Below are positions 1 to 64,000 of a DNA stretch of 64,000 nucleotides, piece by piece. Both the position numbers and the translations under genes were made by a program. The DNA is from an uncultured Bacteroidaceae bacterium (GTDB lineage Bacteria > Bacteroidota > Bacteroidia > Bacteroidales > Bacteroidaceae): the NCBI GenBank assembly GCA_905233765.1, contig CAJOCU010000010.1, positions 1 through 64,000 of the forward strand, given 5' to 3'. Position 1 is the first letter of the stretch; each line of letters begins with the position of its first letter. A model generated the notes under the pieces. The model did not search any database. It was given only the letters and a program-made list of their open reading frames with translations, and was not told where the DNA came from.

Positions 1-99
1 GATTCCATCGAATCTGAATGCATCTTGGCCCATGACAGCTAAGGGAGCAAGCAGCGCCAATAGCGCCGAAAACAACAATCTGAATACCGAATGTTTCAT
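1..99 (-). CDS. N-terminus of a secreted protein (partial, runs off the left edge)
   Basis: Reverse complement of 1-99 reads MKHSVFRLLFSALLALLAPLAVMGQDAFRFDGI, a clear signal peptide, open to the window edge. Confidence 0.7.
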   Translation of the reverse strand, partial: MKHSVFRLLFSALLALLAPLAVMGQDAFRFDGI

Positions 100-243
100 A
101 AATATGTATGTTGTTTAGTATTATCGATTATATTCATATTGCCTGCAAAGATACGCACTATAATCAGAAAAGAAGCAGAGAACGGCGAAAAATGCAGGAA
201 ATGCTGAAAAATTAAATGATGCATGCCTCCGAAAAGACATGCA

Positions 244-334
244 TCATGATATTTTCACAACCTTCATCATTTTCAACTTAAGTCACTGAATGACAAGTTG
301 TTGCTTCGAAATAAACCTACATCAAACCTACATG
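244..334 (+). repeat. Left arm of imperfect inverted repeat flanking vapE-like gene, with AACCTACATC iterons at the inner end
   Basis: catgatattttcacaaccttcatcattttc...aaataaacctacatcaaacctacat aligns with the reverse complement of 1810-1908. Confidence 0.8.
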
Positions 335-375
335 GTATCAGCATTTTTTACTTTTCATGCTATCACTTTTCATTT

Positions 376-1635
376 TTATGCCGCCGCTTGTCTGGGAATC
401 GCATAGTAGTGAGCGCCGCTGGCTTTGCGCTGGCTCTTGAATCCCAGCTTGCGTAGGATGCGGCCGAGGTAGATGTTCAGGTTCTGGATACATTTCACAG
501 CGGGGAAACGAGAGCCGATGGTATTGGCGATGTCGTCGAGTGCAATGGGCTGGCTGCTCTCATCGTCTTTGGGCAGACGGTAGAGGGCTTGCACGAGAGG
601 CGCGAGGTCGATTTCGTCCTGGAACTGCTCGTTGACCTGCTGGATGCGCTGTTCCTCCGCATTGGTGAACCAGTAGCGACGCTTCTCCTCGCGCAGGGCA
701 TGCAGCACCTGAGCGTAGAGCTGCTCGTAGTCGATAGCCGCCTCATTGTCAATGAGCTGTCCTTCGGGGATGCTCACGCAGATGTAGCGACGCGAGCCGG
801 TAGGGTCGTGCAGGGGATGCTGGCAGTTGGTGGTGGCGATAAACGAGGCGTAGCGAGGGTTGTCCTCCTGCACGCGACCGAAGATGGGACGGCCGTTGAC
901 CTTGTTCCTCGAAACAGCAAACTTCAGGTTGGCCTGCTGCGTGGAGGTGATGCGGTCGAACTCGTCGATGATGACGAGCCCATTGTTGGAGAGCGCCAGA
1001 TCGCGGTCGAACTTATTGCCCATGTTGAAGTGGTCGAGGACGTACTCCTGCAGGTGCTTGGGCAGCAGGCGGCGGCAGAAGATGGTCTTGCCACAGCCCT
1101 GAGGACCAATCAGCACGGGCACACTCTCGTTGGCATGCAGCGTGTCCATCTGCAGCCAGTGGGCTACCATCGACAGATGCCAGGTTTTGAGCCATTCCAC
1201 CGCCTCCTCGCTGATGCCAGGCAGGCGGCTGTAGAGTTCGCGGAGGTAGTCGGTACCATCCCACGCGGGCAGGTGGTCGAGCCAGTCGCGGAAGGGATCG
1301 TACTCGGGCACTTCGGTGGAGAAGACATATTCTTCTATGTTCGTGCGCGCGTGAGCCATCTCGGGCAGCATCTTCTTGGCGGTACGCACGATGGTGTTCA
1401 TCGCCGCATCCGTAAGAGGCTGGAAGCGAGGCTCCACAGGCAGGTACAGCTGCAGGCCATCGGGCGTGAAGCCATCGGGCTCCAAGTCCGTACCATCGCG
1501 CTGCTCGCGATACTCGATCTTCTTGTTAAACGTGTTACGACGGAATTCGTAGCGCTGGAGAAATTGCTCCGTCAACTCAATTTCTTGCGACACACCCTCC
1601 TGGAGGGCTGCCGCCTGATTTTGATAGTTTTTCAT
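376..1635 (-). CDS. Virulence-associated E (VapE)-family P-loop protein
   Basis: 419 aa; Walker A GPQGCGKT, Walker B-like LVIIDEFD, SFIATTNCQHPLHDPTGSRRY typical of VapE/D5-like NTPases. Confidence 0.85.
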   Translation of the reverse strand: MKNYQNQAAALQEGVSQEIELTEQFLQRYEFRRNTFNKKIEYREQRDGTDLEPDGFTPDGLQLYLPVEPRFQPLTDAAMNTIVRTAKKMLPEMAHARTNIEEYVFSTEVPEYDPFRDWLDHLPAWDGTDYLRELYSRLPGISEEAVEWLKTWHLSMVAHWLQMDTLHANESVPVLIGPQGCGKTIFCRRLLPKHLQEYVLDHFNMGNKFDRDLALSNNGLVIIDEFDRITSTQQANLKFAVSRNKVNGRPIFGRVQEDNPRYASFIATTNCQHPLHDPTGSRRYICVSIPEGQLIDNEAAIDYEQLYAQVLHALREEKRRYWFTNAEEQRIQQVNEQFQDEIDLAPLVQALYRLPKDDESSQPIALDDIANTIGSRFPAVKCIQNLNIYLGRILRKLGFKSQRKASGAHYYAIPRQAAA

Positions 1636-1809
1636 AGTGTTTTTAAGGTCGATTCAGTGCCAGACAACATGTACTGGTTGAAATCGGCTGCAAAGTTACA
1701 ATTTATTTTTCATATTTCCTAGTTTTTTCACGTATCGTTAGGGAATAAAGCACGCGCTCTCTCCATCTCTTTCAATTTCAAGGGCTTATATTTGCAGAAA
1801 AAGTCATCA

Positions 1810-1908
1810 TGTAGGTTCCGTGTAGGTTTGATGTAGGTTTGTTTTGAAGTAGTTCACTGTCAATCAGTCGATTATGCCGAAAATGATGAAGGTAGCAAAA
1901 ATATCATG
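1810..1908 (-). repeat. Right arm of imperfect inverted repeat flanking vapE-like gene (three AACCTACA iterons)
   Basis: Reverse complement catgatatttttgctaccttcatcattttc...aaacaaacctacatcaaacctacacggaacctacat matches the left arm. Confidence 0.8.
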
Positions 1909-1968
1909 AAGCACGACTTTTTATCTCAAGTCGCTCATCAGCATTGATGCCAAATGACGTTGTGCCGT

Positions 1969-2117
1969 GTTCCACCGGTGGAACTCGACGGAAGAGCATG
2001 GTCTTATGGCCGTAAGACCATGCTCTTACAGCGTGAAGACCTTGCTCTTTCGAGTGGACCACCTTGGTGATCCACCCAACGCGCCATACCCTTCACGCGT
2101 TTCTCACCAGTGAGAAA
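1969..2117. repeat. Palindrome array with centres in a 22-bp (11-bp half-step) register
   Basis: gttccaccggtggaac (centre 1976.5), aagagcatggtctta-tggccg-taagaccatgctctt (2009.5), gtggaccaccttggtgatccac (2064.5), tttctcaccagtgagaaa (2108.5). Spacings 33, 55 and 44 bp. Confidence 0.75.
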
Positions 2118-2340
2118 ACCAATCACACCATACTGCGTTGGCGTTTGCAGCATGGTTCGTTGGCATTTGCACCTTGCTGCATCGCGCTTCGATGCTTGGT
2201 GCGTGCAAAAGTACAACATCTCCATTGCGGTTCACGAATGTTTCCGCAACTTTATTTGAATGTTGCACAATTTTACGCACATTATCCGTACAAATAGCGG
2301 GTGAAGGCGTGAAAAACGGGGATTCTTTTGGTGGATACAG

Positions 2341-2452
2341 GAAAGATGGTTATATTTGCCGCGAAAGTCTTTGAAAATCTAATAATTACGAGCTTATGAA
2401 AAAAGTTCTTTTGCTTTTGATGGCGCTGGTGATGCCGATGGTGGCGAGCGCA
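2341..2452 (+). promoter_or_regulatory. Promoter, 5'UTR and signal-peptide cassette copy 1 (TATATTTG -7 box)
   Basis: ggttatatttgccgcgaaagtctttgaaaat...atggtggcgagcgcac; near-duplicate of 4371-4485. Confidence 0.7.
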
Positions 2453-2899
2453 CCTCTGCAAGCCGATGAGTATGAGTACCTGTGGTTGTATAGCCCAGCG
2501 CCCTCTGAGCCCCAATCCTATGCCATAGCTGACTTACAGAAGATCACCTTTGGCGAGGAGGCGCTGCAGGTGCATCTCAAGAGCCAGCCGACGCCTGTCA
2601 CGTGGGCCTATGCCAACTTATATAAGATGTCTCTTGAGGCAGTCCCCACCACAGCTGTCAAGCGCGTGGCAAAGGCATCCGACCTGGCCGTCATTCAGTC
2701 TGCGTCGGAGCTGCGCGTGGAAAGCCCTACGCCCCTGAAGTCTGTAGCCATCTATAACTTACAGGGGCATCGCCTTGCCCTTTTCGGACAGAGCGAAACC
2801 TCAACCACCTATTCTCTGAAATCCCTTCCTGCAGGCGTCTATATCGTGCGTGCAGAGAATGCCACGCAGACGCAGGCCACCAAATTCGTTAAGCACTAA
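2396..2899 (+). CDS. Small secreted protein with T9SS type A-like C-terminal domain
   Basis: Signal peptide; C-terminus LKSVAIYNLQGHRLALFG...LPAGVYIVRAENATQTQATKFVKH. Confidence 0.7.
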   Translation: MKKVLLLLMALVMPMVASAPLQADEYEYLWLYSPAPSEPQSYAIADLQKITFGEEALQVHLKSQPTPVTWAYANLYKMSLEAVPTTAVKRVAKASDLAVIQSASELRVESPTPLKSVAIYNLQGHRLALFGQSETSTTYSLKSLPAGVYIVRAENATQTQATKFVKH

Positions 2900-2913
2900 T
2901 ACTACGTAGGAAT

Positions 2914-4347
2914 ATGAAAGCACGTTTTTTCTTCATCATAGCTTCAGCCCTATTGATAGCGACCTCTGCCATCGCACAGACTCGTGAAATCCAGGTCTAT
3001 AAAGGCGGCAACGTGATCAAGTTCTTTTCCTTCAATGAGGTGGACAGCGCAAAAGTCGTTTATACCGCAAAGAACATGACCGCCACAGCCGTCGACCTTG
3101 GGCTCTCTGTGAAATGGGCAGACATGAATGTGGGAGCAGGCAGACCGGAGGACTACGGCTCCTATTTCGCCTGGGGCGAGACGGCGCCCAAGAGAGAGTA
3201 CACCTGGAACACATACACCTGGTGCGAAGGCTCCAATACGACGATGACCAAGTACTGCAACGACAGTTCCTATGGAATAGAAGACTATCTGTCAACGCTG
3301 GAAGCCGCAGACGATGCAGCCCATGAGAACTGGGGTGGTGCATGGCGTATGCCGACAGAAAGCGAACTCGATGAATTGCTTAGCAACTGCACATGGAAGT
3401 GGGTCACGCTGGATGGCGTGAACGGTCAGCTCGTCACCGGCCCCAACGGCAACAGCATCTTCCTCCCCGCTACTGGCTGGATAGATAAATTGGCCCGTGC
3501 CAACGCAGGCTCCTATGGCTGCTATTACTCGTCAGCGCTTTCCTCTGAACGTTCCGACAGAGCCCGGGCCATGTACATCAGCAATGGTGGCTCCGGCCTG
3601 CACGACGCGTCCAGGATATGCGGTTACGCCGTACGCCCTGTCCTGCCTGCTACGGCTTACGCCAAGGCACCAGAGCTGCAAGTGTTCAAGGGCAACGACC
3701 TCGTCTGGTCGATAGCTGTCAGCGAAATCGACAGCGCCAAAGTCGTGGAGATCCCCGTCCATGCCGTTGACATGGGACTTTCGGTGTTCTGGGCCGACAT
3801 GAATGTGGGAGCCGAGAAGCCTGAAGAATACGGCAACTATTATTCCTGGGGTGAGACGCGTCCCAAGGACGACTACAGCCTTACTAACTATCAATGGTGG
3901 GACAATGGTTTCACCAAGTACTGCACCGGCGACGAGCATGGAACGACGGATCACAAAAGCATACTGGATTTGTCCGACGATGCCGCCAATGCCAACTGGG
4001 GCAGCACGTGGCGCACGCCAACGATAGAAGAGATCATGGAACTGGCGAACCGTTGTCAATGGCACTGGACAGAACGCAACGGCGTGGAAGGCTTTCAGGT
4101 CACTGGCCCCAGCGGCAACAGCATCTTCCTTCCCCCAGCAGGCTATTACGAAGGTTCAGAGGGTAAGGAGGTCAACCGCCACGGCTTGTATTGGTCATCA
4201 ACGCTATACACCTATGGCATCGACTATAAAGTTGATCAACGCGCGCGTTGCCTCTTCATTAATAATGTTATTATGGAATACCGTGGTATAGATGCCATCG
4301 AACGTTTCAAGGGCTTTCCAGTTCGTCCGGTCATAAAGATTCGTTAA
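2914..4347 (+). CDS. Secreted protein with two tandem FISUMP-like (Fibrobacter major paralogous-like) domains
   Basis: Two internal repeats: AVDLGLSVKWADMNVGAGRPEDYGSYFAWGET... and AVDMGLSVFWADMNVGAEKPEEYGNYYSWGET... Confidence 0.75.
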   Translation: MKARFFFIIASALLIATSAIAQTREIQVYKGGNVIKFFSFNEVDSAKVVYTAKNMTATAVDLGLSVKWADMNVGAGRPEDYGSYFAWGETAPKREYTWNTYTWCEGSNTTMTKYCNDSSYGIEDYLSTLEAADDAAHENWGGAWRMPTESELDELLSNCTWKWVTLDGVNGQLVTGPNGNSIFLPATGWIDKLARANAGSYGCYYSSALSSERSDRARAMYISNGGSGLHDASRICGYAVRPVLPATAYAKAPELQVFKGNDLVWSIAVSEIDSAKVVEIPVHAVDMGLSVFWADMNVGAEKPEEYGNYYSWGETRPKDDYSLTNYQWWDNGFTKYCTGDEHGTTDHKSILDLSDDAANANWGSTWRTPTIEEIMELANRCQWHWTERNGVEGFQVTGPSGNSIFLPPAGYYEGSEGKEVNRHGLYWSSTLYTYGIDYKVDQRARCLFINNVIMEYRGIDAIERFKGFPVRPVIKIR

Positions 4348-4370
4348 ATCGCCTTAAAGATGACAGATTC

Positions 4371-4485
4371 GGGGAAGATAGCTATATTTGCCGCGAAAGT
4401 ATTTGGAAATTCATTCTTTAGAGCTCTATGAGAAAGGTTTTGCTTATAATGATAGCGCTGGTGCTGCCGATGGTGGCGAGCGCAC
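4371..4485 (+). promoter_or_regulatory. Promoter, 5'UTR and signal-peptide cassette copy 2 (TATATTTG -7 box)
   Basis: gctatatttgccgcgaaagtatttggaaat...ccgatggtggcgagcgcac; near-duplicate of 2341-2452. Confidence 0.7.
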
Positions 4486-6155
4486 ATGATATAGAGGTCG
4501 TGAACCCTGAAGGGAAAACGATTTACTATGTCTGGATCAACGATCACACGGAATTGTCTGTAGCCTCCCGAGGCGAGGGAGCCCAGGGAGAGCAGTATGA
4601 GGGGGATATCATCATTCCAGAGACGGTGGTCTATGAAGACGTTACCTACAACGTGACGGGTATAGAACCTCTCGCCTTACGCTTCTGCGATGGCATCACC
4701 TCTGTGGTCGTACCCAAAAGCATAAAAACGATAGGTGGCGCTGCTTTCGGCAACAGGGGCCTCGAATCCATCACCATTCATTCCGATGAATTCATGCAAA
4801 ATGGCGATATCCGCTCTGCTTTCGAAGGTTCTTATTGCCACATCATTTTTGGCGACGAGGTGACGAGCATTCCCGACTGGGCTTTCGGCAACATTTATAT
4901 CACAGGTGTCACCTTCGGCAAAGGGATGAAGAGCATTGGGGCTCACGCCTTCTGGGGTTGTCAGGGACTGACCTCAGTGACCATTCCCGACAATGTGACA
5001 GAACTCAAGACATGCGCCTTCTACAGTTGCTACCACATCGAATCCGTAGAAGTGGGCAATGGCGTGAGCGTGATTGAACCACAGACGTTTGCGTACTGCA
5101 TCGCGCTCACCTCCGTCACCCTGGGCAACAGCGTGGAGGAGATTGGAAAAGACGCCTTCTACAAATGTAACAAACTTACCGCCATCGACCTGCCGCCCAG
5201 CGTGAAGAGAATCGGGAGTACGGCCTTCCTGGGATGCGAAAAAATGGAGTACTGCACAGGCGGCAGCGGCCTGACGAGCATCGCTGACCATGCGTTCTAT
5301 GAGTGTCGCAGCCTGAAATCCTTCGTCATTCCTGAGGGCGTAACGGCGATTGAAGACGAGACGTTTAATGAGTGTACCAGCATGGAATCCATACAGATTC
5401 CCGGCAGTGTGACGAGAATCGGTGCTTGTGCGTTCGTGCATTGCAGATCGCTCAAATCCTTGTTCATCCCCAGAAGTGTGACGTCCATCGGGGGCATGGC
5501 GTTTGGCGAGTGCCTCAGCCTCGAATCCATCCAGGTAGAAGAGGGCAATCCCGTGTATGACTCCCGAGAGAACTGCAATGCCATCATCCGCGAAGTCACA
5601 AACATCACCACCTTCCTGGAAGTAGGCTGCCAGAATACCACCATCCCCAGCAGCGTGACCTACATCGGAGCATCGGCCTTCTGGGCTCAACGCAAGCTCA
5701 CCTCTATAGAGATACCCAGTACGGTGAAATATATCCAGTCTGATGCGTTTGAGTATTGCGACAACCTCACATCCCTAACCCTGCCCAGCACGCATGTGTC
5801 CTTGAGTGGCTATGCGTTCTACTACGGCGGAGACGATACCGCGCCCGTCACCATCAGGAATCAGAGGAGAGAACCCACGGACATTGAGCAGGATGTCTTC
5901 AGCCCTTATCTTTATGAGCACGCCACGCTCGTTGTGCCCAATGGCACTGTCGATAAATACAAGGCTTGCGAGGGCTGGAAGAATTTCGCGAATATCATAG
6001 AGGAAAGGCAAACCGCTGTCCAGACGGTGGTCACGGACACGCCCTCTGTGCAAGAGCGCTATACCCTCGATGGCAAACGCTCCGCCACGCCCCAGCGCGG
6101 CCTCAACATCCTTCGCATGAGCGACGGCTCTGCGCGCAAGGTCCTGGCCCAGTAA
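4428..6155 (+). CDS. BspA-like leucine-rich-repeat surface protein
   Basis: 575 aa; repeated LTSVTIPDNVTELKTCAFYSCYHIESV / IGSTAFLGC units (LRR_5/BspA type); signal peptide. Confidence 0.85.
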   Translation: MRKVLLIMIALVLPMVASAHDIEVVNPEGKTIYYVWINDHTELSVASRGEGAQGEQYEGDIIIPETVVYEDVTYNVTGIEPLALRFCDGITSVVVPKSIKTIGGAAFGNRGLESITIHSDEFMQNGDIRSAFEGSYCHIIFGDEVTSIPDWAFGNIYITGVTFGKGMKSIGAHAFWGCQGLTSVTIPDNVTELKTCAFYSCYHIESVEVGNGVSVIEPQTFAYCIALTSVTLGNSVEEIGKDAFYKCNKLTAIDLPPSVKRIGSTAFLGCEKMEYCTGGSGLTSIADHAFYECRSLKSFVIPEGVTAIEDETFNECTSMESIQIPGSVTRIGACAFVHCRSLKSLFIPRSVTSIGGMAFGECLSLESIQVEEGNPVYDSRENCNAIIREVTNITTFLEVGCQNTTIPSSVTYIGASAFWAQRKLTSIEIPSTVKYIQSDAFEYCDNLTSLTLPSTHVSLSGYAFYYGGDDTAPVTIRNQRREPTDIEQDVFSPYLYEHATLVVPNGTVDKYKACEGWKNFANIIEERQTAVQTVVTDTPSVQERYTLDGKRSATPQRGLNILRMSDGSARKVLAQ

Positions 6156-6168
6156 AAGCCCAGAGGTT

Positions 6169-6440
6169 TTATTCGAAATAGAAGGAGAGGACGATCATGC
6201 TGGCGCGGCCACGGTCGAGGCTGTTGGTGAACTTCATCAGGGTTTGGTCGATGAGGTCGCTGCGGTCGTGGACAATGATGTCGCGGAGGCCGAAGCAGAA
6301 CTTCAATTCAGGAATCAGCTTGAAGTAACGGAGGTAGATGTCGCAGCCGAGGCCGATCTCGATATAGCAGCCGAAACGCTCCGTGAGCAAGGCGTTGTGC
6401 TTGCGGGCGGTGAGGTCGATGCAGGGCATCCCTGGTGTAC
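6169..6440 (-). pseudogene. 3' remnant of an outer-membrane beta-barrel gene (PorT-like)
   Basis: 86-aa ORF with CYIEIGLGCDIYLRYFKLIPELKFCFGLRDIIVHDRSDL...MIVLSFYFE resembling the PorT-family C-terminus; no N-terminal part. Confidence 0.55.
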
Positions 6441-6697
6441 TGGCTATCTGTTCGTCAGGCCCCTATGAGCAGTCCTTTGCCGACTCATGGAGCAACAAGT
6501 TGGACGTTTGGATGTGCGACCGCTTCAGCCGCAACCTCATCGGGCACGTCTCAGCCAATCCCGCAGGCACCTACCGAGACCTCTACCTCTACTGTGCCCA
6601 GCACACGCTTGGCTCGCACGTGGGAATCTATAACTATGAGAACTTCGGCAACCTCTACACCACCGGCCCGAAGGACTTCTTTACTAGGAAACAATAA
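6410..6697 (+). pseudogene. C-terminal remnant of a C13 (legumain-like) peptidase
   Basis: GIPGVLAICSSGPYEQSFADSWSNKLDVWMCDRFSRNLIGHV...LYTTGPKDFF; no catalytic N-terminal region present. Confidence 0.5.
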
Positions 6698-6702
6698 AGA
6701 AT

Positions 6703-7220
6703 GTGTCGATGAATACGACAATAATTAGAACACTTTCCACTCTGACAGTGCTGTTTTTTGCTGCGGCAATTGGGGCAGCAGATTACAACGTGGCCACAGA
6801 AGGTGAGCTGCGCACAGCGATACAAGCCGACGGCGCGAACATCCATCAGCAAAGACAAGGCCGACATCGTCAGCAAAGACGGCAGCGTGTCCTTCAAGGG
6901 CATCTACGGCCCTGTGACGCTCCTTGGCGGCGACAAGAGCACTCTTCCTCAGCACCGACAACACCCTCTACTACCCCGTTGCAGACAAGACCATCAAGCC
7001 GTTCCGCTCCTACTTCCACGTAGATCTGAGCGGTGGAGCGGAAATCAAAGCCTTCGTGCTGCGCTTTGGCGACGAGGCCACAGGCGTTCAATCGGTGCAA
7101 GGTCCTGAGGTCAAGGGTCAGGATTCCGGGTGGTACGACCTGCAGGGGCGTAAGCTCAACGGAACGCCTGCACTGAAGGGCATGTATATCAAGAACGGAC
7201 AGAAAGTCGTGAAGGAATGA
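6703..7220 (+). pseudogene. Frameshifted remnant of a secreted protein (signal peptide plus C-terminal region)
   Basis: Homology passes between three frames: MNTTIIRTLSTLTVLFFAAAIGAADYNVATEGELRTAIQADGANI, then ISKDKADIVSKDGSVSFKGIYGPVTLLGGDKS, then ALFLSTDNTLYYPVADKTIKPFRSYFHVDL...GMYIKNGQKVVKE. Confidence 0.7.
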
Positions 7221-7429
7221 TAGAAAACACTAGAAAATAGCACGCTATTGGCGATATTCTTCCTAAATACGAGCCTTTTTATCCCCCAAAAACTCATCTG
7301 CTGCCAATGCTCCGTCATGAGGTCTGTGGCGTAGAAGAAAGTGTGCGGTGTGCGCATGAAAATGTTAAAAAATATTTTTATTTGAGGTGATTTTTCACTT
7401 TTCATTTTCCATCTTTCATTAAAAAGGTG

Positions 7430-7437
7430 TACCTTTG
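7430..7437 (+). promoter_or_regulatory. Bacteroidetes -7 box TACCTTTG for rpsO
   Basis: gtgTACCTTTGcgc ~112 nt upstream of the rpsO ATG. Confidence 0.65.
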
Positions 7438-7548
7438 CGCTCGCAAATCCCGAAACACGGGTGCATTCGAGGGTGGGTGCACGACGATTGATGACGACGG
7501 CTCACCACCTGAAGGATGTGATTTACAAACTTCTATCATCAAAACATT

Positions 7549-7818
7549 ATGTACTTAGATTCCGCTAAGAAGGCCGAACTCTTCGAGAAGTTCGGTAAGG
7601 GCACAGCCGACACGGGTAGTGCCGAGAGCCAGATTGCACTGTTCACCTACCGCATTGCTCACCTCACTGAGCACATGAAGCAGAACCGCAAGGACCACAG
7701 CACCGAGCGTGCTCTGACCGGTCTCGTAGGTAAGCGTCGCTCACTGCTCAACTACCTGAAGTCACGCGACATCAACCGCTACCGTGCCATCGTCAAGGCT
7801 CTGGGTCTGCGTAAGTAA
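7549..7818 (+). CDS. rpsO: 30S ribosomal protein S15
   Basis: 89 aa; FGKGTADTGSAESQIALFTYRIAHLTEHMKQNRKDHSTERALTGLVGKRRSLLNYLK. Confidence 0.97.
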   Translation: MYLDSAKKAELFEKFGKGTADTGSAESQIALFTYRIAHLTEHMKQNRKDHSTERALTGLVGKRRSLLNYLKSRDINRYRAIVKALGLRK

Positions 7819-7848
7819 GGCGCAGCCTCTTCATCGCAAATCAAGACA

Positions 7849-7884
7849 AGCTGCGTTGCCAACAAGGTAGCGCAGCTTTTCTTT
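7849..7884 (+). terminator. Rho-independent terminator after rpsO
   Basis: agctgcgttgccaacaaggtagcgcagctttt. Confidence 0.7.
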
Positions 7885-7932
7885 TACAACGAGTCACACG
7901 TATTTCATATATAGATATATTGAAGCCATACT

Positions 7933-10464
7933 ATGAAGCAACTGAAGAAACTCCTCCCCGATTTTCTTTCCATCCTCTTCTTTGTAGCCCTCTCTTTCGC
8001 CTACTTCGCCAAGCCCGTCACGGAAGGATGGGTGCTGACAGGCCACGACCACAGCGGCGGCATGGGTGCGGTCTCGGAGATGGAAGCTTACCGCAAGAGC
8101 CACGATGGTGAGCGAACCCGCTGGACCAACACGTTGTTCTCGGGTATGCCCACCTACCAGATAGCCCCCTCCTACCCTTCCACCGAGAAACTGTCAAAGG
8201 TCGAGAGCGTCTATAAGCTGTGGCTGCCGGACTACATGGTGCTCGTGTTCATCATGCTCCTGGGCTTTTACATCCTGCTGCGCGCTTTCGACTTCAAGGC
8301 ATGGATGGCTGCGTTGGGTGCTGTCCTCTGGGCGTTCTCCAGCTACTACTTTATTATTATAGGTGCAGGCCACATCTGGAAGTTCTACACGCTGGCCTAC
8401 ATTCCACCTACCATTGCAGGCATGGTGCTCTGCTATCGCGGACGCTACGGCTGGGGGCTTCTGGCGACCGCCTTCTTCATGGCGTTGCAGATCCTCTCCA
8501 ACCACATCCAGATGACCTATTACTTCGGCTTTGTGATGGTGCTGATGGCCTTGGCATTCCTTGAGCTGAGCCACTGGCGCAACTGGATAAAGGGCACAAC
8601 CGTCTTCGTGCTCGGTTGTCTTATTGGTATTGCCGTGAATGTCTCGAACCTCTACCACACGTGGGAATACTCCAAGGAGTCGATGCGCGGGAAGAGCGAA
8701 CTGACACAGAAGACCAAAGACCCAACAGACCAGACCAACAGCGGACTGGAACGCAGCTACATCACCGCATGGAGCTATGGCATCGGTGAGACATGGACTC
8801 TGCTCATCCCCAATGCCAAGGGTGGTGCCAGCCAACCTCTCACACAGAGCAAGACGGCCATGGAGAAGGCCAATCCCACGTATATGCCCGTCTATCAGAG
8901 CATCGGTCAGTACTGGGGCGAGCAACCTGGGACGAGTGGCCCCGTGTATGTCGGAGCCTTCGTGCTGTTCTTGTTCGTCCTCGGACTATTCATCGTTAAG
9001 GGACCGATGAAATGGGCTCTTTTCACAGCTACAATCCTCAGCATCTCGCTAGCATGGGGTAAGAACTTCATGCCCTGGACCGACCTATGGTTGGACTATG
9101 TTCCGATGTACGATAAGTTCCGCACTGTCGCCTCCATCCTCGTCATTGCGGAGTTCACGATTCCGCTTCTTGCGATGATGGCACTGCGGGAGATTGCAGA
9201 GAAAGAAAATGTGATTGGCGAGAAATACAAATGGCCCTTCTTCATATCCCTTGCACTGACAGGAGGCGTTTGCCTGCTCTTCTACCTGATGCCCGATGTA
9301 TTCTTCGGCAACTACGTCAGCAGCTCCGAGGCAGCAATGTTGGACAACGCCGTTCAGCAGGGTTATATCCCTGCCGATATGCTCGCCGACATCCTCCGAA
9401 ACCTGAATGATATGCGCCGTGCTGTCTTCACAGCTGATGCCGGCCGCTCGCTCGTCATCATCCTCGTAGGCTGCGCTGTATTGATTGCATACCATTATAA
9501 GAAGATTAAGGCGTGGGCAATGGTGGGTTGCCTCATCGTGCTCTGCACCGCTGACATGTGGGACGTGAACAAGCGCTACCTCAATGATGCCATGTTCAGC
9601 GCCCCCCAGCCTACCCAGCAGTTCTTCGCCAAGACACCCACGGATGAGGCCATCCTGCAGGATAGCGACCTCTACTATCGTGTTGTGAACCTCGCCGTCA
9701 GCACCTTCAACGACAACACCACCTCGTACTGGCACAAGAGCATCGGCGGCTATCACGCGGCCAAGCTGCGCCGCTATCAGGAACTCATCGAGGCCTACAT
9801 CCAGCCACAGATGATGGAGCTCTATCAGGCCGCTGCACAGACTGGCGGGCGACTCGACAGCATTGCTGGCGACAGCCTCTTCCCCGTGCTGAATATGCTG
9901 AATACCAAGTATGCCATCCTGCCACTGCAGGGCGGCGAGACGGTGCCCGTTCAGAACTCCTGGGCTATGGGAAATGCCTGGTTCGTGGATAACGTCTTCC
10001 TCGTGGACAATGCCGATGAAGAGCTGGCGCTGCTAGGAGCCATCAACCCTCGCACGACAGCGGCCGTTGACGTGAGTTTCAAGGAACAACTCCCCGAGCA
10101 TCTCATCAGCGGCGGAGGACCAACGCCCCGCACTGACGAAGGAGGCACGGAGGCAGGTCTTCATTTGACCACCTACGAGGCCAACGCCCTCACCTTTGAG
10201 GCTGAGAGCGACCGTGAGCGGCTGGCTGTCTTCTCCGATATCTACTACCCGGGCTGGCAATGCACCATTGACGGGGAATCCGCCAACATCCTACGCGCCG
10301 ACTATGTCCTGCGCGCCGTCGTGATTCCTGCCGGAAAACATACCATTGAGTTCCGTTTTGACCCACAAAGCCTTCACGCCACTGAGACCATCGCCACCAC
10401 AGCCCTCATCGCTCTTGCGCTGCTACTCATCGCGCTACTCTGTTGGAGATTCATTAAACATTAA
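7933..10464 (+). CDS. YfhO-like multi-pass membrane protein
   Basis: 843 aa, many TM segments, GWVLTGHDHSGGMGAVSEMEAY N-terminus and YYPGWQCTIDG...C-terminal region typical of YfhO. Confidence 0.8.
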   Translation: MKQLKKLLPDFLSILFFVALSFAYFAKPVTEGWVLTGHDHSGGMGAVSEMEAYRKSHDGERTRWTNTLFSGMPTYQIAPSYPSTEKLSKVESVYKLWLPDYMVLVFIMLLGFYILLRAFDFKAWMAALGAVLWAFSSYYFIIIGAGHIWKFYTLAYIPPTIAGMVLCYRGRYGWGLLATAFFMALQILSNHIQMTYYFGFVMVLMALAFLELSHWRNWIKGTTVFVLGCLIGIAVNVSNLYHTWEYSKESMRGKSELTQKTKDPTDQTNSGLERSYITAWSYGIGETWTLLIPNAKGGASQPLTQSKTAMEKANPTYMPVYQSIGQYWGEQPGTSGPVYVGAFVLFLFVLGLFIVKGPMKWALFTATILSISLAWGKNFMPWTDLWLDYVPMYDKFRTVASILVIAEFTIPLLAMMALREIAEKENVIGEKYKWPFFISLALTGGVCLLFYLMPDVFFGNYVSSSEAAMLDNAVQQGYIPADMLADILRNLNDMRRAVFTADAGRSLVIILVGCAVLIAYHYKKIKAWAMVGCLIVLCTADMWDVNKRYLNDAMFSAPQPTQQFFAKTPTDEAILQDSDLYYRVVNLAVSTFNDNTTSYWHKSIGGYHAAKLRRYQELIEAYIQPQMMELYQAAAQTGGRLDSIAGDSLFPVLNMLNTKYAILPLQGGETVPVQNSWAMGNAWFVDNVFLVDNADEELALLGAINPRTTAAVDVSFKEQLPEHLISGGGPTPRTDEGGTEAGLHLTTYEANALTFEAESDRERLAVFSDIYYPGWQCTIDGESANILRADYVLRAVVIPAGKHTIEFRFDPQSLHATETIATTALIALALLLIALLCWRFIKH

Positions 10465-10468
10465 TATA

Positions 10469-10506
10469 ACAAAGAAGCGGAAATCTCAGGATTTCCGCTT
10501 CTTTGT
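10469..10506. terminator. Bidirectional terminator between convergent yfhO-like gene and ftsZ
   Basis: acaaagaagcggaaat-ctcagg-atttccgcttctttgt, perfect 16-bp stem. Confidence 0.85.
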
Positions 10507-11856
10507 TTAGAATGTAATGGTGAAGGCGAGGCCGTCGTCAGAGGCTTCAGCGGCGGGCTCGACATTCTCCGCAGGGGTCTCGCGGTTGGACTTCTCCTGG
10601 ATGCGTCGCAGCTCGTCCTTCTTGCGATCCACGGTGGGCGTGGATTCCACCATTGAGATGATGTCGTCGTTGTCGAGGTCGTTCTCTGCGAAAATGAAGA
10701 TTTGGCGGCGAGGCTTCTGAGGCTTGTTGTCGTCGGTGCCGTAGAACTGGCCGCGACGCTGCTCCTTCTCTTCCTGTTCCTCTTCGCGCAGACGCTCGCG
10801 CTCTTCTTCCTCGCGGGTGAGCTTGGCCATGCGATCCTGCATGCTGGGCACATTCTGGAGCCCGAAACCGGAGGCGAGGAGGGTGATCTTAACCTTATCA
10901 CCGAGGCTGTCGTCGGTGCCCATACCCCACTTGGTCTCGACACTGTCCTGATTGAACTTGCTCATGAAGTCGTTAACCTCGTTCATCTCCTCCATCGTGA
11001 GCTGGTTGTTCTGGTCGTTGCGACTGAAGGTGATGTAGAAGAGCACTTTCTTGGAGTTGAAGATGTCATTGTTGTTGAGCAGCGGGCTGTGGAGGGCTTC
11101 CTGGAAGGCCTTGGTAACGCGGTTCTCGCCCTCGCCGTAGCCTGTAGACATGATAGCGACACCTCCATCCTTGAGCACAGTCTTCACATCTTGGAAATCG
11201 AGGTTAATGATACCACGCATGGTAATGATCTCGGCAATGCTCTTGGCTGCGATGCTGAGGGTGTCGTCGGCCTTGGCGAAGCCGTTGAGGACGGTGAGCT
11301 CAGGGTAGATCTCACGCAGGCGCTCATTGTTGATGACGAGGAGCGCATCCACATGTTTGCTCATCTCCTCAACGCCGTCGAGGGCCTGGTCAATTTTCTT
11401 ATGTCCTTCAAAACGGAACGGAATGGTGACGATACCTACGGTGAGGATATCCAACTCACGGGCGCACTGTGCCACGATGGGCGCTGCACCTGTACCGGTG
11501 CCGCCACCCATACCGGCAGTGATAAAGGCCATGCGCGTGCCGTCAGTGAAGAGTTCACGAATTTGTGGAAGGGAGTCGAGGGCGGCCTTGCGACCAACCT
11601 CGGGGCGGTTGCCGGCGCCGAGGCCTTCGCCCATCTGCAACTTCATAGGCACGGGGGAGTCGGTGAGTGCCTTGTTATCGGTGTTGCAGAGAACGTAGGT
11701 GACATCGTGGATGCCCTCGTTGAACATATGGGTCACAGCGTTGCCGCCGCCTCCACCTACACCCACCACCTTGATGATGCTGGGATTGCTGACTTTGAGA
11801 TTGAACTGAATACCGCCAGTCTCGTTGATATATTCTTCTGCCATGGATATAGACAA
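10507..11856 (-). CDS. ftsZ: Cell division protein FtsZ
   Basis: 449 aa; GGGGGNAVTHM, GMGGGTGTGAAP. Confidence 0.97.
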   Translation of the reverse strand: MSISMAEEYINETGGIQFNLKVSNPSIIKVVGVGGGGGNAVTHMFNEGIHDVTYVLCNTDNKALTDSPVPMKLQMGEGLGAGNRPEVGRKAALDSLPQIRELFTDGTRMAFITAGMGGGTGTGAAPIVAQCARELDILTVGIVTIPFRFEGHKKIDQALDGVEEMSKHVDALLVINNERLREIYPELTVLNGFAKADDTLSIAAKSIAEIITMRGIINLDFQDVKTVLKDGGVAIMSTGYGEGENRVTKAFQEALHSPLLNNNDIFNSKKVLFYITFSRNDQNNQLTMEEMNEVNDFMSKFNQDSVETKWGMGTDDSLGDKVKITLLASGFGLQNVPSMQDRMAKLTREEEERERLREEEQEEKEQRRGQFYGTDDNKPQKPRRQIFIFAENDLDNDDIISMVESTPTVDRKKDELRRIQEKSNRETPAENVEPAAEASDDGLAFTITF

Positions 11857-11901
11857 TTGATAGATTGAAAGTTCTGAGATTTGTCGATGTTGAGAATTAG
11901 A

Positions 11902-13293
11902 TTACTTTTCCTCGACCAAGTCTGTAGCAAGATCCTTAAACCACTTGCTCATACGCGAGAAGGCTCCGGGGCCCTTTTCCTTTTTCTTTTCTTCCTTGGG
12001 CTCCTCTATTTGATCTTCGATGACAGGAACCTCCTCGGGTTGTTCAGGCTTGGGCTGCATGACGACACCTTCTTCCTTGATGGTGGAGGTGGGAATCGTC
12101 GGTTCTTCCCTGCTCGGATCGAAGAGGCCTGGTTCTATAGGACGTTCGCTGGTGCACTCCTCATCGCCACGGCGTAGCATCGCAATCAGGGTTGCAAGGG
12201 TGTTGGATTGCGTATCCAAACGCAGATTGGTGGTAAACTCTGTTACCGCAGGCATCAGGCGAGTCTTCACCTTGTCGAAGTGATGGTATTTGAAGAAGGC
12301 CGTTTCCAGCTGACGCATATTTGCACCACCACCCGTGAAGATGACACCCGAGAGAAGGCGATCGGAATAGTTCTTAACCTGCTCCCATACATTCTCTAGA
12401 ATTTCCTGCTGACGAGACTCTATGATATCTAGCAGTCGCTTCTTGTCAATCTGACGGTCATTGCTGATATTGAGAGTCGTCGTCTCTGCATTCTCCGTTT
12501 CTTCTGTGTAGGCCGAGCCATGGGTACGCTTGAGAAGTTCGGCCTCTTCACGCTCGATATGGAAGATAGCAGCAATGTCTGCTGTGATGTTGTCACCTCC
12601 CATCGGGATGACAACCAAGTGACGCAGGATATTCTTCTCGTAGATGACTACGGTCGTGGTCTCAGCACCAAAATCGACAAGTGCACAACCAGAACGCTTC
12701 TCGGGATCCGTGAGAAGGTAACCAGAGAGGAGAAGGGGTGAGATGAAGAAATCAAATGGTTCCAGCTTGGCTCCTTCCAGACAACGACGCAGGTTCTCGC
12801 AGAGCACCTTGCGTGCCACAATATTCTTGAAATAGCCCTCGATGTGATCAGCCATGATGCCCACGGGATCCATCGTGAGGTGACTGCCCACGCGGTATTC
12901 CTGAGGTACGAAATCAAGAATCTCGGCATTGGGATAGGGTTGCATACGGTTCTCATCCTTCAAAGCGTCCATGATCTCCTCATTGATGGCCACCTTGACA
13001 TCGAGCTGCCGCTTGACAGTGTTACCAATGGTGCGAAGCGACTGTCCCGTCACGCCTACATAAACTTTGTTGACAAAGATCTTCTGGCGCTCTTCGATGC
13101 GCTTGATGACGGTGGCAATGGCCTGCACAGTCTTGTCGATGTTATAAACTACCCCCTTATGGATGCTGTCCGGGGCGCTCTCTTTCTCAAAGCCTGTGAT
13201 CTGCAGGCTTCCGTCGGGCTTCTTCTGCCCTATCATGGCGCGGATCGATGACGATCCGAGCTCAATGACTACGATGTTCTTTTCGACTCCCAT
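11902..13293 (-). CDS. ftsA: Cell division protein FtsA
   Basis: 463 aa; actin-like ATPase motifs, VIFTGGGANM, C-terminal amphipathic FSRMSKWFKDLATDLVEE. Confidence 0.95.
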   Translation of the reverse strand: MGVEKNIVVIELGSSSIRAMIGQKKPDGSLQITGFEKESAPDSIHKGVVYNIDKTVQAIATVIKRIEERQKIFVNKVYVGVTGQSLRTIGNTVKRQLDVKVAINEEIMDALKDENRMQPYPNAEILDFVPQEYRVGSHLTMDPVGIMADHIEGYFKNIVARKVLCENLRRCLEGAKLEPFDFFISPLLLSGYLLTDPEKRSGCALVDFGAETTTVVIYEKNILRHLVVIPMGGDNITADIAAIFHIEREEAELLKRTHGSAYTEETENAETTTLNISNDRQIDKKRLLDIIESRQQEILENVWEQVKNYSDRLLSGVIFTGGGANMRQLETAFFKYHHFDKVKTRLMPAVTEFTTNLRLDTQSNTLATLIAMLRRGDEECTSERPIEPGLFDPSREEPTIPTSTIKEEGVVMQPKPEQPEEVPVIEDQIEEPKEEKKKEKGPGAFSRMSKWFKDLATDLVEEK

Positions 13294-13349
13294 AACCTAT
13301 GTAATATAATGAATAATGAACGATGGATAATGAATTGTTGGCGACGTGG

Positions 13350-14084
13350 TTACTCGCGTCGAGTGCAGATGACTTGATTGTCGAATTTCATGTTGATGGT
13401 CTTATAGCGGTTCCAACCAGCCTTGCTCAAACCTTCGGCATAAAAGGTCTGCAAGCGACAGAGTTTGTCAGTAAGACGGGATGTGTCGCCCAATTGGATG
13501 ATATGCTCACCAACACGAGGGGTGAGTTCCAATTCGCCGGCATCCGTGACATGAATCTCCTGAATCCGGTGATTCCAGAAGGTGTCCCTGCATAGAGTCA
13601 CACCCATGGGCGCATAGAGGGGGCCGGCAGTCTTCTTCTGAACATTGCCAGTCATGACTATGAGGTTGATGTAATGGTGACCGCGTGGCATGATGCCACC
13701 ACAGTTATCGATGTAGAAGTCCTCGCCCGCCTTGTTCAGCACATGAAGCACTGGAACGCGCGGTGTCACACGGATGGTCATGCGTCCGTCAGCAGCTTTG
13801 TAGCAGAGAGCCTCATCAATGTAGGGACTCGCTTTCAGCACCTTTTCCATCTTTGTCAAGCCGATGTCCTTCAGCGCCCTACCCTCAGGGAATAGTTTGT
13901 TTGCCACCAATAACTCACGCACCTCGTTCTCATTGATGAAGCCCGTCGAGTCCTGGTCGTTAACGATAATATCCAGTCCAGTGCAAACCTGACTCTCGTC
14001 GCTATGGTTAAAAGCAACGACAGCGTAGATGAGGTAGCTCGCGACACCTAGTAGGATACATATTTTAGCGATGGTCTTCCACAT
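13350..14084 (-). CDS. ftsQ: Cell division protein FtsQ/DivIB-like
   Basis: Supplied ORF trimmed to MWKTIAKICILLG; TM segment plus POTRA-like region; position between ftsA and murC. Confidence 0.85.
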   Translation of the reverse strand: MWKTIAKICILLGVASYLIYAVVAFNHSDESQVCTGLDIIVNDQDSTGFINENEVRELLVANKLFPEGRALKDIGLTKMEKVLKASPYIDEALCYKAADGRMTIRVTPRVPVLHVLNKAGEDFYIDNCGGIMPRGHHYINLIVMTGNVQKKTAGPLYAPMGVTLCRDTFWNHRIQEIHVTDAGELELTPRVGEHIIQLGDTSRLTDKLCRLQTFYAEGLSKAGWNRYKTINMKFDNQVICTRRE

Positions 14085-14127
14085 TTGTTGATGAGAAACG
14101 AAAGGATGAATAGTGAGAAACGATGAA

Positions 14128-15501
14128 TTAGAGGGTTTCAACGACTTTTGCGATCTCCCTTGAGTAGTCTTCAAGATCACCCGCACCGAGTGTCATGAGC
14201 ACATCGAAGTCCGTCTGGCGGACTACATCCAAGACATCGGCCTTACGAATGAGCCGACCTGCAGTGCCAGGGCGCAGATTATCGAGTATGAGTTGGCTGG
14301 TGACTCCCGGGATAGGGGTTTCGCGGGCTGGGTAGATCTCTGTGAGGATGACTTCATCGAGCAGCGAGAGGGCATCGGCAAACTCACGGTAGAAGTCGCG
14401 CGTGCGAGTGTAAAGATGAGGTTGGAAGATGCCAACAATACGACGGCCTGCATACACCTCGCGAATACTCTGGATACAAGCACGAAGTTCCTCGGGGTGA
14501 TGCGCGTAGTCGCTGAGGTAAGCCTTGCGCGCATTCTTGACACGGAAGTCAAAACGGCGCTCTACACCGCTGAAGGAGGCCATACCCTGACGTATCTCGT
14601 CGGCGCTGAGGCCTGCAATCTGCGCCAACGCCATAGCAGCAATGCCATTCTCTATGTTGACACTCACGGGCACGCCCAACTGGATGTCGGAGATTTCACC
14701 CAACGGCGATACAAGGTCAAAGCTGATCTCGCCACCACCGATGCGGATATTCTCGGCATGGAAGTCGCCCTCATTGCGGGAGTAGGTATAGGTTGTCACG
14801 CCAGCTGGCACGTTGGGCTGCATCTTCAGACCTGTGTGCATGACCAGAAAACCCTGAGGACGAATCAACTCCGTGTAGTGGCGGAAGCTTTCGAGATAGG
14901 CTTCCTCGGTGCCATAAATATCGAGATGGTCTGGGTCGGTGGCTGTGATAACGGTGGCAAATGGAGAAAGCCTGTGGAAAGAACGATCGAATTCATCGGC
15001 CTCGATGACTACATAATCGCTCGAGGGTGCCAGAATATAGTTGGTACCATAGTTCTTGGTTATGCCACCAAGGAAGGCATTGCAGTCAACATGGCTCTGG
15101 TGGAGCAGATGGGCAGTCATGCTACTGGTAGTGGTTTTCCCATGGGTGCCCGCCACGCAGAGGCCCTGGTGGTCATGGGTGAGAGTTCCCAACACCTGTG
15201 CCCGTTTCTGGATGTTGAAACCTCCTGCACGGAAGAACTGAAGCTCACTATGGCTAGCAGGAATGGCGGGAGTGTAGATGACCAATGTCGTCTGGGGATT
15301 GCGACAGGGATCGGGGATGGCTGCGACATTATCATCGTAGTGGATGATGGCTCCCTCGCGCTCCAGGTCGCGAGTCAGCGCGCTGGGTGTCCGGTCGTAG
15401 CCTGCCACAACAAGACCACGCTGCAAATAGTAGCGGGCGATGGCGCTCATGCCGATGCCACCAATGCCAACGAAATAGACGGATGAAAGCTTATTGATCA
15501 T
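14128..15501 (-). CDS. murC: UDP-N-acetylmuramate--L-alanine ligase
   Basis: 457 aa; VAGTHGKTTTSSM; dcw context. Confidence 0.95.
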   Translation of the reverse strand: MINKLSSVYFVGIGGIGMSAIARYYLQRGLVVAGYDRTPSALTRDLEREGAIIHYDDNVAAIPDPCRNPQTTLVIYTPAIPASHSELQFFRAGGFNIQKRAQVLGTLTHDHQGLCVAGTHGKTTTSSMTAHLLHQSHVDCNAFLGGITKNYGTNYILAPSSDYVVIEADEFDRSFHRLSPFATVITATDPDHLDIYGTEEAYLESFRHYTELIRPQGFLVMHTGLKMQPNVPAGVTTYTYSRNEGDFHAENIRIGGGEISFDLVSPLGEISDIQLGVPVSVNIENGIAAMALAQIAGLSADEIRQGMASFSGVERRFDFRVKNARKAYLSDYAHHPEELRACIQSIREVYAGRRIVGIFQPHLYTRTRDFYREFADALSLLDEVILTEIYPARETPIPGVTSQLILDNLRPGTAGRLIRKADVLDVVRQTDFDVLMTLGAGDLEDYSREIAKVVETL

Positions 15502-15518
15502 ATAGGGCTTATGGGGGC

Positions 15519-16631
15519 TTATGATTTTTTACAGAGGTTTATCACTTCCTGTGCAATGACCTGTGCCGAGTCGGGCAGACCCATGGTCTTGGCGTTCTCA
15601 CCCAAGCGCTTCAGCGTAACATCATCGGAAGCCAAGGTGAGTGCTGTGGGAATGAGTTGTTCACGAGCATCGGCATCGCGCACGAGAAGGGCTGCATCTT
15701 TCTTAACTAAGGCCATCGCGTTGTGCGTCTGATGGTCCTCAGCCACATTGGGCGAAGGCACGAGAATCGAGGGCTTACCTAGCAAGCACAACTCTGAAAT
15801 GCTGCTGGCACCTGCACGACTGATGACAAGGTCGGCTGCACGGTAAGCTTCATCCATATGCTGGATGAAATCGGTCACCTTCAGGTTGGCAGGACAGCCT
15901 TTTTCAGCCAACTGGCGTTTGATATCCTCAAAGTAATAGCTACCCGTCTGCCAGATAAACTGCACTTTGCTGTCAGTGATGAGCTGGAGGTTGTCCATGA
16001 CACTTTCGTTGATGGTACGAGCACCTAAACTGCCGCCGATGATGAGCACTACGGGACGGATAGGGTTGAAGCCCAGCTTGGTGACGGCCTCAGCACGTGC
16101 GAGTTTACACTCAAGGAGCGCCTGGCGGACGGGGTTGCCCGTCAACATGATCTTCTCTTTAGGGAAGAAACGCTCCATCCCCTCATATGCCACGCAGATT
16201 TTCTTGGCAGACTTGGCCAGCAACTTATTGGTGACACCAGCAAAGGAGTTCTGCTCCTGAATGAGCGTAGGAATCCCCATGGCAGCGGCCATATTCAATG
16301 TCGGGCCACTGGCATAACCGCCAACACCCACAGCCACCATCGGCTGAAAGTCTTTAATGATCCGACGGGCCATGCGACGACTCTTCCATATCTTCCACAA
16401 GACAATGATGTTACGCCACAAACGCTTGCGGTCGAAGCCCGCAATAGGCAAGCCAATGATCTCGTAACCGGCAGCTGGAACACGCTGCATTTCCATGCGC
16501 CCTTCGGCGCCAACAAATAGGATTTTGGCATCGGGCTGCAGCGACTTGATGGCATTTGCTATGCTAAGTGCGGGGAAGATGTGGCCTCCTGTGCCACCTC
16601 CGCTGACGATGACTTTGAGGGGTTGATTCAT
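15519..16631 (-). CDS. murG: UDP-GlcNAc:undecaprenyl-PP-MurNAc-pentapeptide GlcNAc transferase
   Basis: 370 aa; VSGGGTGGHIFPALSIA, ISRAGASSISEL. Confidence 0.96.
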   Translation of the reverse strand: MNQPLKVIVSGGGTGGHIFPALSIANAIKSLQPDAKILFVGAEGRMEMQRVPAAGYEIIGLPIAGFDRKRLWRNIIVLWKIWKSRRMARRIIKDFQPMVAVGVGGYASGPTLNMAAAMGIPTLIQEQNSFAGVTNKLLAKSAKKICVAYEGMERFFPKEKIMLTGNPVRQALLECKLARAEAVTKLGFNPIRPVVLIIGGSLGARTINESVMDNLQLITDSKVQFIWQTGSYYFEDIKRQLAEKGCPANLKVTDFIQHMDEAYRAADLVISRAGASSISELCLLGKPSILVPSPNVAEDHQTHNAMALVKKDAALLVRDADAREQLIPTALTLASDDVTLKRLGENAKTMGLPDSAQVIAQEVINLCKKS

Positions 16632-16727
16632 TATGGGTTTGAAATTTGGTGCAAAAATACGAATAATTCTCTTATGATGAACGCTTTGAGCAAACTTTTT
16701 CTTGTTAAAACCAGATATTTATGCGTC

Positions 16728-17936
16728 TTAGATGGCAGAGACCGACAAATCGGCATTCTGGCGAGCCGAACGACTGATAGAAAGCATCATTCCGATGTAG
16801 GCGCAGTTGACCATGATGGACGAGCCACCGCGGCTGACAAGAGGTAATGGCTGGCCTGTGACAGGGAACAACCCCACTGCTACCATCATATTGATGAGTG
16901 CCTGCGTAACAATTAGCAAAGACAGCCCCAGGATAAGGAAGGCTGGGAAGTTTTTCTCGCACCGGCTGGCGATACGTGCCGCTCGATAAAGCAACGCTAT
17001 GTAAAGCATGAGCACGAACAAACCGCCCACAAGCCCCAGCTCCTCAATGATAATGGCAAAGATGAAGTCCGAATAGGCCTGTGGCAGGAAATCTCGAACC
17101 TTGGAGTTGCCAGGGCCGCAACCGATGATGCCACTCGTGGCAACAGCAATATGTGCTTGAGTAATCTGGGGATTCGTATTCAGGTCGTATTGCAAAGGAT
17201 CCTCGGGAACCTCGGTGTGGTTACGGACTCGATGCGCCCAGGTCGTCAGGCGCTTCATCCCGGGTAACTTGCTCGCTTCCTCAAGCGTAGATTCCGGCGT
17301 AAACGCCAGCACGGAATAACCGATGGAACCAGCGACAACCAAGATTCCTATCAACGCACTCAGGTGCTTCCATGGCACATCGCCCACCACCATCATCATC
17401 AGGACAACGATAAAAGTGAACATGGCCGTTGAGAGATTCTCTTTTACGATGAGTCCGCAGATGATTACTGTAATGCCCAATATCCACTTGAAAGCAGAGA
17501 CCGTGGCTCCTTTCTCATTACGCATCACACTGAGCAACCAAGCCACAACAACGACCAGTGATCCTTTGGCAATCTCTGATGGCTGGAACGAGAAGCCACC
17601 CACACTCAACCAGCGGTTCGTGTCGTTGAGGCTCCCAGAGGAAAGCATCGCCGCCAATAATAGCAGGATACTCAGCACGGGACCAATGACGACAATCCAT
17701 CCAAAATAACGGCAAGGGATACGATGAATGACCCAAGTGATACCCACGCCAATGGCCAAATAAAGGCCATGCTTGAGCACAGGGCTCCAATAGGCCCCCT
17801 TCTCGAAAGTCATGTTACTAGAGGCGCTATAAACCTCAAGTATCGAGATGATACACAAGAAGAAAAGCACCATCCAAAGGACCTTGTCGCCTTCGAAGAG
17901 GTTGCCGAGATTGACGGATTTGTTACGGAGGGTCAT
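16728..17936 (-). CDS. ftsW: Lipid II polymerase/flippase FtsW (SEDS)
   Basis: 402 aa SEDS protein; FQPSEIAK, PLPLVSRGGSS. Confidence 0.95.
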   Translation of the reverse strand: MTLRNKSVNLGNLFEGDKVLWMVLFFLCIISILEVYSASSNMTFEKGAYWSPVLKHGLYLAIGVGITWVIHRIPCRYFGWIVVIGPVLSILLLLAAMLSSGSLNDTNRWLSVGGFSFQPSEIAKGSLVVVVAWLLSVMRNEKGATVSAFKWILGITVIICGLIVKENLSTAMFTFIVVLMMMVVGDVPWKHLSALIGILVVAGSIGYSVLAFTPESTLEEASKLPGMKRLTTWAHRVRNHTEVPEDPLQYDLNTNPQITQAHIAVATSGIIGCGPGNSKVRDFLPQAYSDFIFAIIIEELGLVGGLFVLMLYIALLYRAARIASRCEKNFPAFLILGLSLLIVTQALINMMVAVGLFPVTGQPLPLVSRGGSSIMVNCAYIGMMLSISRSARQNADLSVSAI

Positions 17937-17972
17937 TGAGATATGACAATTTTACAATTTAACGATATACAT

Positions 17973-19304
17973 TTAAAGCGAACGTGCAAGCGTCTTGAAC
18001 TGTTCACCGCGATCTTCCATATTCTTAAAGAGGTCGAAGCTAGCACAACAAGGGGATAGGAGGATGGTGTCGCCAGGGATCGCCATGCTGTAGCAAGCAT
18101 CAATACAATCCTTCATGGAGTGTGTCTCTACCGTCGGGATTCCCAATGGGTCGAAGAACTCGTGCAACTTGCGATTGTCTACGCCGAGGAATACAAGGCC
18201 CTTGCACTTCTGCAGAACCAAATCTTTGATTGCGTTATAGTCGTTGCCTTTGTCCAGACCACCAAGGATGAGTATTGTGGGTTGCGTCATGCTCTCAAGG
18301 GCATACCAACAGGCATCAACATTCGTGGCCTTCGAGTCGTTAATAAACGTCACGCCATGCACCTTGCAGGTGAACTCCAGACGGTGCTCCACGCCTTCGA
18401 AGTCACTGAGACTTTCGCGAATGACATCGTTGGAGATACCGCTGAGGTCGGCTGCAATGCCTGCAGCGAGAGAGTTATACATGTTGTGTTTCCCGGAAAG
18501 AGCCAAAGACTCCTGCTCCATATTAAATGGTGTAGGGTGTTCGATGTGGTATTCGCCATCAGCGATATAACCAATCATTCCATCCTTCTTGATAATGCTG
18601 AAGGGGCACATACGACTCTCTATGTGGTACTTTTCCAACTCCTTAGTGATAACGGGATCCTCGTTCCAGAAAACGAAAGCGTCGTCCCTCGTCTGGTTCT
18701 GGAGGATGCGCATCTTGGAATCGGTGTATTCCTGCATCGAATTGTGATAGCGGTCCAGATGATCGGGGGTGATGTTAAGGAGAACAGCGATATTGGCACG
18801 GAAATCGTACATATTGTCCAATTGGAAACTGGACAGCTCGATGATATAGTAGGCATGCGGATCTTCTGCCACCTGCAGGGCAAGACTGTTGCCGATATTT
18901 CCTGCCAGGCCGACATCGTAGCCTGCCTTCTTGAAGATGTGATAAATGAGGCTCGTTGTGGTCGTCTTACCATTAGAGCCCGTGATGCAGATCATCTTGG
19001 AGTCTGTATAACGTCCTGCGAACTCTATCTCACTGATGATGGGGATGCTTGCAGCTTTTATTTTCTGTACCATGGGAGCTGTATCGGGAATGCCTGGACT
19101 CTTGATGATTTCACCAGCATTGAGAATCAGCTCCTCCGTGTGCTGTCCTTCTTCCCATTGGATGTGACGCACATCAAGCATCTCCTTATAATGAGGCTTT
19201 ATTTTGCCCATATCTGTGACAAAAACATCGAAGCCCTTCTTTTGCGCCAATACGGCTGCACCCACGCCGCTCTCAGCAGCGCCAAGAATAACTATTCTTT
19301 TCAT
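17973..19304 (-). CDS. murD: UDP-N-acetylmuramoyl-L-alanine--D-glutamate ligase
   Basis: 443 aa; ITGSNGKTTTTSLI, FINDSKATN. Confidence 0.95.
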   Translation of the reverse strand: MKRIVILGAAESGVGAAVLAQKKGFDVFVTDMGKIKPHYKEMLDVRHIQWEEGQHTEELILNAGEIIKSPGIPDTAPMVQKIKAASIPIISEIEFAGRYTDSKMICITGSNGKTTTTSLIYHIFKKAGYDVGLAGNIGNSLALQVAEDPHAYYIIELSSFQLDNMYDFRANIAVLLNITPDHLDRYHNSMQEYTDSKMRILQNQTRDDAFVFWNEDPVITKELEKYHIESRMCPFSIIKKDGMIGYIADGEYHIEHPTPFNMEQESLALSGKHNMYNSLAAGIAADLSGISNDVIRESLSDFEGVEHRLEFTCKVHGVTFINDSKATNVDACWYALESMTQPTILILGGLDKGNDYNAIKDLVLQKCKGLVFLGVDNRKLHEFFDPLGIPTVETHSMKDCIDACYSMAIPGDTILLSPCCASFDLFKNMEDRGEQFKTLARSL

Positions 19305-19305
19305 T

Positions 19306-20571
19306 TTATCTTATCTTTAACGTGACGATGGCCAGCGCACACATCATGATGGTGATAATCCAGAAACGGGTTGTGATCTTTGACTCCAACCAGCACCCCT
19401 TTGGCCAATTCAGCAACACACGGAAATCAGCAGGCAATTGCCCTGGCTTCACACGGAAGGTATCGTGCAGCGGAGCACGCTTGAAAAAACGGAGTTTCAA
19501 ACCACGCTTGTTTCCATAGCGTGCATAGTTGGTCTGCAGCAGTACACTCACGCTCTCGATGAAGAAGATGAAGCAGAGCAACGGCAGCAGCAACTCTTTA
19601 TGGATGATGATGGCCGTCACAGCTATAATGCCGCCAATAGCCAGAGAGCCAGTGTCGCCCATGAAAATCTGAGCGGGATAGGCATTGTACCAAAGGAAAC
19701 CTATGAGGGCGCCCACAAAGGCCATCAGAAATACCACCAATTCCTCCGATCCGGGCACAAACATAATGTTCAAGTAGGCCGCAAAATTGATGTGGGACGA
19801 GACGTAGGCCAATATGCCCAAAGCGAGACAGACGATGGCGGCATTGCCCGCACACATTCCGTCCATTCCATCGTTCATATTGGCACCATTACTAACAGCC
19901 ATAACGATGAAAACGGTTACAAATACAAATAGAATCCAGCCCGCAGCCGTGCGGCGTTTGCCAAGCCACAGGAACAGGTCAGAATATCGGAGGTTGTTGT
20001 TCTTGACGAAAGGTATGGTGGTAACCGTACTCTTTACAGGTTCACTCGTATGCGTCACTATCTCAACACCATTTTGGCGAGCTGTTGTCACATTTTCGTG
20101 CACCACCGCATCGGGGCTGAGCCACAAGACCAGTCCTATAACCAATCCCAGAACAGCCTGTCCCACCAACTTAAAAAGAGGACGAATGCCATCCTTTCCC
20201 TTGGTCATTTTCGTGTAGTCATCCCAGAAACCCAACAGCCCTAGCCACAGGGTAGTACCAATCATGAGCAAAAGGTAGATGTTACGCAGACGGCCGAAAA
20301 GCAATACAGGTATCAAGGTCGCAACAATGATAATGACGCCGCCCATCGTGGGAACACCTTTCTTCTCCACTCCATAGGGATCAATGCTGGCATCACGCTG
20401 TTCCTCATTCAGGTTGCGGCGCTTCATATATTTTATAAACCATTCACCGAACCATGCCGAGATGACCAGTGAGAGGACCAATGTGAGGATCGCGCGGAAG
20501 GAGATATAACTCCACATGTGAGCTCCGGAAATGCCGAATGAGCCAAGATAACGGAAAAGGTAGTAGAGCAT
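19306..20571 (-). CDS. mraY: Phospho-MurNAc-pentapeptide transferase
   Basis: 421 aa; GVPTMGGVIII, NDGMDGMCAG, GDTGSLAIGG. Confidence 0.96.
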   Translation of the reverse strand: MLYYLFRYLGSFGISGAHMWSYISFRAILTLVLSLVISAWFGEWFIKYMKRRNLNEEQRDASIDPYGVEKKGVPTMGGVIIIVATLIPVLLFGRLRNIYLLLMIGTTLWLGLLGFWDDYTKMTKGKDGIRPLFKLVGQAVLGLVIGLVLWLSPDAVVHENVTTARQNGVEIVTHTSEPVKSTVTTIPFVKNNNLRYSDLFLWLGKRRTAAGWILFVFVTVFIVMAVSNGANMNDGMDGMCAGNAAIVCLALGILAYVSSHINFAAYLNIMFVPGSEELVVFLMAFVGALIGFLWYNAYPAQIFMGDTGSLAIGGIIAVTAIIIHKELLLPLLCFIFFIESVSVLLQTNYARYGNKRGLKLRFFKRAPLHDTFRVKPGQLPADFRVLLNWPKGCWLESKITTRFWIITIMMCALAIVTLKIR

Positions 20572-20632
20572 TATTTAATAAAATGTATGATGGACAATGT
20601 TAAATGGACAATGTAGTATATTGATGAATGGG

Positions 20633-22084
20633 TTAGAGGCCGAAGGCTTCGCGGACTACTTCATGGTCATCGAAATGGTGCTTAACACCCTTCACATCCT
20701 GATAGTCCTCATGACCCTTACCTGCTATGAGAATGACATCGCCAGGCTGAGCCATCATACAGGCTGTGCGGATGGCTTCGCGCCGATCCACAATACTGAT
20801 TACCTTGCGCATATCTGCGGGCGTAAGGCCAGCAAGCATATCATTGATAATGTCCTGCGGTTCTTCGAAGCGGGGATTGTCTGACGTGATGATAACACGG
20901 TCTGAGGCGCGTACTACAGATTGTGCCATCAATGGGCGCTTACCTTTGTCGCGGTTTCCACCAGCACCACAAACGGTGATGCACTGACCGGGCTTTTTCA
21001 ATATCTCGTTGATTGTGGACAAAACATTGTCAAGAGCATCGGGCGTATGAGCATAATCCACAATGGCAGTGACACCTTCACGAGAGCGGATGGTCTCGAA
21101 ACGACCGTTAACGGGTTTCAGTGAACTCAGAACGACCAACACATCCTCTGGTCTCTTACCCATGCAGACGGCTGCACCATAGACCGCCAAGAGATTGGAC
21201 ACATTGAATCTTCCTATGAATTGGACAAAAACTTCCGTCCCGTTTATCTCAAGGGTCATACCATCAAAACCTTCTTCCAATATGCGGGCACGGAAGTCGG
21301 CCATAGAGCGTAGGGAGTAGGTCTTCACCTGTGCACGGGTGTTCTGTGTCATGAAGAGACCATTCTTATCATCGGCGTTCGTGACCACAAAAGCATCCTT
21401 GGGGAGATAATCAAAGAAAGCCTTCTTGGCATCTCGATAAGCTTCGACTGTCTTATGATAATCTAAATGATCGCGCGTGAGGTTGGTGAAGAGCCCCCCT
21501 TTGAACTTGAGCCCACCGATGCGATGCTGGGCAACGCTATGAGAACTTACCTCCATGAATGCATAACGGCAGCCCTCATCGGCCATGCGTCCCAGCAAAC
21601 GGTTGAGTGTGATGGGGTCTGGGGTCGTGTGTTCGGTGGGAATGGGGGTTCCGTCAATATAGTTGCAGACCGTGGAGCATAGGCCGCATTTATATCCAAA
21701 CTGACGGAACATCTGATACAATAAGGTAGCGATGGTGGTCTTGCCATTGGTTCCTGTAACCCCGATGAGATCAAGCTTTTCCGTAGGATCGCCAAAGAAG
21801 TGGTGTGCCAGCGGACCCACAGCCTGCTCACTATCTGCAACCGAGACATAGGTGACCCCTTCAGAACATGTTTCGGGCAACGACTGGCAAACAATGGCAA
21901 CAGCACCCTGCTCGATAGCTTTGGGAATAAAAGCGTGACCATCGACCTGCGTACCAGGGACTGCAATAAACAGATGCCCGGGCTTCACCTGACGGGAGTC
22001 AATGGCAATGTCAGCGATATTAATACCCGGATTCCCCTTTATATCCAAGGGGGTAATGACTTGGATAAGTTCTGAAAGTTTCAT
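20633..22084 (-). CDS. murE: UDP-MurNAc-tripeptide synthetase
   Basis: 483 aa; [27 protein letters not shown]. Confidence 0.95.
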
Positions 22085-22126
22085 GTGGCCCTATATTTTG
22101 TTATTCATTTTTAACTTTTCACTCTT

Positions 22127-24208
22127 CTACATTCCCAGTGTCAGCGTGACAGTTTCTCCCTCTGCCACTTTCGTCCCAACAGGAATATTCTGTTTCTGAA
22201 TCTGGCCCCGTCCCTGTAAACGGACCTTCAGGCCTAGTTTCTCCAGAAGAGCAACACCGTCGCGGACACCGAGTCCAACCACATCAGGCATCACTCCCTT
22301 CTCAAGGAGAGGAGGCTCTACTGCCTCTGGAACATCAAAGACCGAGGTGCTGTCGGCAGCTTCATCAGCGTTGCGGAAGATACCTTTTGCCATCACATAC
22401 TGCGCCAACTCTGAAAAGACCGGTCCACATTGTCCACCACCCGAGGCCGGCAAACCGCTCTTTTTGATGCAAACAATACAAGAATATTTCGGAGCCTCAG
22501 AAGGATAGAAGCCACAAAAACTGACCATGTAACGGGCTGGAGATCCATGATAACTACCGTGTTCATCGGCTACCTGAGCCGTTCCTGTCTTACCGCAAAC
22601 CTTGAACTGCTTACAGCCGGCTTTCTTACCCAAGCCCGTCTTATCGTTGACTACACGTTCCAATATCTCATGGATATCCTTCAGCGTGCTAGGCTTGCAG
22701 ATATGCTCCTTCACCACTTCTACAGGAAACTCCTTAAGGGTCACACCGTCCTTCTGTATCTCACGTACAAAACGGGGTTTCACCATGCGGCCATTGTTGG
22801 CGATGGCATTATAGAATGTCAGTGTATAGATCGGAGGTATCTGCGTCTCATAACCAATACTCATCCACGCCAGAGCGGTCTTGCTCCAGTTGCTGCCATC
22901 GGACTTCGGACGTCGCACACGAGGAAAGCCCTGTCCCTGAAAGGGGAGCGTGAACGGCACTCCAACGCCCTCACGGTAGAGCCCATCGACATATTTCTCG
23001 GGATGATTAAAGTAGTGCTCATCTATGATACGGCTCACGCCCACATTCGATGAGAACATTAGACATTCATCAACAGAGATGCGACGGCCGTAGCCACCCT
23101 TGCGCCAGTTGTGGTCCTTCATCACACGCCCATGCATCAAGTACTGCCCATTACCCACCTGCACGCTATCCTTACGCGTCACCATGCCATCCTCGAGAGC
23201 CACCATTATGGAAGCCGTCTTGAAGGTGGAGCCCGGCTCCCATAAGTCAGTGATAGCATTGTTCTTTACCTCTGAATAATAATAGTTGCCAGGCGTTCCC
23301 AGTCGGGTCATATTGGCAATTGCCTTCACATCGCCAGTGGCCACCTCCATCAACACTACAACGCCTATTTCGCCGTTGACCTCCTGCAACTTGCGCACAA
23401 GAATCTTCTCTGCAGCATCTTGCATTCCCACATCAATGGTGGAAATGATATCAAGGCCGTTTATAGGTTCCACATCGGTGCGGTCAGTCCACTGTTTACG
23501 AACTTTCTCACGATGCATCTTTCCATTCACGCCACGAAGGATACTGTCGTAGGCAAGTTCCAAGCCATTCATCGCAGAATCGCACGACGACACCAATGAC
23601 CCTAATGTTCGTGTGGCCATATTCCCATAAGGTTTCTGTCGCTGGGGTATCTCTTCACCGTACATACCAGACCAGTTACGACCCATACGGACATACGGTA
23701 ACTTCAGGAACTCGCGGTATTGGATATAGGAGGCATTGCGAGCTAGAACGAACGTACGTTGGCATTTGGCCTTGCTATTTTCACGTGCCTTGGCATTCTT
23801 GTATGCCTTCATCAGAAGATCCTTATATTCCTTTACACTTTTCTTGGGGAACAACTGATTCAGTCCAATGCACAAGCTATCAAGTTCCCGTATGAAGGTA
23901 GTATCACGCCGCAGACGGTGTTTGCGCTCTGCAACACTGTCATTACGGTCCACAACAACAAGATCTGCATACAACGTGTAGATGGGCATTGAGCCTACCA
24001 ACAACTGTCCATCAGCCGAATAAATATTACCCCTGACAGCCGGGATGTCCTTCTGACGGGAAGCCAAGCGCTCACGAACCGTCTCCCAGTAAGACTGCTC
24101 GAAAAACATGGAATAGCCGGCCCTGAAAATAACGGCTACGCCGACCAATGTCAACAAGATGATGACAAAAGTGTAGCGGGGGATGATATGTTTATGATCA
24201 AATTTCAT
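22127..24208 (-). CDS. ftsI: Penicillin-binding protein (FtsI/PBP3-like) with C-terminal PASTA
   Basis: 693 aa; transpeptidase motifs STFK, SSN, KTGTA; PDVVGLGVRDGVALLEKLGL PASTA. Confidence 0.93.
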   Translation of the reverse strand: MKFDHKHIIPRYTFVIILLTLVGVAVIFRAGYSMFFEQSYWETVRERLASRQKDIPAVRGNIYSADGQLLVGSMPIYTLYADLVVVDRNDSVAERKHRLRRDTTFIRELDSLCIGLNQLFPKKSVKEYKDLLMKAYKNAKARENSKAKCQRTFVLARNASYIQYREFLKLPYVRMGRNWSGMYGEEIPQRQKPYGNMATRTLGSLVSSCDSAMNGLELAYDSILRGVNGKMHREKVRKQWTDRTDVEPINGLDIISTIDVGMQDAAEKILVRKLQEVNGEIGVVVLMEVATGDVKAIANMTRLGTPGNYYYSEVKNNAITDLWEPGSTFKTASIMVALEDGMVTRKDSVQVGNGQYLMHGRVMKDHNWRKGGYGRRISVDECLMFSSNVGVSRIIDEHYFNHPEKYVDGLYREGVGVPFTLPFQGQGFPRVRRPKSDGSNWSKTALAWMSIGYETQIPPIYTLTFYNAIANNGRMVKPRFVREIQKDGVTLKEFPVEVVKEHICKPSTLKDIHEILERVVNDKTGLGKKAGCKQFKVCGKTGTAQVADEHGSYHGSPARYMVSFCGFYPSEAPKYSCIVCIKKSGLPASGGGQCGPVFSELAQYVMAKGIFRNADEAADSTSVFDVPEAVEPPLLEKGVMPDVVGLGVRDGVALLEKLGLKVRLQGRGQIQKQNIPVGTKVAEGETVTLTLGM

Positions 24209-24263
24209 GACTCCTTGTTTTCTCTTTTTTTCACTTGATGGACCTCTTTCTCTCTTTCTGTTT

Positions 24264-24806
24264 TCACTCCTTCACTCGAATAATGAACGGGGGATCTGTG
24301 GCACTCTTCAGGAGACTGTCCCCAAGTAGCTTCAGCTTGCGTTCTATGCTGCTCTGCCGACTTTTCATCGTCAATTCCGCATACTGTGTCAGCGCATAGT
24401 TCTTCTTTTCGATTAATTCATGTCGCAAGTCTTCCTCCTCCAATATTTCCTGCTGGGCTGCATAACGATTAGAGATATAGAAGATTCCTAGCAGCACCAA
24501 AAGCAAGATGAACCAGATATTCTTACGTAAGAAACTTCCCAAAAGATAGTCCCCTCCAAGAATCTCACGCAAGGTCAACTGTGGAAGATCCTCTGACGAG
24601 AACAAACGCCATGCTGAACGACGTCCCTCGCGCACGTCCCCTTCTACAACGGCTTCGGGAATATCTTCAGGGATATCCTCGGCCATTGCATCATCGCCAT
24701 CAGTGTCGTCGGCCGCCCGCTCGGCAGTCGCGACGTTTTCCTCCTCCTCAAGGTTGGTGACGACCAAGCGCACGTCGTCTTGGGGTACTTCTTCTTTACG
24801 CTTCAT
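24264..24806 (-). CDS. FtsL-like small division protein
   Basis: 180 aa with one TM and coiled-coil-like segment, between ftsI and rsmH. Confidence 0.75.
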   Translation of the reverse strand: MKRKEEVPQDDVRLVVTNLEEEENVATAERAADDTDGDDAMAEDIPEDIPEAVVEGDVREGRRSAWRLFSSEDLPQLTLREILGGDYLLGSFLRKNIWFILLLVLLGIFYISNRYAAQQEILEEEDLRHELIEKKNYALTQYAELTMKSRQSSIERKLKLLGDSLLKSATDPPFIIRVKE

Positions 24807-24914
24807 GAGAACTCCACTATTTACCTTTATATTTTATGAGAGGCTTTTCTACTCCTATTTTCCTTGACCTCTCTGACTCCTTATTTTCTACGATACTTTC
24901 TTCTGAGACGATCC

Positions 24915-25838
24915 TCACAACTTCTCTGCAATGCGCAGACGAGCACTACGACCCCGTGGGTTACGTTGTATCTCTTCCTCATCAGCCACGATGGGCTTTC
25001 CGATTAGCTTGAAGGGGGCTTTGCTACGTCCGTAGATATCTTGCACCACCTGTCCTTCGACATTGCCTGCCCGCATTAAATTTTTCACGATACGATCCTC
25101 TAGGGAATGATAGGCTATGACCACCAGTCTTCCTCCGGGACGAAGCAAATCAACCGCAGCAGTGAGCATCTGGCGTAAGGCCTCCATTTCTCCGTTCACC
25201 TCGATACGCAATGCCTGAAAGGCACGTGCCAAATCTTTCTTCTCGCGGTCGCGTCCCATTAAGGGCGACAAGACTTCTGTCAACTGCGATGTCGTCTCAA
25301 TGGCGCTGATTGTGCGGACCTTTGTGATGGCAGCCGCCATACGTGTAGCCTGATGTAGCTCTCCGTAGAGTCGGAAGATCGAGGTCAACTGTTCGGCAGA
25401 ATAACCATTGATAACATCTGCTGCTGTGAAATGTGCCGACTGGTTCATTCTCATGTCCAGCGGCGCATCAGCCCTAAAACTAAAACCACGCTCGGCAGCA
25501 TCCAAATGATGGCTCGACACACCAAGGTCAGCTAAGATTCCATCAACACCCTCAACATCGAAATAGCGCATCCAATTACGCATGAAACGAAAGTTGGAAC
25601 GCACGAGTGTCCAGTTACGGCCATTGGGAAGCTCCTCTCGCATTGATGAACATTTCTCTATGGCATCTGCATCCTGATCGAAACTGAACAAACGCCCATC
25701 ATTCAGGAACGAGAGAATGGCCTGGCTATGACCGCCGCCACCCAATGTCACATCCACGTATGTCCCATCACGCTTGATGTTTAGCCCCTCCAGCGCAGGC
25801 TGTAAAAGCACAGGGATGTGATAAGAGCCGGTTTCCAT
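24915..25838 (-). CDS. rsmH: 16S rRNA (cytosine(1402)-N(4))-methyltransferase
   Basis: HIPVLLQPALEGLNIKRDGTYVDVTLGGGGHS; start moved to the second Met because the first codons lie on a TACCTTTG promoter box. Confidence 0.93.
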   Translation of the reverse strand: METGSYHIPVLLQPALEGLNIKRDGTYVDVTLGGGGHSQAILSFLNDGRLFSFDQDADAIEKCSSMREELPNGRNWTLVRSNFRFMRNWMRYFDVEGVDGILADLGVSSHHLDAAERGFSFRADAPLDMRMNQSAHFTAADVINGYSAEQLTSIFRLYGELHQATRMAAAITKVRTISAIETTSQLTEVLSPLMGRDREKKDLARAFQALRIEVNGEMEALRQMLTAAVDLLRPGGRLVVIAYHSLEDRIVKNLMRAGNVEGQVVQDIYGRSKAPFKLIGKPIVADEEEIQRNPRGRSARLRIAEKL

Positions 25839-25842
25839 GGCG

Positions 25843-25850
25843 CAAAGGTA
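25843..25850 (-). promoter_or_regulatory. -7 box TACCTTTG 4 nt upstream of the rsmH internal ATG
   Basis: Minus strand reads TACCTTTGCGCCATGG. Confidence 0.55.
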
Positions 25851-26119
25851 CATATTTTATTTGTTACCTGCATCATCCTTTTTCAATTATTTTTGAAAAA
25901 AATTATAATTTATTGTTTATTAGCACACTTATCGATTCAAGCTTTGCTTTAACTCAAATTCCATAATTCTTCCATATTTGTTTATTCATTAGTTTATATT
26001 CCTCGCTTTATGTGTTTTTCTAATCTCAAAGCGAATCTTTTTTGCCCGATAATTTGGCCAAGAGAAAAAAAACATCTACCTTTGCCCCAAATTCGCGCGC
26101 ATAGAGCGCCCGCGTTATC

Positions 26120-26476
26120 ATGAATAAGAACTTGAGGAACCTTCTTTTCGGCATTATAGTCATTGCCCTTGCTGCAATCCTCCCTATGAGGATGACGGCA
26201 CAGGTTCAGCGGACAGATACTCTGACCCGCCAGCCTGCAATGACGCAACGGGAATCTGAAGTACATCCTCGCATGATGACCAGTCCTCTGCCAGTAAGCA
26301 TTCGACAGCAAGGGCGTCAGCTATGTGTACAGAGCCGCTATAACCAATTATTGCCGGTCTATACAGAAAGTGGAACATTCTACACCGCATACCGTTTGTC
26401 TAAAGGCACTAATTGGCTTACGGGTCTCCCCAAGGGAAGCTATCTGATCAACAATCGCAAGTTCACCATTTATTGA
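26120..26476 (+). CDS. Hypothetical secreted protein
   Basis: 118 aa with signal peptide; TACCTTTG box at 26077-26084. Confidence 0.6.
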   Translation: MNKNLRNLLFGIIVIALAAILPMRMTAQVQRTDTLTRQPAMTQRESEVHPRMMTSPLPVSIRQQGRQLCVQSRYNQLLPVYTESGTFYTAYRLSKGTNWLTGLPKGSYLINNRKFTIY

Positions 26477-26484
26477 ACGCACGC

Positions 26485-27294
26485 ATGTCTGAGTCAGAGA
26501 ACAACGAATTGACCATCAACCTTGAGCGCATTATTCGCGAGCGAGCCGGAAATCACGTGCCAGGCTTTATAATTCGCTGGCTGAAGCGGTTTGTTCACGA
26601 AGACTTTATCAACGAGTTTCTCAAGCGCGGTTATGAAGGTGTGGAATTCTGTGAAAAGACCATTGAGTATCTTAATGTGCGTTTGACTGTAGAGGGTGTC
26701 GATGCACTACCTGCAAATGGCCATTACACCTTTGTCTCTAATCACCCACTAGGCGCCATTGACGGAGTCACCCTTGGCGGCATCATCGGTCGCAAGTACA
26801 ACGGGCGTGTAAAATACCTCGTCAATGACCTGCTGATGAACCTAAAAGGGTTGGCTCCTCTTTGCATACCAATTAATAAATTGGGAAGCCAATCACGTAA
26901 CCTTCCAGGGCAAGTCGATGCGGCATTTAGCGGTGATAACCATGTCATCCTTTTCCCCGCTGGTCTCTGTTCCCGTCTCATTGATGGCAAGATTCGCGAC
27001 CTCCCATGGGGAAAGGCATTCGTTCAGAAGAGTGTTCAATATCACCGAGATGTCATCCCTGTCCATTTCATCGCACAAAACTCACCCCGCTTTTATCGTG
27101 TTGCACGATGGTGCCAGCGGTTGGGCATCAAGTTCAACCTGGCTATGCTCCTGTTACCTGACGAGATGTACCGTTCGCGCGGGCAACATTTCACGGTGCG
27201 TTTCGGGAAGCCCATACCTTGGCAGACCTTCGACCGCTCACGGCGCCCCGCCGAATGGGCGCAATGGGTACAGGACGAGGTGTATAAACTTTAA
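26485..27294 (+). CDS. PlsC-like lysophospholipid acyltransferase (candidate glycine-lipid O-acyltransferase)
   Basis: Trimmed to MSESENNELT; FVSNHPLGAIDGVTLGGI, LFPAGLCSR; adjacent to the GNAT-type acyltransferase. Confidence 0.75.
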   Translation: MSESENNELTINLERIIRERAGNHVPGFIIRWLKRFVHEDFINEFLKRGYEGVEFCEKTIEYLNVRLTVEGVDALPANGHYTFVSNHPLGAIDGVTLGGIIGRKYNGRVKYLVNDLLMNLKGLAPLCIPINKLGSQSRNLPGQVDAAFSGDNHVILFPAGLCSRLIDGKIRDLPWGKAFVQKSVQYHRDVIPVHFIAQNSPRFYRVARWCQRLGIKFNLAMLLLPDEMYRSRGQHFTVRFGKPIPWQTFDRSRRPAEWAQWVQDEVYKL

Positions 27295-27319
27295 GTTGTC
27301 GAGTTGATAGTTAAAACAT

Positions 27320-28297
27320 ATGGAAGAGATCATTGCCCCGATTCCAGTTGATGTCCTTAAAAGCGAGCTTACGCAGGACAAACGATTAAGGTTCACCAAC
27401 AAGAGCCACAACGAAGTGTATGTCGTTACCTGGCAGAATGCGCCTAATTTGCTACGCGAGATTGGTCGTCTCCGCGAGATAGCCTTTCGCGCAGCTGGCG
27501 GCGGTACGGGTAAGCCCCTTGATCTTGACGAGTTCGACACGATGGAGAACCCATACAAGCAACTCATTGTTTGGGATCCCGAGGAGGAGAAGATTCTGGG
27601 TGGTTACCGTTACCTGCTTGGCACCGAGGCACAGTTCGACTCAGAGGGTCAGCCCATTCTCGCCACCTCACATATGTTCCATTTCTCCCAGCGCTTCATC
27701 AACGACTACCTGCCCTACACCATCGAATTGGGCCGCAGCTGGGTGACTTTAGAATATCAAAGTACACGCGCCGGGGCAAAAGCCTTATTCGCCCTCGACA
27801 ACCTATGGGATGGCTTAGGTGCCCTGACGGTGGTGATGCCCAATGTCCGTTACCTCTTCGGCAAGATGACGATGTACCCCAGCTATGATCGACAGGCACG
27901 CGACATGATACTCTTTTTTCTGCAGAAGCATTTTGCCGATTCCGACAAGCTGATTATCCCGATGAAGCCATTGGAAATTGATGCAGACCGTGAAACCTTA
28001 GCAGCACTCTTCCACGAAGACAATTTCAAAGCTGACTATCGTATTCTGAATCGCGAAGTGCGGCTACGCGGCTACGACATCCCCCCCCTCGTGAATGCAT
28101 ACATGGGCCTTTCACCCACGATGAAGATGTTTGGCACCGCCATCAACTACGGCTTTGGCGACGTTGAGGAAACGGGCATCCTCATTGCTGTGGATGAGAT
28201 TCTTGATGAGAAACGCATCCGCCATATCGACAGTTTCGCCCGGGAACATCCTGAAGCCATAGCTCCCACGAGTGGTGCCAATCAAGTCATCTCCTGA
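27320..28297 (+). CDS. OlsB/GNAT-like N-acyltransferase (candidate glycine-lipid N-acyltransferase)
   Basis: 325 aa; LREIGRLREIAFRAAGGGTGKPLDLDEFD...YIELGRSWV-type sequence of the OlsB/hemolysin family. Confidence 0.75.
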   Translation: MEEIIAPIPVDVLKSELTQDKRLRFTNKSHNEVYVVTWQNAPNLLREIGRLREIAFRAAGGGTGKPLDLDEFDTMENPYKQLIVWDPEEEKILGGYRYLLGTEAQFDSEGQPILATSHMFHFSQRFINDYLPYTIELGRSWVTLEYQSTRAGAKALFALDNLWDGLGALTVVMPNVRYLFGKMTMYPSYDRQARDMILFFLQKHFADSDKLIIPMKPLEIDADRETLAALFHEDNFKADYRILNREVRLRGYDIPPLVNAYMGLSPTMKMFGTAINYGFGDVEETGILIAVDEILDEKRIRHIDSFAREHPEAIAPTSGANQVIS

Positions 28298-28299
28298 TT

Positions 28300-29493
28300 A
28301 TGAAAAATTTTTGTTGGTTCGCCACTGCACTTGTCGTGTGGGCGTTATGCCTTTCATCGCTGTTCTCCTGTGGACAAACAAGGCGACAAGGGAGAGGTGC
28401 AGGTTCGGCGTCTTTCGTCGCAGATAGTATGTGGAATATTACTTATGCCAAAGGATTCCGCGTGCGAGTTCTGGAAAATGGCGTGAAGCTGGTGGATGTG
28501 GCCGATCCTCAGACTGATGAGGATAGAATGCCCGTGAGCTATCACTTTGCATTAGTGCCCAAGTCCATTGACAAGAACACGCTCACCCCTCCACTCTCCG
28601 AGCTCTACCCCGAATATACACTCGTTAATGTGCCAGTAGAACGAACCCTGGTGATGACAATGCTGCAGTTATCAAACTTCACGGCATTGAATGCTCTTGA
28701 TGTGGTTTATGGTATCACGGGGACAAAGAACCTATTTAATAAAGATGTACGCGCGCGCGTAGAAGATGGTCGTATCGTGAAGATAGGCATGGAGGGCAAC
28801 TTTGACACAGAGCTCATCCTGGCTGCAAATCCAGAGGTAATCTTCATCTCCCCATTCAAACGTGGAGGCTATGACACCATCAAGGAAACAGGCATCACAC
28901 TGATTCCACACCTCGGCTACAAGGAGCTTGACCCTTTAGGGCAGGCTGAATGGATTAAGTTCGTCGGTCTCTTTCTGGGTATGGAGACAACGGCCGATTC
29001 TATCTTTTCAGGCATAGAAGAACGCTACCACCAGCTGAAAGCCACAGTACAGAACGCGACCAGCGACACCCCCACCGTCTTCTCGGGCGAGATGCATGGA
29101 GGAAACTGGTATGCTGTTGGCGGCCGTAACTCACTGGCACAGCTCTTCCGCGATGCAGGTGCAGCCTATGTCATCAAGGATGATAACACAGGCGGTGTGA
29201 ACATCGAGTTCGAGGAGCTTTATTCCCTTGCCGCCGACGCCGATTACTGGCGCATCCTCAACAGCTTCCCCGGCGACTTTTCCTATGAAGCATTGAAAGC
29301 CAGCGAACCTCGCAACGAGCTTTTTCGTGCATTTCGCGAGAAGAAGGTCATCTATTGCAACATGAAGCAGACGCCTTACTATGAGCTCTCGCCGGTCTCA
29401 CCCGACATCCTCCTCGCCGACCTCATTGCCATCTTCCATCCAGAACTCATGCCCGCTGACTACGAACCAACCTTTTACCGCCTGTTGAAATGA
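28300..29493 (+). CDS. ABC transporter periplasmic substrate-binding protein (BtuF/FepB-like)
   Basis: 397 aa lipoprotein; VVYGITGTKNLFN...AANPEVIFISPF...; cobalamin neighbourhood. Confidence 0.75.
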   Translation: MKNFCWFATALVVWALCLSSLFSCGQTRRQGRGAGSASFVADSMWNITYAKGFRVRVLENGVKLVDVADPQTDEDRMPVSYHFALVPKSIDKNTLTPPLSELYPEYTLVNVPVERTLVMTMLQLSNFTALNALDVVYGITGTKNLFNKDVRARVEDGRIVKIGMEGNFDTELILAANPEVIFISPFKRGGYDTIKETGITLIPHLGYKELDPLGQAEWIKFVGLFLGMETTADSIFSGIEERYHQLKATVQNATSDTPTVFSGEMHGGNWYAVGGRNSLAQLFRDAGAAYVIKDDNTGGVNIEFEELYSLAADADYWRILNSFPGDFSYEALKASEPRNELFRAFREKKVIYCNMKQTPYYELSPVSPDILLADLIAIFHPELMPADYEPTFYRLLK

Positions 29494-31268
29494 TTGTCAT
29501 CTTTGGCGGCACCACAGAAGGTCGTAAAGCGGTGGAGGTTCTGGAGGAGGCCGGACAATCCTTCTACTACTCCACGAAGACAGGCGAGCAAACACTCTCC
29601 TTACATCACGGCGTATCCATCAATGGAGAAAAAGATAGCCAAGCCATGCAACAGTTTTGCAGTGAGCACGACATCCGCCTGCTCATCGATGCTGCTCATC
29701 CCTTTGCCACCCAACTACATGAAACGGTGGCCGAGGTGGCAAAAGCTTTGCACCTACCACTTATCCGCTACGAGCGCATCTACCCGCCTCACACCGATGA
29801 CATCACATGGTGTCACGACTATGACGACGCTATTCAAAAATTAGAGATTTCCGGCATCGAAACACTGCTTATGCTGACAGGCGTGCAAACTATCGAACGC
29901 CTAAAGCCCTATTGGCAGAAGCATCACTGCTGGTGTCGCATCCTCGACCGCGATACATCCCGACAGCTGGCTGCCAAACATGGATTCCCCAAAGAGCGGC
30001 TCATTTATTATCCCTTGAACGATGAAGATAATGCCCCCTCCAACGAGGAGATGGAAGAGGAATATCTGATTACATCGCTGCATCCACAGGCCATTCTCAC
30101 CAAAGAAAGCGGCCTCAGCGGTGGTTTTCATGCAAAGGTCGCAGCCGCTCTCCATGCCAGGGTTAAGGTCTTTGTCGTGGAACGTCCGCGTCTGTCCTAC
30201 CAGTCCTATCATCTCGTCAATGGCCCACATGGACTCCGTCGAACCGTTGAACACTTACTCCCAGACTTTTTCCCTCTAAAAAGCGGACTTACCACTGGCA
30301 CCTGTGCCACCGCTGCCGCTGTGGCTGCCACGCATCGGCTGTTACATCACAAGATGCCGGCAGAAGTTCCTGTCATCCTACCCAATGGCGAAACCATTTC
30401 CGTGCGTGTCGGTTATGGCAGCGACTATGCTTTCTGCATCAAGGATGCCGGCGATGACCCAGATGTCACGAATGGCATAGAGATTCGCGCGACAGCAGAA
30501 ACAGCCGAATCCTTCGACATTTGTGCAGGTGTAGGCATTGGCACTTTCACACTGCCTGGTTTTGACTACCCTCCTGGTGAGCCAGCCATCAACAAAGGGC
30601 CTCGCCAAATGATCCGCGACAACATTGCGGAGTCCGTGCGAATATCGCTTTCAGTCCCCGGAGGTGCTGAGATAGCCCGTCGCACTTTCAATCCTCGTCT
30701 TGGCATTGAAGGCGGCATCTCCATCATCGGCGTCTCTGGCATCGTGAAGCCTTTCAGCGAAGAGGCTTTCATCGAAAGCATCCGCAAATGTATGCAGGTG
30801 GCCAAAGCCTCTGGCACAGACCGCGTTGTCATCGGTAGCGGTGCCAAAAGCGAGGGTTCCCTGCGCGCCCGCTACCCCGACCTCCCGAGGCTGGCCTTCG
30901 TGCAATACGGCAATTTCATCGGCGAGACACTGCGCATGGCGGATGAGCAAGCCATTGCCAACGTCACCCTTGGCATCATGCTCGGGAAAGCTGTGAAGCT
31001 CGCTGCAGGGCAACTTGACACCCACAGCCGTAAGGCCACCATGGACAAAGTCTTCATTCAGCAGATGCTCGACGAAGCCCGTTGCGGGTTGTCTATCGCA
31101 GACGTTCCTCTCACCCTCGCACGAGAGCTCTGGGAACTTATCCCCGCCGAGAAACACAATGCATTTGCACGTGTCGTCGTTCGCCATTGCATGACACATT
31201 GCCGTCCACTCCTCCCCCAATCCTCCCTCACCATCCTCTTGATTGATGAGAACGGAAACATCTATTAG
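29490..31268 (+). CDS. Fusion: precorrin-6A reductase (CbiJ/CobK) + cobalt-precorrin-5B C1-methyltransferase (CbiD)
   Basis: N-terminal IFGGTTEGRKAVEVLEEAG...IDAAHPFA; C-terminal LKSGLTTGTCATAAAVAA...VVIGSGAKSEG. Confidence 0.9.
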   Translation: MIVIFGGTTEGRKAVEVLEEAGQSFYYSTKTGEQTLSLHHGVSINGEKDSQAMQQFCSEHDIRLLIDAAHPFATQLHETVAEVAKALHLPLIRYERIYPPHTDDITWCHDYDDAIQKLEISGIETLLMLTGVQTIERLKPYWQKHHCWCRILDRDTSRQLAAKHGFPKERLIYYPLNDEDNAPSNEEMEEEYLITSLHPQAILTKESGLSGGFHAKVAAALHARVKVFVVERPRLSYQSYHLVNGPHGLRRTVEHLLPDFFPLKSGLTTGTCATAAAVAATHRLLHHKMPAEVPVILPNGETISVRVGYGSDYAFCIKDAGDDPDVTNGIEIRATAETAESFDICAGVGIGTFTLPGFDYPPGEPAINKGPRQMIRDNIAESVRISLSVPGGAEIARRTFNPRLGIEGGISIIGVSGIVKPFSEEAFIESIRKCMQVAKASGTDRVVIGSGAKSEGSLRARYPDLPRLAFVQYGNFIGETLRMADEQAIANVTLGIMLGKAVKLAAGQLDTHSRKATMDKVFIQQMLDEARCGLSIADVPLTLARELWELIPAEKHNAFARVVVRHCMTHCRPLLPQSSLTILLIDENGNIY

Positions 31269-31271
31269 CAC

Positions 31272-31892
31272 ATGTTGAAAAACTATCATACTCCTAACGT
31301 CATTGAGGCGGGCTGTGACGAAGCGGGCCGCGGTTGTTTGGCAGGTCCTGTTTTTGCTGCTGCCGTCATCCTGCCTCCCGACTTTCACAACGATGTCCTC
31401 AACGATTCTAAACAACTGACAGAGCATCAGCGTTATGCCCTGCGCGAGATCATCGAGCGCGAAGCAGTGGCATGGGCTGTTGCCGAGTGTTCTCCTGCAG
31501 AAATCGATAAGATGAACATCCTGCGTTGCTCCATATTAGCTATGCATCGTGCCCTGGACCGCCTTGTCGTCCGCCCCGCACATATTCTGGTTGATGGCAA
31601 TCGCTGGTATCCCTATCACCCCTCTTCTCTTAGCGCTCCTATCCCCGCCGACACGATTGTCAAGGGTGATGCCACCTACATGAGCATCGCTGCCGCCAGC
31701 ATCCTCGCCAAGACCTACCGCGACGACCGCATGAAGGCGTTGGCCAAGGAGTACCCCCAATACGGTTGGGACAAGAACATGGGCTATCCCGCCAAGGCCC
31801 ATCGCGATGCCATCAGACAGTATGGTCCCACGCCGCACCATCGCATGACCTTCCGTCTGCTTCCTGAGGAGCAGCTCACGCTTGACTTTTAA
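31272..31892 (+). CDS. rnhB: Ribonuclease HII
   Basis: 206 aa; [24 protein letters not shown]. Confidence 0.95.
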
Positions 31893-31907
31893 AAAAGGCG
31901 AGGTTCG

Positions 31908-33047
31908 TCAGGCGAGGTGCTTGCAATAACAGCGTCGCCGCTTCACATACTCAGGCGACATGGCTTCCCACTGCGTCAACTCGCGCATATTATACTCCAA
32001 TTGAGGTCCCGTCTCGGCCCACCGGATACCCAGCTGGTTATAGAGACCTATGAGATTCTCGAAGAAAAGGGCATTGACACCCATCGCCTGATAATCGGGT
32101 CGCACGCCTATAAGAAGCATCTCGGCACTCCCCTCGTTCTTCCATTTTAACGCTTTCAACAGATGGAACCACCCGAAAGGCCACAGGCTACCCTTGGCCT
32201 TCTGCATGGCGTGGGAGAGGCAGCCCATCGTAACAGCGACGCCCACCACTTCATCTTTGTCGTTCAAGATGATGGGGACCATGCGCAGGTCTATAAGACT
32301 CAAGTATTTGTCGATAAACAAATCCACTTGCTTAGGCGACAGCTCGGAGTAGCCGAAAAGAGGTGAATAGGCTTGGTTCAGAAGGTCAAATATCTTATGG
32401 CCCAGGCCATTCTTGCGTATTCCTCGCATCGTGGGCTTAATGACCCTCAGATGCATCCTTTGCTTTGCGTAATTCGCTACACGGGCATACTTTTCGGGCA
32501 CCTGCTCAGGGATGGTCACGCGAATTTGCACCCAGTCCGCTTCCTTCTCAAAGCCTAGCGCTTCCATGTGGCGAGGATAGTACTCCGGATTGTAGATGGT
32601 GCTCATCGTGCCAGTCAGGTGGAAATCATCAACGAGCATTCCCTCCTTGTCAAAGTCGGTGATACCCATTGGTCCCTGCAGCGAGGTCATTCCATAAGCA
32701 CGTCCCCACTCCGCAACAGCCTCCAGAAGAGCTTTGGACACCGCTAAGTCATCTATGAACTCGATCATGGAGAATCTGGCGTTCTGCACCTTCCATTTCT
32801 CATTGGCATGGTGGTTGATAATGCCCACGATGCGCCCAACGGGTTCTGCATCGCGATAAGCCACCCATGCCTGCACATCAGAGAATTCCAGCCCCGGGTT
32901 CGACTTCGCATCAAAGAACTCTCGAATGTCACTCTCAAGATCAGGGACATATTGCGGGCAATCCTTATAGATACGATAAACGATGCGGATGAAGTCATTC
33001 ATCTCCCTTTGAGAGGCGACAGGAACGACGCGGATAGAAGTGGACAT
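31908..33047 (-). CDS. GNAT-like N-acetyltransferase family protein
   Basis: 379 aa; CPQYVPDLESDIREFFDAKSNP...GRIVGIINHHAN. Confidence 0.6.
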   Translation of the reverse strand: MSTSIRVVPVASQREMNDFIRIVYRIYKDCPQYVPDLESDIREFFDAKSNPGLEFSDVQAWVAYRDAEPVGRIVGIINHHANEKWKVQNARFSMIEFIDDLAVSKALLEAVAEWGRAYGMTSLQGPMGITDFDKEGMLVDDFHLTGTMSTIYNPEYYPRHMEALGFEKEADWVQIRVTIPEQVPEKYARVANYAKQRMHLRVIKPTMRGIRKNGLGHKIFDLLNQAYSPLFGYSELSPKQVDLFIDKYLSLIDLRMVPIILNDKDEVVGVAVTMGCLSHAMQKAKGSLWPFGWFHLLKALKWKNEGSAEMLLIGVRPDYQAMGVNALFFENLIGLYNQLGIRWAETGPQLEYNMRELTQWEAMSPEYVKRRRCYCKHLA

Positions 33048-33068
33048 TTCTGGAGAGGGTCTAGTGAG

Positions 33069-34718
33069 TTATTTTCTGTTGAAGATCAGCCGCATTGTGC
33101 CGACGTAGCGAGCATTCTTACCCATCTGGTTGTCAGGAATGGCGATTCCATCGATGTTCTTTATCAGTTGAGGGCTGGCGAAATAGGTGTGACTGTGGCC
33201 ACCTATGACGATGTCGATGTTTCGCGTGGCGGGGATCAATTCCTCATCGCTGACGCCTGCGATGCTCCATCCGAGGTGGGAGAGACAGATCACGAGGTCG
33301 CACTTCTCCGTATTCCTTAAATAGTCCGCCACGGGTTGTGCGGCTGCGATGGGATCCGTGAAGCGCACGCCCTCACAGGTGTGGGCGGCCACGAGGCCCT
33401 CCAGCTGTGGCGACACACCAAGGATGCCTATCTTCAGCCCTGCACGCTTGATGATCACGTAGGGTTTGACCAATCCCTCCACGGGTGTGCCCGTGAAATC
33501 ATAGTTACAGCACACGATGGGGAACTGCGCCATTCGGAAGATGCGTGCCATGTTGTCGAGTCCGAAGTCAAACTCATGGTTGCCAATGGCGGCTGCGTCA
33601 TAGCGCATCAGATTCATCAGCCCCACCTCCACGTCGCCGTGGTAAAGGCTGTAGTATGCGGAGCCCTGTGAGAAGTCTCCGGCATCCACGAGCAACAGGT
33701 TGGGCTCAGCCTTCCGCAGGTCGCGCAGGAGGGCGGCACGGCGCAGATAACCACCCTTGTCGGCCTGTGCAGTGTCAGCCAACAGCGGGCTGAGGGGCTC
33801 GATGCAGGAGTGGGTGTCGTTGGTGTGTACCAGCAGGAGCTCTTTGGTTTTGCCGCTGCCTGTCTGGGAAGCGACGGGCAGCCTCTGCTCGGGTCCGCCC
33901 ACCTCTTTGCTGGAAGCGTGCTTCACCTTCTCCGGCCATTCGCCTTCCTCCGCGATGACAACGCGCCCCTCAATGCGGGCCGTTGCTTTCCGGCCTTGCT
34001 GCCAGAGGTCCTGGATATAGTTGATGAGCGTTTGGCGCACCGTTTCTTTCGTGTCGATTCGCTCGACTGCGTTCTTGAGCGCATAGAGTTTATCGTTACC
34101 TTCTGCCAGATAGTCCAGCGTCACAAGGGTATAGATACTATCCGCCTTGATGGGTTTACCGCCAACGGTGGCAGCCTTCAGGTATCCATTACGAGTGCCT
34201 ACGATGCGCACACTGCTGCTGACGCCCTCGCCATAGACAGCTGCAATGTTCTGCATGAGCTGTTGCACATCGGTGCCCTGCATCTTCAATACCGTGAAAT
34301 AATTATTGAAAGGCGAGATGGCCAGGACATCACCCTGTCGAACAGTGTCCTTCGGCATGGCAGCCCGCAAGCCGCCGATATTGCAGATTCCCAAGTCAGG
34401 GTGATAGCCCATGCGCTCCCCCGTAGCAACCAATGCATCGGCGACCCAATTGCTCAACAAGCTCTCGGGCCTGTCTGCGGTCATATACTGCTCACTCAGC
34501 CCGACGGGCGGCCTCCGCAGGCTATCCACACCCACCGTGAATGGAGCGATGAAGGTGGCGGCAGCCTGCAACGGCTGCACATCAAGCGTCCTGGTAATCT
34601 CTATGCGATGAGGCTCAACGCTTTGCAACGCATACTGATGACTCTTGCAGGAAGAGAGCAGAGCGCAGAGCGCAAGTGAAACGTATAGGACGAAAAGTGA
34701 AGAATGAGCTGTTCTCAT
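33069..34718 (-). CDS. 5'-nucleotidase C-terminal domain fused upstream of a metallophosphatase domain (permuted UshA-like)
   Basis: Lipoprotein N-terminus; 5_nucleotid_C-like NIGGLRAAMPKDTVRQGDVLAISPFNN first, then LLVHTNDTHSCIEP...DAGDFSQGS...GNHEFDFG. Confidence 0.85.
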   Translation of the reverse strand: MRTAHSSLFVLYVSLALCALLSSCKSHQYALQSVEPHRIEITRTLDVQPLQAAATFIAPFTVGVDSLRRPPVGLSEQYMTADRPESLLSNWVADALVATGERMGYHPDLGICNIGGLRAAMPKDTVRQGDVLAISPFNNYFTVLKMQGTDVQQLMQNIAAVYGEGVSSSVRIVGTRNGYLKAATVGGKPIKADSIYTLVTLDYLAEGNDKLYALKNAVERIDTKETVRQTLINYIQDLWQQGRKATARIEGRVVIAEEGEWPEKVKHASSKEVGGPEQRLPVASQTGSGKTKELLLVHTNDTHSCIEPLSPLLADTAQADKGGYLRRAALLRDLRKAEPNLLLVDAGDFSQGSAYYSLYHGDVEVGLMNLMRYDAAAIGNHEFDFGLDNMARIFRMAQFPIVCCNYDFTGTPVEGLVKPYVIIKRAGLKIGILGVSPQLEGLVAAHTCEGVRFTDPIAAAQPVADYLRNTEKCDLVICLSHLGWSIAGVSDEELIPATRNIDIVIGGHSHTYFASPQLIKNIDGIAIPDNQMGKNARYVGTMRLIFNRK

Positions 34719-34814
34719 GCCTAAAATGCTTTATGACGGGGCAAAGATACAATAATTTTTCATCACATATTACATTTTTCTCTGAATCTTTTCTTCTCTT
34801 TTAATTTTTATCCG

Positions 34815-34822
34815 TACCTTTG
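34815..34822 (+). promoter_or_regulatory. -7 box TACCTTTG for rplS
   Basis: tccgTACCTTTGcgcc ~92 nt upstream of rplS. Confidence 0.65.
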
Positions 34823-34914
34823 CGCCCGCTTTCCGCATGGGTCGCTGGCAGGATGCAGAGTTCCCTGTTATGCCCTTGCAGGACCGACAACAACAATTTA
34901 AACCATTCACAACA

Positions 34915-35283
34915 ATGGCAGATCTGATTAAAATTGCTGAAGAAGCATTTGCTACGGGCAAGACCTACCCCAAGTTCAAGGCAGGTGACACCGTGACCGT
35001 GGCTTACAAAATTGTCGAGGGTAACAAAGAGCGCATCCAGCTGTATCGCGGTGTTTGCATCAAGATCAGCGGTCATGGCGACCAGAAGCGTTTCACAGTT
35101 CGCAAGATGAGCGGCACCGTGGGCGTAGAGCGCATCTTCCCCATCACTAGTCCTAACATCGACAGCATCACCGTCAACAAGGTCGGTAAGGTGCGTCGCG
35201 CTAAGCTCTATTATCTCCGTGGCCTCACGGGTAAGAAAGCCCGCATCGCCGAGAAGAAGGTTGCAGTACCTGCAGAAGATTAA
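34915..35283 (+). CDS. rplS: 50S ribosomal protein L19
   Basis: Supplied ORF trimmed to [38 protein letters not shown]. Confidence 0.96.
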
Positions 35284-35309
35284 GCGAGGGACCTCACAAC
35301 GAAAAGCAA

Positions 35310-35345
35310 GAGGCTGTGTCCACCACGACACAGCCTCTCTTTTTG
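35310..35345 (+). terminator. Rho-independent terminator after rplS
   Basis: gaggctgtgtc-caccac-gacacagcctc followed by tcttttt. Confidence 0.85.
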
Positions 35346-35573
35346 TTAAGCACGAGTATGCAAGAAAAAGTTTTGCGTACTCTTATATACACCACAGCCG
35401 CCAATGCCCTCGTGATGGGGCATTGTCGGCAGGTGATTGTTGGGGTAGCAGCGGAAAAGCGGGGCAATCAATATTGCGCCGCCCGCTGCGACCGAGGCAG
35501 AGCTCTTCTGCCGAGGACGGGGGACAGCCCAGAGGCTGTAAAAAAGGCGGGGAAATGGGCGCGGTCTTATGGG

Positions 35574-35641
35574 GTTTACCACGCGTGGTAAACGCGTGAA
35601 GACCGCGGTCTTCCGTCGAGTTCCACCGGTGGAACTCGACG
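35574..35641. repeat. Three perfect palindromes with centres exactly 22 bp apart
   Basis: gtttaccacgcgtggtaaac (35574-35593), gaagaccgcggtcttc (35598-35613), cgtcgagttccaccggtggaactcgacg (35614-35641); centres 35583.5, 35605.5, 35627.5. Confidence 0.9.
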
Positions 35642-35717
35642 AGAAGAGTAGGAGCAGTGGAAGACGTGATTGAAGAGGGGGTTACTCGAGTATAATGATG
35701 AAGGTATGTAAAACTCC

Positions 35718-36059
35718 CTAGGATGAGAGTTTGTACTCGAGCGGAGTCATGCTGGTGAGGCGCTTGAAGTATTTCGAGAAGATGCTGGGGTTGGGGAAGT
35801 CCAGGTCGTCCGAGATTTGCTTCAGGCTGAGGTTGGTGTGGCGCAGCTTGACCTTGATTTCCATGATAATAGCGCGGTCGATCCATTCCTGAGCGGTGAC
35901 GCCGCTGACCTGATGGACAAGCGTTCCAAGGTAGCGTTCCGTGAGGCAGAGGCGATCGGCATAGAAGGCAATCTGGTGCTCTCGTGGCTCATCTATGGTA
36001 TCACGTGCCAGGGTTCGCTCCTGTGGGTCTATCTTCTGGCGATGCTGCTTGGCTCTCAC
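35718..36059 (-). CDS. AraC-type HTH domain protein lacking a sensor domain
   Basis: 113 aa; ERYLGTLVHQVSGVTAQEWIDRAI...LSLKQISDDLDFPNPSIFSKYFKRLTSMTPLEYK; GTG start overlaps the manC-like stop. Confidence 0.75.
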   Translation of the reverse strand: MRAKQHRQKIDPQERTLARDTIDEPREHQIAFYADRLCLTERYLGTLVHQVSGVTAQEWIDRAIIMEIKVKLRHTNLSLKQISDDLDFPNPSIFSKYFKRLTSMTPLEYKLSS

Positions 36060-37147
36060 TCCTTCAGGACATCAAGGTGAGCTAGCGTCTGGAGGCGACG
36101 CATGGCAGCGGCATCATTCTTTGGACAGATCATCAGAACGCCATTCTCTTCCGCGACGACAAAATCATTGAGTCCACTGATTGCGGCAAGGTGTCCTGAC
36201 GGCAAACGAACGATATTGCCCGTGGCATTGTCGAAGAGCGTTTCGCTGTGGAGTGACACGTTGCCACGTCCGTCTGTTTTGATGTCCAAAGGCGGGTGTG
36301 GAGTGTTATTCTGCTGAGCGTGGAGCATATCGGTGGCTATGCCCTCCCATGTTCCCACATCTGCCCAACCATAGTGACATTTCTGGACATAGCTGTGACC
36401 GGTATGCTCCAGAACTGCATGTTCCATTGACAAGTTGGGGAGGACTGCATAGGACTCTAGCGAAGGGAAGACGTCCTGATATTCTGGTACATGCTTGATG
36501 ATGTTGTGTAGCATGTAATGGGCTCCGAAGACGAAGAGGCCTGTGTTCCACAGGAACTCGCCGCTGTCCATAAACATCTGGGCAAAATCCAAGTTTGGCT
36601 TTTCGGTAAAGGTCTTGACACGGTATATGCGCTGTTCTTGATCGATGGTTTCACCCATCTGCACATAACCATACCCTATTTCGGGTCGTGTGGGAGGCAC
36701 GCCCATATTGATGACCCCAGGACTCTTTGCGACTACATCTAGCGCGTGGAGGATGTCGCCCATGAAAAGGTCGTCGCCATAGATGACTTGGTCGGCAGGT
36801 GACACTGCGATGCATGCCTCCGGGCACAAATCTGATATCACCGTTGTTGCCAGCGTTATGGGCGCCAACGTCCCACGCCGAACAGGTTCGGCAAGGATCT
36901 GTTCGCGTGGAAGTTGTGGAAGCTGATCTTGCAGAATGGGGATGAAGGACGCCATCGTGCTGATATAGATATGGTCAGCACGGATGAAACGCGCGAAACG
37001 ATCGTAGGTGCGCTGAATCAACGTGCGCCCCGTGCCTCCAAAGTCCATAAATTGTTTTGGGTACGTTGCGCGACTGGCAGGCCATAATCGGCTGCCAATG
37101 CCCCCTGCTAGAATAAGGCAGAAATAGTTCTCTGATAAGGGTTTCAT
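36056..37147 (-). CDS. manC: Mannose-1-phosphate guanylyltransferase
   Basis: FCLILAGGIGSRLWPASRATYPKQFMDFGG; trimmed to MKPLSENY. Confidence 0.9.
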   Translation of the reverse strand: MKPLSENYFCLILAGGIGSRLWPASRATYPKQFMDFGGTGRTLIQRTYDRFARFIRADHIYISTMASFIPILQDQLPQLPREQILAEPVRRGTLAPITLATTVISDLCPEACIAVSPADQVIYGDDLFMGDILHALDVVAKSPGVINMGVPPTRPEIGYGYVQMGETIDQEQRIYRVKTFTEKPNLDFAQMFMDSGEFLWNTGLFVFGAHYMLHNIIKHVPEYQDVFPSLESYAVLPNLSMEHAVLEHTGHSYVQKCHYGWADVGTWEGIATDMLHAQQNNTPHPPLDIKTDGRGNVSLHSETLFDNATGNIVRLPSGHLAAISGLNDFVVAEENGVLMICPKNDAAAMRRLQTLAHLDVLKE

Positions 37148-37242
37148 TGTATTTAAAGGTTCTTTTTCATCTATTTCTACCGCTAAGGTACAGCCTTTTT
37201 CAATACATCCCAAACTTCCTATCCTTAAAAATCTCTAAAACG

Positions 37243-38271
37243 TCATTCTTTTCTGCGGAACAGCACAGCAGCAATGACTGGGGCGCCAACGAGGGCGGTG
37301 ACGGAATTGACTGGGAGTGCACCTTCAAAGCCGGGCATGCGTGCTATGAGGTTACAGAGGAGTGCCAAGGCGCCGCCAAAGAGGAGGGTGGCAGGCATGA
37401 GGATGCGATGATCGCTGGAGCGGAAAAGGGCACGGGCGAGATGTGGCACAGCAAGTCCAATGAACATGATAGGACCACAGTAGGCCGTGACTATGGCAAC
37501 GAGGACTCCTGACGAGAGAATGACAAGGGTGCGGGCACGTCGTATGTTCAGTCCCAGATTGCGCGCATAGGCATCCCCTAATAAGAGCAGGTTCATGGTC
37601 TTCACGAGCAACATGCTCAATGGCAGCAGGATGACCATGAGGGTGACGAAGAGTACCATCTGATCACCCGACACGCGGGCGAAGGAGCCGAGTCCCCAGA
37701 CGACATAGGCCTTGATATCCTCCTCGTTGGAGAAGAACTTTAGCACACCGATGATGGCATTGGCCAGGTATCCAATCATGACACCGATAATGAGCAACGT
37801 AACACCTGACTCCACACGTTGTGCCACCCACATGATGAACCCCATCACCGCCAATGCTCCCAGGATGGCAGCCACACTCATCGCCACATCGCCAAGGTAG
37901 CCCAAACGACTCAGGGCTACACCACCGAGAGAACCAGACATCAGTACCACCAAGGCCACGCCCAGCGATGCGCCGTTGGAGATGCCGAGAACCGAGGGGC
38001 CAGCCAGCGGATTACGAAACACCGTCTGCATCTGCAGACCACTCACAGCCAGGCCTGCACCAGCCATCAAAGCCGTCAACGCCTGCGGTACACGCGAGTT
38101 CCAGATAATGTTTGAGGCAATTGAAGCCTCACCTCCGCCCGTTAGGGAGGGGGGAGCGAGCAGAATGCTGAGGACTTCGGACATGGGGATGTGTACCGTA
38201 CCCAACAGCAAATTCAGCACGAAGAGTACGGCGATTAGCGCAACGAGCAATAGGAAATATATCTTCTTCAT
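37243..38271 (-). CDS. FecCD/BtuC-family ABC transporter permease
   Basis: 342 aa, multi-TM; RVPQALTALMAGAGLAVSGLQMQTVFRNPLAGPSVLGISNGASLG. Confidence 0.9.
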   Translation of the reverse strand: MKKIYFLLLVALIAVLFVLNLLLGTVHIPMSEVLSILLAPPSLTGGGEASIASNIIWNSRVPQALTALMAGAGLAVSGLQMQTVFRNPLAGPSVLGISNGASLGVALVVLMSGSLGGVALSRLGYLGDVAMSVAAILGALAVMGFIMWVAQRVESGVTLLIIGVMIGYLANAIIGVLKFFSNEEDIKAYVVWGLGSFARVSGDQMVLFVTLMVILLPLSMLLVKTMNLLLLGDAYARNLGLNIRRARTLVILSSGVLVAIVTAYCGPIMFIGLAVPHLARALFRSSDHRILMPATLLFGGALALLCNLIARMPGFEGALPVNSVTALVGAPVIAAVLFRRKE

Positions 38272-38296
38272 TGTTGTTTAACCAACTTATTCTTAT

Positions 38297-40078
38297 CTAT
38301 TCCTGACCTTTTCTAAAGAGATGAGTGAAGTGCTTGTCGTAGAGGGCTGAGAGGCCTTGGCGGTTGTCAATGGCCTCGCCCACGACGAGCATCGTGGTGA
38401 GGGTGAGGTGGTTGTCATGGACTATCTTTGCCAGGTCTTTCAGTTGCCCGCGATAGATCTTCTGGTCGGGCCAGGTGAGGTGGTAGCAAGCTGCCACGGG
38501 CGTGTCCTCGGGGTACTCCTGCAGGAGTTCACGCTGCACATCATCCACGATGGCTGCGCTGAGGAAGATGCACATGGTCGATTGGCTGCGGGCCAGCAGA
38601 TGCAGCTGTTCTTTCTCGGGCATCGGCGTGCGACCCTCACCACGTGTGAGGATGATGGTCTGCGTGCGTTCGGGGATGGTGAACTGGCTCTGCAGCTCGG
38701 CGGCAGCAGCCAGGAAACTGGAGATGCCGGGGGTGATGTGGTACCTCATGCCGTGGGCGTCGAAGAACGCCATCTGCTCCTGGATAGCGCCGAAGATGCA
38801 GGGGTCGCCGGTGTGCAACCGCACGATGAAATGACCCTTGTCGTAGTGTTCCTTCATCAACGCACATTGCTCCTCGAGGTTCATGTCCGCAGAGCTTCGC
38901 ACCACAGCGCCGCGCTTATGGCACTCCGTCAGCGCCTTGGGAACGAGGCTGCCCGCATAAAGGATGAGGTCAGCGCGCTCCAGCATCCGGCGTCCTCGTA
39001 CGCTGATGAGGTCCGGGTCGCCAGGACCAGCGCCTACGATTTCGATATGTCCGCCCTCATCCAGCAGGTACTTCCTGTCGATGGCCATCGCTGCCGTCCA
39101 GTTCTCTCCTTTGATCTTTGGTGCGACGAGCTTTCCATGATTGGAACCCAGGATGGCAGCAGCCTCACAGACGCTGGGCGTTCCCACGTGTTTCTGCACG
39201 GTGTCGCTGGGATTCGGCACCTCCACGGCAGCCAGCTGCTCGGCGGTGAAGAAGTGCACATCATAGCCATAGTCCTTCTTCAACAGGTCCACAAAAGGCT
39301 CGTCGCGTTTCACGTCGATGGTGCAGTAGCGGGCGGCGCAGGGCAACAGGCCCTGTTGGATAAAGGCATGGTCCATCTGGCGCATAATCTCCTCTTCGTT
39401 GCCCGGATGGTGTGCCAGCCCGAAGCCCACGGTGGCCACCCTCGGCACGAAATGCAGTGTTCGCATAGGCAACCACTTCTCATAGGAGTGCTCATAGGGC
39501 GAGACCAGGATCAGGCAACTATAGCGGCGCGGATTCACCTCGCTGAGGTTGCTGAGGAGGGTGACATGTTCGGGGAGGGTTTTCTCCAGGTACTCAGTAC
39601 CCTCGTCGCGGACCTCCATCAACAAGGCAACAGGTTCACGGTTCACGAAGCTGAAGATGCACTCATTCATATCCGCCAGATTGCTGGCGATGCCCCAGTT
39701 GAAACGCTCGGGGAAGGTGTCAAGCGCCCAGAGGCCGGCCACATCGCTCTGCGTGGTGATGATGGGATTCGCGCCTATGACATCGGCGAGTTCACGCGTC
39801 AGCTCGTTGGCACCTCCCATGTGTCCCGACAGCACCGAGATGATGTTCAGGCCACAGCTGTCGATGCACACCACGGCGGGGTCGGCGTGTTTGTCTTCTA
39901 TATAAGTTGCTATCGTGCGAACGCAGATGCCCATGGCGCTGATGAACACAAAGGCATCGTAGTCCTTCCAATGCTCCCCAACGCTGCTGCGCTCGATGAT
40001 GGTCGCATCATAATCGCGCTGAATCTGTTGCGCGATAAGCTTCCCCGTTTCACTAACTTGTATAACTGCTATCTTCAT
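38297..40078 (-). CDS. Fusion: CbiG (cobalt-precorrin-5A hydrolase) + CbiF (precorrin-4 C11-methyltransferase)
   Basis: N-terminal VFISAMGICVRTIA...LSGHMGGANELTRELA; C-terminal VGAGPGDPDLISVRGRRML...RLHTGDPCIFGAIQEQM. Confidence 0.92.
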   Translation of the reverse strand: MKIAVIQVSETGKLIAQQIQRDYDATIIERSSVGEHWKDYDAFVFISAMGICVRTIATYIEDKHADPAVVCIDSCGLNIISVLSGHMGGANELTRELADVIGANPIITTQSDVAGLWALDTFPERFNWGIASNLADMNECIFSFVNREPVALLMEVRDEGTEYLEKTLPEHVTLLSNLSEVNPRRYSCLILVSPYEHSYEKWLPMRTLHFVPRVATVGFGLAHHPGNEEEIMRQMDHAFIQQGLLPCAARYCTIDVKRDEPFVDLLKKDYGYDVHFFTAEQLAAVEVPNPSDTVQKHVGTPSVCEAAAILGSNHGKLVAPKIKGENWTAAMAIDRKYLLDEGGHIEIVGAGPGDPDLISVRGRRMLERADLILYAGSLVPKALTECHKRGAVVRSSADMNLEEQCALMKEHYDKGHFIVRLHTGDPCIFGAIQEQMAFFDAHGMRYHITPGISSFLAAAAELQSQFTIPERTQTIILTRGEGRTPMPEKEQLHLLARSQSTMCIFLSAAIVDDVQRELLQEYPEDTPVAACYHLTWPDQKIYRGQLKDLAKIVHDNHLTLTTMLVVGEAIDNRQGLSALYDKHFTHLFRKGQE

Positions 40079-41343
40079 CTCTTTATCGCTTTAAGAACCT
40101 CTATGGGATTATTATCATTCAGTTGAATATGAAGCGGCGGCTCTTGTTGCAGGCCGAGTTCCGCACACGCCTCGTCCCACAGCTGATGACTGTCCCTGAG
40201 CACCTTCGGTGCCTTCACGCTGTTCATCACAATCACGCCGCCCGGCGCCAGCACCTTCACCACCTTCGCCATGATCTCTTTGAGCTTACCGCCATGTCCG
40301 CCTATAAAGACAGCATCGGGAAGACTCACCCCCAACCCCTCTCTTTCAAAGAGGGGAGTTGCAAGGAAGTCGCCGATATGTACTTCAATCCCAAACGCCC
40401 CGAATTTCCGAGCATTCTCGCGAATGATGGCCTCGCACTCGAGACGAATCTCGAAAGCGTCGATATGCAGGTGTGGGAAGAGCAGACGGGCCTCGATGCT
40501 GACGCTTCCCGTGCAGGCTCCGATGTCCCAAAGGACTTTCCTGTTGGGCAGATCCAACGCCTGCAGCGTCAGCAACCGTATCGGCATCTTCGTAATCATC
40601 TTCTCGCGGCCATCAAGCAACGCAAAATCCTTGTCTTTTATTCCAAACGACGAATTATACGATTTACACGAATGAAGGATCATGCAATTCGGCATTGCAA
40701 ACTCCCTCTCGGCAGCCTCTTGGAGCGTGAGGGTTGTCACCTTCTCTTTCTCGGGATTGCCGAGATGTTCGCCTACGTGCATCGTATAATCAACGTAGCC
40801 ATATTCCAACATTCGCTGGGCGATGGCGGCGGGGGTGTGTTCTCGGTCGGTGAGTACGCCTATCTTGGAAGCACGCTCTATCAGCGCACGGTCGAACTCC
40901 GGCCACGGGCGACCCGTCAGCGAGACAATGCGCATATCGTGGTAAGGCATCACCAACCTATGCGCCAGCATCTGCAGCGAGTTGAACGTGGGGAACACCT
41001 GCATCTCTGCCTCCGGGAACTCACGCCGCAGAGTGTTCGCGAAGCCGAAGAACAGCGGGTCGCCCGAGGCAAACACGACTATCACTGCGCCAGCCTCCCC
41101 TCCCTCACGGGAGGGGTGCCCAACGGGTGGGGAGGGTCTTCTGTACATTTCAAACACCCCCTCCAGCGGCACCGTGATATCTATCCACTCCGCTCCCTCG
41201 GGCAGCAACGGTGCCACAATCTCGTGGTGTCGCTTACCACCCGAAAACACCTTTCCTTCCTTGATGACCTCCATCACCTCCGGCGGAAACCAGGGGTGCG
41301 GCGCGTCTGTAATCCCTATGACGATAAACCGTAAGTGACTCAT
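40075..41343 (-). CDS. Fusion: CbiE + CbiT (precorrin-6Y methyltransferase/decarboxylase, CobL-like)
   Basis: N-terminal IVIGITDAPHPWFPPEV...VFSGGKRHHEIV; C-terminal LWDIGACTGSVSIEARLLFP. Confidence 0.92.
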   Translation of the reverse strand: MSHLRFIVIGITDAPHPWFPPEVMEVIKEGKVFSGGKRHHEIVAPLLPEGAEWIDITVPLEGVFEMYRRPSPPVGHPSREGGEAGAVIVVFASGDPLFFGFANTLRREFPEAEMQVFPTFNSLQMLAHRLVMPYHDMRIVSLTGRPWPEFDRALIERASKIGVLTDREHTPAAIAQRMLEYGYVDYTMHVGEHLGNPEKEKVTTLTLQEAAEREFAMPNCMILHSCKSYNSSFGIKDKDFALLDGREKMITKMPIRLLTLQALDLPNRKVLWDIGACTGSVSIEARLLFPHLHIDAFEIRLECEAIIRENARKFGAFGIEVHIGDFLATPLFEREGLGVSLPDAVFIGGHGGKLKEIMAKVVKVLAPGGVIVMNSVKAPKVLRDSHQLWDEACAELGLQQEPPLHIQLNDNNPIEVLKAIKR

Positions 41344-41420
41344 GGGTTTGATGATAATGTTAACTTAATGGCGATGCGCAGGATATTGCCGTCGATGCAA
41401 AAGTATAACAAAATACGCTG

Positions 41421-41465
41421 TCGGCAAAATATTTTCGCCGAAAACACTACGAACACTACGCAATT
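41421..41465 (-). repeat. TGCGTAGTGTTCGTAGTGTTTTC dispersed repeat, copy 1 (inverted)
   Basis: Reverse complement: attgcgtagtgttcgtagtgttttcggcgaaaatatttt. Confidence 0.7.
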
Positions 41466-41573
41466 CCCCCTCACCCAACACCAAACCACCAACCGCCAAA
41501 AGCCAAAAGCCAACGCTCAAGACTCTGCTCGGCACTTGCGACGCTTCGCTCTGCGGAGAACGGTTAATAGATT

Positions 41574-41656
41574 ATTCCATCATGATGGAATGATGAATCC
41601 ATCATGATGGATTGATTGTGCCATCATGATGGATTAATGAAAAGAGCATGGTGCTT
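41574..41656. repeat. Palindrome array, centres exactly 22 bp apart
   Basis: attccatcatgatggaat (centre 41582.5), aatccatcatgatggatt (41604.5), ccatcatgatgg (41626.5), degenerate aagagcatggtgctt (41648.5). Confidence 0.9.
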
Positions 41657-41703
41657 AGCGCAACGCGCCACAAAGTCCTCCCTCGCACACGCTATCTGCC
41701 GCC

Positions 41704-41740
41704 TGCGTAGTGTTCGTAGTGTTTTCCGCAATTGTTTTTT
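41704..41740 (+). repeat. TGCGTAGTGTTCGTAGTGTTTTC dispersed repeat, copy 2
   Basis: tgcgtagtgttcgtagtgttttccgcaattgtttttt. Confidence 0.7.
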
Positions 41741-41814
41741 CTGAAACACTGCCGCCAATGCACGTGATGGATGATGCATTGGCGGCTGATAGTTCTTGTT
41801 GGGGGATGTGTAGG

Positions 41815-41971
41815 GCTATGGGAGCATTGCCAAGTCGAAGCATTCACGACCAAATGTTTCCATAGCCCATGTCTTACCAATCTGCCGTGCGCCTTTCAGC
41901 AGTATTGGCTTTCTGTCTGGAGCTTCTTTCCACTCCTTGAAGCTGTTGATGATGTCTCTTTCTATTCTCAT
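41815..41971 (-). pseudogene. N-terminal remnant of an AAA_14/DUF4143-type ATPase
   Basis: Reverse complement encodes MRIERDIINSFKEWKEAPDRKPILLKGARQIGKTWAMETFGRECFDLAMLP*, with a Walker A-like GARQIGKT. Confidence 0.75.
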
Positions 41972-42202
41972 AGCACTCAAAATAGTTCACTTCTGTGTAT
42001 TATCACCACACTTTTCCGAACTTTCGAGCGCAAACGTACACCTTTTTCCTGACATAGCCAAAGGATTTCATGCTATTTCTCATGGTACGATATCATTTTA
42101 TTATGTTTATGCCATAGAGAACCCTTTTTCGGTTGTAGTTTATCGGATGCTTACGCTGTAATCAGTTCATAGCACAAGCGGAGGCTGGCGATGAAAGAGC
42201 CA

Positions 42203-42243
42203 CTTGCGTAGGGTTCGTATAGTTTTCCGCAAAAATTTTTTTC
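42203..42243 (+). repeat. TGCGTAGTGTTCGTAGTGTTTTC dispersed repeat, copy 3 (degenerate)
   Basis: ttgcgtagggttcgtatagttttccgcaaaaatttttt. Confidence 0.6.
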
Positions 42244-42371
42244 TAGCCCTAAACGAAAGACACTACTACTCCCTCGCCTGACCCTCTATAGAGGGTACGC
42301 GCAGACACTGTAGAGGGTGCGCCTAGGAACTTTATATACCATAGCGGACTATAGTCCCCATGCTTCCCGTA

Positions 42372-43190
42372 TTATACCCCACGTAGTTCCCTCAGCTCCA
42401 TGATGTCGAGCATATTGTATTGCACGCCATCAATCTCCTGATGCCAGCTCTGGTGAAAGTGCCCATAGAACCAGTGGCGAAGAGGATGGCTTTTGGCTTT
42501 CAGGTAATGGTGAAGGTCATCCATCGTCTGCCGTTCCTTCTTTACCTGTTCCAAAAGGTCTTCATCCTTCATCACCCAATTTTCGAGTCCTTGTTTGGTC
42601 GTCAATTCACAGAAAGATGGTGCTGTATGTGTAACGACCGTATCGATGAGATAATCCCCACTGATAGCATTTAACTTTTCCATGTCAAATAGCGGAGGCT
42701 CGCCTTTCCAATACACATTCGGCGCCAACGGCTCGTCTGCTTTGGGCAAATGGTAGCGTTCGCTATTCAGTCTATAGGACCTGTCAACAGACACCGCACC
42801 ACCCACACAAAGGATGGTATGACCACAGGCTTGCACGATGCTGTAGTCTGGAAGCGTCATGAAGCGCTGATGCGTGATTGGACACTCGTTGAAATAAACA
42901 GGGTTATCATGATTGCCGCGTAACATCAGTAGCCAGTTATTAGCTTTTGACAGCCGCCCACGATTACGGTTATGTATATTCTCGTAATAACCCTGCTTCT
43001 CAAATCCAAAGCCACTATCTCCGGCCACGATGATAACGGTGTCCGTCATGCCATACTGGACACAGCATTTGAAAACGAGCTCATTGAACTCGCCATGAAT
43101 GTCACCACACATGACAATCCCCTTTGCTTCAGGAAACTCTAACGCTTTCATTTCATTGCGCAGAATAATGACAGGATTACTATTGTACAT
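42372..43190 (-). CDS. Calcineurin-like metallophosphoesterase
   Basis: 272 aa; GDIHGEF, GDSGFGFEKQG, RGNHDNPVYF, GHFHQSWHQ. Confidence 0.85.
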   Translation of the reverse strand: MYNSNPVIILRNEMKALEFPEAKGIVMCGDIHGEFNELVFKCCVQYGMTDTVIIVAGDSGFGFEKQGYYENIHNRNRGRLSKANNWLLMLRGNHDNPVYFNECPITHQRFMTLPDYSIVQACGHTILCVGGAVSVDRSYRLNSERYHLPKADEPLAPNVYWKGEPPLFDMEKLNAISGDYLIDTVVTHTAPSFCELTTKQGLENWVMKDEDLLEQVKKERQTMDDLHHYLKAKSHPLRHWFYGHFHQSWHQEIDGVQYNMLDIMELRELRGV

Positions 43191-43860
43191 TACAACCTCG
43201 TTCTTGAAGGAAGTTCTTACATGAAACGCAAAAGCTTGTTAGTTGTGGGAAATGATCCTTTCCTTTAGCATCTCTCATGATGCAAGTCTTTGATTTATCA
43301 CAATGAGGCAGACCTGCTGCGTGGCCAAGTTCGTGGAGAGCCAATTTGCAAAAGCTTTCCCTGTTCATCTTTTGAATACCACCTAAGCGGAATGATGAAA
43401 TGACAGAGACACCCCGACCAAGATAACTCAGCCCCATCACTCCCCAATCCTCGTGCTCCTTGTATTTGAGACTGATATCTTTTGATGTCAATCCAAGAAT
43501 GTATTCTATCTTATCACTTTCCTGTACTTTACAAGTAAAGAGAGTTTCTTGATAGTCCAACAACTTCGGTGCACGATAACGTTGACGCGGTTCATACCAA
43601 GCTTCAGCAGGAAAATCCAGATGCCCCTTTATCTCCACCTGATTAAACACACATAGGAGCTTCTTCTGCAAATCAGTTGCGACCGAATTGGGGAAATCTC
43701 CATAAGTGTATATCTGTAATGTCAGGGTCTTCGCTTTTCTTTGTTCAATCCGTATGGATGATGAACAGTTTGCATTACTATTCTGCCCTTGGGGTTTAGA
43801 GGTACAAGAGCATATCATAAGAGCAATTGAAAGGAATGGAAGCAGTACAGAAGCTTTCAT
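43180..43860 (-). CDS. Archaemetzincin-like zinc metalloprotease lipoprotein
   Basis: HELGHAAGLPHCDKSKTCIM...CVSC matches the archaemetzincin-type zinc/Cys signature; lipobox ICSC. Confidence 0.75.
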   Translation of the reverse strand: MKASVLLPFLSIALMICSCTSKPQGQNSNANCSSSIRIEQRKAKTLTLQIYTYGDFPNSVATDLQKKLLCVFNQVEIKGHLDFPAEAWYEPRQRYRAPKLLDYQETLFTCKVQESDKIEYILGLTSKDISLKYKEHEDWGVMGLSYLGRGVSVISSFRLGGIQKMNRESFCKLALHELGHAAGLPHCDKSKTCIMRDAKGKDHFPQLTSFCVSCKNFLQERGCNVQ

Positions 43861-44041
43861 ATTATTGAATGTTAATCGGTGCTCATCACTCACTATGGGT
43901 TACGCAAGAATATTCGTTCATCACGACCATCATCTTGCATCATAGTTTATGTTTCGCGCTGCAAATATAGCACGCATTTATCGAAACGAGAAACATTTCC
44001 TGTCGTTTTTCGCTTTTCGCCTCAAATCTATTAACACAGCA

Positions 44042-44077
44042 ATTGCCACAAGGCTCTGATGAGGGTCTTGTGGCAAT
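44042..44077 (-). terminator. Hairpin downstream of the large surface protein gene
   Basis: attgccacaag...cttgtggcaat, 11-bp perfect stem, weak T-tract. Confidence 0.5.
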
Positions 44078-44159
44078 CGTCCTATAGCATAAAGAATCAG
44101 AGTCCCCGCAGTAGTCACAACCACTATAACGGAGATCTTATCGAATACCTACAGCGAAC

Positions 44160-47100
44160 TTATCGGGTCATTTTAAACTTATATACATTTCCATGTTCAC
44201 TCGTTGAGGCCCATGCTCTATACACTGTGCCTTCAATGGACGAGGGATTTGAAAGACTGCTGACGTAACCAGTAAATGACGCCGAATACCATACAGGATG
44301 GTACGAGGAGCCGCCAGTCCACGAGAATACAATCCCGACCTTTCCTTCTGACGAGATTGACCAACTACCCGTTTCCGTTTCTGGAATAAACGAAGAGCCA
44401 CTTGTTGTCTTAGAGGTCGCTCTCTTATCGGAAGTAAGAGTTAAAGTTGCGGTCTCCAAAACAGAGCCGTCATCGTTATATGTCGTACAACTCCAAGTTC
44501 CAGACAAATCGGGAATCCCCGTTAAAGTCGTAAAGGTTTTGTCTGCACCATAGTAAGTTTTACCATTAACTTCGACATATGCACAATATGTGTATTCAGT
44601 ATTTGACTTTAAGCCGCTCAAGGATATTGCTATCGAACCATTGGTGATATTAACGCTCTTACTTATTGAACCGCCATTCCAAGTGTATTCAACGCCACAA
44701 ACTCCACCTTCTGGAACATTCGCGAATGCACATTCCACAATAGCTGAATTATGAGTTATGTTTGAGCTTTCTCCAGTGGTCGAAGTAGGTGCTAAAGTGG
44801 TAAATGTCTTTTTTCCGTTAAAGTCAGCATATGTCTTTCCATTATATTCTATATATGCCCAATATGAGTATTTTGTATCTGGTTGTAAATTTGTGACATT
44901 ATAAGTATCCTTATCCGTTGCAGATACAGGAACGGTTTCTATTTCATCCACTCCATCTGCTTGAATTGCAATATAACACGTGCCATCATCAGGAACATTG
45001 CTAAAGCCATACTCAAATTGAGCGGATGATGCTGTTATAGTTCCACTGATGACATCTTTGACGTATGCACTTGGAGTTAAGGTTGTGAATGACTTCTTCC
45101 CATTCAAGTCCATGTATGTTTCCCCAGCATATTCCACGTATGCCCAATAATTGTATGTCGTTGCTGGATATAAATCTGAAACTTTGATTGTGTCTTTCTC
45201 GGTATATGAAACCTGCTCAATCTTAGGCTCATCTTCATCTACCGCCTGATAAGCTATATAGCATTTACCTGTCCTAGGAACATCATCAAACCCATATTCA
45301 AACTGAGCAGATATTGTGGTTATACTATCAGCGATGACATCACCGACATATGCTTTCAGATGAAAAGTATATTCAAGAGGATACTCCTTTGGCTCTTCAT
45401 AAGCATATTTATCCTCACCGTATTTGGCGTATCCATATAAAGTGGCTGTAGACTTTGGAATAGTCCGATAGTAGTCATATCTGGAATCTGCATTCGTACC
45501 CAAATGTTTGACGGAAATATGGATTTTTTCACCCTCAGGATCTTTATAGACGTATCCCCAGTCTTCTACACCTTCACTGTCTTCTAATTCGACCGTCGTT
45601 GTGGCTGCAAAATCATAGTAATGGGTCTTGTCCTTGTATTCAAACCCATCTCTAATGAATGTGGCATTGTTTACTTCAAACTTTTTCACCTTTGCAGGGG
45701 TCGGAAATTTGGTTATGAATGTAGTGGATGGCGACGCTTTTATTTCTGCGCCCATGAATTTAATCATTGGGCAAACATCATACGTAGTTCCTAATGCCAA
45801 ACCATCAAATGATTCCATGTATTTTTCTAAAGGCCATGATTCAGGTAACATATAGCTATCATCACAGAATTTTGCAGTGAGCAATTCACCATCTTGATTG
45901 CAGACGCCAAGACCAACTGTAATTGGCCATAATAACCTTTCTTTTGGTACAACAGAAGTTATGATTTGGGTCGACTCTAATTTATCCACTGACGGTGCAG
46001 TAAAAGAAGGAACAATCTTACGTGATGTTAGATTACTTTTCATTGAAGCCAACTTATATCCTATTACCTTCTCTTTTTTCATGCCAAATTTCATGTCTAA
46101 TGATAATCCTATTGAGGCTAAGAAGTTAATATCAACGTTGACCTTTTTCAGTTCTTCATATACGCTTGTAGATGGCAGGTCTAATATATCTGTAGAGAAA
46201 TTGGCTACACTTTCAAAACCAGCATCAAAATCTTCTGCAATACCGATTATCTCACCTATTGTGCATAAAGAAACTCCAAATCGTATTCCCCCATAAAGGG
46301 AACCGTTTATGTTGCCTGTTAAAGTAGGCATAGAAAGACCTTCATTTGTTAATTTATTATGTCCATCTGCACTCCATTTTTCATTCTCGTATTTGAAACC
46401 ACATTCAAAGCCAAAAGATCCTCTACTACTGAAAGACATAGAACCCTCCGCGCTAGCTTTAAGTGCTAAGTCAGGATCTATCATTACTAAGAAAGGCGTG
46501 TATGGAATCGGTATCCTAAAGATGCCAATTGGGATATTGGATTCATGATGCACCTTGCCTTTGAGTCCCGCTTCCACGCTTACATCCATATGGGGATGAA
46601 AGGACACATCTATGAAAGATGGTTTCCCTTTAGATAATTTGCAAAGGAGAGATATATCCATAGAAACATGGCCACTCAGCGTGGCGTTGACCCATGTCTT
46701 TGTTGTGTCAGGACGATATGTCCCACTTATATCAAAAGAGGGTGAAATGATTGAATTTATCTTTTTGGGAACAAATCGTCTGCGTGAATTACCTTTATCG
46801 TCAGACTCATCTATTGCCTGATACTCGCCAAAGCAAACAAAGTCTTCATATATATCTTCAAAAGAAACGGAGTCGCATACAATTTTTGAACTTTCAACAT
46901 CTCCCACCCTTCCTGCAAAACCAAATGGGAATCTTTCGTCCTCAAAATTTTCATAAACGAGTACGTCGCCATTTTTCGGTATTAGATTTGAAGGGGTTGT
47001 TGGAGACAGGTTTATTGTCATACCATCTACATCTGTAATGTATGGCAATAGCTCGTCTATTTTTCGAACCTCACTTGAATATTTGTTTTGAGGCTTACAC

Positions 47101-47357
47101 AAGCTAAAGCTATCTATGGCCTCCAAAGGGATCCAATATACACTATCTTTAGTCCAAACGACCTGGCTCTTGTATTCATCATAGACGTTGCCTAACTCAT
47201 CCGACTTACTCGTTGTAATGCTGTCTATTTCAGAATAGAAGAAAGCATTAAACTTTCCATCATTACGATATATATACAAAGCGTCACTTGATGGGATTTG
47301 CGCAAAAGAAAATATAGTCAAAAGGCTGGCCAAGGATAATACAATTGAGCGTTTCAT
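44160..47357 (-). CDS. Large secreted protein with tandem FN3-like repeats
   Basis: 1065 aa; three related ~95-aa units (ISGTITASSAQFEYGFSNVPDDGTCYIAIQA...YWAYIEYNGKTYADFNGKKTFTTL); signal peptide. Confidence 0.7.
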   Translation of the reverse strand: MKRSIVLSLASLLTIFSFAQIPSSDALYIYRNDGKFNAFFYSEIDSITTSKSDELGNVYDEYKSQVVWTKDSVYWIPLEAIDSFSLCKPQNKYSSEVRKIDELLPYITDVDGMTINLSPTTPSNLIPKNGDVLVYENFEDERFPFGFAGRVGDVESSKIVCDSVSFEDIYEDFVCFGEYQAIDESDDKGNSRRRFVPKKINSIISPSFDISGTYRPDTTKTWVNATLSGHVSMDISLLCKLSKGKPSFIDVSFHPHMDVSVEAGLKGKVHHESNIPIGIFRIPIPYTPFLVMIDPDLALKASAEGSMSFSSRGSFGFECGFKYENEKWSADGHNKLTNEGLSMPTLTGNINGSLYGGIRFGVSLCTIGEIIGIAEDFDAGFESVANFSTDILDLPSTSVYEELKKVNVDINFLASIGLSLDMKFGMKKEKVIGYKLASMKSNLTSRKIVPSFTAPSVDKLESTQIITSVVPKERLLWPITVGLGVCNQDGELLTAKFCDDSYMLPESWPLEKYMESFDGLALGTTYDVCPMIKFMGAEIKASPSTTFITKFPTPAKVKKFEVNNATFIRDGFEYKDKTHYYDFAATTTVELEDSEGVEDWGYVYKDPEGEKIHISVKHLGTNADSRYDYYRTIPKSTATLYGYAKYGEDKYAYEEPKEYPLEYTFHLKAYVGDVIADSITTISAQFEYGFDDVPRTGKCYIAYQAVDEDEPKIEQVSYTEKDTIKVSDLYPATTYNYWAYVEYAGETYMDLNGKKSFTTLTPSAYVKDVISGTITASSAQFEYGFSNVPDDGTCYIAIQADGVDEIETVPVSATDKDTYNVTNLQPDTKYSYWAYIEYNGKTYADFNGKKTFTTLAPTSTTGESSNITHNSAIVECAFANVPEGGVCGVEYTWNGGSISKSVNITNGSIAISLSGLKSNTEYTYCAYVEVNGKTYYGADKTFTTLTGIPDLSGTWSCTTYNDDGSVLETATLTLTSDKRATSKTTSGSSFIPETETGSWSISSEGKVGIVFSWTGGSSYHPVWYSASFTGYVSSLSNPSSIEGTVYRAWASTSEHGNVYKFKMTR

Positions 47358-47824
47358 CTCTTCACAATTTTATAAGTTAGACCATTGATCGTAACCACAT
47401 AAGCGCCAGCTTTCAAGTTCGTGAGAGGGAAGGAATATTCTCCAGTCTTTTGAACAGATTTCTTGAAAATAAGTGTGCCATTGATAGAATGAAGAGTAAC
47501 AGTACTGTTAGATTTAAGTGCAGGAAAGAGCAAAGACTCGCCATCCAGCTTGAAGGAGGCTTTGTCGGTTCGCAAATCGGTAATGGCTGTTGCTGTATTG
47601 TCCTCGTAGGTGAAACGAGCCATGTTTTCCAAAGCATAATTCACTTCCACTCCGTTGGAGGTAATGACCAAATCGGTTTCTGTGAATGTAATCTTTGGTT
47701 TCTCGGTCAATGCGTAAGCCACTTTCGTTCCGTCCTTTGCCCATACTACAAGTTGTGTTCTTGGATTGTCTGCCATTGCCATTGAGCAGTAAAGCATAAA
47801 AATAGTCACTACTATTCCTTTCAT
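47354..47824 (-). CDS. Secreted protein with T9SS-like C-terminal domain
   Basis: 156 aa; signal peptide; STVTLHSINGTLIFKKSVQKTGEYSFPLTNLKAGAYVVTINGLTYKIVKR; start overlaps... directly precedes and overlaps the 1065-aa ORF. Confidence 0.65.
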   Translation of the reverse strand: MKGIVVTIFMLYCSMAMADNPRTQLVVWAKDGTKVAYALTEKPKITFTETDLVITSNGVEVNYALENMARFTYEDNTATAITDLRTDKASFKLDGESLLFPALKSNSTVTLHSINGTLIFKKSVQKTGEYSFPLTNLKAGAYVVTINGLTYKIVKR

Positions 47825-47966
47825 ATTGATGCGTTGTTAAGATTTCTTTAAAGAGTTATTACTAACGCCACCATTTTCAATGGCTAAGTGTATACGGAAG
47901 CGTGTATGAGAATTATTTCATGAAACTCCTCCCATATCGTCTTCCATGTCGCATGTCGAATATTAA

Positions 47967-48245
47967 TTATTTGACGACTAATGAAATATCACATGTCTCG
48001 AAGTTGATTTCCCAATTGCCGCCTTCCACGGACTCCCATTGGTACTTCTTGGCCATCGCATCCCACCACGCTTGAAACTTCGTGCTGGTCTCGCCCATGT
48101 CCTTGACGAGTTTCTCATAGAGTTCCGTATTGTCGGCATTGATAATCTTGGCCAGTTCCATCAGGCCGTTCTTACGCTCGAAGAGCGTCTGGATTTCAGT
48201 GCGCTCTTCGGGCGTCACCTTACCTACAGTCTTTCTTATTTCCAT
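47967..48245 (-). CDS. CXXX repeat peptide modification system accessory protein
   Basis: 92 aa; MEIRKTVGKVTPEERTEIQTLFERKNGLMELAKIIN; last gene of the CXXX/radical SAM cluster. Confidence 0.7.
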   Translation of the reverse strand: MEIRKTVGKVTPEERTEIQTLFERKNGLMELAKIINADNTELYEKLVKDMGETSTKFQAWWDAMAKKYQWESVEGGNWEINFETCDISLVVK

Positions 48246-49201
48246 TGCTGATAGTTATTAAAAGGATCCAAATAATTGATTTCAGGAATTTCATGTGTAT
48301 TGCTCATGTGGAGTCCTTTGGCCTCCATCTTAGCCAGCAAATCCCTTGATGCATTACGCTCTATATGAGCGATGACACACTGCTGATGACTGGGAGTATT
48401 TGCATCGAGGGTAAGATAGCTGTTCAACCAAATGCAACGCTTGCACTGGTAGGCATCGCAATGACGACAGATGGGAGCGTGGTTAAGACGTAACAACTGT
48501 CGGTTCTTGATGTTGAGACCGTCAGCGAGGCTGCCTGCATTTTGCGATGGGTCATCATAGTAGAAGGCCGGACAGAGATAGAACTTCCCATTAGGTGCCA
48601 ATGTCACCGTCGTGTCACCCGCTCCACAATTGTTCATCTGTGTAAGCAACAAGCGGTCGGTCAACAGGTTCAGCTGTACCATACGTCCCGTTTTGAATAC
48701 TTCGATGAGAGCATCAGACAGAGTCTCGAGCAGCGTCTGATAACCTCCTATCTCTTCATCGCGGAAAGCTTCAATATCTGTCAGTACGATGTTCAATCGT
48801 GCCACCTTGTTAAGCAGACTCTTCACGCGCTCAATGTTGGCTTTTAATTCCTGACGGCTGGCGCTGATAATGCAGGTCGCATTCTGAACACTCTCCACAT
48901 CCGTCGTTTGCCACTCTGTCAGCACCAGCACATCCGCCTCTTCAGCCTGCGCCATAGGCTTGATCTTCGTATGGTCAATGCTCTCGATGACTTCGGTATA
49001 CTCAACAGGCAACGCCTCTTCAGGATAAACAAATTGAATGTTTAGGTTCTCCTTCATTGCAAACACGATGCCCGCTTTCAGCACCTCCAACGGTATCAAT
49101 ACTCCCTCGCCCATTGGAGAGGGGAACGACAGGGGGTGAGGTCTATAATGACAATACGACACGCTCCTGTTATCCAATAGTATAATCAAGTATTGCAACA
49201 T
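48236..49201 (-). CDS. CXXX repeat peptide maturase partner (SPASM-like Cys motifs, no CX3CX2C)
   Basis: 321 aa; NNCGAGDTTVTLAPNGKFYLCPAF...CRHCDAYQCKRCIWLN. Confidence 0.75.
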   Translation of the reverse strand: MLQYLIILLDNRSVSYCHYRPHPLSFPSPMGEGVLIPLEVLKAGIVFAMKENLNIQFVYPEEALPVEYTEVIESIDHTKIKPMAQAEEADVLVLTEWQTTDVESVQNATCIISASRQELKANIERVKSLLNKVARLNIVLTDIEAFRDEEIGGYQTLLETLSDALIEVFKTGRMVQLNLLTDRLLLTQMNNCGAGDTTVTLAPNGKFYLCPAFYYDDPSQNAGSLADGLNIKNRQLLRLNHAPICRHCDAYQCKRCIWLNSYLTLDANTPSHQQCVIAHIERNASRDLLAKMEAKGLHMSNTHEIPEINYLDPFNNYQQWK

Positions 49202-49204
49202 AGT

Positions 49205-50452
49205 CTATAAATCACAAGTCTTGTGGTTCGACTTCCGTTTCTGTTCCTCGTAGTCCTGCAACTCCAACTTGCGGAACAATTTATTCCAATAGTAGTTGTT
49301 CGCCCGCACGCGTGCCTTGTGCATCTTGCAGATGGCCGTTGCACGCTGATAGACGGTGTGCGTGTCAGCAGCATCGTAGTTCTCGCCCTGACACCAGGCA
49401 CAGCCGCTCGCCACCTCGCAGTTGATACATTCTTCAATCGATTGCGTACAGCGATCTAGCGTTAAAAACGGGCGCAACTTATTTTTATCAATGCCATCAT
49501 GCACATTGCCAATAATCCATGCAGGCTTACTCCGTAAGGAATACTGCGCAAAACGGGTGCAGGGGTAGAACATACCTGCTGCATCGACTGCCAACATCAT
49601 ACCTGCGCCACACCAATTCTGGTTGTCATGCTCGTGGTCCATCGGCTTTCCGATATGTTCTTGGAAAAACGAACAAGCGTACTCTTCATACAACCGCCCG
49701 TCAATGATAGCATCTGCCAGTTCCGTTAGTTGCTGCTCGAAAAGTCTATCATCGCCCTCATGCCACACCGCCTCGAACACGCAGTTGATGTTCACCTCCT
49801 TGATGCCGAGAGAATATAAATGTAATACACTCTCTTTAATATAAGGAATATCAGCCGAACTGATGGTCACCTTTGTTCCCGCGCCGGGGAACTGCTCTAA
49901 CCATAGTGGGATATTTCGCACAACATCCTTATATGATCCTTGTTCCTCTTCTGGCTTGGGCTGTATGCCTTCCTCCATCCCGGGAGTCTTCCAGATGCGG
50001 TTAAGGTCGTGCTTGCGTTGTGTTCCGTCAATGGTGATGCCGATGCTCAGGTGGTTGTGGTTCTTCTCGATGAAACGCTGCACCTTCTCCGTATGGTAGT
50101 TGATGCCGTTGGTAGAAAACGAGAAGCGATAGGAGTTGAACCAATGGTGGTTCCTGCGGTACATCTCTGTTTTCAGATAGTCACAAATCTTATCAATTAG
50201 ATCTATCTCTAAGAACGGCTCGCCACCGATGAAGTCCCAAATGACACTCTCCTCTTGGAATTCTTCCTCATGACCGAGGATATAGTCAATGGCCTCCTTT
50301 GCCTCCTCCCACGACATCCGCTCCTGGGTATTCTTTCCTACTAGATAGCAGTACTTACACGCCAATTGGCAATCCTTGGTGACAATGAACGTGATGGATT
50401 TGGAAGTGCCGTCTTTCCACAGTATTGTGTTTTCTTTTATCATTTCCTTCAT
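49205..50452 (-). CDS. Radical SAM/SPASM peptide maturase, CXXX-repeat target family
   Basis: 415 aa; CQLACKYCYL (CX3CX2C) plus C-terminal SPASM-like Cys cluster; TAATG overlap with the precursor stop. Confidence 0.88.
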   Translation of the reverse strand: MKEMIKENTILWKDGTSKSITFIVTKDCQLACKYCYLVGKNTQERMSWEEAKEAIDYILGHEEEFQEESVIWDFIGGEPFLEIDLIDKICDYLKTEMYRRNHHWFNSYRFSFSTNGINYHTEKVQRFIEKNHNHLSIGITIDGTQRKHDLNRIWKTPGMEEGIQPKPEEEQGSYKDVVRNIPLWLEQFPGAGTKVTISSADIPYIKESVLHLYSLGIKEVNINCVFEAVWHEGDDRLFEQQLTELADAIIDGRLYEEYACSFFQEHIGKPMDHEHDNQNWCGAGMMLAVDAAGMFYPCTRFAQYSLRSKPAWIIGNVHDGIDKNKLRPFLTLDRCTQSIEECINCEVASGCAWCQGENYDAADTHTVYQRATAICKMHKARVRANNYYWNKLFRKLELQDYEEQKRKSNHKTCDL

Positions 50453-51078
50453 TAATAATAACTAGCTCTATCACATCTTCCCCTACAGCTAGCACTACAG
50501 TTGTTTCCACATAGGCCACCACACCCCGTACAATTCCCACTGCATGAGCCTGTACATTGGTTATAACAGTTCCCGCTACAACTCCGTTGACATGAGCCTG
50601 AGCAAGATGAAAAGCAACCAGAAGAACATCCAGAGCATCCTCCTGTACCACCCTGATTAACTATTACAGTTCTATTGTTCTGTGAGCCATTTCCACCTTG
50701 TCTTTGTCCGTCTCCTCTTTTTGCAGTATTTTGACATCCCGAAAGACAGGTACCCGTACATCCGTTTTGGCAAGAACCTTTACAAGCATTTTGACATGAA
50801 GTTTGGCAACCCGTGTAGCACGTCCCAGTACATGTAGCTTGACAACCATCTTGACAATTACCTTGACATGCTGCCACGCATGTAATATAGCATGTCTTAT
50901 AGCATGTGTTTACACAGGAAGCAGCACATCCGAAATAACAACTAGTAGGTATTTTACTCTCGCTAGCTTCTATTAGTACACTAGGGATAAAAACAGTCCC
51001 AAGAATTGGCAATAATTTAGCAGCTTTCTTAAAGAATTCACGACGACTTCGCAGTTCTTCATTCTCTTGTTTACTCAT
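50452..51078 (-). CDS. Cys-Xaa-Xaa-Xaa repeat radical SAM target precursor with Tat-like leader
   Basis: 208 aa; SRREFFKKAAKLLPILG leader; two blocks of Cys every 4 residues (18 and 15 Cys by my count) separated by a G/Q/N-rich linker. Confidence 0.9.
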   Translation of the reverse strand: MSKQENEELRSRREFFKKAAKLLPILGTVFIPSVLIEASESKIPTSCYFGCAASCVNTCYKTCYITCVAACQGNCQDGCQATCTGTCYTGCQTSCQNACKGSCQNGCTGTCLSGCQNTAKRGDGQRQGGNGSQNNRTVIVNQGGTGGCSGCSSGCFSSCSGSCQRSCSGNCYNQCTGSCSGNCTGCGGLCGNNCSASCRGRCDRASYY

Positions 51079-51220
51079 AGGTCTTATTATTTATGTATCA
51101 GAGATATAACAATTGGAACTATCTTCTACTTGAATATCTACAAGATGTGATCTTATAAATCTCTTTTCCGCGGCTCCCATGCAGAGGCTATGGTAAATGA
51201 TTATGTTCTCGTACACATAC

Positions 51221-51258
51221 AAAAAAGCGTGGGAGTCCGTACTTGTTGCCCGTCCCAC
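51221..51258 (-). terminator. Intrinsic terminator at the end of the candidate ncRNA
   Basis: Minus strand gtgggacgggcaacaagtacggactcccacgcttttttg. Confidence 0.75.
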
Positions 51259-51566
51259 GGTCTTGGCGTCTCGCATTGCCCATCCAGTCGAAACGGTGCA
51301 ACGCAGAAGCCCACGCGAGGATATATACTCAACCGTATATCTCGTATGTACCTATATATACTATGGTACAATGAGGGCTATACAGTAACATATCCCACAT
51401 TGGACATCTACCGTTGCTTTGTTAATGACTGGATTCGAGTTTGCGAGACTTCAGACCGTCAAAGAACAAAGCGCTGAGTAAACGCCTTTTACATTATGTG
51501 TGTCCCACCCAGCTTCTGCATTTGTGCTGTTGAGAGCTTATTAGCATTCACTTTCGTGGTGATGAC
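51221..51566 (-). ncRNA. Candidate structured RNA (~345 nt) upstream of the CXXX precursor
   Basis: Minus-strand TACTTTTG box at 51571-51578, at least six hairpins or long-range pairings, ends in GTGGGA..TCCCAC stem followed by TTTTTT. Confidence 0.55.
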
Positions 51567-51570
51567 GCTG

Positions 51571-51578
51571 CAAAAGTA
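51571..51578 (-). promoter_or_regulatory. -7 box TACTTTTG for the candidate ncRNA/leader
   Basis: Minus strand cttacttttgcagcgtc fits TAnnTTTG. Confidence 0.55.
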
Positions 51579-51638
51579 AGAATTTATTCAAATCCAGCAA
51601 AAGAAAAAGTCATAAATTTCACTTTTGGGCACAAAAAA

Positions 51639-51663
51639 GCCCTCCCGAGAGTGCGGGAGGGCG
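51639..51663 (-). terminator. Terminator downstream of cbiE'-cbiC' chimera
   Basis: gccctcccgagagtgcgggagggc; minus-strand downstream side is ttttttgtgccc. Confidence 0.75.
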
Positions 51664-51742
51664 GTGGTTAGAGGCCGCGGACAGAGGGGGGTGAAGGCCG
51701 CGGACAGGGGATGCTGCAAAGGGGGGAGGGTGCAGAGGGGGA

Positions 51743-52429
51743 TTAGAGGTCGCGGCCGGGACGGAGCTGGGCGGCATCGTCATAGGTGAGGATGGCGTTG
51801 ACGAGGGTGGCGGCGAGGTTGCTGCCGCCCTTGCGGCCTTCGACGATAATCTTGGGGATGTCGCGCAGGGTCTTCACGGCGTGCTTGCTCTCGCAGACAT
51901 GAACGAAGCCGACGGGGGCAGCGATGATGCCGGCAGGATGGAGCTTGCCCTTGCGAACAAGGTCGCAAATCTCAAAGAGGGCTGTGGGGGCGTTGCCTAC
52001 GACATAGAGGGCGTCGGGATATTCCTCGGCAGCCAGCTGCATAGCGGCTTGGCTGCGGGTGATGGAAGGCCTCTCCCCCGACCCCTCTCCCGTGAGAGAG
52101 GGGAGATTGGCGATCTGTTTCGTGCGTGGGTCGTTGATGTAGCAGTGAACCTCGATGCCGAGGCGTTCCAGCGCACCCTTGCGGATGCCGGCGGCTGCCA
52201 TCGTCACGTCGGTGACGATATGCTTCAGGCTGCCGTCTGTCACCTTGTTATATAAGAGTTCCGTGGCGCGGTCGTCCATCCACTCAGCACCTTCGGGCAA
52301 CAGCGGTGCTACTATCACATGGTGGCGCCTTCCTCCAGAGAACACATGGCCACGGTTGATAATATCCTGTACTTCGGGCGGGAAGAACGGGTGCGGATGA
52401 TCGGTGATGCCTATGACAATAAACTTCAT
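51743..52429 (-). CDS. Chimeric ORF: CbiE N-terminal ~50 aa joined to CbiC (precorrin-8X methylmutase) C-terminal region
   Basis: Aa 1-50 MKFIVIGITDHPHPFFPPEV...PEGAEW match the CbiE start; from MDDRATELLYNKV onward it matches CbiC in the neighbouring CbiH-CbiC fusion. Confidence 0.9.
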   Translation of the reverse strand: MKFIVIGITDHPHPFFPPEVQDIINRGHVFSGGRRHHVIVAPLLPEGAEWMDDRATELLYNKVTDGSLKHIVTDVTMAAAGIRKGALERLGIEVHCYINDPRTKQIANLPSLTGEGSGERPSITRSQAAMQLAAEEYPDALYVVGNAPTALFEICDLVRKGKLHPAGIIAAPVGFVHVCESKHAVKTLRDIPKIIVEGRKGGSNLAATLVNAILTYDDAAQLRPGRDL

Positions 52430-52734
52430 GCCTTATAGTCTTTGCGTTTCGGGTTCTTAGGGAACCAACCTCTTTCAACACGTTTTTTCTGCTCAAACAG
52501 TTCACCAATTCCCCATAGCGCTGAGGCTCCAAACACGCCCACTACGGATGAGAGAATGGCATTCTCGATGAACAGTGCAGCTATCATGCAAACGATGCCA
52601 ATGATTAAATACACAATCCATGGACGTGTACCACAATGGTACTCCGTCTTGATGACGATGGGGTGCCAGAGGCCAATAGTGAGAAAGGTGCACACGGCGA
52701 TGATGATGCCGGTAAAATAGAGATGTTCCATCAT
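52426..52734 (-). CDS. DUF4491-family small membrane protein
   Basis: 102 aa; MMEHLYFTGIIIAVCTFLTIGLWHPIVIKTEYHCGT...ELFEQKKRVERGWFPKNPKR. Confidence 0.75.
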   Translation of the reverse strand: MMEHLYFTGIIIAVCTFLTIGLWHPIVIKTEYHCGTRPWIVYLIIGIVCMIAALFIENAILSSVVGVFGASALWGIGELFEQKKRVERGWFPKNPKRKDYKA

Positions 52735-54194
52735 AGGTCACGACCAGGTTTGAGTTGCGCAGCATCGTCGTAGGTGAGGATGCTGTTGACAAGTGTTGCA
52801 GCGAGGTTGCTGCCGCCCTTGCGGCCCTCGACGATAATCTTGGTAATGGATGTCAGCGTCTTCACGGCATGCTTGCTCTCGCAGACATGCACAAAACCCA
52901 CGGGTGCAGCAATGATACCGGCAGGCTTCATCTTGGCCTTCCGCACCAGGTCGCAGATCTCGAAGAGTGCTGTAGGGGCATTGCCCACGACATAGAGCGC
53001 ATCGGGGTACTCTTCTGCAGCCAAGTGCATACACGCCTGACTGCGGGTGATACCCTTCTCCTCGGCCATCTGCTTCGAACGCGGATCATTGATATAGCAA
53101 TGCACCTCGATACCCAGCCGCTCCAGCGCGCCCTTGCGGATACCCGCTGCCGCCATCGTCACGTCGGTCACGATGTGTCGCAGGCTGCCATCAGCCACCT
53201 TATTATATAGGATCTCCGTGGCGCGCTCGTCCATCCACAGGCACTCCTCCATGCCGAAGTCCACCGTCGTGTGGATGGCGTGCAGCAGCGGCCAGAGGCG
53301 CCAGCGTGGCACCTCGGGATGGTGCATCTCGGAGAGGATGGTGCGGAAGGATTCGTTCATGATAGAAGCCCCCACCTGCCCTCCCCCAGTGGGGAGGGAA
53401 ATGCTTTCCCTATAGTAGCCACGCGGGGTTATGAAGACATAGTCTTTGCTGCCCTCCCCACCACGGGTGGAGCGGGGAGAGGGGCTTACATAACTCTGGC
53501 TATTCCCTATGATTAGAACGGTGAACATATCTACCTGTTCGGGGTCAAGATCTGCAAGAGTGGTGATGGTGACATCTTGTTCTGGTCGTCCTGCTTGGCG
53601 AACAATACCGACAGGAGTCCCACCTGAGCGTTCCTGCAAGAAGAGTTCTTTCAGGCGATAGAGCTGCCAGTAGCGCCCTTGGCTTTTAGGATTATAGACA
53701 GCGGTCACGAAGTCAGCGAAAGCCGCCGCACGGATGCGTTTCTCAATCACTGCCCATGGCGTCATGAGGTCGGAGAGGGAAATGATACAAAGATCATGAC
53801 CGATGGGAGCGCCCAACAAGGAGGCCGCCTTTTGGAAAGCACTGATGCCAGGGAGCGACTCGATGGTGATGTCAGCGGGTAAACCGCTGACCGCACGCTC
53901 CTGCGCCATTTCGTAGAGCAGCGGCGCCATGCCATAGATGCCTGCATCGCCCGACGAGATCACCACCACAGACTTGTCCTGCTCAGCCAACGCGAAAGCC
54001 TGCTCCGCACGTTCACGTTCACGCTTCATGCCTGTGTCGATGCACTCGCACCCCTCGCGGAGGTAGGACTCCACGAAGCGGAAATAATATTTATACCCCA
54101 CGACCACGTCGGCTTCACGCAATGCCGAGAGGACTGCGGGCGTGATATCTTCAGGACTACCGGGGCCTAGTCCCGCTATGATGATCTTTTTCAT
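52731..54194 (-). CDS. Fusion: CbiH (precorrin-3B C17-methyltransferase) + CbiC (precorrin-8X methylmutase)
   Basis: N-terminal IIAGLGPGSPEDITPAVLSALREADVVVGY...SSGDAGIYGMA; C-terminal IHTTVDFG...VTDVTMAAAGI...VCESKHAVKTL. Confidence 0.92.
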   Translation of the reverse strand: MKKIIIAGLGPGSPEDITPAVLSALREADVVVGYKYYFRFVESYLREGCECIDTGMKRERERAEQAFALAEQDKSVVVISSGDAGIYGMAPLLYEMAQERAVSGLPADITIESLPGISAFQKAASLLGAPIGHDLCIISLSDLMTPWAVIEKRIRAAAFADFVTAVYNPKSQGRYWQLYRLKELFLQERSGGTPVGIVRQAGRPEQDVTITTLADLDPEQVDMFTVLIIGNSQSYVSPSPRSTRGGEGSKDYVFITPRGYYRESISLPTGGGQVGASIMNESFRTILSEMHHPEVPRWRLWPLLHAIHTTVDFGMEECLWMDERATEILYNKVADGSLRHIVTDVTMAAAGIRKGALERLGIEVHCYINDPRSKQMAEEKGITRSQACMHLAAEEYPDALYVVGNAPTALFEICDLVRKAKMKPAGIIAAPVGFVHVCESKHAVKTLTSITKIIVEGRKGGSNLAATLVNSILTYDDAAQLKPGRDL

Positions 54195-54208
54195 ATCGTT
54201 ATTCTTTG

Positions 54209-55003
54209 TTAGACAGACACATAAACAGAGGCAACAAGGTAAACACTCAACTCTGCAAGCAAACAGAGGGCGCCACAGCTGTCACCCGTGTAACCTCCCA
54301 GACGCTTCCTGATAAAGAGGGTGAGGGCCAAGACCATCAGTAAAGGCGCACAGAAAAGCGCCCAGCATGCAACACGTCCCTGATTCCAAAAGATATACAA
54401 GAGAAACGGCATTAACCCTTGCAGAATAAGGCTGAAGCCAGCCCCGATTGAGAACTTGCGATAGACAATCCGGTTCTTAGCGGTCTCTGCAGTGCGAGCA
54501 TAGGGCAACAGCTGCACCGACCAAGCACTTATCATTTTAGCTAATGGATCGGCGACCAAAATCATCAAGGCTGCATCTGTAGGTGCCAAAGACTGAAGAG
54601 CAAAGAACAGCGTCAGTATATAGAAGATGAGTGCCAGCACACCAAAGGTCCCAATGTGAGAATCCTTCATGATCTCCAAGACGCGCTGTCGATTGCTGCC
54701 GCCGCCCCCAAAGCCGTCGAAGAAATCCGCCAGGCCGTCTTCGTGCAAAGCGCCCGTCAATAGCAAGCGGCTAGCAATAGCTAGTATAATGGCTATATCA
54801 TAGGTGAAGATCAAAGAGGCACCATAGAGTACACCTGCCATGCAGCCCGCCGTGAGCCAACCTGCTAAGGGCCAGTATTCCACAACTGCCTGATAAGACT
54901 CAGGGCGAGGCTGGTGGAGTCGCCAGAAAGGCAAACGCGTGAAGAATATCAGCGCAGCCCACAGATGGTCGAAGCGTTCAGAAATACTTTGTAATATTCG
55001 CAT
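54209..55003 (-). CDS. cobS: Adenosylcobinamide-GDP ribazoletransferase
   Basis: 264 aa; LLLTGALHEDGLADFFDGFGGGGSNRQRVLEIMKDSHIGTFG. Confidence 0.93.
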   Translation of the reverse strand: MRILQSISERFDHLWAALIFFTRLPFWRLHQPRPESYQAVVEYWPLAGWLTAGCMAGVLYGASLIFTYDIAIILAIASRLLLTGALHEDGLADFFDGFGGGGSNRQRVLEIMKDSHIGTFGVLALIFYILTLFFALQSLAPTDAALMILVADPLAKMISAWSVQLLPYARTAETAKNRIVYRKFSIGAGFSLILQGLMPFLLYIFWNQGRVACWALFCAPLLMVLALTLFIRKRLGGYTGDSCGALCLLAELSVYLVASVYVSV

Positions 55004-56054
55004 TGTCGAAGTTGTTCATTTCGTTCATCATCCTCACAGCAGAATCAAGGACAGGGAAAGCGCACAAGGCACCCGTACCCTCACCCAAGCGCAAACCCAA
55101 CGAGAGGAGCGGTCTGGCATTCATGGCGTCCAACATCTTGCGATGTCCGCTCTCGTCACCACAATGCCCGAAGACCATATAGTTCTTGACAGCAGAATTG
55201 AGACGACAGGCGGCAAGGGCACAGGCTGTCATGATAAAACCATCGACCAAAATGATCAAATGCTGTTCGGCAGCACGTAGCATGGCTCCGATAGCTGTAA
55301 TCATCTCGTAGCCGCCAAAGTAGCGTAGAGGGAGCAGACAGGCACTATAGGACTCATCATAGGGCTCATAGGACTTATAAGACTTATAGGACATATAGGT
55401 CTTATAAGCTTTTGCAAGGATATCGCGCTTATGGGCAATGCCTGGGGTATCAAGACCAGCGCCAGCACCTATGCATTCATCAAGAGAAATGTTGCAGAAC
55501 AAGCTCATCCAGATGCTCGAGGGAGATGTATTGGCTATACCCATCTCGCCTATGCAGAGCACGCGACAGCCATCGGCTATGCACTCGTCCACCAAATCTG
55601 CACCTGTCTGTATGGCCTGATCGAACTGCTCTTCAGTCATGGCTGGCTCGTAGAGGAAATTGCGGGTGCCGCGCGCAATCTTGCGTTCGATGATGCCGGG
55701 TACAGCGGAGAGGTCGTAATCCACGCCGACGTCCACGATACGGAGCTTGAAGCCATGCTGACGGCAAAACATATTCACGCCGCCGCCGCCACGCGTGAAA
55801 TTAATCATCTGCTGCCACGTCACTTCGCGTGGAGAGACGCTAACACCCTCGCGCTCAATACCGTGATCGCCACCTAAAAGCAGATGACAAGGATTTGACA
55901 GCGATGGTGAAAGCGTCTGCTGGACCAAGCACACTTGCATAGCTAAATCCTCCAGTACTCCCAAAGAACCTTTGGGTTTATTGAGGTTGTCTATCTTCGC
56001 TTGAATTGCTTGGCGGATAGCCTCATCTGGTTTTTCTATCTTGAATTTTCTCAT
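54978..56054 (-). CDS. cobT: Nicotinate-nucleotide--dimethylbenzimidazole phosphoribosyltransferase
   Basis: 358 aa; LNKPKGSLGVLEDLA, CIGEMGIANTSPSSI; carries an in-frame SYKSYKSYEPY insertion. Confidence 0.93.
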   Translation of the reverse strand: MRKFKIEKPDEAIRQAIQAKIDNLNKPKGSLGVLEDLAMQVCLVQQTLSPSLSNPCHLLLGGDHGIEREGVSVSPREVTWQQMINFTRGGGGVNMFCRQHGFKLRIVDVGVDYDLSAVPGIIERKIARGTRNFLYEPAMTEEQFDQAIQTGADLVDECIADGCRVLCIGEMGIANTSPSSIWMSLFCNISLDECIGAGAGLDTPGIAHKRDILAKAYKTYMSYKSYKSYEPYDESYSACLLPLRYFGGYEMITAIGAMLRAAEQHLIILVDGFIMTACALAACRLNSAVKNYMVFGHCGDESGHRKMLDAMNARPLLSLGLRLGEGTGALCAFPVLDSAVRMMNEMNNFDNANITKYF

Positions 56055-56569
56055 GCTAACGGTGTTTTAATAGGAACGGGGATGCCACTCACCATCAGTA
56101 TCACTTCATCGGCCCGCTGAGCCACATATTGATTCATCCACCCTTGCAGGTCGGTGAACTGTCGCTGTATAGCATTATCGCTAACGCCACCCATGCCTAT
56201 CTCATTGGTTACGAATATGAATGTGGCATCCTGAGCTGTGAACTTGTCAAACTCAGATTGCAAAGCACGCAGCGAGCTCTGGGCCTCCTGCTGTTCAACA
56301 AAGAAATTAGTACACCATAGTGTGATGCAATCAATAAGCACCACTCGACCCACGAGCTGATGACGACTTAACAACTTTTCCTCCTCGATGTTTGTCCACT
56401 CGGGGCCGCGACGTTCCTGATGCCTGCGAACACGCTCGCGAAACTCATCATCCCAGATATGAGCCGTAGCTATATATACAGGATTTGAGCTCATGGAGAG
56501 GGCCAGCTGCTCCGCATATTGGCTTTTGCCAGAGCGGGCACCACCAGTGACAAGGACGATTTTACACAT
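56051..56569 (-). CDS. cobU: Adenosylcobinamide kinase / GTP guanylyltransferase
   Basis: 172 aa; LVTGGARSGKSQYAEQLA, VTNEIGMGGV. Confidence 0.93.
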   Translation of the reverse strand: MCKIVLVTGGARSGKSQYAEQLALSMSSNPVYIATAHIWDDEFRERVRRHQERRGPEWTNIEEEKLLSRHQLVGRVVLIDCITLWCTNFFVEQQEAQSSLRALQSEFDKFTAQDATFIFVTNEIGMGGVSDNAIQRQFTDLQGWMNQYVAQRADEVILMVSGIPVPIKTPLA

Positions 56570-56586
56570 GATGCTATTTTATAAAT

Positions 56587-57549
56587 TCACAAATGTACGA
56601 GGGGGTTGAATGTTACACAGAGGGCTGTGAGCAGAATCATCATGACTTCTGCACCACGATTTATGCGAATTGCAATGCGCATATCCGCGGTAGTCAAAGG
56701 GCGGTCATTGTCGCCTATATAGGGTTTTTCAAAGAGTTCTCCAAAGTAATAATGAGGCCCACCGAAACGGCAGTTCAGAATGCCCGCAAGAGCAGCCTCT
56801 GGGTAGCCACTGTTGGGAGAGGCGTGGTTGCGTCCGTTGTGACGGACGAAATGAAAAATAAAAAATGAAAAATGAAAAATGGCATGTGGAAGAGCCATCA
56901 GTATGGCTGTCAAACGAGCAGGAATAAAATTAGCAACATCATCGATTTGGGCCGCCCAACAACCAAAGTCGCGATAGCGCTCTGTTCGATAGCCTATCAT
57001 TGAATCGAGGGTGTTTATCATCTTGTAAGTGAGCATCCCGGGGGCACCAAGGATAGCATACCAGAAGAGGGGGGCTACGACACCGTCGCTGAGATTCTCA
57101 GCGAGGGTTTCAAGGGCTGCCGTACGAACTTCTTGAGCCGTTAGCTCACTGGTATCGCGACCCACTATGCGAGCCACCTGCTTGCGGCCTTCATCTAGAG
57201 ATTGATCGAGTGCTAGGAAGACGGTGCGGACCTCACGGATAAGGGTGGTGCCGGCGAGGCAGAAAAAGACTATGACGGCGTTATACAGAATGAATAATGA
57301 AGAGTGAAGAGTGAACAATGTGTAATTGAGCCATGCGGTAAGGAGAAAGGTGAGGACGATGAGCGCGAGGGCAACGAAGGCTCCTTTGAGTTTGCGGTGT
57401 TTTCCATTGTTCATGTGATGCTCACAGGCAGCAATAGCTTTGCCAAAACCCACCACAGGGTGCGGCAACCATGTGGGGTCACCTAAAAAAAGGTCTAGCA
57501 ACCAACCCAGCAGCAATGGCAATACTAATGTATAATGGACAATGAACAA
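56587..57549 (-). CDS. cbiB: Adenosylcobinamide-phosphate synthase
   Basis: 320 aa; LLDLFLGDPTWLPHPVVGFG, NLSDGVVAPLFWYAILGAPG, HASPNSGYPEAALAG. Confidence 0.92.
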   Translation of the reverse strand: MFIVHYTLVLPLLLGWLLDLFLGDPTWLPHPVVGFGKAIAACEHHMNNGKHRKLKGAFVALALIVLTFLLTAWLNYTLFTLHSSLFILYNAVIVFFCLAGTTLIREVRTVFLALDQSLDEGRKQVARIVGRDTSELTAQEVRTAALETLAENLSDGVVAPLFWYAILGAPGMLTYKMINTLDSMIGYRTERYRDFGCWAAQIDDVANFIPARLTAILMALPHAIFHFSFFIFHFVRHNGRNHASPNSGYPEAALAGILNCRFGGPHYYFGELFEKPYIGDNDRPLTTADMRIAIRINRGAEVMMILLTALCVTFNPLVHL

Positions 57550-57574
57550 TGGATGATGGATTTATAGTAGATGT

Positions 57575-60103
57575 TTAACGTTTCATTATTTCGTATAACT
57601 TATTCATATCGAGATGTTGTCGGACATGGTCGGCAAGACGATTGTACTGTTCTTCCTTAAAGTCGGCATAGCTTTGTAGAGGTTCGTTGCTCTTTACCTT
57701 GTCTTTCAGCAGGAAGTCAATGATTGGCGCGTTATCAAGGAAACCGTGAATGTAGGTTCCTATGCAATGGTCGGTCTGCATGATAGCCTCATCAGTGTCA
57801 CTGACACCCTGGTGAATCTCATAACCTTGGCATTCCTCTCCTTCGAAGAGGAAGGTCACTTGCTGCGTTGTCTTGGTTGCCGTCATGGTGGTGGTGATGG
57901 GCAGCAGTCCAAGTCCTGGCAGGCTGGCGATGGAACCCTCAATACCTGAGGGGTCGTTGACCGTCTGTCCAAGCATCTGATAGCCACCACAGATTCCCAC
58001 GACCATTTTACCGTCATGATGAGCTCGTTGGATGGTTTGTGCACATCCATTGCGTCGCAGCTCCAGGAGGTCATCCAAAGTGGCTTTCGTTCCTGGAAGG
58101 ATAATGATATCCGCTCGGCACAGGTCATCTACATTATTGGTATAGAAGAGATTGACACGATGGTCGCGCTCCAACACGTCAAAATCCGTAAAGTTACTGA
58201 TGTGACGCAAGAGCACCACGGCAATATTCACCTTCCCTTCTGCCCATTGCCGCCTTTTCTGCTCCAAGCTGACGCTGTCCTCCTCCTCGATGAAGATGTT
58301 CTTATAATAAGGTATTACACCAAGCACAGGTACGCCACAGAGTTCTTCAAGCATACGCCTGCCGTCGTCGAAGAGACGGATATCGCCACGAAACTTGTTG
58401 ATGATGATGCCCTTGATGCGAGCACGGTCTTCTGGGGTCTGCAAGGCGATGCTGCCATAGACAGAAGCAAACACACCACCACGATCAATGTCTGCTACCA
58501 AGATGACGTTGGCATCAGCGTGACGTGCCATCGGCAGGTTAACGATGTCCGTATCACGCAAGTTCAATTCCGAAACGCTACCGGCACCCTCCATCACGAT
58601 AGGATCATATTTGGTCGCAAGACGGTCATAGGCGGCACAGACCTCTTTTCTCAAAGAAGAATGAAGAGCAAGGAATGATGTCTGGTTTTCTTTTCTCTTC
58701 CAATAATCATAGGCACTGCTATTCCCTATAGGCTTCCCATTCAGCACCACTTGGCTCGTGTGATCACTCTGTGGTTTCAATAACAAGGGGTTCATGTCAG
58801 TATGACAGGGAATACCAGCCGCTTCTGCCTGTACAGCTTGTGCGCGTCCTATCTCTAATCCTTCGGGAGTGGCATAGCTGTTAAGTGCCATATTCTGCGC
58901 CTTGAAAGGAGCTGGATGATAGCCGTCCTGCTTGAAGATACGGCATAGGGCTGCCGCCAGCACACTTTTACCCACATCACTGCCTGTTCCGACTAACATG
59001 AGGGAGTGATGTGAAGCCTTTGATATTGGTTTACAGGTATCGTTTTGTAATCCTTTGACCAAGGCATCGTTTTCTTCCCGCGTTTGTGCAGCCACGCGAA
59101 AGTGATGAGGTGTGAGGCCTTCAAAGTTTGAAGCATCACGGATGAGGATGCCATGCTGGGTGGCAAGGCGTTCCTTCAACTCTGCAGCCGTAGTGCCTTT
59201 AATGTGGCAGAGCATGAAGTTGGTCTGTGTAGGCTCCGCGGTAATGCCAGGAATAGCATTGAGAGCAGCACGCAAGCGCTGGGCCTCGGCGAGATAAGTG
59301 GGAAGGTCGGGGATGACCTTCACTTCATGTGTCATCAACCACGTTGCTGCCTCAATGGCAAGGGCATTCACAGCCCATGGATGAAGGTTTTGGCGCAGTT
59401 GCCCTATGAGTGTAGGCGCACCTACCACATAACCGATGCGCAATCCAGGTATTGCATATTTCTTGGTGAGGGAATGTAATTGCAGAATGTTTCCCGCAGC
59501 TACAGCCTCGGCTGGCGAAAGCAATGGCTCCTGCGTATAGTCCTCATAAGATTGATCGAGGACAAGCAAAGGCGACGAAGCAGCCAACTGTAGCACCTCG
59601 GACTTAGGAACGACTGTGCCTGTAGGGTTGTTGGGGTTGCAAAGCCAAAAAGAGGACGTCCCATCAGACTCTTCCCCCGCTTTCCCTATAAGAGAGGGAG
59701 CTAATACTACTGAGTATCCTGCCATCCTGCAGGCGTCAGCATACTCGGAGAATGTGGGAGAAAAGATTACATGAAGGGGTTGTGGGGAAAGTCCGCTACG
59801 GGCAGATCCTCCGTGGGTACAGAGTCTGCTGTTTGCAATCAGATAGATAGCCTCCGTCGCCCCATTCGTCACCAACACGCAGTCCGGCGTAACACCAGTC
59901 TGTTCAGCAATCAGCGCCTCCAGCGCCCGCGGCTCTGGTTCTGGATAGGTATCGATGGTATCAAGGCGCGTAGCAAGGAATATCTTCAGCCCGCTAAGGT
60001 CAGCATGGCTGAAGATATTGCTACTGAAATTATGAAGAATGCCTTTGTAGCGATAGGCATCGTCACCATGTCCGTTGAGCATAACACCTGTTTGACGGTG
60101 CAA
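57575..60103 (-). CDS. Fusion: threonine-phosphate decarboxylase-like (CobC/CobD) + cobyric acid synthase (CbiP)
   Basis: 842 aa; N-terminal PLP aminotransferase-fold FWLCNPNNPTG...LHSLTKKYAIPGLRIGY; C-terminal LMLVGTGSDVGKSVLAAALCRIFKQDGYHPAPFKAQNMALNS...VGICGGYQML. Confidence 0.93.
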   Translation of the reverse strand: MHRQTGVMLNGHGDDAYRYKGILHNFSSNIFSHADLSGLKIFLATRLDTIDTYPEPEPRALEALIAEQTGVTPDCVLVTNGATEAIYLIANSRLCTHGGSARSGLSPQPLHVIFSPTFSEYADACRMAGYSVVLAPSLIGKAGEESDGTSSFWLCNPNNPTGTVVPKSEVLQLAASSPLLVLDQSYEDYTQEPLLSPAEAVAAGNILQLHSLTKKYAIPGLRIGYVVGAPTLIGQLRQNLHPWAVNALAIEAATWLMTHEVKVIPDLPTYLAEAQRLRAALNAIPGITAEPTQTNFMLCHIKGTTAAELKERLATQHGILIRDASNFEGLTPHHFRVAAQTREENDALVKGLQNDTCKPISKASHHSLMLVGTGSDVGKSVLAAALCRIFKQDGYHPAPFKAQNMALNSYATPEGLEIGRAQAVQAEAAGIPCHTDMNPLLLKPQSDHTSQVVLNGKPIGNSSAYDYWKRKENQTSFLALHSSLRKEVCAAYDRLATKYDPIVMEGAGSVSELNLRDTDIVNLPMARHADANVILVADIDRGGVFASVYGSIALQTPEDRARIKGIIINKFRGDIRLFDDGRRMLEELCGVPVLGVIPYYKNIFIEEEDSVSLEQKRRQWAEGKVNIAVVLLRHISNFTDFDVLERDHRVNLFYTNNVDDLCRADIIILPGTKATLDDLLELRRNGCAQTIQRAHHDGKMVVGICGGYQMLGQTVNDPSGIEGSIASLPGLGLLPITTTMTATKTTQQVTFLFEGEECQGYEIHQGVSDTDEAIMQTDHCIGTYIHGFLDNAPIIDFLLKDKVKSNEPLQSYADFKEEQYNRLADHVRQHLDMNKLYEIMKR

Positions 60104-60118
60104 AGATAGACAAAATAA

Positions 60119-62215
60119 TCAATATCGCATCCTCAGGCTCGCAATAAATGAGCGTCCAGGGTTGATGGTCGAGAAATTCGAGTTCCAGGGGGAGGTATCA
60201 CGCTGGTTGAAGATGTTCTCGATGCCGAGACCGGGCTCGAGGGTGAAATGCTTGAGGCGCACGGTGTGGCGGGTGACGAGGTCCCACTGGCTGAAGCCGT
60301 CGGCATAGCCGTAGGTGCTGCTGTAGCGCTCACCTTGGATGTGGCCGTTGATGGTGATGTTGAGGTGGTAGTTGCCCCAGGTGTGGTCGTAGGCGGCCAT
60401 GACGTTGCCGACATGGCGGACGCTCTTATCGACGGGGGACTCGGTGACCTCGTAGAGCTGTGTCTTGGTGTTGAGGGTCTGCGTCTCGGCCTTGGAGTCG
60501 GTGAAGGTGTAGCCGCCACCGATGGTGACGCCGCCGGGGATGAGGAACTTCACGGAAGCGCTGATGCCGCGGACGGTGGCCTTGTCGATATTGTCGCGCT
60601 GGCGGATGGTCTTCCAGCCTTCCTCGCGCAGGGCGGTGAGGTCGGGGGAGGCGGCAATCTCGTCGTCGGTCATCGTGCGGTAGTTGATCATGTCGCGAAT
60701 CTTGTTCATGAAGGCGCTGACGCTGGCGCTCATCCATGTGTTGGAGTACTCGGCGTTGACATTGAAGAAATGGTTCTTCTCGGCTTTCAGGTTGGGATTG
60801 TTGAGGGTGTAGCGCGCAGTGGTCTTGGCCTGGTCGGTGGCGTACATCTGTGAGAGCGTGGGAGTGCGATAGCCACCGGCATAGCTGGCGCGCAGACGGA
60901 AGCCTGCGATGTGGAAGAAGAGGCCTGCATTGGGTGTGAAGGCGGCACCGAAGTTGTCGTTCTGCGTGTAGCGCACACCGGCGACGGCATCCAAGTACTT
61001 GAAGATATTGATCTCGTCCTGCGCGAAGAGGTTGTAGGTGTTCGTGCGGGCTTTGTCGATGTTGTCGCTCTCGCTGTTGAGACTCTCCTGCACGAACTCG
61101 GCGCCGGCGGTAAGCTTATTCCAGTCGGCCAGACGGAAGATGCCGCGCAGCGTCTCGTTGATGTAATGCGTGCGCTTGCGTGTCTCGTCGTAGGCTTCCT
61201 TCTCATCGGTCTGCCAGTAGTTGTAGTCCGAGGAGAAGTTGTCGCTATAGACGTCGAGATAGAGATGGATGCGGCTGTTGGGGGTCCATCGCGCACCGCC
61301 GCCATACATATAAGAGGTGTGGTGTACGTCGTAGGTGTAAGCCTGCTTGGGGGTGTAGGTGTAGGTGGTCTCCTTGGTCTTCTTGTCCGTGGTCTTCTTC
61401 TGCGTGAAGTAGGAAGCAGCCTGCGGACGGTCAGTGAGATGGTCGTAGTAGGAGCCACGGAGATAGACGGACCACTGGTCGTTGAAGCGCCACTCGAGAC
61501 GCTCGGCAATGTTGTTGCTGTGGTAGCCGGCTGACATGGGACGGCCTGTGAGCTTCAGCACTTTATTGTCGCCCTCCTCGAACTCCTGATAGTGGTTGAC
61601 CTGCCAGTTGCCGGCACGGTGATGTGTGTATTCCGTGCGACTGGAGAACTTGCCGGCGGTGACGTCCACGGCCACGTCTTCGTCCAGACGGCCGTTGTTC
61701 ATCAGGCGTGTGTTGGAGCTGACGCTGACGGGCGACTTGGTGTCGTCGGTGATGATGTTGATGACACCGGCGATGGCGTCAGAACCATAGAGGGCAGAGG
61801 CAGCACCGCTGTAGATCTCGATGCGCTTGACGTTCTCCATGCTGATGCGGTTCCAGCGGTCGTCGCCGCTCACGCGCTTGCCGTTCTCGAGGATGACGAT
61901 ATAGTCGTCGCTGACACCGTTGAAGTTGACGAACGTGCCCATACCGTTGGTGTGGGTGGTGATGGTGGAAGTGAGCTTGGAGAGCGCGTCCTGCAGCGAT
62001 GTCACCTGCGCGTCCTGAATCTCCTTGGCGGAGATGACCTGCACAGCCACGGGGGAGTTCTCGGCACGGTGGTAGGTGCCCGTGCCCGTGATGACGACAG
62101 GGTTCATCTCGCGAGTATGGCGGGCGTCAATAGAATCAATGTCCGCGGCCTTAGCTGCAGTGGTCAACATCACTGCTGCTACCAACAATGTGTTCTTCAT
62201 GTGAAATATGTTCAT
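60119..62215 (-). CDS. TonB-dependent outer-membrane receptor (BtuB-like by context)
   Basis: 698 aa; plug domain VVITGTGTYHRAENSPVAVQVISAKEIQDAQ; barrel C-terminus IASLRMRY. Confidence 0.9.
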   Translation of the reverse strand: MNIFHMKNTLLVAAVMLTTAAKAADIDSIDARHTREMNPVVITGTGTYHRAENSPVAVQVISAKEIQDAQVTSLQDALSKLTSTITTHTNGMGTFVNFNGVSDDYIVILENGKRVSGDDRWNRISMENVKRIEIYSGAASALYGSDAIAGVINIITDDTKSPVSVSSNTRLMNNGRLDEDVAVDVTAGKFSSRTEYTHHRAGNWQVNHYQEFEEGDNKVLKLTGRPMSAGYHSNNIAERLEWRFNDQWSVYLRGSYYDHLTDRPQAASYFTQKKTTDKKTKETTYTYTPKQAYTYDVHHTSYMYGGGARWTPNSRIHLYLDVYSDNFSSDYNYWQTDEKEAYDETRKRTHYINETLRGIFRLADWNKLTAGAEFVQESLNSESDNIDKARTNTYNLFAQDEINIFKYLDAVAGVRYTQNDNFGAAFTPNAGLFFHIAGFRLRASYAGGYRTPTLSQMYATDQAKTTARYTLNNPNLKAEKNHFFNVNAEYSNTWMSASVSAFMNKIRDMINYRTMTDDEIAASPDLTALREEGWKTIRQRDNIDKATVRGISASVKFLIPGGVTIGGGYTFTDSKAETQTLNTKTQLYEVTESPVDKSVRHVGNVMAAYDHTWGNYHLNITINGHIQGERYSSTYGYADGFSQWDLVTRHTVRLKHFTLEPGLGIENIFNQRDTSPWNSNFSTINPGRSFIASLRMRY

Positions 62216-62250
62216 GACTCCGAAAAATAGTTGTTATGTGATTATTCTGA

Positions 62251-62788
62251 TTATTTCTGTCGCTTCCAGATGATATCTTCCACGCCGGCATCCATATTGG
62301 CCTTGCGGGCGAGGACAAAGAGATAGTCACTGAGACGGTTGACGTAGGCGAGCGCTGTGGCATCGACCTCAGCCTCCTCGGCCAGGCGCAGCATCTCGCG
62401 CTCGGCACGGCGGCAGACGGTACGGCAGACGTGAGCCTCGGCAGCCGCGTGGGTGCCGCCAGGCAGGATGAAGAGGCGCAAGGGCGGCAGCAGGGCCTGC
62501 AGACGGTCAATCTCTGCTTCGAGCGTGGCAACCATCTCAGGGGTGATGACGTTGCCGGGGCGCACATCGCGCTGGCTGGTGTCCGTGGCCAGATAGCCGC
62601 CGAGCACGAACAGCGTGCGCTGCACGAGGAGGAGCATGTCCACATCCTGCTGGTCGCTGAGTTCCGACATCAGCACACCAATGTGCGAGTTGAGTTCATC
62701 GACAGTGCCATAGCTCTCCAGCCGCTGGCAGCATTTGCTGACGCGCTGAGGTCTGTCCGGCGTCGCCTGTTTTAGTGTATATCTTCAT
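62251..62788 (-). pseudogene. PduO-type cob(I)alamin adenosyltransferase with a frameshift near its N-terminus
   Basis: MKIYTKTGDAGQTS in one frame (start 62788); RVSKCCQRLESYGTVDELNSHIGVLMSEL... continues in another from ~62748. Confidence 0.75.
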
Positions 62789-62814
62789 AAATGTTCAATT
62801 TCCAAAAGTGGAAT

Positions 62815-62849
62815 GGGACGCGCGCGTGCACAAGGCACGCAGCGGTCCC
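62815..62849 (-). promoter_or_regulatory. Stable hairpin between cbiK and the adenosyltransferase gene
   Basis: Minus strand GGGACcGCtGCGTGC-cttgt-GCACGCgcGCGTCCC, no T-tract. Confidence 0.5.
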
Positions 62850-62920
62850 AATCCTTCAAAAATTAGCAGATAGTAACCTCTTCACAGAGGCGAAAAACAT
62901 GGTATGTTTATAAAACGTGT

Positions 62921-64000
62921 TTACTCAGCTTCGGGATACATGCTATGGTAAGCATCCTCCAGGAACTCAGCGTTCTCTGTGTGCCCAATCCATACCTTAC
63001 GTACTTCCTCGAGTTCCAACAGACCAAGAGGATGACCGTTCTTTGTGGGCACGATAGCCTCGTAACCTGCGTGGCTGAAGAACTCATACCAGCTGACGTC
63101 CTCGCTCTCGGGAGCCATCGGATTCCAGTACTCGTCGCCCTGACCGGCCATGTCGTTGTGAGCATGGTCACCGGCGATAGACATCAGGGCGTGCAGATAA
63201 ATCTTACCACTGGTAAGATTCTTTTCCTTCATGCGCTCCAGCACATTCTCTTTGTAGTTGTCGGGCATATCCACAGTGCCTACGAAGTAGTTGGGGTTGA
63301 GCTTCTGCAGTTCAGTCTCGAGCTGCTGGTAGCGCTTGTTGGCCTTGAAGGTGTCGTAGCTGTCGGGGTTACCATGACCCATGAAAGCAACAACGCCCTG
63401 GGCAGCCTCATTGGCATACAGGTCGTTCAGCTTTTTAGCCACGGCGGGCACGTCCACATCGGGCTTGTCGAGCAACGGCATGCCGAGGAAAATGGCCTCG
63501 TCCTCGGACAGTTTCTTCAGATACTCATCATCCAAGTGAGCTTTCTCAATGTAACCGTTGTTCATGAACTTCTTCACGGAAGCCACGACAGCAGCGAACT
63601 CCTCACCGGGAATCACCTGCAGGGACTGCACATAGATCTTGCCGTACTTGGCAGCGCCGATGGCGTGCAGGAGATAGCGGGGCTCATAGTAGTCACGACG
63701 CACGATGTTGCCCTCATCGTCGCTATTCTCACCTGCGCTGGCACGGTTGATGCAGATGTCGCTGGAGAAGCTGACATAGACATCGGCATTGGGGAAAGCA
63801 GCCTCGTAAGCAGCCTTCGTGGCGTCGAAAGCGAGGAAGGCGTTGTTCCAAGTGGAACCGAAAGCGACCAGCAGCACGGCTTCGTCCTTGCCGGACTTGG
63901 CCTTCTGAGCAGCTACCATCTTGTCGTTGACGCTGTACTCGGAAACGAGGTTCTGAATGGTTTCGCTGTTGCTGTCATCCTTGTTGCAAGCAGTGAACAT
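62921..64000 (-). CDS. CbiK-like anaerobic cobalt chelatase, apparent lipoprotein (5' end outside window)
   Basis: LLVAFGSTWNNAFLAFDATKAAYEAAFPNADVYVSFSSDI, VAFMGHGNPDSYD, SIAGDHAHNDMAG; lipobox-like FTAC at the window edge. Confidence 0.85.
   Translation of the reverse strand: MFTACNKDDSNSETIQNLVSEYSVNDKMVAAQKAKSGKDEAVLLVAFGSTWNNAFLAFDATKAAYEAAFPNADVYVSFSSDICINRASAGENSDDEGNIVRRDYYEPRYLLHAIGAAKYGKIYVQSLQVIPGEEFAAVVASVKKFMNNGYIEKAHLDDEYLKKLSEDEAIFLGMPLLDKPDVDVPAVAKKLNDLYANEAAQGVVAFMGHGNPDSYDTFKANKRYQQLETELQKLNPNYFVGTVDMPDNYKENVLERMKEKNLTSGKIYLHALMSIAGDHAHNDMAGQGDEYWNPMAPESEDVSWYEFFSHAGYEAIVPTKNGHPLGLLELEEVRKVWIGHTENAEFLEDAYHSMYPEAE

Follow-up and report, generated by a model that had tools for sequence, protein, structure and literature searches.

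A CXXX-repeat radical SAM locus of an uncultured Bacteroidaceae bacterium with a predicted SPASM pseudo-enzyme, and its relatives, most of which encode TatA-TatC beside it

Reading of the open reading frames at positions 47967-51078 of the window, i.e. the whole stretch of 64,000 nucleotides that was analysed from this gut-type Bacteroidota genome, revealed four tightly packed genes encoding, in the direction of transcription, a cysteine-rich precursor, a radical SAM/SPASM enzyme (the maturase), a second SPASM-type protein (the partner) and a 92-aa accessory protein (Table 1). The original prediction, made from the letters of the sequence, had these coordinates right and did not mention that all four genes lie on the minus strand. 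The overlap of the precursor stop with the maturase start in TAATG, also pointed out there, was found on re-reading, and the partner and accessory genes were seen to share 10 nt.

Table 1. Genes and sequence features of the CXXX-repeat locus, in window coordinates.
Feature	Position	Strand	Support
CXXX-repeat precursor, 208 aa, 33 Cys	50452..51078	(-)	TIGR04117, 47.4 bits (cut-off 50)
Leader, residues 1-46	50941..51078	(-)	S-RR-E-FF-K (residues 11-17) and conserved LP; hydrophobic stretch; end of signal peptidase I type, lipobox absent
Cys block 1, 18 Cys, residues 47-115	50734..50940	(-)	spacing 4 throughout
Gly/Gln/Asn linker, 32 residues without Cys	50638..50733	(-)	Cys count
Cys block 2, 15 Cys, residues 148-202	50473..50637	(-)	two CxxC slips
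Radical SAM/SPASM maturase, 415 aa	49205..50452	(-)	TIGR04115, 634.5 bits (cut-off 350)
CxxxCxxC of the radical SAM cluster: C28, C32, C35	50348..50371	(-)	invariant in 80 sequences
Maturase SPASM Cys: C281, C298, C342, C345, C351, C354, C375	49328..49612	(-)	alignment
Putative pseudo-radical-SAM/SPASM partner, 321 aa	48236..49201	(-)	TIGR04119, 244.2 bits (cut-off 150)
Partner C17	49151..49153	(-)	99% conserved; aligns with third Cys of CxxxCxxC
Partner SPASM Cys: C192, C210, C245, C248, C253, C256, C275	48377..48628	(-)	alignment
Accessory protein, 92 aa	47967..48245	(-)	TIGR04116, 100.5 bits (cut-off 50); predicted beta-alpha-alpha-beta-beta fold

Several other genes of the minus strand should be mentioned. 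Directly downstream, two genes overlapping by 4 nt (44160-47357 and 47354-47824) encode a secreted 1065-aa protein with fibronectin-III-like repeats and a 156-aa protein with a T9SS-type sorting domain, neither of which is conserved beside the system in related loci. An archaemetzincin-like zinc metalloprotease with a lipoprotein-like signal is encoded at 43180-43893 (NF033823, 85.5 bits at a cut-off of 145). Furthermore, the 228-aa protein encoded at 51743-52429 repeats near-verbatim the C-terminal half of a 487-aa protein encoded at 52731-54194 (shared stretch WMDERATE(I/L)LYNKV.DGSL.HIVTDVTMAAAGIRKGALERLGIEVHCYINDPR...), apparently because a precorrin-8X methylmutase-like domain was duplicated in tandem within a cobalamin gene run.

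Matching to NCBIfam models, the check proposed at the outset, placed the maturase, the partner and the accessory protein above their cut-offs and the precursor just under that of TIGR04117 (E 1.5e-12), a model matched at E <= 0.001 by 58 of the 62 precursors taken from the window and related loci. By these profile scores the locus is assigned, as anticipated, to the catalogued CXXX-repeat radical SAM target system (TIGR04114-TIGR04117, TIGR04119), with which it shares three enzymes or accessories, the precursor type and the gene neighbourhood, while differing in its two-block precursor and in the absence of tatA-tatC; it adds a new locus, somewhat reduced, to a family known in silico. Judged from its model names, the catalogue holds parts only, to which the present comparison adds linked TatA-TatC, lipoprotein-type precursors and the prediction that TIGR04119 proteins are pseudo-radical-SAM enzymes. 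No paper naming these CXXX-repeat models was found in the literature searched.

For comparison, 80 related loci were retrieved from the genome collection with the maturase as query (81 with the window), nearly all from Bacteroidales; three come from MAGs labelled Bacillota (L044, L081 and L104) that are possibly misbinned. The partner was present in 80, the precursor in 78 and the accessory gene in 77 of the 81 loci, and all four gene types co-occurred in 74, with several of the remaining loci ending at contig edges. Their order was kept as precursor(s), radical SAM gene, partner, in some cases further precursors, and accessory gene. TIGR04119 exceeded its cut-off in 41 of 399 genomes sampled from the same family, and TIGR04115 did so in 5 of 297 across the phylum. 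Clustering of all flanking genes returned no conserved neighbour beyond the core and TatA-TatC, i.e. no ABC exporter, peptidase, regulator or immunity gene. It should be added that no relative of the enzyme was found among viral contigs, on which ground phage carriage was rejected, and that a role in anti-phage defence was rejected, the only hint being a generic resonance of the radical SAM domain with the viperin model.

A recount of the precursor gave the cysteine layout first described, with 29 of its 32 Cys spacings being exactly 4, whereas 10,000 shuffles averaged 3.3 such spacings and gave at most 10. The loci carry from one to eight precursors each (137 in total, that of the window counted); among the 136 from other loci, a position upstream of the enzyme was seen for 119, and 15 stand between the partner and accessory genes. 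Across this set 85% of 2846 Cys spacings equal 4 and 7% equal 3, and within CxxxC Gly is favoured at +2 (36%) and Ser, Gly and Thr at +3 (71%), with Asp and Glu together making up only 6-8% at any position. In the leader pairwise identity averages 54%; at sites other than Cys in the first five repeats it is 15%, with 12% expected from composition, so that selection acts on the leader and the Cys lattice and not on the residues between. A precursor encoded beside its modifying enzyme and kept with it as a pair is a general mark of RiPPs and is seen here, the precursor usually standing upstream of the maturase; since this type of precursor is kept in both sequence and position it is not a chance open reading frame. 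No further precursors were found in trans in the window genome, all 17 matches to a six-Cys lattice pattern falling in the precursor gene of the window. In 92% of loci the precursor had a lower GC3 than the enzyme (means 0.35 vs 0.55; 0.25 vs 0.61 in the window), which may reflect either a composition effect or recent exchange. As to individual loci, L043 carries eight different precursors, several with near-identical leaders and unrelated cores, making on sequence grounds a strong case of cassette diversification, and in L066 a second, partial copy of partner and accessory gene (13138-13751), with further precursors around it, looks like a segmental duplication.

The maturase contains the CQLACKYCYL motif and the SPASM-like cysteines noticed earlier, seven in number. 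Two further cysteines, C90 and C260, are 100% conserved, and C413, two residues from the C-terminus (window ~49214), is conserved at 97%, all three lying outside the known cluster sets. Its best non-self NCBIfam match was the ranthipeptide maturase PapB (NF047865; 183.7 bits, not reaching the cut-off of 340), with the SCIFF maturase and QhpD also among the best matches, and the closest solved structure was that of the SCIFF maturase CteB (PDB 5wgg, E 4e-23; see also 5why). These matches point at a kinship nearest to thioether-forming enzymes.

The partner had been described as bearing SPASM-like cysteines and no radical SAM motif; indeed it has no CxxxCxxC, and its seven SPASM-pattern cysteines were found at 100% in an alignment of 78 sequences. 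In profile searches its C-terminal half aligned with the CteB SPASM domain, and C17 fell in register with the third cysteine of the CteB CxxxCxxC at a score that was not significant; comparison of the partner and maturase profiles gave an alignment over the SPASM half (E 3e-5). The predicted structure (mean pLDDT 91.6) had CteB as its best PDB match (E 9e-11, TM 0.65), followed by anSME, SuiB and PqqE. Retention of the seven SPASM cysteines, reduction of CxxxCxxC to its third Cys and the CteB-like fold together suggest that the SAM cluster was lost and both auxiliary cluster sites were kept, and the partner is therefore predicted to be a pseudo-radical-SAM enzyme. The 92-aa protein was present as first reported. 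Its predicted fold had no match in the PDB, and a role as RiPP recognition element (RRE) was rejected on that ground and on the order of its secondary structure elements; no RRE domain was found.

Building on the observed gene content, its conservation, the linked TatA-TatC and the SPASM pseudo-enzyme, the best explanation overall, which we hold with a probability of about 60%, is a CXXX-repeat radical SAM RiPP whose cysteines are modified in the cytoplasm, most likely to thioethers, and whose product is exported by Tat. The nearest characterised maturase by score, PapB, acts on the ranthipeptide precursor PapA with its six CX3D/E motifs (PMC9413430); the two systems have in common the Cys-X3 spacing and two auxiliary clusters, whereas an acidic acceptor is missing here and a long repeat lattice, a separate SPASM partner and a Tat leader are present. 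With no fixed acceptor residue and with Asp and Glu rare, the Cys-Asp/Glu links that PapB itself makes cannot be the rule throughout this family and were rejected on these residue statistics. CteB, in turn, is one self-contained enzyme serving a short six-Cys peptide, in contrast to the two SPASM proteins found here, only one of which would hold a SAM cluster.

It is rather unlikely, in our view, that the product is instead a metal-binding or redox rod, its cysteines left free or ligating metal or Fe-S loaded in the cytoplasm, with Tat exporting the holoprotein and the radical SAM enzyme making a minor or different change. A chain with 33 thiols, in which the Cys lattice is the only strongly kept feature of the core, would suit such a rod, which would also account for Tat, the classical exporter of cofactor-loaded proteins, equally well as thioethers do; however, the maturase is closest to thioether-forming enzymes and would be unneeded for metal loading alone, and a spacing of 4 with few CxxC or CxC is unlike that of metallothioneins or ferredoxin sites. 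Somewhat less probable again is that the lattice undergoes another radical chemistry, such as sulfur-free C-C or C-O links, epimerisation or Cys oxidation, within an otherwise identical course of maturation and Tat export. SPASM enzymes of related families, weaker NCBIfam matches of the maturase, do make cyclophanes and other links, and the bias at +3 leaves room for other acceptors, but PapB, the SCIFF maturase and QhpD, its best-scoring characterised relatives, all form thioethers, and cysteine is the only residue that is always present.

The twin-arginine-like leader first noticed, SRREFFKKAAKLLPILG, was found in the window precursor, where SRREFFK is followed by a hydrophobic stretch and a signal peptidase site, in concordance with the S/T-R-R-x-F-L-K-like motif and general build of Tat substrates. 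By commonest residue the leader of the precursor set reads E-L-Q-S-R-R-E-F-F-K-K-A-A-K-x-A-L-P-I-L-G. The first list of precursors having used an RR filter, the count was redone on all Cys-repeat open reading frames, drawn without RR selection: of the 133 obtained, 129 show RR ahead of the repeat, and the other four look broken, frame-shifted or split. Moreover, TatC was linked in 56 of the 73 loci with enough flank to judge, a TatA gene (about 68-96 aa) followed by TatC standing in these 56 directly after the accessory gene, and the TatA start lay at most 20 nt from the accessory stop or overlapped it in 52 of 60 cases. Bacteroides salyersiae and Xylanibacter rarus are two culturable relatives in which the pair is linked. 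The linked TatC sequences form one side of a branch (support 89/94), apart from 21 unlinked ones that include the window genome's own. Across the 399 genomes, kinship being ignored, TatC was present in 41/41 of those positive for TIGR04119 and in 275/358 of the others (Fisher p 6e-5), and at least two TatC copies in 25/41 vs 20/358 (Fisher p 4e-17). With linked TatA-TatC, this association and no other conserved neighbour, the most economical account has Tat as the exporter and general signal peptidases cutting the leader. The original observation is confirmed, and its CXXX-repeat/Tat interpretation supported, the Tat leader strongly so.

A similar arrangement exists in Bacillus, where TatAd-TatCd, a minimal TatAC pair additional to the general one, is encoded beside its own substrate, PhoD; that substrate is an enzyme, whereas here it would be a modified repeat peptide. 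The split between TatCd and TatCy has been described (PMC3827258). Our literature search found nothing on Tat with radical SAM RiPPs, and for Bacteroidetes with an additional or dedicated Tat operon it returned only a TatC survey. We give little credence to the RR leader being a recognition sequence for the maturase only, with export via Sec or none at all: its conservation does go beyond the needs of Tat (LP at +12/+13 in 87% and 93%), and the window has no linked Tat genes, but the co-inherited TatA-TatC, the genome-wide association with TatC and leader ends of lipobox or signal peptidase type all speak against it.

A lipobox closes the leader in 46 of 137 precursors (45 by a slightly different rule), and among the eight residues after the first Cys these have on average 3.0 acidic ones, vs 0.3 in the rest. 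The surface-lipoprotein export signal of Bacteroidota is K-(D/E)2, and SDDDD in B. fragilis (PMC5080379), which the acidic stretch of the lipobox precursors resembles in sequence. The leaders of the remaining precursors, among them that of the window, have ends resembling those of signal peptidase I substrates, and the window precursor does not combine a lipobox Cys with the acidic signal. Lipoprotein-type precursors alone were found in 12/16 loci without linked TatC vs 12/54 with it, kinship being ignored, and the window is among the few loci that lack linked TatC and yet have a precursor of soluble type. It should also be added that in L033 (4429-5655) a Cys lattice is fused, behind a lipobox, to a folded domain of FISUMP (Fib_succ_major) type, and that similar-looking fusions, scoring below model thresholds, occur in L034, L041, L060 and L086.

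The locus had been called complete, which holds for the four core genes and fails for tatA-tatC, terminal in the fuller loci of relatives and absent from the window. Its three nearest relatives (L033-L035) have kept TatA and have no TatC, and the window appears to be a derived case in which the linked pair was lost. One TatA and one TatC lie side by side on another contig of its genome (assembly 87% complete); with no linked genes and this single housekeeping pair, the window product most likely uses the latter and would likewise depend on Tat. That the locus is decayed and on its way out is the least probable account, since four intact reading frames, complete catalytic motifs, a perfect block 1 lattice and the housekeeping TatA and TatC outweigh the stepwise loss of TatC and then TatA towards the window and the rarity of its precursor type among loci without TatC.

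Returning to a Tat-exported, radical SAM-modified product, we infer the following course. The leader would act as Tat signal peptide and probably also as recognition element for the maturase, which would modify the lattice cysteines one after another in the cytoplasm, most likely forming thioethers to neighbouring residues of any type with a loss of ~2 Da per bond. The partner would most likely be complexed with the maturase as electron relay and/or substrate holder, as its modelled fold and conserved cysteines suggest, and the 92-aa protein may be a further subunit. In PapB each thioether formed deposits an electron in an auxiliary cluster, from which intermolecular transfer by an outside carrier is needed (PMC10470005), a role that a dedicated second SPASM protein would fit; moreover, the lattice would require tens of turnovers per chain, making a relay partner useful. 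The modified and rigid core would then leave by Tat, because Sec could not thread the stiff chain that thioethers to small residues between the cysteines would give, through the housekeeping TatA-TatC in the window and through their own pair in most relatives, and the leader would be cut by signal peptidase I in soluble forms, as in the window, or by signal peptidase II in lipoprotein forms. A bolder version of this, that these are radical-SAM polythioether proteins with their own Tat translocase, made by a two-protein SPASM machine into rigid rods from a Cys lattice of otherwise free sequence, then exported in folded form, a third of them to be displayed on the cell surface as lipoproteins, is put forward tentatively as a possibility that we would not yet bet on.

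The usual exporters of RiPPs are dedicated ABC transporters or Sec-type routes. The literature searched contained no RiPP system that combines a Tat translocase of its own with a SPASM pseudo-enzyme, which is the family-level finding here. A RiPP cluster with its own TatA-TatC suggests a product that has been folded or cross-linked by the time it is exported, and if the polythioether reading is true, modification chemistry would be coupled to dedicated export in the folded state. The predicted pseudo-radical-SAM partner, furthermore, suggests itself as the outside carrier of electrons that PapB-type chemistry requires. With large precursors, and with genes for immunity or regulation not obvious beside them, a role in structure or at the surface would fit better than that of an antibiotic, and the own-copy Tat machine in most relatives points to a class of modified, secreted or surface-anchored proteins.
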